Assembly (NCBI GenBank): GCA_012522505.1
Contig: JAAYKJ010000024.1
Location: 1-35,740, forward strand
DNA: 35,740 nucleotides
DNA from: Clostridiaceae bacterium
GTDB lineage: Bacteria; Bacillota; Clostridia; DSM-8532
Direction: 5' to 3'
A program made the position numbers and the translations under genes. Numbering within the stretch: position 1 is the first letter of the stretch; every line of letters begins with the position of its first letter. This document shows, one piece after another, positions 1 through 35,740 of the stretch. The notes below the pieces were generated by a model that saw nothing but the letters and a program-made list of their open reading frames with translations, made no database searches and was not told the origin of the DNA.

Positions 1-28
1 ACGGTGCAATGTTTCTGAGGATTTCCAT
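1..28 (-). CDS. Start of an unidentified gene, cut by the left window edge
   Basis: Only the first nine codons are visible, reading MEILRNIAP on the minus strand from an ATG at 28. The start is supported by a strong Shine-Dalgarno sequence, GGAGG, nine bases upstream (minus strand GGAGGATCAAAATC before the ATG). The gene lies about 110 bases downstream of lysC in the same direction and could be cotranscribed with it. Nine residues are too few to assign a family. Confidence 0.5.
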
Positions 29-137
29 GATTTTGATCCTCCAATGGGTTTTTATTATTATATGCACATTTGTGCCATACTGTCAATGGTTACTACTGTT
101 TTTACGAAACAGAAGTTTTTCTTAGCTACAGCAGGGC

Positions 138-1484
138 TTAAAAGAATTCGTTGTACAGCGATATGATCGCATTGTCAAGGTCCGACTCGTCGATTCCAAA
201 CATGATGCTGACTTCGGATGAACCTTGGTTGATCATCTGGATATTTACGCCTCCTTTGGCCAGCGCAGTGGTTGCACGGCTTGCAACACCAATTGAACGC
301 AGCATGCCTTCGCCCACCACCATGACCAGAGCAAGGTTATAACCTATGGTAATGCTGTCCACCTGAAGATCATGGGCAATACGCTCCATGATTCGGGACT
401 TCTTATCCTCATCAAGTAATTTTTTCCGGACGATAACCGAGATATCATCGATGCCGGAAGGAATATGTTCGAACGGAATGGATTCCTCCTCGAGAATTCT
501 AAGAACCTTTCTCCCAAATCCAATTTCACGGTTCATCATATACTTGTGGATATTGATCGACATAAAGCCTCCTGCACCTGCAATTCCTGCAACAGGCCCG
601 TTTTTAACCTCCCGGGTTGTGACGATCATGGTTCCAGGCGCTATTGGGTTATTCGTGTTTCGAATATTCACCGGGATACCTTTTTTAAACACCGGTGACA
701 GCGTTTCTTCATGCAACACTGAAAAACCGGCATAAGCAAGCTCCCGCATTTCACGATAGGTCAATTCCGAAATCGCCTTTGGATTTTTAACAAGCTTGGG
801 GTTCGCTGCATATACCGAATCCACATCTGTAAAGTTCTCATAGACTTCGGCTTCTATGGATGCCGCGAGGATGGAACCGGTAATATCCGAACCTCCGCGC
901 GGGAAGGTAACGACTTCTCCTGTAAGAGAATATCCAAAGAAACCGGGGAAGATCATGATTTCCTCTCTGTTTTTCAATTGGGACAGATTCTTGAACGATT
1001 GTGGAAGCACTCTTGCATTTCCATATTCATCGCTTAAGAAAAGCCCCGCCTCCCTCGGGTTTATATATTTTGCGTTGTATCCTTTGCTTTTTAGGTATTT
1101 CGCAACAAGCCTGGCACTGTTGTCTTCACCGGCTGCCTTCATCCGGTCCACAAATTTCTCACTATTGTCAAAGCCCAGAGATATTCTGGTTCTTAGATTA
1201 TTTTCGATATCCCGAATAATTTCATTTCCAAGGCCAAGCCCTTCGGCAATTCGCTCATATCTGCCAACTACCGCCATCAGTTCCTTTTCGCATTCTCCTT
1301 CCCGAAGAAAGGTTTCAGCCAGGTTTATCAGCATATCCGTTACTTTTGTGTCTGAATCATTTTCTTTCCCTGGAGCAGAAACAACGACCAGCTGACGAGC
1401 TGGATCAGATGTGATGATAGCACAAACTTTCATAACCTGTTCTGCCGTAGCCAGTGATGAACCGCCGAATTTACAAACCTTCAT
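138..1484 (-). CDS. lysC: Aspartokinase (aspartate kinase)
   Basis: Phosphorylates L-aspartate with ATP, the first step of the lysine, threonine, methionine and diaminopimelate pathway; cytosolic. The 448-residue protein opens with the kinase motif KFGGSSLA (residues 5-12). It carries the substrate-binding stretch GGSDITGSILAAS followed by ENFTDVDSVYAANP near residues 198-232. The C-terminal part, from about residue 300, resembles the paired ACT domains that bind feedback amino acids. No homoserine dehydrogenase is fused to it. The ATG at 1484 follows a run of six G residues eight bases upstream. A promoter lies at 1668-1697, giving a leader of about 175 bases. I looked for the conserved parts of the lysine riboswitch there and did not find them. 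Which end product inhibits the enzyme cannot be told from the sequence. Confidence 0.93.
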   Translation of the reverse strand: MKVCKFGGSSLATAEQVMKVCAIITSDPARQLVVVSAPGKENDSDTKVTDMLINLAETFLREGECEKELMAVVGRYERIAEGLGLGNEIIRDIENNLRTRISLGFDNSEKFVDRMKAAGEDNSARLVAKYLKSKGYNAKYINPREAGLFLSDEYGNARVLPQSFKNLSQLKNREEIMIFPGFFGYSLTGEVVTFPRGGSDITGSILAASIEAEVYENFTDVDSVYAANPKLVKNPKAISELTYREMRELAYAGFSVLHEETLSPVFKKGIPVNIRNTNNPIAPGTMIVTTREVKNGPVAGIAGAGGFMSINIHKYMMNREIGFGRKVLRILEEESIPFEHIPSGIDDISVIVRKKLLDEDKKSRIMERIAHDLQVDSITIGYNLALVMVVGEGMLRSIGVASRATTALAKGGVNIQMINQGSSEVSIMFGIDESDLDNAIISLYNEFF

Positions 1485-1667
1485 GGTTAACCCCCCGATA
1501 CAGTATCCGAAATTCCTTCCGGTTGACTCCCATACTTATCTTATTCGATATCATAAGCCGTGTGCAATTTGTCCATTTAACAATTCCTTACCTGCTGCGC
1601 ATCGAACGCCTTCTTAACTCTGCTCACGCCATGAATAACGAATGTTTTCTTCTATTTCGCTTTATCA

Positions 1668-1697
1668 AATGTACCATGCAGTTTAAGTATTTGTCAA
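1668..1697 (-). promoter_or_regulatory. Candidate sigma-A promoter of lysC
   Basis: On the minus strand a perfect -35 box TTGACA (1697-1692) is followed after 18 bases by TACATT (1673-1668). The predicted start is near 1661, about 175 bases before the lysC ATG. The rest of the 440-base gap (1485-1926) holds the ackA terminator and no other gene. Confidence 0.45.
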
Positions 1698-1843
1698 TTG
1701 CAGTTTCTAGTACCTGCCATCCGAAAAACTTAACCGTTTGCTATATATTTTTCCTGCTCTATGTCTCTCCCGTGCATAAAAACGATCCGTAAGATGCCCT
1801 TGTGACATACTTTCAAGTTTTTCGTACGGCTCAAATGAAGCAA

Positions 1844-1902
1844 CATAAAAACATGCCGCACCACGAACAACCCACAAAGGTGGATCGGTTATGGAGCGGC
1901 AT
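1844..1902 (-). terminator. Rho-independent terminator of pta-ackA
   Basis: On the minus strand ATGCCGC (1902-1896) pairs with GCGGCAT (1859-1853). The stem extends inward across one mismatch by CCA/TGG and further internal pairing, and is followed by GTTTTTATG. It begins about 25 bases after the ackA stop codon. Confidence 0.75.
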
Positions 1903-1926
1903 AAGATATATAAGTTATCAATTGAA

Positions 1927-3123
1927 TTATTTCTTCAAAATTTTCACAGTTTCCTTTGCAATTGCAAGTTCTTCATTTGTGGGTATGACAAGGGTCCTTA
2001 CCCTGGCACCGGGCTTACTGATATCCAACTCTTTACCGCGAAGATTGTTCTTCTCTTCATCAACTTCAATTCCAAGAAATTCAAGACCGTCCAATATGCT
2101 TTTCCGGATAGCGCTGTTATTCTCACCGATTCCTGCTGTGAATACAAGTGCATCGATACCACCCATGGCAGCGGCATATGAACCGATATATTTCTTCACG
2201 CTGTAAGAGAATACTTCCAGCGCCAGCTCTGCCCGCTCATTTCCTTTTTTAGATGCTTCGTCCAAATCTCTAAAATCACTGCTGATGCCTGAAATGCCAA
2301 ACACACCCGATTGCTTATTCAACAAATCATTCAGCATTGCTGCATCGTAATTATCATGTTCGATTAGACCTGTAACAATGGCTGGATCGATGGAACCACA
2401 GCGGGTTCCCATTGGTACACCATCCAACGGCGTGTATCCCATGCTGGTGTCGATGGCGATGCCATTGCGCACGGCACAGATGCTCGAACCGTTTCCAAGA
2501 TGACAGGTTACAATCTTCAGTGTGTCATACGGTTTATTCAAAAGAATGGCCGCCCGTTCGGAAACATATTTATGAGAGGTTCCGTGGAAACCATATCTGC
2601 GGATTCCTTTTTCTTCATACAGGCTATACGGAAGTGCATAAATATATGACCTCTTCGGCATCGTCTGGTGAAATGCAGTATCGAACACTGCAACCATAGG
2701 AACATCAGGCAAGAGCTTCTTACAGGCCTGAATGCCTATCAGGTTTGGACCGTTGTGTAAAGGTGCGAGATCAATACTCTCCTTTATGGTATTAAGCACT
2801 TCATCATTGATCAAGGCAGATTCGTAGAACTTCTCACCACCATGAACTACACGGTGACCTACCGATGTAATCTCAGACATGTTTTGAATGACACCGTATT
2901 CTTCGTCGGTTAACATTTGAATGACTTCTTTTATGGCATCATGATGATCTTTCAGATCCATCTCTTTTTGGAAATTATTGCCGTTATCGTTGGATTGTTT
3001 GACAAATGAATGACCAAGCCCTATTCTATCACACAAACCCTTTGCCAGGACCTTACCAGCCTTCATATCGAACAGCTGGTATTTAAGAGATGAACTTCCT
3101 GTATTGATAACAAGTACTTTCAT
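1927..3123 (-). CDS. ackA: Acetate kinase
   Basis: Interconverts acetyl phosphate + ADP and acetate + ATP in the cytosol; with the upstream Pta it forms the ATP-yielding acetate pathway. The start [16 protein letters not shown] contains the ASKHA-family phosphate-binding motif [15 protein letters not shown] (about residues 88-96) and [10 protein letters not shown] (about 145-154) are acetate kinase signatures, and HLGNGSS and GIGENN near the end are further nucleotide-site motifs. Length from the ATG at 3123 is 398 residues, the usual size. An in-frame GTG at 3135 would add four residues, but the only SD-like sequence (GGGTGT) is placed for the ATG. It follows pta after 63 bases and is closed by a terminator at 1844-1902. 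Confidence 0.96.
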
Positions 3124-3186
3124 GAATATAAACACCCATTTGTTTATGCTGCACTATATTTATCTGCAAAATCTTTGAAATTATTA

Positions 3187-4248
<1,062 letters not shown>

Positions 4249-4307
4249 TTATCACCTGGTTATAAAACCTTGTAATAAGCCTATTTCAAGCCTTTTAAAC
4301 CACATCA

Positions 4308-4336
4308 ATTATAACGCATATGTTTTTTGTATACAA
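4308..4336 (-). promoter_or_regulatory. Sigma-A-type promoter of pta-ackA
   Basis: Minus strand TTGTAT (4336-4331), 17-base spacer, perfect TATAAT (4313-4308). The predicted start is near 4301, giving a leader of about 120 bases before the pta ATG. Confidence 0.65.
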
Positions 4337-4340
4337 GATT

Positions 4341-4385
4341 AAAAAGATAAAAAACATTTCTATGTTTTAATTAAACATAGAAATG
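4341..4385 (-). terminator. AT-rich 13-bp inverted repeat, probable terminator of the AAA+ gene
   Basis: CATTTCTATGTTT (4355-4367) and AAACATAGAAATG (4373-4385) form a perfect 13-bp stem with a five-base loop. On the minus strand it is followed by TTTTTTATCTTTTT. It lies about 215 bases downstream of the AAA+ ATPase stop and just upstream of the pta promoter. A terminator fits best, but its low GC and perfect symmetry would also suit a protein-binding operator for pta. Confidence 0.5.
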
Positions 4386-4483
4386 GTATTATTGAACATT
4401 ATTCCCATACTGTTAATGGAACCCGTAAATGATTTTTGCCAATCGGCTGCAGGGCGCTTCAATCATTGACCTCAATCGATAAC

Positions 4484-4580
4484 AGCCAACAACACAGGTC
4501 ACTTAAATTTGTCACCTGCTGATGTTCTGCGCAGATTACTTCAAGATAAAAGCCAACAATACCTGCCACTTAAATAAGTG
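4484..4580. repeat. Two imperfect 25-base direct repeats
   Basis: AGCCAACAA at 4484 and again at 4551 begins two copies of a 25-base unit ending CACTTAAAT (21 of 25 positions identical by eye, offset 67 bases). The second copy runs into the small palindrome CACTTAAATAAGTG (4567-4580). They lie in the 360-base gap between the AAA+ gene and pta. Function unknown. Confidence 0.5.
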
Positions 4581-4601
4581 TATGTCTCATGCTTTTTATT
4601 G

Positions 4602-6485
4602 CTATAGCAGCAATAGGGCACGACTGACATCTTCCACTGTGATCAGAGTCAGATCTTCCGGTCGGATATTGTCAATATTCGCTCCGATTCGGTTGGATTG
4701 TTCCATTACGGTTTTTTCGAACAGGTTTCTGACATAACGGCCGTTTCCGAAATGTCCGTCCCTTAGCTTAACAACCGCCTGAAAATGTACCATGAGTGCA
4801 GTCTTTGCATCTGCATCCAAAACATATTGTTGCTTATTTGCAAAGACCATAAAAATATCCATCAACTCTGTGGCATTATAGTCATGATACTCAAAAGTCC
4901 AGTTGAAGCGATCTTTAAGACCAGGGTTCGAACGGATAAAGGTATTCATTTTATTGGTATATCCTGCGGCAATGACAATCAACCGATCACGGTCATGATC
5001 CATTCTTTTCAATATCGTGTCGATGGCATTTCTTCCAAAGTCATTCATTCCACCGGCAAGGGCATAGGCTTCATCAATGAACAGAATGCCATCCATAGCC
5101 TCGTCGATGATTTTGCTGGTTTTTTCCTCAGTTTGACCCACAAAACCGGCAACAAGACCACTGCGATCCACTTCGATCACATGGCCCTTTTTTAAGACGC
5201 CAAGTGCTTGATAAATCCTGCCCAATATTCTGGCAATAGAGGTTTTTCCGGTGCCTGGAGAACCGCAGAATATGGCGTGATACGATAACTGTCTGACAGG
5301 CAGGCCCGCCTCTTCTCTTTTCATGTTTGTTTTTATCAGATTCACAAGACTTCGGATGTGATCCTTGATGTTTTTCAGGCCAATATATTCATTCAGCTCA
5401 TCCATAACCGTTTCAAGCTTGTCAGAAGTAACCAGAATATCCTTTAGCGGAACGGATTTCTCGATGTCTTCCAGTGTAATCGTTTTCAGCATATCCACGG
5501 TGACATGCTCTTCTTCCGCAAGACGATCCGATTGATATTTGATCAAACGTTCCAACGTATTGCGGACAACACGTCCATTGCCGAATTGATTATCCCGGAT
5601 GTCATACAGGTATGTGAAATATTGTTCCAGCTTATCCGCGTCGGCCTCATCCAGTGTATATTGGCTTCTCTCCATCTGAAGGCGAAATATCTGCATCAAT
5701 TCAGGTCCTGTATAGTCCTTGAAATAGAATTTCCGTGTGACCCTTGAAGCAAGCCCGGGATTAAACTGAATGAATTTTTTCATGTTTTCTTCATAACCAG
5801 CAAAAAACACCGCAAGGCGATTGCGTTCCTTATCCATACGATCAACCAGGACATTGATGGCTTCCCTGCCAAAATCATTTTCACCGCCTTCAGCCAGTGC
5901 ATAAGCCTCGTCGATGAACAAAATGCCATCCAACGCTTTATCAATAACATCATTGGTTTTTGCAGCGGTCACACCAACGTATTGGCCGACCAGATCAGAG
6001 CGTGTAACCTCAACAAGATGCCCTTTTTTTAACACGCCCAATGATTTGAAATATTCTCCCATCAACCTTGCTACCGTTGTTTTACCAGTGCCGGGATTGC
6101 CTATAAAGGCTGTATGCAAAGACAGATTGCTGCCACTCAGGCCATGCTGTTGGCGAAGCTTTTGGATCTTAACAAAATCCATCAGGGCTTCAATATCTTC
6201 TTTAATATTGGATAGGCCGATCAATTTTTCAATCTGGCCACGGACTTCCTCAGGTTTGAAGGGTGGTTTTTCATCCTCATCGCAACCGAGAATTCCTTCC
6301 TCCCGATAAAAATCATCCATTAATGTATTGAGTTCTTTCTCAAGTGCATTCACAGAATTTGATTGTCCGTCTTCCTGTTGAGGTGCGTTCTTATGTTTAT
6401 TCCTGCTTATTATCTTATCCAAAGAAGGTTTCTTCTCGTATAAATCATGATAAACACCGCTTATAAAACGGTTTTTGTTTTCCAT
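4602..6485 (-). CDS. Tandem CbbX/SpoVK-type AAA+ ATPase
   Basis: A 627-residue protein (from ATG 6485) with two AAA+ modules of the CbbX / stage V sporulation protein K group. Module 1 has Walker A GNPGTGKT at about 129-136 and Walker B ILFIDE at 188-193. Module 2 has GSPGTGKT at about 408-415 and ILFIDE at 467-472. Both carry the FIDEAYAL signature and the FGNGR.VRN sensor-2-like motif. About 85 N-terminal residues are polar and have no recognised domain. SpoVK of Bacillus has a single module of about 320 residues, so this is a duplicated form. Family members remodel other proteins using ATP; the client here is unknown. Two ATGs lie six bases apart, and SD GGGGTGA is too close to the first, so the second is chosen. 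It may be transcribed with trmFO, 195 bases upstream. Confidence 0.85.
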   Translation of the reverse strand: MENKNRFISGVYHDLYEKKPSLDKIISRNKHKNAPQQEDGQSNSVNALEKELNTLMDDFYREEGILGCDEDEKPPFKPEEVRGQIEKLIGLSNIKEDIEALMDFVKIQKLRQQHGLSGSNLSLHTAFIGNPGTGKTTVARLMGEYFKSLGVLKKGHLVEVTRSDLVGQYVGVTAAKTNDVIDKALDGILFIDEAYALAEGGENDFGREAINVLVDRMDKERNRLAVFFAGYEENMKKFIQFNPGLASRVTRKFYFKDYTGPELMQIFRLQMERSQYTLDEADADKLEQYFTYLYDIRDNQFGNGRVVRNTLERLIKYQSDRLAEEEHVTVDMLKTITLEDIEKSVPLKDILVTSDKLETVMDELNEYIGLKNIKDHIRSLVNLIKTNMKREEAGLPVRQLSYHAIFCGSPGTGKTSIARILGRIYQALGVLKKGHVIEVDRSGLVAGFVGQTEEKTSKIIDEAMDGILFIDEAYALAGGMNDFGRNAIDTILKRMDHDRDRLIVIAAGYTNKMNTFIRSNPGLKDRFNWTFEYHDYNATELMDIFMVFANKQQYVLDADAKTALMVHFQAVVKLRDGHFGNGRYVRNLFEKTVMEQSNRIGANIDNIRPEDLTLITVEDVSRALLLL

Positions 6486-6594
6486 TCTCATTCACCCCGT
6501 TTGTTTCCATCAGCCAATTAGCATTACATTTCATTCTATCATGATTATCGGTTTCAATTCCATACTGAAATATTGATTTATCCCCTGCCAAAAT

Positions 6595-6627
6595 CGTGCT
6601 TTTAGCCTGCAAACGGCTAAAAACACG
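6595..6627 (-). terminator. Hairpin between trmFO and the AAA+ gene
   Basis: CGTG-C-TTTTAGCC (6595-6607) pairs with GGCTAAAA-A-CACG (6614-6627), giving 12 base pairs with one mismatch and a seven-base loop, some 55 bases after the trmFO stop. The minus-strand 3' flank (ATTTTGG) is only a weak U tract. A weak or partial terminator is possible, as is an mRNA processing site. Confidence 0.35.
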
Positions 6628-6680
6628 ACAAGGCAGTGGTTTTAGAGGATGCTTCCAAAGTATAAATACGTAACGAAGCA

Positions 6681-8018
6681 TCAGTTGTCTTTCAGTAATT
6701 GGATCATTTTCAATGCTCGATTCGCAATCTGCAGATTTTTCTCTTGTTTCTTCTGCCGTGCAGTCACCTTTTTTCCTACGTTCGTCTTGGAATGTACTGG
6801 ACTATCCTTTGTGTCCATAATCCCGAAATTGATGTTCATCGGTTGGAAGTTACCCATCGATGATGTTGAAATGTAATGCGCCAATGCACCAATAGCAGTA
6901 CTTGCTGGAAATACCAACTCCTCCATCCCCGCCGTTGTCCTGTATGCATTGATTCCTGCAACCAGGCCGGAAGCAATTGATTCCACATATCCCTCTACCC
7001 CGGTTATCTGGCCTGCAAAATACAGATGATCCCGTTTTTTGAACCTGTAAGACGGAGTCAACAGTTTTGGCGAGTTGATAAAGGTGTTTCGATGCATGAC
7101 GCCATACCGTGCAAACTCTGCATTTTCAAGACCCGGAATCATCGAAAAAACCCTCTTTTGCTCGCCCCATTTCAAATTGGTTTGAAAACCGACAAGATTG
7201 TAAAGGGTTCCTTCACGATTATCCTGCCGCAGTTGTACAACAGCATAAGGCTGTTTACCGTTATGGGGATTTATCAGCCCAACTGGCTTTAGCGGCCCGA
7301 AAAGCAGCGTATCTACCCCGCGCGCAGCCATAACTTCCACCGGCATACAACCTTCAAAAATATGCTTTTTTTCGAAATCTTTTATTTCCGCTGTTTCAGC
7401 ATGTATAAGTGCATCATAAAAAGACAGATACTCATCCCTGCTCATTGGACAGTTAATATAATCACTGGTTCCTTTGTTGTACCGGGATGCAAAAAACGCG
7501 ATGTCCATATTGATGCTTTCGGCTTTGACAATAGGCGCTGCCGCATCAAAAAAGGAGAGTGATGCTTCGCCGATGATGCCCGAAATCGTTTCCGACAATG
7601 CATCCGATGTTAATGGCCCAGTGGAAATGATGGTGATTTTCTGCGGATCGATATTGGTGACTTCCTCTTCATACACCTCAATATTCGGATGATTTCGTAT
7701 CATTTCGGTCACAGACAGAGAGAACCTCTCCCTATCCACAGCAAGAGCACCACCGGCAGGTATGGCGTTTTGGTCGGCACATTGCATGACCACCGATCCC
7801 ATACTTCGCAGTTCTTCTTTCAAAAGACCGACTGCATTTTCCAATTGATTAGAGCGCAGAGAGTTGGAGCATACCAATTCTGCAAAAGTGTCCAGTTGAT
7901 GTGCTGGTGTCTTTTTTATCGGCTTCATTTCGAAAAGAGCCACTTTTCCACCGCGCTTTGCTATCTGCCATGCTGCTTCACACCCAGCAAGTCCAGCACC
8001 AATGATGTTTACTTTCAA
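6681..8018 (-). CDS. trmFO: Folate-dependent tRNA(uracil-54) methyltransferase
   Basis: TrmFO makes ribothymidine at position 54 of tRNA with methylenetetrahydrofolate and FAD. The 445-residue protein starts with the FAD-binding motif IIGAGLAG (residues 5-12). It carries [10 protein letters not shown] (Cys50) and [13 protein letters not shown] (Cys224), which by eye match the two cysteines known to be important in the Bacillus enzyme, and [12 protein letters not shown] toward the C-terminus. Length is typical. The start is a TTG at 8018, preceded by AAGGAG eight bases away; no ATG fits. Repeat copy A lies directly upstream, almost touching the SD, in the 126-base gap to the radical SAM gene. 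Confidence 0.95.
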
Positions 8019-8030
8019 TGGATCAACTCC

Positions 8031-8126
8031 TTATAATTCAATGAGCGCTTGTGCGAGTAGTGCGCCAAAACGCATGCGCTGAAAGCGCCTTGTTTTGCGG
8101 GTGGAGCCGTGTGGTGCGTTTCAGCG
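8031..8126. repeat. Dispersed intergenic repeat, copy A (module 1)
   Basis: Reads TATAATTCAATGAGCGCTTG, then TGCGCCAAAACGC, then GCGCTGAAAGCGC on the plus strand. It is about 40 of 46 identical to copy C and shares the TATAATTCAATG lead-in with copy B. A second inverted repeat, CGCTGAAA-GCGC (8077-8088) against GCG-TTTCAGCG (8116-8126), extends the structure to the right. It lies between the radical SAM gene and trmFO, so it would be transcribed as its reverse complement. Confidence 0.7.
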
Positions 8127-8144
8127 TTTGGGGTTATCCTGGTT

Positions 8145-9080
8145 TTACCGGGTACAAACCGCACCATTCAGATAATGGAACAGCCTGCCCTGGTACCGAT
8201 GATCCCGTTTCATAACCTCTTCAATCTGTTCAACAATTCTCCACCAGCTTGTATTCCAGCTGCAAAAAAGGCTTCTTTCTTCAGGTGCTCTTCCAATCAA
8301 ACGTTGTATGACCATATCCGGAGAAAGGTATTCCAAAAAAGTGATGGTTCTTTCAATAAACTCTTCCATGGGGAGCGGTTGGATATGCCCCTGCTGATAA
8401 AGCTGTCCCAGCCTGGTTTGCTTCAGAATGTACAGGGAATGACATTTTACCTGATCCACATGCAGTGCAGAAAGTATTTTGGCACCTTCCTTCACATCAT
8501 CGATATCATCCATCGGCAGATCGGTTATCATATGGGCACAGATACCGATAGCATAATTTCGGGCCCTAATAACACTGTCTATAAACTCCGCAAGCCCGTG
8601 GCCACGGTTCAATTGTTTCATGGTATGATAATTGACTGTTTGAAGACCGATTTCCACAACGATGTCAACGGAATATTTTTCGCGAACCTCAGCCATCACT
8701 TCATAATATTGGTTGTTCAGGCAATCTGGCCTTGTGGAAATATATAGTGCAACAACATTTTCAACACAAGCCTCTTCCAGGTATGTTTGAAAAGTATTCA
8801 GGGGAAGGTAAGTGTTGGAGTAATTCTGAAAATAAGCAATATATTTATTGGCATTATACTTCTCTGAAATATAGCCAATATTTTTCTGAAGTTGTTCAGA
8901 CACGGACATGACCGAAGAGAGGCTCTCAAATCCTGCTCCTTCCTCGCCACAGAATATGCAACCATCAAAGGCTATCAGTCCATCCCGGTTCGGACAGCCT
9001 GACGGAAGATTAATCGGTATTTTATATACTTTTTCGCCATAGGTTCCGGCAAGATACTCTGAAAACTTGTAGTAGCTCAT
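8145..9080 (-). CDS. Radical SAM protein, TIGR01212 (YhcC/YtqA) family
   Basis: A 311-residue cytosolic radical SAM enzyme. The motif CPNRDG, eleven residues, then CIFC is the unusual long-spaced 4Fe-4S/SAM site of the TIGR01212 family. It is followed by the radical SAM barrel (STRPDCLN, DIVVEIGLQT, GICAHMITDLP), a pattern related to oxygen-independent coproporphyrinogen oxidase-like proteins. The physiological substrate is not certain from sequence; YtqA/YhcC relatives have been linked to tRNA modification. I chose ATG 9080 (MSYYKFSEYL) because relatives begin with this segment; the ATG at 9101 has no visible SD, and the SD for 9080 is also weak. It faces DUF445 across a divergent intergenic region. 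Confidence 0.85.
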   Translation of the reverse strand: MSYYKFSEYLAGTYGEKVYKIPINLPSGCPNRDGLIAFDGCIFCGEEGAGFESLSSVMSVSEQLQKNIGYISEKYNANKYIAYFQNYSNTYLPLNTFQTYLEEACVENVVALYISTRPDCLNNQYYEVMAEVREKYSVDIVVEIGLQTVNYHTMKQLNRGHGLAEFIDSVIRARNYAIGICAHMITDLPMDDIDDVKEGAKILSALHVDQVKCHSLYILKQTRLGQLYQQGHIQPLPMEEFIERTITFLEYLSPDMVIQRLIGRAPEERSLFCSWNTSWWRIVEQIEEVMKRDHRYQGRLFHYLNGAVCTR

Positions 9081-9333
9081 TTTGCTCTGTGCTCTCCCCA
9101 TTCAGATTTATACAATAATATCCTGTGTTACATTTTATTCTGATAAAAGGTACGGTGTGGGCCTCACGCCTTTTTGCATGATTCACAATCTGTTTTCATG
9201 AATATTTCTGGCTGAATGCTTCTGGTCTGATACTTCCTGTTTATTGTACCTTTTTTGTAACTGAAAGGAAAGGGTAAGCATTCATAACATGGAAATTTGA
9301 TCAAATTCTAATGCCGTTTTAATAAAACTGTGA

Positions 9334-9339
9334 TATACT
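9334..9339 (+). promoter_or_regulatory. Possible extended -10 promoter of the DUF445 gene
   Basis: TG-A-TATACT (9331-9339) is an extended -10 box; the -35 region is poor (ATGCCG, 17 bases upstream). It is the best candidate in the 320-base divergent gap 9102-9421, where I see no gene, RNA or repeat. Confidence 0.3.
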
Positions 9340-9421
9340 CTTAAATTATTTCACAGGAAAATCTATGGTTTTCTTGCGGTTTATGCAATACTCATTGTGA
9401 ATACGGAGTACCGGAGGAATT

Positions 9422-10021
9422 ATGTTTTTTTTAAAACTTATGATTTTAGCGCTTATTGGCGGATTTATAGGCTGGATAACAAACCTTATTGCCATCAGGC
9501 TGTTGTTTCGTCCACTTAAACCAGTCAAGCTTCTTTTCGGAATGAAGCTTCAAGGGGTATTACCGTCCAGAAAGAAAGAGTTGGGGGTATCCATAGGCAG
9601 TATTATTGAGAATAACCTGCTGAAACCAGAAGAGATCCTGGGTAGTCTTGTCCAGGATGAGGACATAGAGCACCTGAAGGAATCGATTGTAACAAATGTG
9701 GTGAAAATTCTGAAAGATAAGCTTCCTGCATTCCTTCATGGGTTTACAGATAAAACCATTAAAAAGCAGTTGGAGGCTTTCATGGCGAAGGATGGTGATC
9801 GATATATTCATGATATGATCAGCAACATGATCACCCATGCCACACAAAATTTATCGGTTTCGACGATGGTTGCAGAGAAAATTGAAGCTCTGGATTTGGT
9901 TTCGTTTGAAAAAATGGTTCTCAGCGTTGTCAATCGTGAGCTGCGATTCATCGAATACTTGGGAGCAGTTCTTGGTTTCTTTATTGGAATCATACAAGGT
10001 CTTGTTTTCTTGGTAATATAA
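9422..10021 (+). CDS. Short DUF445-family membrane protein
   Basis: A 199-residue protein with a hydrophobic N-terminal segment (about residues 5-26, ending GWITNLIAIRLLFRP) and a C-terminal one (about 178-198, ending GLVFLVI). Between them is a charged helical region. The start GGFIGWITNLIAI.LLFRP is the DUF445 (YheB-like) signature. Well-known members are about twice as long, so this is the compact form common in Clostridia. Both ends are likely membrane-inserted with the middle in the cytoplasm or periplasmic face; orientation is not decided. The start has SD GGAGG five bases upstream. Function unknown. It is monocistronic and convergent with the ABC lipoprotein gene. Confidence 0.8.
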   Translation: MFFLKLMILALIGGFIGWITNLIAIRLLFRPLKPVKLLFGMKLQGVLPSRKKELGVSIGSIIENNLLKPEEILGSLVQDEDIEHLKESIVTNVVKILKDKLPAFLHGFTDKTIKKQLEAFMAKDGDRYIHDMISNMITHATQNLSVSTMVAEKIEALDLVSFEKMVLSVVNRELRFIEYLGAVLGFFIGIIQGLVFLVI

Positions 10022-10065
10022 CTTTTTGCGTACCGATACAGACAAGTTTCCATGTCAAGCGATAT

Positions 10066-10101
10066 AGCCCGGCAGACAGTTAAAAAACATCTTGCCGGGC
10101 T
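10066..10101 (+). terminator. Hairpin between convergent genes (likely bidirectional terminator)
   Basis: AGCCCGGCA (10066-10074) pairs perfectly with TGCCGGGCT (10093-10101), loop 18 bases. It is followed on the plus strand by TAATGATTATTTT. It lies 45 bases after the DUF445 stop and seven bases from the stop of the convergent lipoprotein gene. Confidence 0.6.
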
Positions 10102-10107
10102 TAATGA

Positions 10108-11094
10108 TTATTTTACCGCTTTTTCTGCGAAGGTATTGTTCACAATCTTTTCAAATGGTGCGATATCCTTTAGTTCTCCCGCATCTTTCATGACATCCTG
10201 TAACCTTAGCAACGCTTCTTCCTTCATCACAGGTGTCTTGTTCCAGGCATCCTGTTCCCTGTAACGTTTCACCACCGTTTCAAGCAATTGCTGATCATTG
10301 TCAGGGAAGGCATCCTTCAAAGCTTCTGCAACCTCATTTTCACTATGGTTCTCAACCCATCGCTGCCCTTTATAGACTGCGTTTGTAAAGGCCTGTATAA
10401 TTTCTGGATTCTTTTCAATATAGCTTTTTTTCGCATAATATGCGGTGTATGGTATTTCACCACTTTCTGCGCCGATAGACGCGACTATGTGCCCGGTTCC
10501 TTCTCTTTCAAGAGTGGACGCAATCGGCTCAAACAAGGTTACAAAATCGCCAAGGCCCGAAAGAAAAGCACCTCCCATAAGCGCAAACTGTATCGAAGTA
10601 TCCACTTGCACATCTTCTCCGGGAATAATATCGTTTTGCTTCAGCACATATTCCAAGGTCATTTCCGGTACACCACCCTTTCTTCCGCCGATGATGTACT
10701 TGCCACGCACATCTTCCCATTTGAAATCAGGCATTGGCTCTCTTGCCACCAGAAAAGAACCGTCTCTCTTCGTCAACTGCGCAAAAACTACACTATAGTC
10801 CTCTTTTCCTTCATTATAAACATAGATACAGGCTTCAGGGCCTGAAAAGCCAATATCCGCCTGACCCGACAGAACCGCAGTCATAACCTTGTCAGCACCT
10901 GCTCCATTCACCAATGTAACTTTCAAACCTTCCTCTTCAAAAAATCCTTTACTGATCGCTATATACTGTGGTGCATAAAAAATGGAGTGGGTGACTTCGC
11001 ATAAGGTAATTTCCTTCAGTTCTTTTGTTCGGCACCCCGGTAAAAGCAATAGTATAACCAGAGCAAATACAAGCACGATTCGACCCAGTTTCAT
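10108..11094 (-). CDS. ABC importer substrate-binding lipoprotein (NMT1/ThiY/SsuA-like)
   Basis: The extracytoplasmic binding protein of the importer encoded just upstream. Starting from ATG 11094 (SD GGGGG) the 328-residue protein has a signal peptide with lipobox LLPGC, Cys21 being the lipidation site. The mature part shows the NMT1/ThiY pattern: HSIFYAPQYIAISKGFFEEEGL, ADIGFSGPEA and RGKYIIGGRKGGVPEM. Such proteins bind nitrate, sulfonates, taurine or pyrimidine precursors of thiamine, and sequence by eye does not separate these. No thiamine riboswitch or biosynthetic gene is nearby, so the substrate stays open. It is the last gene of the three-gene operon, 19 bases after the permease. Confidence 0.88.
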   Translation of the reverse strand: MKLGRIVLVFALVILLLLPGCRTKELKEITLCEVTHSIFYAPQYIAISKGFFEEEGLKVTLVNGAGADKVMTAVLSGQADIGFSGPEACIYVYNEGKEDYSVVFAQLTKRDGSFLVAREPMPDFKWEDVRGKYIIGGRKGGVPEMTLEYVLKQNDIIPGEDVQVDTSIQFALMGGAFLSGLGDFVTLFEPIASTLEREGTGHIVASIGAESGEIPYTAYYAKKSYIEKNPEIIQAFTNAVYKGQRWVENHSENEVAEALKDAFPDNDQQLLETVVKRYREQDAWNKTPVMKEEALLRLQDVMKDAGELKDIAPFEKIVNNTFAEKAVK

Positions 11095-11113
11095 ATTCAA
11101 TCCCCCTATCAAC

Positions 11114-11917
11114 TTAATATTTTTTCCCGATCCTCTTTCCAAGCAGCTGAACCCCGAAATACATCAATGCGGCCAAAACTGACAAAATCAATACGCTTGT
11201 CATTACCAGATCCAATTGGAATACCTGACCGCCATACACGATCAGGTAACCCAGCCCTGCTTTGGACACCAAGAATTCACCAACGATCACACCCACCCAT
11301 GATAAGCCGACATTTACTTTTAATGCGCTCATCATCACAGGAAAGGAGGATGGAAGGATGACTTTTGTCAGAACCTGTTTGTTGCTTGCTCCAAAGCTTT
11401 TCACCAGCCTTATTTTTTCAGGATCTGCTTCCTGGAAGCCAGTATAAACTTCAAGAACTGTAACGATCAAAGAAATGCTGACAGCAACTGTGATAATGGA
11501 TGCTGGTCCTGCACCCAGCCAGACAATAAATACAGGACCAAGGGCTATTTTGGGCAACGCATTTGCGACGACCAAATATGGCTCAATGATTTTAGAAATA
11601 GTCATGGAAACCCATAGTACAATTGCAATCAGAATTCCAATAAGGGTTCCCAGCAGAAAACCAACCACTGTTTCCCAAAGAGTGGTCCATATGTGAAGAA
11701 AAATGCTCCCCTCTTCGATCAGCCTGGCAATGGTGCTTACCATTCTGACAGGACTGCTGAAAATAAATGGATCCATCCATTTCAACCTTGTGGCTGTTTC
11801 CCACAATGCAAAAAAACTGATCACAAGAAGAATTCGCATGACCAGGATGAACCTTTTTTGAGACTTTATTCTTTTCAGGTATTTCTGCTGCTCTTCAGAT
11901 ATTCCTTCAGGATACAT
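11114..11917 (-). CDS. ABC importer permease (NitT/TauT type)
   Basis: A 267-residue inner-membrane permease of the BPD_transp_1 family with about six hydrophobic segments. It carries the cytoplasmic EAA loop, here around residues 175-195 (ADPEKIRLVKSFGASNKQ), which docks on the ATPase. The longer reading would start at TTG 11926, but its SD would be one base away. AAGGAG lies ten bases before ATG 11917, so that start is chosen. It overlaps the end of the ATPase gene by 11 bases, typical of translational coupling. Confidence 0.9.
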   Translation of the reverse strand: MYPEGISEEQQKYLKRIKSQKRFILVMRILLVISFFALWETATRLKWMDPFIFSSPVRMVSTIARLIEEGSIFLHIWTTLWETVVGFLLGTLIGILIAIVLWVSMTISKIIEPYLVVANALPKIALGPVFIVWLGAGPASIITVAVSISLIVTVLEVYTGFQEADPEKIRLVKSFGASNKQVLTKVILPSSFPVMMSALKVNVGLSWVGVIVGEFLVSKAGLGYLIVYGGQVFQLDLVMTSVLILSVLAALMYFGVQLLGKRIGKKY

Positions 11918-12677
11918 GAATGTCAAGCTCCTTCCACACCTGATTGAAATACCGTTGGAATCCCGGTGTTTCCCGCGATTTTAACGGTGTACGCTGTTCG
12001 ATGTCAAAATGAATGTCCATGGCCAGCTTAATGGAACCAGGACGTTTCGATATTACGTAAAGACGTTCTGACATACTAATTGCTTCTGCAATATCATGGG
12101 TTACCATGATGGCCGTTTTACCTTCCTTTTTAATGATGTTATAAATATCATCATTTACTGCCAGCCTGGTTTGGTAATCCAACGCCGAAAAGGCTTCATC
12201 CAGTAGAAGGATATCCGGGTTTACAGCCAATGTGCGAATCAATGCAACCCTTTGGCGCATTCCGCCCGACAATTGAGAAGGGCGATGATCCCGAAAGGCT
12301 GATAATCCGTATTTCGTTAACAACTGTTCCACAGCTTGAATATTTCTCGAAGACAGTTGGTTTTGTATTTCCAGTCCCAACAGGGTGTTTCTGAAGATGG
12401 AACGCCATTCAAAAAGGCTATCACTTTGCAGCATGTATCCGATTTTAGGATTCACACCCTTCAGGGGTTCACCAAATATGAAGATTTTTCCTTCCGATGG
12501 CTGAAGTAAACCAGCAATTAAAGATAGCAGTGTTGATTTGCCGCACCCGCTTGGCCCAACAATTCCGATGAATTCACCTTTCCGAACCTCAAAAGATATA
12601 TCTTTCAGTGCACAGATTTCTCCATCCGGGGTATGATAACATTTTGAAATGCCTTCGATTTTTACAGCAGGTATCAA
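11907..12677 (-). CDS. ABC importer ATPase (NitT/TauT type)
   Basis: A 256-residue nucleotide-binding subunit, peripheral on the inner face of the membrane. Visible motifs: Walker A GPSGCGKST (41-49), Q-loop Gln84, signature LSGGMRQR (136-143), Walker B ILLLDE (156-161), D-loop SALD and the H-loop His194. It is the first gene of the importer operon. The start is TTG 12677 with SD GGGAGGG about seven bases upstream. The codon itself lies inside one arm of a 9-bp inverted repeat (see 12671-12745), which could tune translation. Confidence 0.93.
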   Translation of the reverse strand: MIPAVKIEGISKCYHTPDGEICALKDISFEVRKGEFIGIVGPSGCGKSTLLSLIAGLLQPSEGKIFIFGEPLKGVNPKIGYMLQSDSLFEWRSIFRNTLLGLEIQNQLSSRNIQAVEQLLTKYGLSAFRDHRPSQLSGGMRQRVALIRTLAVNPDILLLDEAFSALDYQTRLAVNDDIYNIIKKEGKTAIMVTHDIAEAISMSERLYVISKRPGSIKLAMDIHFDIEQRTPLKSRETPGFQRYFNQVWKELDIHVS

Positions 12678-12745
12678 AGCGTTCCCTCCCGATCTGGATA
12701 CATAGCCAGTATATGCTTAATGACATGACATGGTTCCTTTGATAC
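12671..12745 (-). promoter_or_regulatory. Leader hairpin enclosing the TTG start of the ABC importer
   Basis: On the minus strand GTATCAAAG (12745-12737) is perfectly complementary to CTTTGATAC (12679-12671), which contains the TTG start codon of the ATPase gene. The SD GGGAGGG lies in the 57-base loop, which also holds a small CTGG/CCAG pairing. A start-sequestering RNA switch is possible. No known riboswitch class was recognised and the promoter of this operon was not found. Confidence 0.4.
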
Positions 12746-12842
12746 ATCAGCCAGCTGGTTGCTCACGCATTGCATTTCTGACAAAAATGGCAGCTCTGAT
12801 TGTTACTTCATCGGTTCCTTGCTTTATGTTACCATACACACT

Positions 12843-12861
12843 CTATATCCTTGAGATATAG
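12843..12861. promoter_or_regulatory. 7-bp palindrome in the ABC/MoxR divergent region
   Basis: CTATATC (12843-12849) and GATATAG (12855-12861) are perfectly symmetric around five bases. It lies midway between the two divergent operons and has the form of a dimeric repressor site, though chance cannot be excluded in AT-rich DNA. Confidence 0.3.
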
Positions 12862-12900
12862 CTGTGCATGGCGGAAACTACGCTTCATTTGAGATGCCCA

Positions 12901-12948
12901 GTGGACCATCTGTTAACCATTGTCCACATATGGGAATTATGGTATAAT
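12901..12948 (+). promoter_or_regulatory. Promoter of the MoxR operon with overlapping palindrome
   Basis: TTGTCC (12920-12925), 17-base spacer, perfect TATAAT (12943-12948); the predicted start is near 12955, about 80 bases before the moxR ATG. A perfect inverted repeat GTGGAC (12901-12906) / GTCCAC (12922-12927) covers the -35 box and is a candidate operator. Confidence 0.6.
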
Positions 12949-13033
12949 TTATTTTATGAATGCTATATTCTTCCAGCATTGGTTTGATTAAATCTTCCAA
13001 CATGCGATCATCCGTTTGATAAAGGAGAAACCC

Positions 13034-13963
13034 ATGAATGTACTTGTTGAATCGTTGATTCAAAATATGGAAAAGATAATTATTGGAAAAAGAACGGTAC
13101 TCGAATATCTGCTAACTGCATTGCTTTGTGAAGGACACGTGTTGATTGAAGATGTTCCCGGTGTGGGAAAAACACAAATGGTAGCTTCTCTTGCCCGCTC
13201 GGTAAACGGTGTCTTCCATCGGGTTCAGTTTACCCCTGATGTAATGCCTTCCGATATCATGGGATTTTCCATGTTTAATCCTGCAACCAGGGAATTTGAG
13301 TACCGTGAGGGTGCGGCAATCTGTAATTTTCTACTTGCAGACGAGGTAAACCGTACTTCTCCAAAAACCCAGTCAAGCCTGTTGGAGATCATGGAGGAAT
13401 ACCAGGTTACGGTGGATGGTAAAACCTATCCCCTTCCCCGTCCTTTCATGGTTCTTGCCACACAGAACCCTATCGAGAGTTTTGGAACATATCCTTTACC
13501 GGAAGCACAGCTGGATCGTTTTTTCCTTAAGCTTGTGATCGGATACCCCGAAAAGGATCAGGAGAAAGAAATCCTTGATCGATATGGCAGCAAAAACCCA
13601 CTGAAAGAACTCGAACCTGTATCCAATCCTGCCGATGTCCTGAAACTACAGGCACAGGTCAGAGAGGTGCATGTTGCGCAAGTTCTGAAACACTATATCG
13701 TCGATTTGATTGAGCAAACGCGCAAAAGCGAGCATATATTATTGGGAGCAAGCCCGCGCGGCAGTCTTAACCTTTACAGGGCTTCGAAAGCCTGGGCTTA
13801 TATCCGCGGCAGAAATTATGTCCTACCAGATGATATTCAGAATATGGCCTCATTGGTTCTACGGCATAGAATCATGATTAGCCAGGAGGCTAAAATGAAT
13901 GGGATTACCGCGGATGAAGCAGTGGCTGATGCGATATCAAAGGTTCAAGTGCCTTTGTTTTAA
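13034..13963 (+). CDS. MoxR-family AAA+ ATPase
   Basis: A 309-residue AAA+ chaperone-like ATPase. Visible are Walker A VPGVGKT (41-47), Walker B LLADEVNR (100-107), sensor 1 in ATQNPIES (Asn145), and EAQLDRFFLK (158-167) with the arginine-finger region. This is the AAA_3 core plus lid of the MoxR group. Such ATPases always sit next to DUF58/VWA partners and help assemble or activate them. Here DUF58 and a transglutaminase follow in the same direction. Start chosen at ATG 13034, seven bases after AAGGAG; an upstream TTG at 13016 has no SD. Confidence 0.93.
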   Translation: MNVLVESLIQNMEKIIIGKRTVLEYLLTALLCEGHVLIEDVPGVGKTQMVASLARSVNGVFHRVQFTPDVMPSDIMGFSMFNPATREFEYREGAAICNFLLADEVNRTSPKTQSSLLEIMEEYQVTVDGKTYPLPRPFMVLATQNPIESFGTYPLPEAQLDRFFLKLVIGYPEKDQEKEILDRYGSKNPLKELEPVSNPADVLKLQAQVREVHVAQVLKHYIVDLIEQTRKSEHILLGASPRGSLNLYRASKAWAYIRGRNYVLPDDIQNMASLVLRHRIMISQEAKMNGITADEAVADAISKVQVPLF

Positions 13964-14040
13964 TTTTTCTGATTCTGATGCAGGTTCACATCAGAAGAAC
14001 TTGAGGTTTCAGTGGTAAATCGTCTCTCACGAGGAAAGCT

Positions 14041-15294
14041 ATGAAGCATAGTGGTATTTTTGTAATCATGTTTTTTTTCACCTTTCTGTACACCTATTAT
14101 GTTGGTGCACAATCCAGCATGTTCATATTGTATATGTTTCTCGTTTGTATTCCTGTTTCCTTGCTTCTGACTTACCCGGTACGCAAATGCTTTTATATTG
14201 AAATTGAAGTTCCGTCTTCAGAGGTTGAAAGGGACGGTATTGCCCAGATGCGTCTGGTAATAAGAAACAAATCATTCCTGCCAGTACCCTTTGTTATGAT
14301 TGATTTCTCCGAATCAGAAAATCTGAGCCTCCAGATGATTCCCGAAACCCATTACGCTTTTTCCCCTTATGAATCCAAAAGCATTTCAGTCCTATATCGG
14401 GCTGACTTCAGAGGTGTCTCCGAAATAGGTATCAAAAGTCTGGCAGTTCAGGATTATCTTGGTCTTTTTTCATTTTCACTGCTCAAGGATCTTCAGAGCC
14501 ATCAGTATACAGGAAAGATAACTGTGCTGCCCAGGATCTCAGAAATGAAGCTTTCAGATAGAATTATGAATCCATCCCAAAAGACAAATTTAACCGAGGT
14601 ATCTTCAACAGCATCTGCACAAACCAGCAGTTGGTTCGGAGAGCCGGGGCATGAATACCGGGAATATTGTGCAGGAGATCCGCTTCATCGAATTCACTGG
14701 AAGCTATCCGCAAAGACAGATCAACTTATGGTCAGGAAAAATGAAGGCGGAGGAATGCCTAAAAAAAGCCTTATTCTCGATCCCTGTCTATATACTTTGC
14801 AAAAAAGTAATAAAAAGACAGGAACAATAAAGCTGCAAGAAATCGAAGATAAGCTTTTGGAGGCCCTCCTTTCAATTACCAGTGCAGCCATCCAGCTGGG
14901 AAGGCTTGCGGAGATATGGTTTTTCGAAGAAGGCCACTGGCAGATGGAAAGTATATCCAACCGATATCAGCTTATGGAATTCCAACGGCATCTTGCAGGT
15001 TATCGGTTCACAGACATACCCTTTTCAGACAGCAGTCATAGGCTCCCTCTGCTTCCCATGCTGAATATGCATAAAACAAACCGCAATTATAAAGGTGAAG
15101 AAGCCATCCTGTTTACAGGATATTATGATTCCCTGATGGAGTCATCCATAAAAAACAGCATACAATACAATCTTTCGGTAAATATTGTATTGGTTACAGA
15201 TAAAGCAAAGCATCATAAAGACAGCACCGAAATTGTGGATACGAGTGATTTTTCAGGCCAGACAGTGGTCATCGGAGCATTTGATAAAACCTGA
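14041..15294 (+). CDS. DUF58-domain membrane protein
   Basis: A 417-residue protein with two N-terminal membrane segments (about 5-23 and 25-47), a beta-rich region, and the DUF58 signature GHEYREYCAGDP..RIHWK.SAK (about 204-226). The remaining C-terminal part resembles a von Willebrand A-like fold but with few conserved residues. DUF58 proteins are partners of MoxR ATPases and are often linked to a transglutaminase, as here. The biochemical role is not established. SD GAGGAAAG precedes the ATG, which lies 77 bases after moxR. Confidence 0.88.
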   Translation: MKHSGIFVIMFFFTFLYTYYVGAQSSMFILYMFLVCIPVSLLLTYPVRKCFYIEIEVPSSEVERDGIAQMRLVIRNKSFLPVPFVMIDFSESENLSLQMIPETHYAFSPYESKSISVLYRADFRGVSEIGIKSLAVQDYLGLFSFSLLKDLQSHQYTGKITVLPRISEMKLSDRIMNPSQKTNLTEVSSTASAQTSSWFGEPGHEYREYCAGDPLHRIHWKLSAKTDQLMVRKNEGGGMPKKSLILDPCLYTLQKSNKKTGTIKLQEIEDKLLEALLSITSAAIQLGRLAEIWFFEEGHWQMESISNRYQLMEFQRHLAGYRFTDIPFSDSSHRLPLLPMLNMHKTNRNYKGEEAILFTGYYDSLMESSIKNSIQYNLSVNIVLVTDKAKHHKDSTEIVDTSDFSGQTVVIGAFDKT

Positions 15295-15344
15295 CATCAT
15301 ATGGAAATCGAATAAGATCTTATTTCTCAGGGCAGGTGTCATGC

Positions 15345-17762
15345 ATGAAGGCATTGATTAGAGAAGCGAAAGAAAAAATCATACCCCTTCTATTTTCAAT
15401 ATCAATTACTTGGTGGATACTGGATTGCTTCGTGACGAAAACCAAACCACAGACCCTTATATTGGTTTTTTTACTCCATACCTTCGTTTTTTTGGGCATG
15501 ATGGAAGCGGGTAAAAGCAATCTTGGGCTTTTCCTGTTTTTAGCGGGAACCTTGATATATTTCGTCATTGTATTCCTTATCCTGGCAACCGCAAGGGATG
15601 ATAACAGAACAGGTTTTTTGGTATGGATTGCAACATTGGAACCAAACAATAACAGTGTTTTTGTCGACTCGTATTGGGTTGGAACGGTATGCCTGGTATC
15701 CTATATGTTTTCTGCCATCATCTTTTACTTTTCCTGTATCAGAGACAGGATCGTATTTCTGTTTATGACTGGATGCATTCCTTTAATCCTTCACACAGCC
15801 AAGACGGATAAAGGTGTAACCCTTCCCTTTATCCTTTTCGTCGTTATCTTTTTTATTCTATACATCGGAAAGAACAGTCTTCTATCAATGAACACGAACA
15901 ACGATGGTTTTATCGAATATACAAAGGACCCATTGCACAGCAAAAGCAGGCACAATAGGATACCCCGGACCAATGGCATCTTGAAGAAATGGTATCTTGT
16001 TTCTGTAACATGCTTTGTTATCATTGTAACCGGGTTGTCCATGATATTACCAAAGTTCCTCACTTCCCCCAAGCTGGCTGAGTTTGATTTGGTTGTTTAT
16101 CAAGTTATCCGGCCGTTAATCAATGCCGGCCGTCATGGTGGTGATATCCAGCGTAGAGAGATCTATTCACTTCAGTTTCAAAGCGAACAGACTGATCTGG
16201 AGAATTCAGCTGTTCCTGTAAGCGACAGAATTCTGTTTATGGTCGAGGCGGATGAACCGCTCTACTTAAGAATTCAAAGCCGTGATCAATATGAAAAAAA
16301 CCGCTGGATAACAGGCAATCAAAAACTAACCCTCAACGCCCCAATTGATAATTTTTGCCGCAGACATCTGAAACTGAATATCCTTTCAACTATGATAGGC
16401 CACATGCATGAGCAGGACCTTCGAAAGCTGGGCTTCTCAAACCCCGAAATCATTTTGCAGGCTGATTCTATACTTCAAAAAGACGCCATGGCTACAGTTT
16501 TAACCAATCAGGTGCAGTCTGATTGCTACCTGACAGTACCCGGTATTTGTAACTTTACTACCGAAAAGCAATATCCGGTTTTGATCAATGAGCTGGGTTT
16601 TTGTGTGTCATCTGATGGTGAGAATCCTGGCATATTCGAACGGTACACTTTGGATTACATCAATCAAAAGATTTCACCAGCTTCCTTACAGATGGCTGTT
16701 GTTCAGCAAATGAATCCAGAGATCTATAACGCGATTACTAAAAACAGACAGGCGCTTTATGAACAGTACGAAAACAGCTTCAGTGATCTGGGCTTCTCTG
16801 AATCGGAAATCATGGCAGTTCTCTTTGATGCTGATAAAGAGATGAAAATCGCTATTGAGAACTTTACAGCTTTGCCTGCCAATTTACCGCAGCGGATTTA
16901 TCAGCTTGCAGCTTCAATTACGCAGGGTGAAACCAGTGATTACAGAAAGGCAAAAGCGATCGAAAATTTCTTTCATTCCTCGGGTTTCAGATATGACGCC
17001 TCTCCTCCGCGATTACCATACGACAGAGATATCAATGATTATTTTCTGTTTGAAAGCAAGAGAGGTTTTTGCATACACTTTGCCTCAGCAATGGTTATTC
17101 TTGCGAGAGCTTGCGGTTTACCTGCCAGGTATACCGAGGGTTATTCAGTTAGTGAGCCTGCAGACTCAAACCGCTACTATGTAAGAGCTAAGGATGCCCA
17201 TGCTTTTCCTGAGATATACATCTCAGGGGTTGGCTGGATGGTGTTTGAGCCAACTGTCAGCGAAACAGGAAATGAATTCCTTGTATTTATTAGCCGCTTG
17301 GGAGATGAAATAAAAGGTTTTGCAGAAAAAGTGACCCGAATGGTTCAGTCTGCGCCCACAGAAGTAAAACTACTCTTTGTGCCGTTCATTCTTTTTGCAT
17401 TACTCTATATGTTATGGCTAATTTCGAGTCTGCGTTATCATACATGGCTGAAAAGGACAAGGAAGTCCATCGAAAACTCTGATAACCATGCCCTTAACAG
17501 GATTTTCTCACGAATTGTTTCCCTGTTGAAACTGATCAGGTTTGACATGAAAAAGGCTGATACACCTTCACTGTATGCTTCCCGTATCCTTTCAGAGAGA
17601 GGAATCAACATCAGCACTTTGGCAGAACTCCATAACAGAGCTATGTATGGCAATCACCAGCTTTCACCGGACGAACTTGAGAAAGCCCTGGACCTTTACA
17701 AATCTGCTGCTTCTGAAATAAAAGCTTGCGTAGGCCGCCCAAACTCGTGGTTCATCCATTGA
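15345..17762 (+). CDS. Membrane-anchored transglutaminase-like protein (TgpA type)
   Basis: Third gene of the MoxR/DUF58 operon. The 805-residue protein has about seven N-terminal membrane segments (to about residue 242), a large outside domain, one more membrane segment (about 677-696) and a cytoplasmic C-terminal helical domain. The transglutaminase core has Cys576 in GFCIHFASAMVILAR, His619 in DAHAFPEIYI, and Glu635 in FEPT where many relatives have Asp. The family has a papain-like triad that acts on peptides or amides at the cell surface; the substrate is unknown. ATG 15345 is chosen because AGGTG lies eight bases before it; an in-frame GTG at 15336 would add three residues. Confidence 0.88.
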   Translation: MKALIREAKEKIIPLLFSISITWWILDCFVTKTKPQTLILVFLLHTFVFLGMMEAGKSNLGLFLFLAGTLIYFVIVFLILATARDDNRTGFLVWIATLEPNNNSVFVDSYWVGTVCLVSYMFSAIIFYFSCIRDRIVFLFMTGCIPLILHTAKTDKGVTLPFILFVVIFFILYIGKNSLLSMNTNNDGFIEYTKDPLHSKSRHNRIPRTNGILKKWYLVSVTCFVIIVTGLSMILPKFLTSPKLAEFDLVVYQVIRPLINAGRHGGDIQRREIYSLQFQSEQTDLENSAVPVSDRILFMVEADEPLYLRIQSRDQYEKNRWITGNQKLTLNAPIDNFCRRHLKLNILSTMIGHMHEQDLRKLGFSNPEIILQADSILQKDAMATVLTNQVQSDCYLTVPGICNFTTEKQYPVLINELGFCVSSDGENPGIFERYTLDYINQKISPASLQMAVVQQMNPEIYNAITKNRQALYEQYENSFSDLGFSESEIMAVLFDADKEMKIAIENFTALPANLPQRIYQLAASITQGETSDYRKAKAIENFFHSSGFRYDASPPRLPYDRDINDYFLFESKRGFCIHFASAMVILARACGLPARYTEGYSVSEPADSNRYYVRAKDAHAFPEIYISGVGWMVFEPTVSETGNEFLVFISRLGDEIKGFAEKVTRMVQSAPTEVKLLFVPFILFALLYMLWLISSLRYHTWLKRTRKSIENSDNHALNRIFSRIVSLLKLIRFDMKKADTPSLYASRILSERGINISTLAELHNRAMYGNHQLSPDELEKALDLYKSAASEIKACVGRPNSWFIH

Positions 17763-17864
17763 TCAGGGTTGAATATGCAAACAGGTTGTTTGAATATGAA
17801 TGGACAGCAAAAAATACTGCAGATGAAATTCTTCAAATGCTGTGAATCTCTCCATTTTTTTCAT
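17763..17864 (-). CDS. Possible 33-residue protein
   Basis: An ORF of 33 codons (begins MKKMERFTAFEEF, ends HIQP) with a textbook SD, GAGGAGG, five bases before the ATG at 17864. Its stop abuts the stop of the convergent transglutaminase gene. No signal peptide, membrane segment or known motif is apparent, and I do not recognise a family. The strong SD is the only positive evidence; it could be the decayed start of a longer gene. Confidence 0.35.
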   Translation of the reverse strand: MKKMERFTAFEEFHLQYFLLSIHIQTTCLHIQP

Positions 17865-17940
17865 GATTTCCTCCTCGTTTAGGCTTTTCTACTTATTTAT
17901 ATAGTTTGACGGAGTTATATGGATATTTGATCCAAAAAAT

Positions 17941-18050
17941 AAAGACCTTGTTAAATACGCGCTTGCGCTAAAAATACATTTCCTCTGGTCGTACCCTTTA
18001 GGCCAGACAAGGGTCTTAGGAACATAAAACAAGGACGGTTCTCATGTTCC
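17941..18050. repeat. Dispersed intergenic repeat, copy E (both modules, diverged)
   Basis: GCGCTTGCGC (17959-17968) is the remnant of module 1. CATTTCCTCT and CCCTTTAGG..AGACAAGGGTCTT (to 18018) match module 2 of copies C and D. Pairings: AAGACCTTG (17942-17950) with CAAGGGTCTT (18009-18018, one bulge) as an outer stem, GCGC/GCGC as a small hairpin, and TCTGGTC with GGCCAGA as an inner stem. A further GGAACAT/ATGTTCC pair (18019-18050) follows. It lies between convergent genes; the rest of the gap 17763-18106 holds only the small ORF. Confidence 0.6.
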
Positions 18051-18106
18051 ATTTTTATAGAACACACGAACACGTCCCTAAATCTGCGTATCTTGTCTAC
18101 TAATTT

Positions 18107-18379
18107 TTATCTGCTAATATCGTGACGGGGATATCGCTTTACCAGAACGGCAGCTTTTGTAATTGCTGAAATCACATCCACTTCAAACTGTGTTTTCAGG
18201 TTGTTAATTTTGGAGTATACCTCTCCTTTTTTGGTGACAACATATTGTGGTGGCAGATCATTCAAGGCCTTTGCTGCAATATCCATCATACAGAGTTCGC
18301 ATTTGCACATGTTGATATCTTTTAATATTTCGTTCATACTGCGAAAAACTACCTCTTCCATATAATTTTTAACGATCAT
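18107..18379 (-). CDS. comFB: ComFB-family protein
   Basis: A 90-residue protein that matches the late-competence ComFB family over its whole length: NYMEEVVFRSMNEIL, a cysteine cluster MCKCELCMMDIAAKALN (Cys25, Cys27, Cys30), then LPPQYVVTKKGEVYSK. The cysteines may bind a metal. In Bacillus comFB lies in the comF competence operon, though its role there is unclear; cyanobacterial relatives have been reported to bind cyclic dinucleotides. Here it sits 38 bases after the aroE-like gene rather than in a com operon. SD GGAGGAG lies eight bases before the ATG. Confidence 0.85.
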   Translation of the reverse strand: MIVKNYMEEVVFRSMNEILKDINMCKCELCMMDIAAKALNDLPPQYVVTKKGEVYSKINNLKTQFEVDVISAITKAAVLVKRYPRHDISR

Positions 18380-18417
18380 GCCGGATCTCCTCCAATCATT
18401 ACGCCTTCAGCTTGTCC

Positions 18418-19301
18418 CTATACATTATATAACATCTCTTTCCAAATGTGAAACAGTTTCTTCTCATCCTCCGTGTTTATACGGACATTTGTTAACCATT
18501 GAAAAGCCTTAATACAGGAAAAGAACATAACATCCCTTGCGTTGAAAAACCTGCATCCCTTTTCCTGCGCCGTCTGCATCAGTTTCGTCTGCGGTGGATG
18601 ATATACTGTATCCAGCACCAGATGATGGGCCATAAATTGATAGTTTTCTGGCAGAGGGTTTAGATAAAGGTTTGGATACATGCCACTTGACGTCGCATGT
18701 ATGATGATATCAGCATTATAAAAACGATGGATGGTTTCGGGATCGTTAAAATCTGTAGCATATGCGATACCCTTATGGTGAATGTTTATCAGGTTACTCA
18801 GTTGCCGGGTTTTATCCAACGTACGATTCGCAATTGAGAGCGAATTGCAACCCTGAGATGCGCAGGCGACGGCAATGGCTCTTGCGATTCCTCCACTGCC
18901 AATAAAAATATATTTTTGTTACTCAATTCTTCTCCCGTGATAATCGGAAATGATTTCTCGAAAGCATTGATCTCGGTGTTGTGACCATGCAACCCGTGGA
19001 TGTCTAGTTTGACAACATTAACTGCTTCACAATGGCTGGCTTCTTTTGTCATCATTGCCAACGACTTTTCAAAATCGCAGCGGTATGGCGTATCGATTAA
19101 TATACCTTTACATTTTAATTGTCTCAGTGCATCAACCGTCACTGTAAGTTCGTTTGTATTCGTGGCAAAAGGTAGCATTACTGCATTATAACCAATTAAA
19201 CTACAGATAGTATTAAACAGTCCTGTTACTGGTGAGAAACCAAGGTGCTGTCCAATTGATGCAAACATAGCTGTCTTTCCGTCGATGTTCAATTGAGTCA
19301 T
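18418..19301 (-). pseudogene. Shikimate dehydrogenase-like gene, frameshifted
   Basis: Two overlapping frames together make one AroE-like protein. The first (ATG 19301, SD AAGGGG) reads to about 18915 with IGQHLGFSP, TPYR and GHNTEINAFEK. The NADP-binding half continues in another frame as FIGSGGIARAIAVACASQG, then IANRTLDKTRQL, ending at 18418. One base is missing relative to an intact gene, inside the A5 or T5 run at 18904-18917. The usual catalytic lysine after the IP motif is Arg, the Asp of GHNTD is Glu, and the shikimate-site HS.SP is changed, so even the unbroken protein would be atypical. Position next to yqeG matches the conserved yqeG-aroE order. It could be decay, a sequencing error, or a divergent paralogue. 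Confidence 0.75.
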
Positions 19302-19356
19302 CTTCACCCCTTCCGGTTTTCATTTGTATACAACATAATTTGTCAGTATCCATCGC

Positions 19357-19410
19357 TATAATTCAATGCATGCTTGCGCGAATTATGTGCCAAAACGCGG
19401 GCGCTGATTT
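19357..19410. repeat. Dispersed intergenic repeat, copy B (module 1)
   Basis: TATAATTCAATG, then GCTTGCGCGAATTATG, then TGCCAAAACGCGGGCGCTGA on the plus strand, matching copies A and C. It lies between yqeG and the aroE-like gene (both minus), so the transcript would carry its complement. Module 2 is absent; a small GATTT/AAATC hairpin follows. Confidence 0.65.
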
Positions 19411-19449
19411 CTAAAAATCATTATACCAAGGGATAAGGGAAGACCCAGG

Positions 19450-19941
19450 TTATATGGGTTTTTGCTTTACAAACAGTTTTTCAATAACTCGTTTTATCTG
19501 AATTGTAAGAGGTTCATCAACATCCAAAGGTTCTACCAGTATAGTCGTAAGACCAATCTTGTTTCCTCCACAGATATCAGTAAATAACTGATCGCCTATT
19601 ACTGCTGTTTCCTCAGGAATAAGATTCAGCTTTTCCATTGCCTGTAAGAACCCTTTTTTTGATGGTTTAAACGAACGATAACGTGCATATAGGCCCAATT
19701 TTTCATTAAACACGCCGACTCTTTTTTTAGTTGCATTGGATACTAATGCAACCTGTATATCATTCTTCTGAAAGAATTTAATTAATTCGACAACCTTTTC
19801 ATCTGGCACTTTTTGCTTGTGAGTGATCAATGTGTTATCTATATCAAGAAGAACACCTTTTATTCCCCTCTCCTTCAGCCAACATACATCAAACGTAAAA
19901 ATGGATTTGACGAACAAATCCGGTTGCAGCCCTTTCCCCAT
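19450..19941 (-). CDS. yqeG: YqeG-family HAD-IIIA phosphatase
   Basis: A 163-residue cytosolic HAD-superfamily protein. Motif I is VLLDIDNTL (nucleophile Asp in DIDNT), motif II is ALVSNAT, the conserved lysine is in SFKPSKKGF, and the acidic motif is VIGDQLFTDI. These are the YqeG family features, and the length is normal. The natural substrate is uncertain, with phosphatidylglycerophosphate proposed for some relatives. ATG 19941 has the SD AAAGGAGGGG, whereas the 16-residue longer reading has none. It is the first gene of yqeG-aroE-comFB with its own promoter. Confidence 0.9.
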   Translation of the reverse strand: MGKGLQPDLFVKSIFTFDVCWLKERGIKGVLLDIDNTLITHKQKVPDEKVVELIKFFQKNDIQVALVSNATKKRVGVFNEKLGLYARYRSFKPSKKGFLQAMEKLNLIPEETAVIGDQLFTDICGGNKIGLTTILVEPLDVDEPLTIQIKRVIEKLFVKQKPI

Positions 19942-19960
19942 AAAAACCCCTCCTTTCGGT

Positions 19961-19989
19961 ATCATATCAGACATCCATAAGGCATGCAA
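19961..19989 (-). promoter_or_regulatory. Promoter of yqeG
   Basis: Minus strand TTGCAT (19989-19984), 17-base spacer, TATGAT (19966-19961). The predicted start is a few bases before the SD of yqeG. It is divergent from the ilvE promoter, the two -35 boxes being about 20 bases apart. Confidence 0.6.
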
Positions 19990-20009
19990 TAAGACAGGTA
20001 AGAATTTGT

Positions 20010-20038
20010 TTGCAGTGCATTGTTCATTGTGATAAAAT
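20010..20038 (+). promoter_or_regulatory. Promoter of the branched-chain aminotransferase gene
   Basis: TTGCAG (20010-20015), 17-base spacer, TAAAAT (20033-20038). The predicted leader is about 75 bases, too short for a T-box, and no attenuator is seen in it. Confidence 0.55.
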
Positions 20039-20121
20039 ACCTAAAAAGAAAAGAAGCCCTATCATTTTCTTTGCTTATTGCATATGGTTAAATTTTTTTT
20101 AAATAAAGGAGTGTGACCCAA

Positions 20122-21183
20122 ATGATGATTACAGTTGAAAAAACAAAAACACCAAAATCGAAGCCTGCAAGTGATCAACTTGTATTTGGAAAGTCATTTT
20201 CAGATCATATGTTCATTTGTGACTATTCAGAAGAAAAGGGATGGCATAATTCGAGAATCGTTCCTTACCAAGATATAGCGATTTCTCCCGCAAACATGAC
20301 GCTTCATTACGGCCAAAGCATATTTGAAGGCTTAAAGGCATATAAAACCGCCGATAATAAAGTTAACCTGTTTCGTCCCATTGAAAACATCCGCCGGTTA
20401 AATTCATCCTGTTTAAGGCTATGCATGCCGCCGATTAATGAAGAATTTGCACTGAAAGCCCTTAAAACACTGGTCGATATTGACAGAGACTGGGTACCGA
20501 AAGAAGAAGGCACATCTCTGTACATCCGCCCGTTTGTTTTTGCATCCGAACCCCATTTGGGTGTTCGTCCATCAAGCACATACACCTTTATCATCATTAC
20601 CGGCCCGGTAGGTGCCTATTATAAAGAAGGGATCAATCCTGTCAAAATATTCGTAGAATCAAATTATGTTCGAGCTGTTGTTGGTGGGTTGGGTGAGGCA
20701 AAAGCTGCCGCTAACTACGCTGCCAGCCTGAAAGCTCAGGTAGAGGCTAAGGAAAAAGGATATACACAGGTGTTATGGCTGGACGGCATTGAAAAGAAAT
20801 ACATTGAGGAAGTCGGTACGATGAACGTATTTTTCATCATTGGCAATGAAGTTGTTACACCGAAGTTATCGGGAAGCATTCTACCTGGCATTACCAGGAA
20901 ATCCTCGATAGAACTCTTAAAATCCTGGGGATATGAAGTGAACGAACGACGCATCACCATTGACGAAGTATATGCTGCGCATGATAAGGGTATGCTGAAG
21001 GAAGTCTTTGGAACTGGCACAGCAGCAGTGATTTCGCCAGTTGGTGAATTGAGTTGGAACGACAAAGTGATAACTGTTGGCAGCGGTAAAACAGGTCCTG
21101 TTTCACAACGGCTTTATGACACCATTACAGGTATACAATACAGCAAAATGCAGGACACCTTCGGCTGGATAGAGCATGTTTAA
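20122..21183 (+). CDS. ilvE: Branched-chain amino acid aminotransferase (class IV, group II)
   Basis: A PLP enzyme that swaps the amino group between glutamate and the 2-oxoacids of leucine, isoleucine and valine; cytosolic. The 353-residue protein shows the group II pattern: LHYGQSIFEGLKAYK, NIRRLNSSCLRLCMP, LYIRPFVFASEP, the PLP lysine in GEAKAAANYAASLKAQ (Lys194), and YIEEVGTMNVFF. ATG 20122 is chosen because AAAGGAG is ten bases upstream; the in-frame GTG at 20113 is too close to the SD. Single gene with its own promoter and a strong terminator. It could feed 2-oxoacids to the oxidoreductase encoded at 29.6-32.4 kb. Confidence 0.93.
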   Translation: MMITVEKTKTPKSKPASDQLVFGKSFSDHMFICDYSEEKGWHNSRIVPYQDIAISPANMTLHYGQSIFEGLKAYKTADNKVNLFRPIENIRRLNSSCLRLCMPPINEEFALKALKTLVDIDRDWVPKEEGTSLYIRPFVFASEPHLGVRPSSTYTFIIITGPVGAYYKEGINPVKIFVESNYVRAVVGGLGEAKAAANYAASLKAQVEAKEKGYTQVLWLDGIEKKYIEEVGTMNVFFIIGNEVVTPKLSGSILPGITRKSSIELLKSWGYEVNERRITIDEVYAAHDKGMLKEVFGTGTAAVISPVGELSWNDKVITVGSGKTGPVSQRLYDTITGIQYSKMQDTFGWIEHV

Positions 21184-21217
21184 TTTTTCATATAGAGAAT
21201 CAAATCAGTCTAAGGCG

Positions 21218-21248
21218 TATAAAAAGAGGGGTTAACCCTCTTTTTATA
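21218..21248 (+). terminator. Strong rho-independent terminator after ilvE
   Basis: TATAAAAAGAGGG (21218-21230) pairs perfectly with CCCTCTTTTTATA (21236-21248) around GTTAA. The A and T runs on both sides allow termination in either direction, so it may also serve the convergent Rpn gene. Confidence 0.85.
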
Positions 21249-21329
21249 TTTAATAATATTCCCTTTTAACAACACTCGGTTCAGCTTTGCCGAAAATTTG
21301 GCCCCACGAACCAATTAGGAATGAAGCTG

Positions 21330-22298
21330 TCATGCCAAATCTTCTTGCTCTTTTTTTATTCTGTCTATGATACTTTCGGGAAGTTCAAGCAAGCTCGAGG
21401 TTTCTTCTATGGTCTTCCCTGATTTAATAAGCGCTTTTGCAGCAACATACAAACCTTCTTTGATGCCTTCCTGTCTGCCTTTCTTTTCCGCTTCGCTCAT
21501 CCATTTTTTCATATTTGCTTCCAGGTTCATTACCATTTGCTCCACCTCCAATTGGTCAGCTTCTTCAATAATTTTTGATAGCTCTTCATGCTTGGTATCT
21601 GGGACATTCTGATGTGATATTTTATATACCCATCGTTTGAATTTAACAAACTGTTCAGGGGTAAATTTTTTCACAATGGTTATTAGATTATAGAATCTTT
21701 TAATCCACTCTTCGTGGTTTATATTTTGATCCAATAAAAATACGGATGATATCAGTGTTCCAATTTCATACAGTTCAGATTCTGAATAGCTGTTTATGTC
21801 GAACAAGATGTAGCGGAAACCTAACAGGTTATTTGTAAAGCATTCTTGCCCATCCTGATAGTCTAAAAAATTTTTGACCGCGGTCCATCTTCTGGTCCCG
21901 TTGTATAGCACCATTGGTACTATTGCAGGCAGCCTAAAGTTTTTTCTTTTTCGTTCATTTTCGTTTGTATCGGCAAAGAACCTTTTCCAGAGTTCTGTCA
22001 TATATATCAACAGCCTGAAAGGCATTGTGTAATCAACGGTTGATTGCATTTCCAGTAGTATAAAAAAATATACCTCCTGCTCATTCAGTTTTGCTTTATA
22101 GATGATATCAGACTCACGTTCCTGATAATCATATAGAATAAAACTTTGGTTTTCAAGGCTTAAATCATCCTCTGATACTTGGTCTACCCAATCCTCACAA
22201 ACAAAGCCTTTAAGCAATTCCAAAAAAGTTTGTTTATGGGTAAGGAACGATTTATAGGTTACATCATACTCATTGTTTATACGACTTTTATCACTCAT
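21330..22298 (-). CDS. Rpn-family (PD-(D/E)XK, Transposase_31) protein
   Basis: A 322-residue protein of the recombination-promoting nuclease / putative transposase family. The N-terminal part has YDVTYKSFLTHKQTFLELL. The nuclease-like core has ESDIIYKAKLNEQEVYFFILLEMQSTVDYTMPFRLLIYM, in which the D and E..Q residues fit the PD-(D/E)XK pattern. The C-terminus has the usual charged helix with EKKGRQEGIKEG repeats and a short HTH-like end. No inverted repeats flank it, so it does not look like a self-mobile element; Rpn genes are often multicopy. ATG 22298 has an SD, AAGGGGAA; the GTG at 22319 does not. Confidence 0.85.
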   Translation of the reverse strand: MSDKSRINNEYDVTYKSFLTHKQTFLELLKGFVCEDWVDQVSEDDLSLENQSFILYDYQERESDIIYKAKLNEQEVYFFILLEMQSTVDYTMPFRLLIYMTELWKRFFADTNENERKRKNFRLPAIVPMVLYNGTRRWTAVKNFLDYQDGQECFTNNLLGFRYILFDINSYSESELYEIGTLISSVFLLDQNINHEEWIKRFYNLITIVKKFTPEQFVKFKRWVYKISHQNVPDTKHEELSKIIEEADQLEVEQMVMNLEANMKKWMSEAEKKGRQEGIKEGLYVAAKALIKSGKTIEETSSLLELPESIIDRIKKEQEDLA

Positions 22299-22575
22299 AC
22301 TTTTTCCCCTTGCGTACACATTTAATTATAGCATTTTTTAATAAGAATATAAAGAAATTTCCAATAATTGTTTCCATCAACTTATACGCGATTAACCTGT
22401 ACGCTGAGAATATCATAATCTGGCTGGCTGTGTGCCATAGCCCAATCACTTGAGGGTAGCGGCTGCTTCTTCGAAATTTCTTTAGCCGGGAGAAAAAACT
22501 ATTGTCTATTGAGGGGTTGCAGTTAGTTTGTAAATTGACCGTTGACATAAAAAACACAGTGACATGAAAAACCTC

Positions 22576-22604
22576 TTGCGTTAGTTGCATTTTTGTATTA
22601 TAAT
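22576..22604 (+). promoter_or_regulatory. Promoter of tRNA-Gln
   Basis: TTGCGT (22576-22581), 17-base spacer, perfect TATAAT (22599-22604), about 60 bases before the tRNA. The rest of the gap 22299-22665 shows no convincing gene, although a minus-strand reading frame without an SD crosses it. Confidence 0.6.
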
Positions 22605-22665
22605 TAATTTCGTTGTTGAATTTAACTCAATCAACATTTTCTCAATAAGGGGAATCAATCATTGA

Positions 22666-22739
22666 TGCGGACTGGTGTAATGGTAGCACGAATGACTCTG
22701 GCTCATTTTGTTAGGGTTCAAATCCTTAGTCCGCAGCCA
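22666..22739 (+). tRNA. tRNA-Gln (anticodon CTG)
   Basis: Acceptor stem TGCGGAC pairs with GTCCGCA. The D arm is GTG..CAC with AATGGTAG, the anticodon stem AATGA/TCATT encloses loop CTCTGGC, and the T arm is TAGGG-TTCAAAT-CCTTA (one G-T pair). Discriminator is G and CCA is encoded. The U1-A72 pair is typical of tRNA-Gln. It stands alone, with its own promoter and terminator. Confidence 0.9.
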
Positions 22740-22770
22740 AACCGGCTGATATCAGCCGGTTTTTTATTAT
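22740..22770 (+). terminator. Terminator of tRNA-Gln
   Basis: A perfect 22-base palindrome (AACCGGCTGA, TA, TCAGCCGGTT) from 22740 to 22761 is followed by TTTTATTAT. It begins directly after the CCA end. The stretch from here to 22987 holds nothing I recognise. Confidence 0.85.
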
Positions 22771-22987
22771 GTGGTTAATTCTAATATATCCAGAAAACTC
22801 AAGCTTTGCTCCGGTTTTTTTAAACCATCAATAATCTCTATTTATATAAAGTCATTTACGAAACCAGTTTTCTTGTATGGGTAACAAATAAATAGCCGTT
22901 TGCAGAAACAAAGAAGTGCAAAAAGATAGATATAGAAAAGTGCTCAAGTTGTTGCTAATGATGCTGTAAGGGATTTATTAGTTGATA

Positions 22988-23305
22988 CTATTTCTTCCTG
23001 CCGCCCTCTAATAATTCAAGCTTGAAATCATGGCTGCTAACTTCAAAAGACAGGTTGTCCAGCTTTGTTTCAATATTATCAAACCGCTTATCATGCTTCT
23101 GAAGCTTTTCATATGTCTGTTTGTAACCATCGAATAGGGCATCAAGCTTTTTATCGTGTTCGTTTTCAATCCGTATGATATGGCCGTCAACTGCATCAAG
23201 TTTTTTATTGGTTTCGTGCCTGAACTCATTCATGTCGCTTTTAAAAATCGTTAACTCATTATACATTTTTGCTAATAAATCAAATGCTTTATCTTCATCT
23301 TCCAC
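22988..23305 (-). CDS. Small coiled-coil protein, function unknown
   Basis: About 105 residues, almost entirely charged amphipathic helix with heptad-like spacing (KKLDAVDGHIIRIENEHDKKLDALFDG and similar), predicted to form a coiled coil. No signal peptide or membrane segment. The ATG at 23320 has no SD, while GGAGG inside that first stretch lies eight bases before a GTG at 23305, so the GTG is the more likely start. Such short coiled-coil ORFs are common in Clostridia, often near mobile genes. Here the neighbours are tRNA-Gln and a recombinase remnant. Confidence 0.6.
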   Translation of the reverse strand: MEDEDKAFDLLAKMYNELTIFKSDMNEFRHETNKKLDAVDGHIIRIENEHDKKLDALFDGYKQTYEKLQKHDKRFDNIETKLDNLSFEVSSHDFKLELLEGGRKK

Positions 23306-23401
23306 AATAACCGCCTCCATATCGCGAAGATAATTATATCATAGCTAAATTGGAGATGGAAGATAAGTTTTTATTGTAACCCGTGGGAAAACTTTTTAAA
23401 G

Positions 23402-23773
23402 GCATATAAGCGGTATCAGCTTGAACAAAGGTTACTGTTAGGTTCTGACTGGAAAACAAATGATAGAGTTATTAAGACGTTGGATGGTAGCGCCTGCCAT
23501 CCAGATTTCCATTCTAAGGCTTTCAGGGTATTCCGCGAGAAGAACAACCTCCCCCCTCTCACATTTCATCAGCTTCGACATACCAATGCAAGCTTATTGA
23601 TTGCACAGGATGTAGACATAGCGACTGTGGGCAAGAGATTAGGACATTCAACACCGGCTACCACAATGAAAATATATGCTCACGCACTCCGGAGGCCAGA
23701 TAGAGAAGCATCCGAAAAACTTGAAAATATGTTCAACAAGAAAAAGAAAACCCCATTTGGTAAACAGGCTTAA
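23402..23773 (+). pseudogene. C-terminal remnant of a tyrosine recombinase (phage-type integrase)
   Basis: The reading frame from about 23402 to 23773 matches only the last third of Tn916/phage-type integrases: AYKRYQLEQRLLLGSDW, then the catalytic block HQLRHTNASLL, GKRLGHSTPATTMKIYAHAL. This contains His and Arg of box II, the second His, and the nucleophile Tyr. The N-terminal arm-binding and core domains and the box I arginine are missing, and no start codon with SD is seen (a TTG at 23480 is the first possible one). It is the scar of a lost integrated element between tRNA-Gln and the tRNA operon. No matching attachment repeats were seen at these tRNA ends. Confidence 0.8.
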
Positions 23774-23829
23774 CCACCTGTTTTCTTGTTATGCTTTTCC
23801 ATTATTATGTAAGTACTTAACCACATTAT

Positions 23830-23875
23830 AATTAATTAAAAAATCAAGGGTCTAAACCTTGAAACCCTTGATTTT
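23830..23875 (-). terminator. Terminator of the tRNA-Glu-Asp-Thr operon
   Basis: On the minus strand AAAATCAAGGGT (23875-23864) pairs with ACCCTTGATTTT (23851-23840), then TTAATTAATT. The stem starts just after the CCA end of tRNA-Thr. Confidence 0.8.
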
Positions 23876-23877
23876 CC

Positions 23878-23953
23878 TGGAGCTGGTGGACGGACTCGAA
23901 CCCCCGACCTGCTGATTACAAATCAGCTGCTCTACCAACTGAGCTACACCAGC
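23878..23953 (-). tRNA. tRNA-Thr (anticodon TGT)
   Basis: Acceptor stem GCTGGTG/CACCAGC, D arm with AGCTCAGTTGGTAGAGC, anticodon loop TTTGTAA, T arm with GGTTCGAGTCC, discriminator T and encoded CCA. Last gene of the three-tRNA operon. Confidence 0.93.
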
Positions 23954-23972
23954 ATACTCTATTTTGTTAAAA

Positions 23973-24049
23973 TGGCGACCCGGAAGGGACTCGAACCCTC
24001 GGCCTCTAGCGTGACAGGCTAGCGTTCTAACCAGCTGAACTACCGGGCC
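23973..24049 (-). tRNA. tRNA-Asp (anticodon GTC)
   Basis: Acceptor stem GGCCCGG/CCGGGTC (one G-T pair), D arm AGTTCAGCTGGTTAGAAC, anticodon loop CTGTCAC, T arm GGTTCGAGTCC, discriminator G and encoded CCA. Middle gene of the operon. Confidence 0.94.
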
Positions 24050-24064
24050 ATATTTGTTTATTAT

Positions 24065-24095
24065 GACAAGAAGTGAAGCACTGTCACTTCTTGTC
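24065..24095 (-). repeat. Perfect 12-bp hairpin between tRNA-Glu and tRNA-Asp
   Basis: GACAAGAAGTGA (24065-24076) and TCACTTCTTGTC (24084-24095) enclose a seven-base loop. On the transcribed strand it is followed by ATAATAAAC, not a U tract, so it is not a standard terminator; an RNase III or processing signal in the tRNA precursor is more likely. Confidence 0.6.
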
Positions 24096-24101
24096 CTGAT
24101 A

Positions 24102-24176
24102 TGGTGACCCATGGGGGAATCGAACCCCCGTTACCGCCGTGAAAGGGCGGTGTCTTAACCGCTTGACCAATGGGCC
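24102..24176 (-). tRNA. tRNA-Glu (anticodon TTC)
   Basis: Acceptor stem GGCCCAT/ATGGGTC (one G-T pair), D arm GGTCAAGCGGTTAAGACA, anticodon loop CTTTCAC, T arm GGGGGTTCGATTCCCCC, discriminator A and encoded CCA. First gene of the operon. A clean promoter was not found upstream, though an AT-rich stretch at 24260-24275 is a candidate -10 region. Confidence 0.93.
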
Positions 24177-24381
24177 TTAGTTGACCAACGAATTATATTC
24201 TAACTGGTAGCGGCTAAAAAGTCAAGAAAAAGATTTGATAAATCGGCATGTATGTTTTGCATAATATATATTTTTAATGAGGTTTGACCCAAAATAAAGC
24301 AAAATTGTCCAAACAAGCAAAAGTTTAGCCTGAAGAAACATCCAGTTCCGATAACGAATGTATGGCTCCGAATTCGAAATT

Positions 24382-24424
24382 CCAATGGAATCAGCCTTTG
24401 GAGCACAAATTCTGATTCCGTTGG
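24382..24424. repeat. 13-bp inverted repeat downstream of RNase R
   Basis: CCAATGGAATCAG (24382-24394) pairs with CTGATTCCGTTGG (24412-24424), one T-G pair, 17-base loop. It begins about 30 bases after the rnr stop. There is no clear U tract, so it may be an mRNA-stabilising stem or a weak terminator. An overlapping palindrome ATTCCAATGGAAT shares its left arm. The remaining gap 24177-24452 holds no gene, and neither smpB nor ssrA is present. Confidence 0.4.
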
Positions 24425-24452
24425 TAATAATATGGAAAAAGAGTTAATTCCA

Positions 24453-26756
24453 CTAATGTCTTGACTTTCTCGATCTTCTCTTCTTCCTTCCAGTTGCCCT
24501 GACATGCACCAGAATATTTTTATCAACTGGCTTCTTACCTTTCGCTTTAGGTTTCCTTTTTTCTTTTTCATTCGAAGCATGCTGTTTTTTCCCTGTAGTA
24601 TCAGATTCAGTCGGAATGTTTGTATCAAACCTGCTATCACTATCTGCAAGGATAAAATCAATTTGACGGTTTTCCGGGCTCGACCTTGTAACCAGCACTT
24701 CTACCTGATCACCAATGCGGTAGATGTTCCCAGTTCTTTCGCCAATAAGGCAAACCTGTTTCTCATCATACCAGTAATAATCATCGTCCATGCTGCTTAG
24801 GCGGATTAGTCCTTCAACCGTGTTCTCCAATTCGACAAACATTCCAAAAGATGTAATGCTGGAAACGACGCCATTAAACATTTCTCCCAGATGATTCTGC
24901 ATGTATTCTGCCTTTTTCAGGTCATCACATTCCCGTTCGGCTTCTTCGGCATTTCTCTCTCTTTCTGAACTATGTTTTGTGATATCGGGAAGAATGGCAG
25001 CATAATGTTCATTACTCTTTTCATCAAATTCGCTGTGGATATATTCCTTCATGATTCGGTGGATGATCAAATCCGGATATCGACGGATTGGTGATGTAAA
25101 GTGGGAATAATAATTTGCAGCAAGTCCGAAATGCCATTCATGCTCTGGGCTGTATCGTGCCTTTTGAAGGCTTCTTAACATCATTGTACTGACCATTCTT
25201 TTTAAAGGAGTATCCTTCACTTTCTCCAATACATCCTGAAGAGCACGTGGATGAACCTGGTTGCTACCCTTTATTCTCTGTCCAAAATTGTACAGAAACG
25301 CGTTCAGGTTTTCAATCTTTTCTGGATCCGGGTCTTCATGAACCCGGTATACAAAGGGAATATTTGCCCAGTAAAAATGCTCGGATACGGTTTCATTGCA
25401 TAAAAGCATGAATTCCTCAATAATTCTATTGGCAATGGTTATTTCGTATCGTTGAATATCAACCGTCTTTCCATTTTCATCCACAATGATCTTTGCTTCT
25501 TCAAATTCAAAGTCAATAGCTCCCCGAATACTTCGTTTTTTTCTGAGTATCAGAGCCAGTTCCTTCATGTTTTCAAACATCGGTACAAGTGGTCTGTACC
25601 TGTCTATAAGCGCCTCATCCTTTTCTTCCAATATTTTATACACATCGGTATAGGTCATCCTTTCATTGGAATGAATTACGCTTTCAAAGATATCATGATT
25701 GACCACCCGGCCAAGGTTATCAATGTCCATGATCACTGAAAAAGCCAGTCGATCCACATTTGGATTTAGGCTACAGATACCGTTGGACAATTCCTTGGGC
25801 AGCATCGGAACAACCCTGTCCGGAAAATAAACGCTGGTACCACGCTTGAGAGCCTCATTGTCCAGCGGCGAACCTTCTTTGACATAGTGGGTCACATCAG
25901 CAATATGAACCCCCAGCCTGAATATGCCACCTTCCAAGACTTCAAGAGAAACAGCATCATCCAAATCCCTGGCATCTTCCCCATCAATCGTAACCATATC
26001 AATGTCTCTTAAGTCACGCCTTAATTGAACATCTTCGGTTGTTATCTCTTGCGGCATTGCTTTTGCTTCGGCAATGACCTCGGGCGGGAACTCTACAGGG
26101 ATATTGTATGTGCGGATGATTGACAGGATATCAACACCAGCTTGTTGATAATCACCCAGAATTTCAATGATTTGGCCCTCTGCATTACGTTCAGATTCGG
26201 GATATCGTGTAATTTCAACAATCACCTTCTGCCGCGGCTTTGCATCCATCGTTTTATCCATCGGAACAATAATGTCCCCTTTAATCTTCCGATGATCCGG
26301 AATGACAAAACCCAAAGAACCGCTTATATCAAAGACACCAACAATTTTGTCATGAGCCCGGGAAAGAATTTTGATGATTTCTCCTTCAGCCCGGCGGTTG
26401 CTTTCAGGGTATTTCGTTATTCTTGCAACAACCCTGTCTCCATGCATAACCCCATTAAGATGATCGATCTGGATAAACAGATCTTCATGATTTACATCAT
26501 CGGGCAATACAAAACCGAATCCGCGTTCACTTCCCTGGAATTTTCCTGTAACCAGCCCCATCCTTTCAGGAGCCCCATACTTACCCTTGCGCGTCTTAAA
26601 GATAAGCCCTTCTCTTTCCATCTCGTCAAGAACCTGCGCAAAGACTTCCCTGTCAGCCTGCGGAAAATCAAGAACTACGGCCAATTCCTCGAAGGACAAA
26701 GGATGATAAGACTTTTCGTGAATAAACCTTTTAATGCGATCTTTTCTTTCTTCCAT
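24453..26756 (-). CDS. rnr: Ribonuclease R
   Basis: A processive 3'-5' exoribonuclease that degrades structured RNA; cytosolic. The 767-residue protein has an N-terminal winged-helix RNase B/R domain (about 1-65), two cold-shock/OB domains (about 65-205), the RNB catalytic domain with TIDGEDARDLDDAV (about 257-269, the metal-binding aspartates), an S1 domain from about 630 to 715, and a lysine/arginine-rich tail. Length and order are standard. rnr is often followed by smpB, but here a tRNA operon follows. It is 111 bases downstream of the HD-domain gene and may share its transcript. The SD is weak. Confidence 0.95.
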   Translation of the reverse strand: MEERKDRIKRFIHEKSYHPLSFEELAVVLDFPQADREVFAQVLDEMEREGLIFKTRKGKYGAPERMGLVTGKFQGSERGFGFVLPDDVNHEDLFIQIDHLNGVMHGDRVVARITKYPESNRRAEGEIIKILSRAHDKIVGVFDISGSLGFVIPDHRKIKGDIIVPMDKTMDAKPRQKVIVEITRYPESERNAEGQIIEILGDYQQAGVDILSIIRTYNIPVEFPPEVIAEAKAMPQEITTEDVQLRRDLRDIDMVTIDGEDARDLDDAVSLEVLEGGIFRLGVHIADVTHYVKEGSPLDNEALKRGTSVYFPDRVVPMLPKELSNGICSLNPNVDRLAFSVIMDIDNLGRVVNHDIFESVIHSNERMTYTDVYKILEEKDEALIDRYRPLVPMFENMKELALILRKKRSIRGAIDFEFEEAKIIVDENGKTVDIQRYEITIANRIIEEFMLLCNETVSEHFYWANIPFVYRVHEDPDPEKIENLNAFLYNFGQRIKGSNQVHPRALQDVLEKVKDTPLKRMVSTMMLRSLQKARYSPEHEWHFGLAANYYSHFTSPIRRYPDLIIHRIMKEYIHSEFDEKSNEHYAAILPDITKHSSERERNAEEAERECDDLKKAEYMQNHLGEMFNGVVSSITSFGMFVELENTVEGLIRLSSMDDDYYWYDEKQVCLIGERTGNIYRIGDQVEVLVTRSSPENRQIDFILADSDSRFDTNIPTESDTTGKKQHASNEKEKRKPKAKGKKPVDKNILVHVRATGRKKRRSRKSRH

Positions 26757-26867
26757 CTACTCAACTCAATTCTCTTTTATCTATATTTTTTGTGTCTGAC
26801 AAGCGAAATATACTTCGATAAACAAAAAACATTCGGGCTTTTATGAACCATACTTCGCATTCAATAA

Positions 26868-27419
26868 CTATAATCCAAGCTCTGTGGCAATCTCCTGCAT
26901 GGCTTTCAACCCAATGTCTATAAGGTTCTCCAGTGAAAGGCCAATCTCTTCACAGGTCATCATTTGTTCCCTGTTGGCTCCTCTGGCAAAGCTCTTTTCA
27001 TGAAACTTTTTCAAAACAAATTGAAGAGTCACCTTGTCCAGCTTCTTTTCCGGAAGGATTAACGCACAGGCTGTTAACAAGCCAGATAATGGATCAGCGC
27101 AGAACAGCGCTTTATCTATTTTTCTTCTCCTTTCAACCCCAAGAGCCGGATTATGTGCCTTTATAGCATAAATGATCGTCGGGTTAACATTCAAGCCCTC
27201 CAAGATCTCTGCACCGACCATCCCATGCTTCTCCATATCTCCGTCAACTTTATCTAAATCGATATCATGCAAAAGTCCTGCCAACCCCCATAAATCAATG
27301 TCTTCACGCAGATGTTCTGCAAGCTTTCTCATGATGGCTTCAACGGCAAGGCAGTGTTTGATCAGATTTTTATTTTCCAGTCTGACGGCTAATTCTTCAT
27401 ATGCTGTTTTCCTGTCCAT
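26868..27419 (-). CDS. HD (HDIG) domain protein, probable phosphohydrolase
   Basis: A 183-residue protein with an HD domain: KHCLAVEAIM (His22), the metal-binding pair LLHDIDLDK (His51-Asp52), KHGMVGAEIL, and later ADPLSGLLTAC. This is the short HDIG form found widely in Clostridia next to housekeeping genes, with a likely metal-dependent phosphohydrolase activity on an unknown nucleotide. Good SD GGAGGAA before the ATG. It has a candidate promoter at 27508-27536 and precedes rnr. Confidence 0.85.
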   Translation of the reverse strand: MDRKTAYEELAVRLENKNLIKHCLAVEAIMRKLAEHLREDIDLWGLAGLLHDIDLDKVDGDMEKHGMVGAEILEGLNVNPTIIYAIKAHNPALGVERRRKIDKALFCADPLSGLLTACALILPEKKLDKVTLQFVLKKFHEKSFARGANREQMMTCEEIGLSLENLIDIGLKAMQEIATELGL

Positions 27420-27507
27420 CTTATTCCTCCAAACATATATTATCTTAGGCTTAACCTAAATCGAAACTTTATTTTCGAAAAAGGTGAAAATACTTCCAAA
27501 CGATTCT

Positions 27508-27536
27508 ATTATAGCACAGCTTTCTTTCACTGTAAT
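27508..27536 (-). promoter_or_regulatory. Candidate promoter of the HD-domain gene
   Basis: Minus strand ATTACA (27536-27531), 17-base spacer, perfect TATAAT (27513-27508), about 80 bases before the SD. The rest of the gap to the queT promoter holds no gene; a five-base ACGGG/CCCGT pairing near 27613-27648 was noted. Confidence 0.5.
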
Positions 27537-27698
27537 TTTTATTATGCTTTTTTGCAATAATATCTACCGAAAATATTACACAGATTTTTAACCCGGTGTC
27601 GATTCTATCCATGACGGGAGCTGGTTGATAGTGTGAGTTAACTACCCGTGTGAACAGACACTCCTGATGCATGGTATTTTTCTGTCCATCATGGTAGC

Positions 27699-27727
27699 TT
27701 GCGCTATGATATGAACCATGCTACAAT
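27699..27727 (+). promoter_or_regulatory. Promoter of queT
   Basis: TTGCGC (27699-27704), 17-base spacer, TACAAT (27722-27727). The predicted start near 27734 is three bases before the riboswitch stem, the usual spacing for preQ1-I leaders. GTAGC and GCTAC flank the promoter as a short inverted repeat. Confidence 0.55.
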
Positions 27728-27736
27728 CAATTCTAT

Positions 27737-27789
27737 GGCCAGTTCGCAATATCCTGGCCGGCCTGAGAGCCAAATCAAAACTACGGAGG
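27737..27789 (+). promoter_or_regulatory. PreQ1-I-like riboswitch before queT, with an extra hairpin
   Basis: Stem P1 is GGCCAG (27737-27742) with CTGGCC (27754-27759). Its loop TTCGCAATATC closely resembles the preQ1-I loop TCGCAGTAACC of the Thermoanaerobacter aptamer. An A-rich tail ATCAAAACTACGG (27774-27786) lies against the SD GGAGG, as in translation-controlling preQ1-I switches. A paired change fits pseudoknot P2: loop G to A, tail C to U. Unusually, a small hairpin GGC-CTGAGA-GCC (27760-27771) is inserted between P1 and the tail. Ligand binding would hide the SD and turn queT down. Confidence 0.6.
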
Positions 27790-27794
27790 AAACC

Positions 27795-28277
27795 ATGAAC
27801 AAAAAGATTCTTTTCATCGTTCAGGCTGCAATTGTTGCCGCGCTGTACGCAGCACTTACCCTGATATTCCTTCCCCTCAGCTTTGGGCACAATATTTTTC
27901 AGTTTAGAATTTCGGAAGCACTAACTGTTCTCCCAGCTTTACTGCCCGCTTCCATTCCTGGCTTATTTGTTGGCTGTATTGTCTCAAATATTCTGGGAGG
28001 TTTTGGGCCTATCGATATTATATTCGGAAGCCTTGCTACCCTGCTGGCTGCACTGGTTTCACGCTACATTAGAAATTATCCGTTTCTTGTACCGTTACCA
28101 CCGGTAGTTTTTAATGGTCTGATCGTAGGGGTCTATCTAAAATACCTGTATATGCATGATATCCCACTGGCTGTCAGCATTGGATGGGTTGCTTTGGGTG
28201 AATTGTTGTCCTGCTATCTTCTGGGATATCCGCTCCTTCTGGTATTGAACAAAAGGATTGATATTACCGCAAAATAG
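27795..28277 (+). CDS. queT: QueT-type queuosine precursor transporter (ECF substrate-binding subunit)
   Basis: A 160-residue integral membrane protein with about five or six hydrophobic segments. It shows the QueT family pattern: FIVQAAIVAALYAALTL, FQFRISEALTVLPALLPASIPGLFVGCIVSNI, GPIDIIFGSLATLLAA. QueT proteins are the substrate-specific S components of ECF transporters, importing preQ1 or another queuine precursor together with a shared energising module that is not in this window. ATG 27795 has SD GGAGG; longer in-frame readings lack one and would run through the riboswitch. Regulation by the preQ1-like element upstream supports the assignment. Confidence 0.9.
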   Translation: MNKKILFIVQAAIVAALYAALTLIFLPLSFGHNIFQFRISEALTVLPALLPASIPGLFVGCIVSNILGGFGPIDIIFGSLATLLAALVSRYIRNYPFLVPLPPVVFNGLIVGVYLKYLYMHDIPLAVSIGWVALGELLSCYLLGYPLLLVLNKRIDITAK

Positions 28278-28382
28278 GTGTTCAGCTCATTGCAGACAAT
28301 ACCTGTTATCAGCCATAGAGATGGGGTATATATAATGTGTCTTTTCGATTTAAACAGCTATCAATAAAGGAAGGTACTATCC

Positions 28383-29477
28383 ATGCGATTGGTTGCACTA
28401 CAAGATATTACGGGGGACGAGGTTCTGGCACAGCCGATATTTGATATTGATGGACGAAGGCTGTTGAACCAGGGGATGAGACTAAAGCCCAGTTACCTTC
28501 AAAAACTTCATGATAAAGGTGTTTTCAGTGTCTATATAGAAGATGAAATATCGGAAGGGATTGAAATTGATGACGCTTTATGTCAGCAAACGAGAATAGA
28601 GGCAAAGCAGGTTGTTAGCAGAGAATTGAGCCGTTTTGCAAGAAACAGGGAAATACATTTTCAGGAGATTATCCGCACAGTTAATGATATCGTCGATGAA
28701 ATACTGTCTTCCCGAAAGGACTTGATCAGCCTAAAGGATGTAAGACAACAGGATGAATATTTGTTCGCACACTCTGTAAATGTTTGTGCTCTATCCATCA
28801 TGTTGGCAGCAAAGCTTGGTTACGACAAAATCAAAACCAGGAGCATTGCACTTGGTGCCCTTCTGCATGATTTTGGGAAAATTATGATCGCCCCCTCTTT
28901 GCTCTATAAGGAAAAAGGGTTGAGCCCGGAAGAGATCCTTGAAATTAAAAAGCACACGTTGTATGGATATAACATGCTGAAGGAAGACAATACTATCAGT
29001 CCTACCGCTAAGATAGCAGTGCTTATGCATCATGAAAACCTTGACGGTTCAGGTTATCCTCTGGGACTTTTGGGAGATAAGGTGCATTATTCATCTCGAA
29101 TCGTTTCCATCTGCAACCTTTATGATCGTATAATATGCGACAGGAATTCCAGAATCACCCTGAGCACAGCAGATGCAGTGGAACAACTTTCTTCCTCATC
29201 CGGGATCCATCTGGACAAATCTTTCACGGACGAGTTTTTAAGCATGATACCTATTTTCCCGAATGGGACACTGGTATTGCTCAGTAATGGTTTGGTTGGT
29301 ATCGTCGTCTGCAATAACTCAAAAAGTCTGACCAGGCCGGTTATCAGGTTATTATACAATCCGAAGTCAAAAGCTCGTTATGGAAAAAATTATATCGTTG
29401 ATCTGATGAAGGAACTGTCCCTGAAAATCGTACGAGAAATCCACATACCCTCTGAAGTTCTGAAAGGCAGTACATAG
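28383..29477 (+). CDS. HD-GYP domain protein, probable cyclic di-GMP phosphodiesterase
   Basis: A 364-residue cytosolic protein. The HD-GYP core runs from about 125 to 300: HSVNV (His130), LLHDFGK (His162-Asp163), HHENLDGSGYP (216-226, with the GYP triad intact) and ICNLYDRI. The N-terminal 110 residues have no receiver or sensor domain that I can name, and the C-terminal 70 residues resemble the small beta domain seen in other clostridial HD-GYP proteins. Intact metal ligands suggest active hydrolysis of c-di-GMP or cGAMP. SD GGAAGG lies eight bases before the ATG. A TATAAT near 28331 may be its promoter. Confidence 0.9.
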   Translation: MRLVALQDITGDEVLAQPIFDIDGRRLLNQGMRLKPSYLQKLHDKGVFSVYIEDEISEGIEIDDALCQQTRIEAKQVVSRELSRFARNREIHFQEIIRTVNDIVDEILSSRKDLISLKDVRQQDEYLFAHSVNVCALSIMLAAKLGYDKIKTRSIALGALLHDFGKIMIAPSLLYKEKGLSPEEILEIKKHTLYGYNMLKEDNTISPTAKIAVLMHHENLDGSGYPLGLLGDKVHYSSRIVSICNLYDRIICDRNSRITLSTADAVEQLSSSSGIHLDKSFTDEFLSMIPIFPNGTLVLLSNGLVGIVVCNNSKSLTRPVIRLLYNPKSKARYGKNYIVDLMKELSLKIVREIHIPSEVLKGST

Positions 29478-29495
29478 ATGCACTTCAATGGAAAC

Positions 29496-29604
29496 AGGCC
29501 TCTTGTTCACGGAGCGCTTGCGCGAATTGTGCGCCAAAACGCAGCCGCTGAAAGCGCGGCACTTCCTCTCTTCATGGCCTTTAGGGCAAGGGGTCTTGGG
29601 AGCA
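29496..29604. repeat. Dispersed intergenic repeat, copy C (both modules)
   Basis: The fullest copy. Module 1: GAGCGCTTGCGCGAATTG, TGCGCCAAAACGC, CGCTGAAAGCGC (29512-29558). Module 2: GCACTTCCTCTCTTCATGG, CCTTTAGGGCAAGGGG, TCTTGGGAGCAT. A 10-bp outer stem with two wobble pairs, AGGCCTCTTG (29496-29505) with CAAGGGGTCT (29587-29596), encloses everything. Inside module 1 TTGCGC pairs with GCGC-CAA (one bulge) and AGCGC with a GCGCT-like right arm. It lies between convergent genes. Confidence 0.7.
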
Positions 29605-29625
29605 TTTGATAAAATACTCCCAAGA
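29594..29625 (+). terminator. Hairpin after the HD-GYP gene
   Basis: TCTTGGGAG (29594-29602) pairs with CTCCCAAGA (29617-29625) and the stem continues past one mismatch with ATTT/AAAT. The U tract is weak (GATTTATTTG further on). It probably ends both convergent transcripts and is fused to the right end of repeat copy C. Confidence 0.5.
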
Positions 29626-29638
29626 GGTCTGGCTTGAT

Positions 29639-30178
29639 TTATTTGTCTGCGTAATTCATTCCTATCTTTAAAGCTTCCATTTCTTCAGGAATCATGTGGT
29701 GTTTCTTAGGGGGCAAAACCACATAAAGCGCTTTTTCGAAGTTTTCCAGTGTTACAATTTGTCTTTCCTGAATTAACTTTCCGAGCAGAATGATGTTTGC
29801 GTAAGCTGTGTTTCCCATATCCGATGCAATTTTCGTTGCAGGGATCAGAAACGATTCTATGTCTTTTCGCTTTACATCCCTGTCGACGATGGAACTGTCG
29901 ATAATAACAATCCCATCTTTATCCACCCAGGCTTCAAATTTATCCAGCGACGGTTTGTTCATGACAATAAGCGCACTGGCATTGCTTAGAACCGGAGAAT
30001 CAACCGGTTTGTCTGAAATGACAACACTGCTGTTCGCTGTGCCGCCTCGCATCTCCGGGCCATAGGATGGAAGCCAGGAAACCTGTTTTCCATCCATCAT
30101 GCCTGCCTGGGCCAAAAGCCTTCCGGCTGATAATATTCCCTGCCCGCCAAAACCGGCGAGGATTATTTCATGTGTCAT
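29639..30178 (-). CDS. 2-Oxoacid:ferredoxin oxidoreductase, gamma subunit
   Basis: Gamma subunit of a four-part ferredoxin oxidoreductase of the VOR/KOR type, which binds the coenzyme A side. The 179-residue protein has FGGQGILSAGRLLAQAG at the start, then SWLPSYGPEMRGGTANSSVVIS, the classic POR/KOR gamma signature. It begins three bases after the beta subunit stop with SD GGAGG and ends the operon. Repeat C lies just beyond. Confidence 0.9.
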   Translation of the reverse strand: MTHEIILAGFGGQGILSAGRLLAQAGMMDGKQVSWLPSYGPEMRGGTANSSVVISDKPVDSPVLSNASALIVMNKPSLDKFEAWVDKDGIVIIDSSIVDRDVKRKDIESFLIPATKIASDMGNTAYANIILLGKLIQERQIVTLENFEKALYVVLPPKKHHMIPEEMEALKIGMNYADK

Positions 30179-30181
30179 TTC

Positions 30182-30928
30182 CTATACCTCCAAGCTTTCA
30201 CCTTTAAAAACACCAAGGGGATAATGCAGAACCAATTCATCCTTAACCCTGTTCATCGATTCCAATGGGTTCAATCCCCAGTTCGTCGGGCATGTGGACA
30301 GCAATTCCACCATGGAAAAACCCAGCCCGGCCATTTGAACCTGAAAAGCCTTTTTCACGGCTTTCTTTGCATTTTTAATCTGCTTTACATCAGCAAGAGA
30401 AGCTCTTTCAATATAGGCGGGTCCATCCAGTGTTGCAAGTAGTTCACAAACCTTGATCGGATAACCATGCAGATCTGCGATTCGCCCGTATGGCGTTGTT
30501 GTTGAGTATTGGTTCAGGAGTGTAGTCGGTGCCATTTGTCCCGATGTCATCCCGTAGATTGTATTATTGATGAAGATCACTGTAATCTTTTCGCCTCTGG
30601 CGGCTGCATGGACAATTTCGCCTGTTCCTATCGCAGCAAGATCTCCGTCTCCCTGGTAGGTAAACACGATACTGTCGGGTTTGCTTCTTTTAACGCCGGT
30701 TGCTACAGCTGGCGCTCGGCCATGTGGAGCTTGTATCATATCACATCCGAAATAATCATAACTGTTATAGGAGCAACCAACAGAAGCAATACCGATGGTC
30801 CTGCCCTCTATTTCAAGCTCATCCAGTGCTTCTGCCACAAGCCTGTGTGCTATGCCATGGGTGCATCCCGGGCAATAGTGCATTGATGTGTCTTTTAAGG
30901 CTTTTGGTTTTTGAAAAATAATCGCCAT
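30182..30928 (-). CDS. 2-Oxoacid:ferredoxin oxidoreductase, beta (thiamine diphosphate) subunit
   Basis: Binds thiamine diphosphate and decarboxylates the 2-oxoacid. The 248-residue protein has CPGCTHGIAHRL, ASVGCSYNSYDYFGCD, APHGRAPAVATGVKR, and the ThDP/Mg motif GDGDLAAIGTGEIVHAA...NN (about 112-140). These match the beta subunit of 2-oxoisovalerate or 2-oxoglutarate ferredoxin oxidoreductases rather than the fused pyruvate enzyme. SD AAAGGA lies about 11 bases before the ATG. A 212-base gap with repeat copy D separates it from the alpha gene. Confidence 0.9.
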   Translation of the reverse strand: MAIIFQKPKALKDTSMHYCPGCTHGIAHRLVAEALDELEIEGRTIGIASVGCSYNSYDYFGCDMIQAPHGRAPAVATGVKRSKPDSIVFTYQGDGDLAAIGTGEIVHAAARGEKITVIFINNTIYGMTSGQMAPTTLLNQYSTTTPYGRIADLHGYPIKVCELLATLDGPAYIERASLADVKQIKNAKKAVKKAFQVQMAGLGFSMVELLSTCPTNWGLNPLESMNRVKDELVLHYPLGVFKGESLEV

Positions 30929-31040
30929 TGTAATCTCAATCCTTTCCTCAGGCTCTAAACATATGAAATGTAACTACTCTCACCATTATCTCTAAGAACA
31001 ACAGAAGCAATTTTTCCTATTCATAAAGGATTTGTCTAAT

Positions 31041-31133
31041 GCTACCAAGTCCTCGTGCCCTAAATGCCAAGGACAGAGGAAGTGTCGCTCTTTCAGCGCC
31101 CGCGTTCTGGTGCACAATTGCGCAAGCGCTCAC
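31041..31133. repeat. Dispersed intergenic repeat, copy D (both modules, opposite orientation)
   Basis: The minus strand reads GAGCGCTTGCGCAATTGTG, CGGGCGCTGAAAG, CACTTCCTCTGTCC, GCATTTAGGGCACGAGGACTT, matching copy C over about 95 bases. TCCTCTGTCC pairs with GGGCA-C-GAGGA (one bulged C), a 10-bp stem in module 2. It fills the gap between the alpha and beta oxidoreductase genes, oriented with the transcript, so the RNA would carry the structure inside the operon. Confidence 0.7.
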
Positions 31134-31140
31134 TAAACTG

Positions 31141-32205
31141 TTATCCGAGTTGTTCCTTCATTTCACGAAGCTTTTGCAGAATATCTTCCTTTGCAGGAAC
31201 CATTCCGCCCATACGCCCATGGAAATATACCGGTTTTCTGCCGCAAACAGAAAGCATAACATCCTCGAGCATCTGGCCGGCACTCATTTCAACGGTCAGA
31301 AAAGCTTTCGCAGTGCCCATAACCTTGTCGATTGCTTTACGTGGGAACGGCCAAAGCGTAACAGGACGGATCAAACCAACATTCAAGCCTTCCTGCCTTG
31401 CAGTTTCAATAACGCTTTTTGCGATTCTTGCGACAGTTCCGTAAGCTACGATAAAGAATTCCGCATCTTCATCATTAAACAACTCATAGCGGCATTCCTT
31501 TTCTTCAATTTGCTTATATTTTTCCAATCTGCTAAGGTTCATTTTCTCCAGTACAGCAGGGCTTAAATGGATAGAGGTTATCACATTCTGACTGCGCTCA
31601 CAGCCATGACCGGTTGTCGCCCATGGCGCATCTGGCCGTTCTATGGGTTCTTTATCCCTAAACTCAACAACCTCCATCATCTGACCTAATATGCCATCAC
31701 CCATTACCATTACGACAATGCGGTAACGATCCGCCAAATTAAAGGCTTCTACAGTCAACTCATATAATTCCTGAACACTGGAAGGAGCCAGAACGATCTG
31801 TTTATAATCTCCATGTCCGCCTCCCTTTGTAGCCTGAAAATAGTCGCTTTGTGCAGGTTGAATCCCTCCAAGACCAGGACCGCCTCTGACGATGTTGACG
31901 ACTACAGCTGGTACCTCCGATCCGGCCAGGTAGGACAGGCCTTCCTGTTTCAGGCTGATACCCGGACTGGATGAAGAGGTCATCACCCTGGTTCCGGTAC
32001 TTCCCGCACCATAAACCATATTGATTGCGGCAACTTCACTTTCGGCCTGCAGAAAAACGCCCCCAACCTTTGGTAGCTTTTTTGCCATATAGTGTGCAAT
32101 TTCAGTCTGCGGTGTAATCGGATAACCAAAATAATGAAGACACCCTGCCCGGATGGCAGCCTCTGCAATCGCTTCATTTCCCTTCATTAATAATTTCTGT
32201 CCCAT
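31141..32205 (-). CDS. vorB: 2-Oxoacid:ferredoxin oxidoreductase, alpha subunit (VorB-like)
   Basis: A 354-residue pyrimidine-binding (alpha) subunit. The start KLLMKGNEAIAEAAIRAGCLHYFGYPITPQTEIAHYM, the stretch AESEVAAINMVYGAGSTGTRVMTSSSSPGISLKQEG, and the C-terminal transketolase-like domain (AYGTVARIAKSVIETAR, MGGMVPAKEDIL) match the VorB type. This type is annotated for branched-chain 2-oxoacids (valine, leucine, isoleucine-derived). A 2-oxoglutarate-specific enzyme cannot be ruled out. SD AAAGGAGG is excellent. It is preceded by the small ferredoxin subunit after 12 bases. Confidence 0.9.
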   Translation of the reverse strand: MGQKLLMKGNEAIAEAAIRAGCLHYFGYPITPQTEIAHYMAKKLPKVGGVFLQAESEVAAINMVYGAGSTGTRVMTSSSSPGISLKQEGLSYLAGSEVPAVVVNIVRGGPGLGGIQPAQSDYFQATKGGGHGDYKQIVLAPSSVQELYELTVEAFNLADRYRIVVMVMGDGILGQMMEVVEFRDKEPIERPDAPWATTGHGCERSQNVITSIHLSPAVLEKMNLSRLEKYKQIEEKECRYELFNDEDAEFFIVAYGTVARIAKSVIETARQEGLNVGLIRPVTLWPFPRKAIDKVMGTAKAFLTVEMSAGQMLEDVMLSVCGRKPVYFHGRMGGMVPAKEDILQKLREMKEQLG

Positions 32206-32217
32206 ATGGTGCCTCCT

Positions 32218-32424
32218 TTACTTCTCTACAATAATGACACAATCTGGACATACCGTTGCACAGAACGCACAACCGATACACTTGTCCATGTCGGTAATCT
32301 CTGCTGGATGGTACCCTTTTTCATTTAAACTTTGGTCATTCATTTTTATGATATGCTTCGGGCAAACGCTGACACAAAGCTTGCAGCCCTTACATTTTTC
32401 TTGTATAAAACTAACTTTAGCCAA
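32218..32424 (-). CDS. 2-Oxoacid:ferredoxin oxidoreductase, delta (2[4Fe-4S] ferredoxin) subunit
   Basis: A 68-residue iron-sulfur subunit with two C..C..C...CP clusters, CKGCKLCVSVCP and CIGCAFCATVCP, that carries electrons from the thiamine site to free ferredoxin. First gene of the delta-alpha-beta-gamma operon. The start is a TTG at 32424 with a run of five G residues upstream; no ATG is in frame. A promoter lies at 32549-32578. Confidence 0.92.
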   Translation of the reverse strand: MAKVSFIQEKCKGCKLCVSVCPKHIIKMNDQSLNEKGYHPAEITDMDKCIGCAFCATVCPDCVIIVEK

Positions 32425-32548
32425 AGATTTTTTCCCCCTTTTTGGCCATTTTTATCTGAAAAATTGATAACCGCCTGCTGCAACCATTCTTTTTTATCTG
32501 TGAATGAATCATACAACTAAATCAGACCAATAGACAGTTAACTTTTGT

Positions 32549-32578
32549 ATTATAACACAGTCTTTGTTTTTACTGCAA
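32549..32578 (-). promoter_or_regulatory. Promoter of the 2-oxoacid oxidoreductase operon
   Basis: Minus strand TTGCAG (32578-32573), 18-base spacer, perfect TATAAT (32554-32549). The predicted leader is about 115 bases. It sits directly after the stop of the upstream ATPase gene. Confidence 0.6.
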
Positions 32579-32582
32579 GAAA

Positions 32583-33248
32583 TCAAAGATTTGTAAAACC
32601 CATGGTCTTCTCCATCCAGAGAATGGGTTCGTTTAGCTGTATTTCATTACTCTCCTGAATGCCTTTCATAATCGCATGGAAAGCAATCGGTATTCCTGTT
32701 GCGCGAGATGCTTCCAGTATAAAATCTCTGCCTGTCAAAATGTCTTTCATAGTGGTAGAATCAAGCAAGTTGGCATTATTGATTAAAAAATTAACACTTA
32801 ACCTGCTAGCTGACCTAACTTCATCCAATATTTTCATCGTGCCATCCATCGAATTGGTTTCAGGTCGGAAGCAATTGACAACGAAATACAGGTTTGTATC
32901 CTGTAATGGAATCTCATCCCTATAACGGCCAATAACTCTAGACCCGGCATCGTCCCCTCCAACATCTATCACAAGGCATGTAGTTGCATCTGGAAGGTAT
33001 CGGCTTAAATCGCCGGTTAGAGCAGGAATGTCTACATTTGAGTTTGCATATTGGGTTGTTATCACGTTAACCCCTTTTTCCTCCAACATGCTCCTTGCTT
33101 CATTGCTCCGAAAGTAAGGATTGATGATATCCAAATCAGCAAAGATAACCTTTTTTCCTTTTTGTGCCATCGCCATGGCCATATTGACTGATATCTCTGA
33201 TTTTCCGCTGCCATAATGCCCTGTAATGATATGAATTCGTTTGTCCAA
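32583..33248 (-). CDS. P-loop ATPase of the MinD/CobQ-like type, function unknown
   Basis: A 221-residue cytosolic P-loop protein: ITGHYGSGKSEISVNMA (residues about 8-24) is a Walker A, followed by VIFADLDIINPYFRS and LVIDVGGDDAGSRV, the SIMIBI (MinD/ParA/CobQ) pattern. It has a second conserved stretch, FVVNCFRPETNS. It lies directly upstream of the oxidoreductase operon in the same direction, but a separate promoter lies between them. A role in maturation of that enzyme is possible and unproved. Confidence 0.75.
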   Translation of the reverse strand: MDKRIHIITGHYGSGKSEISVNMAMAMAQKGKKVIFADLDIINPYFRSNEARSMLEEKGVNVITTQYANSNVDIPALTGDLSRYLPDATTCLVIDVGGDDAGSRVIGRYRDEIPLQDTNLYFVVNCFRPETNSMDGTMKILDEVRSASRLSVNFLINNANLLDSTTMKDILTGRDFILEASRATGIPIAFHAIMKGIQESNEIQLNEPILWMEKTMGFTNL

Positions 33249-33379
33249 TCGTTTACTCCTTTATGCCGCGTTCATACACGCTGCCCATATTCATTTCGAT
33301 TATTGAAATGTTCTTATAAGCTATAATTATTCCCAAGTTCCAAGGTTTTCTGTCGGGTTCAGCAAACTGTCGAAAACCG

Positions 33380-33946
33380 TCAGTCATGGTTCAGTTCTTT
33401 CACCCTATACTTCTTTCTGCCTGAATCGTATAAATTGTTCCCGTATTGATCTATGACAACAATAACCGGAAAACGGTTAACAACCATTTTTCGGACCGCT
33501 TCTGTGCCCAAATCAGCAAAGGCAATGACTTCCTGGCTTATAATGCATTTTGATATCAATGCAGCAGCCCCGCCTACAGCACCGAAATAGACAGCGCCAT
33601 ATTGCTTCATTGCAGAAATAACTTCATCGCTTCTCTGACCTTTTCCTATCATTCCAGTCAACCCCATTTCGATCAGTTTTGGTGTATATTTATCCATTCT
33701 CCCGCTGGTGGTTGGACCTGCTGAACCGATTACCTTTCCTTCAGGAGCAGGGCATGGCCCCACATAATATATGATCTGCTCACGGATGTTAAAAGGAAGC
33801 GGTTGATTGGAAATGACCAAATCCATCATTCTTTTGTGCGCAGCATCCCTTGCTGTATAGATAACGCCCGATATTTCAACCATGTCTCCAGCCTTCAGAC
33901 CGGCAATCGTTTCGTGCGTGAGCGGCGCTGTTATTTGCTTAATCAT
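33380..33946 (-). CDS. Class I fumarase / tartrate dehydratase beta subunit
   Basis: A 188-residue protein matching the C-terminal domain of iron-sulfur hydro-lyases (fumarase class I, L-tartrate dehydratase): AGDMVEISGVIYTARDAAHKRMM, YYVGPCPAPEGKVIGSAGPTTSGRMDKYTP, MIGKG, and FGAVGGAAALISKCI. In two-subunit enzymes the alpha subunit holds the 4Fe-4S cluster and is normally encoded just before this gene; here no alpha gene is in the window and the upstream neighbour is TrmN6. The substrate (fumarate or another hydroxy acid) is not decided. SD AGGAGA precedes the ATG. The gap 33249-33379 shows no feature. Confidence 0.88.
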   Translation of the reverse strand: MIKQITAPLTHETIAGLKAGDMVEISGVIYTARDAAHKRMMDLVISNQPLPFNIREQIIYYVGPCPAPEGKVIGSAGPTTSGRMDKYTPKLIEMGLTGMIGKGQRSDEVISAMKQYGAVYFGAVGGAAALISKCIISQEVIAFADLGTEAVRKMVVNRFPVIVVIDQYGNNLYDSGRKKYRVKELNHD

Positions 33947-33970
33947 TTCTAAAATCTCCTGTTTATCAAT

Positions 33971-34016
33971 TGTTCCGTGGACTGAAGGCTACGAAGAGAG
34001 GAAGTGTATTTTTAGC
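33971..34016. repeat. Dispersed intergenic repeat, copy F (module 2 only)
   Basis: The minus strand reads GCTAAAAATACACTTCCTCT, then CTTCGTAGCCTTCAG. The first 20 bases match copy E almost exactly (one difference). TTCGT pairs with ACG-GAA as a small stem. The repeat starts at the TAA stop codon of the trmN6-like gene, so it supplies that stop, and runs into the 65-base gap before the fumarase gene. Confidence 0.6.
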
Positions 34017-34710
34017 TTTGATATACATACAACGGCTCTTCGACGGTAACCTGAGGATTTCCGTTCTTTAGCCCGTAAATCAGTACCAAATTGGCAGGCT
34101 TACCTCTGCTGGGATGGATTAATCGAATACTCTTCGGCTCAATTTTATTAATGCGCATTGTGTAGAATATATCAACCAACCGCTCGGGTCGATGGATCAT
34201 GAAGAAGCGCCCATGATGCTTTAGCAGCTTTGAAGAAACCAAAACAAGCTGATCCAGCGTGCAGTATATTTCATGGCGTGAAATGGCTTTTCCGCTGAGC
34301 GGGTTCAAAAGGCCCCCACCAGGCTTCGTATATGGAGGATTGGTGACTATGGCATCAAAACTTCCTTTTCCAAACCAGTTTACCGCTTCCAGAAAATCCC
34401 CCTGTACGATTTCTATTCTGTCTTCCAGATGATTTAGCATAACGCTTCTTTCGGCCATTTCAGCCATATCGGGCTGTATCTCGATTCCCGTGATATGTCC
34501 TGCCTTTGTTTTTGCGGACAGTAACAAGGGGATAATTCCCGTACCGGTTCCAAGGTCTGCAACCCTTGAATTTGGAAGAATCTTTACATAGTTTGACAGC
34601 ATGACTGCATCACTTCCATAACGGAAGCCATCTTTTTTTTGTATAATCTGCAGATTATTGATTTGTAGGTCTTCCAGGTTTTCTCCTTCTCTTAAAATTC
34701 CGCCATCCAT
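34012..34710 (-). CDS. tRNA1(Val) adenine-37 N6-methyltransferase (TrmN6/YabB-like)
   Basis: A 232-residue SAM-dependent methyltransferase. The start LEDLQINNLQIIQKKDGFRYGSDAVMLSNYV is typical of the YabB/TrmN6 family. Motif I is VADLGTGTGIIPLLLS and the amino-methyltransferase motif IV is DAIVTNPPY, which suits N6-adenine methylation. In Firmicutes it follows the RicT gene, as here with a ferredoxin gene between. ATG 34710 fits the family start; a TTG at 34725 is possible but its SD is poor. The stop codon overlaps repeat copy F. Confidence 0.85.
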   Translation of the reverse strand: MDGGILREGENLEDLQINNLQIIQKKDGFRYGSDAVMLSNYVKILPNSRVADLGTGTGIIPLLLSAKTKAGHITGIEIQPDMAEMAERSVMLNHLEDRIEIVQGDFLEAVNWFGKGSFDAIVTNPPYTKPGGGLLNPLSGKAISRHEIYCTLDQLVLVSSKLLKHHGRFFMIHRPERLVDIFYTMRINKIEPKSIRLIHPSRGKPANLVLIYGLKNGNPQVTVEEPLYVYQS

Positions 34711-34783
34711 CCCAGCACTTCCCAACCTGTACCATCCCTTATTGTTGCAGAACCATTATAATAATGATTCCGTTTTATCATAC

Positions 34784-34814
34784 GAAAAAGCCAGACAATA
34801 ACTTGTCCGGCTTT
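34784..34814 (-). terminator. Terminator after the ferredoxin gene
   Basis: On the minus strand AAAGCCGGACAA (34814-34803) pairs with TTGTCTGGCTTT (34798-34787), one G-U pair, loop GTTA, followed by a U-rich run (TTTTTCG). It ends the ferredoxin transcript before the methyltransferase gene. Confidence 0.8.
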
Positions 34815-34835
34815 CAGCTGTTCTTTTGTTACTGT

Positions 34836-35006
34836 TTATTCCGGATTTGGAGCATCAACAGGACAAACATCTGCGCAAGCTCCGCATTCAATACACTCTT
34901 CCGGATCAATAACGTATTTGCTGTCACCAGCCGAAATGCAACTTACTGGGCATTCAGGCTCACAGGCACCGCAGCTGATGCAGTCATCATTAATATAGTA
35001 TGCCAT
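34836..35006 (-). CDS. 2[4Fe-4S] ferredoxin, 56 residues
   Basis: A small bacterial-type ferredoxin, read MAYYINDDCISCGACEPECP...CIECGACADVCPVDAPNPE, with two CxxCxxCxxxCP motifs. Length 56 residues, standard for clostridial ferredoxin. It carries low-potential electrons in the cytosol and could serve the 2-oxoacid oxidoreductase. SD GGAGG lies about nine bases before the ATG, and a strong terminator follows. It sits between the RicT and TrmN6 genes and is transcribed in the same direction. Confidence 0.95.
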   Translation of the reverse strand: MAYYINDDCISCGACEPECPVSCISAGDSKYVIDPEECIECGACADVCPVDAPNPE

Positions 35007-35132
35007 TTTATTACACCTCCAAAAATTTATAACTGAATATTTCCTATGATATCCTACACCATTATAACCCGCATGTCAACAGGCTATCGAGGTAATTAAG
35101 CTGAAGGACAGGCCCCTTAACCTTCAGGCTGT

Positions 35133-35740
35133 TTAATCTTCAAGCTGCTTAAGAATTTCGATATCCATCTCGGGCTCTGTAGAAGTTTTTTCCACATCCT
35201 TGATCAGCTTAATTTCAGAAACACGATACTCCCGCAGATCGGGTTCATTTTCGTTATCCAGCTTAACCTTAACCCTTTCTTCAAGCAAACTGACATACAT
35301 GATCGTTCCAGCGCCATGAGGTGTCTGAACCAGCGCACCAGCCTTCGGAATTCTCTTTAAAAGATCTTCGTAAGCTTCCTGCTCGTATTTCAGGCAGCAC
35401 ATCAACCGGCCACAGGTGCCAGATATTTTTGTGGGGTTTAACGAAAGATTTTGTTCCTTTGCCATCTTAATTGATACCGGATGGAATTCGGTCAGATGGG
35501 AGCTACAGCAAAGGGCTCGTCCGCATACGCCAAGTCCGCCCATCATTTTTGCCTCATCACGGACGCCAATCTGTCGAAGTTCGATTCTGGTCCGGAATAC
35601 GGCAGCAAGATCCTTTACCAATTCTCTGAAGTCCACCCTACCATCGGCAGTGAAATAAAACAGTATCTTATTGTTGTCAAAGGTATATTCCACATCAATA
35701 AGCTTCATCTCCAGGTTGTGTTTTTCTATTTTTTCAAGAC
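35133..35740 (-). CDS. ricT: RicT (YaaT), PSP1-domain protein, N-terminus beyond the right edge
   Basis: The frame stays open to the window end; the ATG at 35708 is internal, since LEKIEKHNLE precedes it in frame as in the family. The visible 200 residues hold the PSP1 C-terminal domain: MKLIDVEYTFDNNKILFYFTADGRVDFRELVKDL, GVCGRALCC, ISGTCGRLMCCLKYEQEAYEDL. The two cysteine pairs match those that bind Fe-S clusters in the Bacillus RicAFT complex, which helps RNase Y-dependent mRNA maturation, competence and sporulation. Family neighbours are TrmN6 and RsmI. The 35037-35132 gap holds nothing recognised. Confidence 0.9.
   Translation of the reverse strand, partial: LEKIEKHNLEMKLIDVEYTFDNNKILFYFTADGRVDFRELVKDLAAVFRTRIELRQIGVRDEAKMMGGLGVCGRALCCSSHLTEFHPVSIKMAKEQNLSLNPTKISGTCGRLMCCLKYEQEAYEDLLKRIPKAGALVQTPHGAGTIMYVSLLEERVKVKLDNENEPDLREYRVSEIKLIKDVEKTSTEPEMDIEILKQLED

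Follow-up and report, generated by a model that had tools for sequence, protein, structure and literature searches.

A probable preQ1-I type I riboswitch with an extra hairpin at the P1-L3 turn upstream of queT in a Clostridiaceae bacterium

We analyzed a 35,740-nucleotide stretch of DNA from a Clostridiaceae bacterium, hereafter the window, and found that the leader of its queT gene very probably contains a preQ1-I riboswitch of type I, with translation of queT under its control and an additional hairpin where P1 turns into L3. The site is a structural variant of a known riboswitch class, not a new class. Its constituent elements are present in the window, the hairpin is conserved and covaries among relatives, the aptamer is linked to queT, and the gene content of the host fits preQ1 salvage.

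The aptamer upstream of queT and its relatives

The sequence-only reading had proposed preQ1-I-like elements before queT at positions 27737-27789, and every piece that it named was found there (Table 1). Type I aptamers are marked by a loop that opens with UU and closes with UC, on the 3' side of the first P1 strand and the 5' side of the second, respectively, and by a tail containing CUA; types II and III have AC where type I has UC (PMC11625349, PMC8752633). The window aptamer shows UU, UC, and CUA, and types II and III were rejected for this site on these marks. Together with the homology described below, the marks bear out the proposal of a preQ1-I aptamer before queT and place it in type I. 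The site shares with the type I riboswitch of Carnobacterium antarcticus (RF00522; PMC8752633) a P1 stem, a UUCG-type loop, UC before the P1 3' strand, an A-rich L3, a CUA tail running into the Shine-Dalgarno sequence, and linkage to queT; in contrast, only the window has a hairpin between P1 and L3. The loop contains 11 bases, compared to 12 in the crystallized type I RNA (in the numbering of the latter), and the tail reads CUACGG, compared to CUAAGG in the Rfam RF00522 consensus.

Table 1. Features of the queT leader region in the window.
Feature	Position	Strand	Remarks
-35-like hexamer TTGCGC	27699-27704	+	17 nt before TACAAT; same arrangement in L010-L019
-10-like hexamer TACAAT	27722-27727	+	predicted transcription start ~27734, ~3 nt before P1
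P1 5' strand GGCCAG	27737-27742	+	from sequence; paired in 100% of cells (27 relatives)
Hairpin loop UUCGCAAUAUC	27743-27753	+	UU at start, UC at end; nearly invariant in alignment A1
Presumed P2 5' strand C-G	27745-27746	+	within loop UUCGCAAUAUC
Presumed ligand-specificity base C27753	27753	+	preceded by U (UC, type I)
P1 3' strand CUGGCC	27754-27759	+	from sequence, fold, and alignment of relatives
Extra hairpin GGC-CUGAGA-GCC, P1-L3 turn	27760-27771	+	3 bp; compensatory changes among relatives
L3, A-rich AAAUCAAAA	27772-27780	+	9 nt after the extra hairpin; expected to lie along P1
Tail CUACG	27781-27785	+	invariant in A1; CUA is a type I mark, C-G the presumed P2 3' strand
Tail stretch CUACGGAGG	27781-27789	+	CUACG running into GGAGG
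Shine-Dalgarno GGAGG	27785-27789	+	overlaps P2; 5 nt upstream of start codon
queT, substrate component of queuosine-precursor ECF transporter	27795-28277	+	PF06177, E = 1.1e-44; ATG at 27795

The minimum-free-energy fold of the site includes both P1 and the 3-bp insert hairpin. As a single sequence, the site folded no better than its own shuffles (z = -0.55); the case that it exceeds chance comes from comparison, i.e., from the core conserved in 27 relatives, the compensatory changes in the insert, and the first rank assigned to the site by a model built from insert-free aptamers.

Within the family, queT was found in 30 of 32 genomes; among the relatives that bear names are assemblies of Thermoclostridium sp. 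and Ruminiclostridium sp. The queT leaders of the family have in common CCAGUUCGCAAAAUCCUGG, followed by a variable hairpin and then AACAAAACUACGGAG, and nearly all relatives with the aptamer have queT downstream. In an alignment of 27 distinct sequences (A1), each of them located upstream of queT, the loop and tail are nearly invariant and P1, a stem of 6 bp, is paired in each sequence, with compensatory changes at one pair. The loop and tail also contain the C-G/C-G complementarity of P2, a pairing deduced from published structures, but this is invariant in all relatives and P2 therefore has no covariation support. A decay series of the aptamer was observed before intact queT genes (L012/L040, L014/L043, and L027): P1 and the loop are gone and the tail is retained in L012, the loop is mutated in L014, and the tail is gone with P1 and the loop retained in L027.

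Geometry, distribution, and possible role of the extra hairpin

The proposal that an extra hairpin lies between P1 and the tail was upheld by comparison, with the element being absent from hairpin-free relatives and covarying in 27 relatives. In A1, 69% of the insert cells are paired even in rough register, and changes on both sides occur at five of the six pairs. The covariation score of 0.289 compares with 0.126 ± 0.018 for shuffles, a comparison that is inflated by relatedness, and with at most 0.171 for the slid control, which retains relatedness.

The position of the hairpin differs in part from that first suggested. It is inserted before the tail as proposed, but it does not lie inside the threading strand and instead starts directly under P1. 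Across 33 sequences from six families, when P1 pairs are numbered outward from the pocket, 0-2 nt separate the fourth pair from the start of the hairpin, and the A-rich L3 between hairpin and CUA measures 7-9 nt (32-33 hairpin-bearing sequences). Hairpin-free aptamers have 9-10 nt after P1 (eight measured). Given a hairpin under P1 and an L3 kept at 7-9 nt, the turn is replaced and L3 can still thread along P1. In a recent review, preQ1 riboswitches of class I are presented as pseudoknots of the simple H type (PMC11625349), and the window departs from this description by a further helix, with covariation, at the P1-L3 turn. We nevertheless count the site as a preQ1-I variant because every ligand-contacting part is kept.

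Hairpin-bearing aptamers were also detected outside the family, namely in f66 (L077), f17 (L087), f52 (L088 and L120), f41 (L119), and f18 (L121), and the loops and tails of these aptamers are unlike one another. By match length, hairpin-free members also occur in f17, f41, f52, and f66. The co-occurrence of both forms within the same families suggests that there were probably several events of hairpin gain or loss. When the phylum was scanned, all matches outside class Clostridia were 40-44 nt long and without the hairpin. As judged from these alignments and matches, the extra hairpin is real, clade-wide in the family, and recurrent in five other Clostridia families.

The hairpin-bearing aptamer L087 (G309, 1501-1556, minus strand) precedes not queT but a gene for a queuosine precursor transporter of the VUT type (PF02592; TIGR00697, E = 6.2e-51). 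The hairpin-bearing type I aptamer L119 (G254, 631-689, minus strand) precedes a radical SAM gene akin to archaeosine RaSEA (TIGR01210, E = 3.3e-11), which is a candidate queuine-salvage enzyme. In f150 (L164-L166), a second, hairpin-free aptamer is located before another small membrane-protein-like gene, in addition to the queT copy.

In the riboswitch that we propose, the extra hairpin would stack end to end under P1, lengthening the helix away from the pocket. It would make no contact with the ligand, and probably aids P1 formation or is merely tolerated. It is possible, if less probable, that the insert in this same riboswitch is a neutral spacer that contributes nothing to folding, stability, or regulation and whose pairing is marginal here. 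The 3-bp stem of the window is among the shortest observed and its segment by itself gave p ~0.09 against shuffles, whereas 32 of the 33 segments fold, with a median p of 0.003 against shuffles. Although insert sequence and length vary freely, with stems of 3-19 bp, the compensatory changes maintain pairing and no unstructured insert was seen among those inspected. That many families have hairpin-free relatives is also consistent with a neutral spacer.

We consider it doubtful that the embedded helix defines a functional subtype, i.e., that it alters co-transcriptional folding of the pseudoknot, or the affinity or cooperativity for two preQ1 molecules, arose repeatedly in Clostridia on account of this effect, and converges on the three-helix layout of preQ1-II and preQ1-III. 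The preQ1-II class (RF01054) resembles the window in its HLout topology, in which the pseudoknot encloses an additional hairpin, and in its position before queT, but differs in having an unrelated core sequence and binding mode. Likewise, preQ1-III (RF02680) is an HLout pseudoknot found before queT in gut Clostridia, but it is ~100 nt long with a Shine-Dalgarno sequence far from the pocket. Neither class was matched in the window up to E = 10, and both were rejected on this ground and on their sequence marks.

Ligand and control of queT

Under the preferred reading of a preQ1-responsive switch acting on translation, the tail would be single-stranded and GGAGG open when preQ1 is scarce, and QueT would be made. 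When plentiful, preQ1 would bind between P1 and P2, probably as a stacked pair of molecules, which is the arrangement in other type I aptamers. In this ligand-bound state, the C-G of the loop would pair with the C-G of CUACGG to close P2, and this closure would bury the first base or bases of the Shine-Dalgarno sequence and stop QueT synthesis. In the crystallized type I RNA, U7 and C31 read the second, stacked preQ1 (PMC8752633); since both have counterparts in the window, its aptamer is likely, by analogy, to bind two preQ1 molecules. The type I queT leader of Listeria monocytogenes is translational, switches OFF with preQ1, and binds two molecules (PMC12519234). It shares with the window a type I aptamer before queT and an overlapping Shine-Dalgarno sequence; compared by its published description, it measures ~41 nt and has the characteristic preQ1-I fold, with no extra hairpin mentioned. 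The Listeria leader is an experimentally established OFF switch, and that of the window a predicted one. By analogy with this leader (PMC12519234), OFF control of queT by preQ1 is the most likely direction in the window.

The host genome encodes TGT and QueA and lacks QueC and QueF, so imported preQ1 would be usable but not made, which fits preQ1 salvage. The weak matches to QueC seen in the family, which were partial and scored ~20-30 bits, were set aside because they belong to other ATPases of the same superfamily. A relative with a 99%-complete genome (G007) lacks queT, TGT, and the aptamer together.

These genes also bear on whether the same fold might have another 7-deazapurine, i.e., preQ0, queuine, or queuosine, as its natural ligand, which we regard as improbable. 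A C in the specificity position would accept the face of any 7-deazaguanine, and L119, the hairpin-bearing copy of another family, precedes the RaSEA-like radical SAM gene that may serve queuine salvage; however, a genome with QueA and TGT but without QueC and QueF could use preQ1 and could not reduce preQ0, import of queuine would leave QueA without a task, and the type I pocket marks are all retained.

A transcription start downstream of position 27737, which the sequence-only reading had held to speak against the aptamer, was not seen; a promoter-like arrangement (TTGCGC-17-TACAAT) is instead conserved at a fixed distance upstream. A generic promoter consensus scan did not list this pair upstream of P1, and we therefore relied on conservation among relatives. 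In all nine relatives outside genera g2 and g7, as well as in the window itself, exactly 8 nt separate the end of the -10-like hexamer from the aligned aptamer block. A TTG-type hexamer, a spacing of 16-17 nt, and a TANNAT-type hexamer are common to the genus of the window and to nearby genera.

Given that the Shine-Dalgarno sequence overlaps P2 and that no terminator-like site was found upstream of the queT start codon, translational control is the simplest reading. We see little prospect that the leader acts through transcription termination or another non-translational route. Expression platforms do differ within the family, as the aptamer of genera g2 and g7 has downstream of it another covarying structure, which is U-rich in g2, and a Shine-Dalgarno sequence of its own, but in the window the Shine-Dalgarno sequence overlaps P2 directly and lies only 5 nt from the start codon.

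The g2 and g7 leaders (L020-L026 and L028-L038; alignment A4) combine the same aptamer as the window with a different expression platform. Downstream of their tail, CUACGGAG, lies a second pseudoknot of the H type, which covaries and in which GAGY pairs with RCUC and CCGGY with RCCGG; 94.7% of cells are paired and the score is 0.301, compared to 0.186 in shuffles. There is a further hairpin and a separate Shine-Dalgarno sequence ~55-60 nt downstream. Between the predicted transcription start and P1, the leaders of these genera (L020-L038) also carry a short hairpin, e.g., AUGGGUUAACCCAU, and their -10-like hexamer sits ~10 nt further upstream, making room for this hairpin 5' of P1.

Class membership and implications

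We searched the window with the Rfam preQ1 models and obtained no match, either at the gathering score or at E ≤ 10, with merely chance matches to unrelated RNAs. The lack of a hit to any preQ1 model had been named beforehand as an argument against the aptamer. For Rfam this lack is literally the case, but it is explained by the inserted hairpin and the diverged core. Hairpin-free queT leaders sharing the core are likewise missed or given low scores by RF00522, and in intermediate sequences RF00522 and the model made here match identical bases. Because clear hairpin-free homologues with the same core also fail RF00522, the miss shows this model to be a weak criterion for membership and does not point to an absent structural element.

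We applied a model built from A1 (R1), which includes the window, to 33 genomes of the order; it reported a single site in each of 28 genomes and none in G007 and G021, both of which lack queT. In the sample of 391 Clostridia-class genomes, R1 marked 78 at E ≤ 0.05 (a few rejected on inspection), whereas only 10 passed the gathering score of RF00522. RF00522 under-calls type I aptamers in Clostridia. In this class sample, R1 matches beyond the family were mostly 40-44 nt, i.e., hairpin-free, and those inspected were mostly located before queT with the same core (e.g., GUCAGUUCGCAAAAUCCUGACUUUAAACAAAACUACGGAG in L078). Sixteen of the 30 RF00522-derived loci were matched by R1 at the same bases, several of these being reported directly by RF00522. 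Weak R1 matches with long inserts (L122-L127) were rejected, having neither an intact core with tail nor a downstream queT.

Since R1 contains the window by construction, we built a second model (R2) that drew solely on other families and on their hairpin-free aptamers; RF00522 also matches several of these aptamers. R2 ranked the window site best in the whole genome (22.2 bits, compared to 16.7 bits for the next), treating its extra 12 nt as an insertion, and the queT leader was its best match in most genomes of the family. Side matches of R2 on contig 127 of G030 and contig 18 of G002 were rejected, with no intact core and no queuosine gene downstream. The predicted membership of the window in preQ1-I rests on a chain from RF00522 members, through hairpin-free Clostridia queT leaders, to this family. 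Chance resemblance or a decayed, non-working copy is scarcely credible: an Rfam match is absent and decayed copies exist among relatives (L012, L014, and L027), but the core is identical to intact copies in 27 relatives and an independent model ranks the site best in its genome.

Literature searches, which had the subtype-defining work of McCown et al. (2014) outside their scope, returned no description of an inserted hairpin in preQ1-I. The P1-L3 hairpin is new in the sense that it is absent from the published descriptions examined and from the RF00522 model.

Among minimal riboswitches, the preQ1-I aptamer serves as a standard model, and the finding should appeal chiefly to specialists in riboswitches. 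The naturally occurring P1-L3 hairpin shows where the preQ1-I fold extends without loss of the pocket. This extension point is useful for attaching reporters or crystallization handles, and the natural series of stem lengths is suited to tests of the effect of a stacked helix. With Rfam missing queT leaders across many Clostridia, preQ1 regulation in these bacteria is under-counted.
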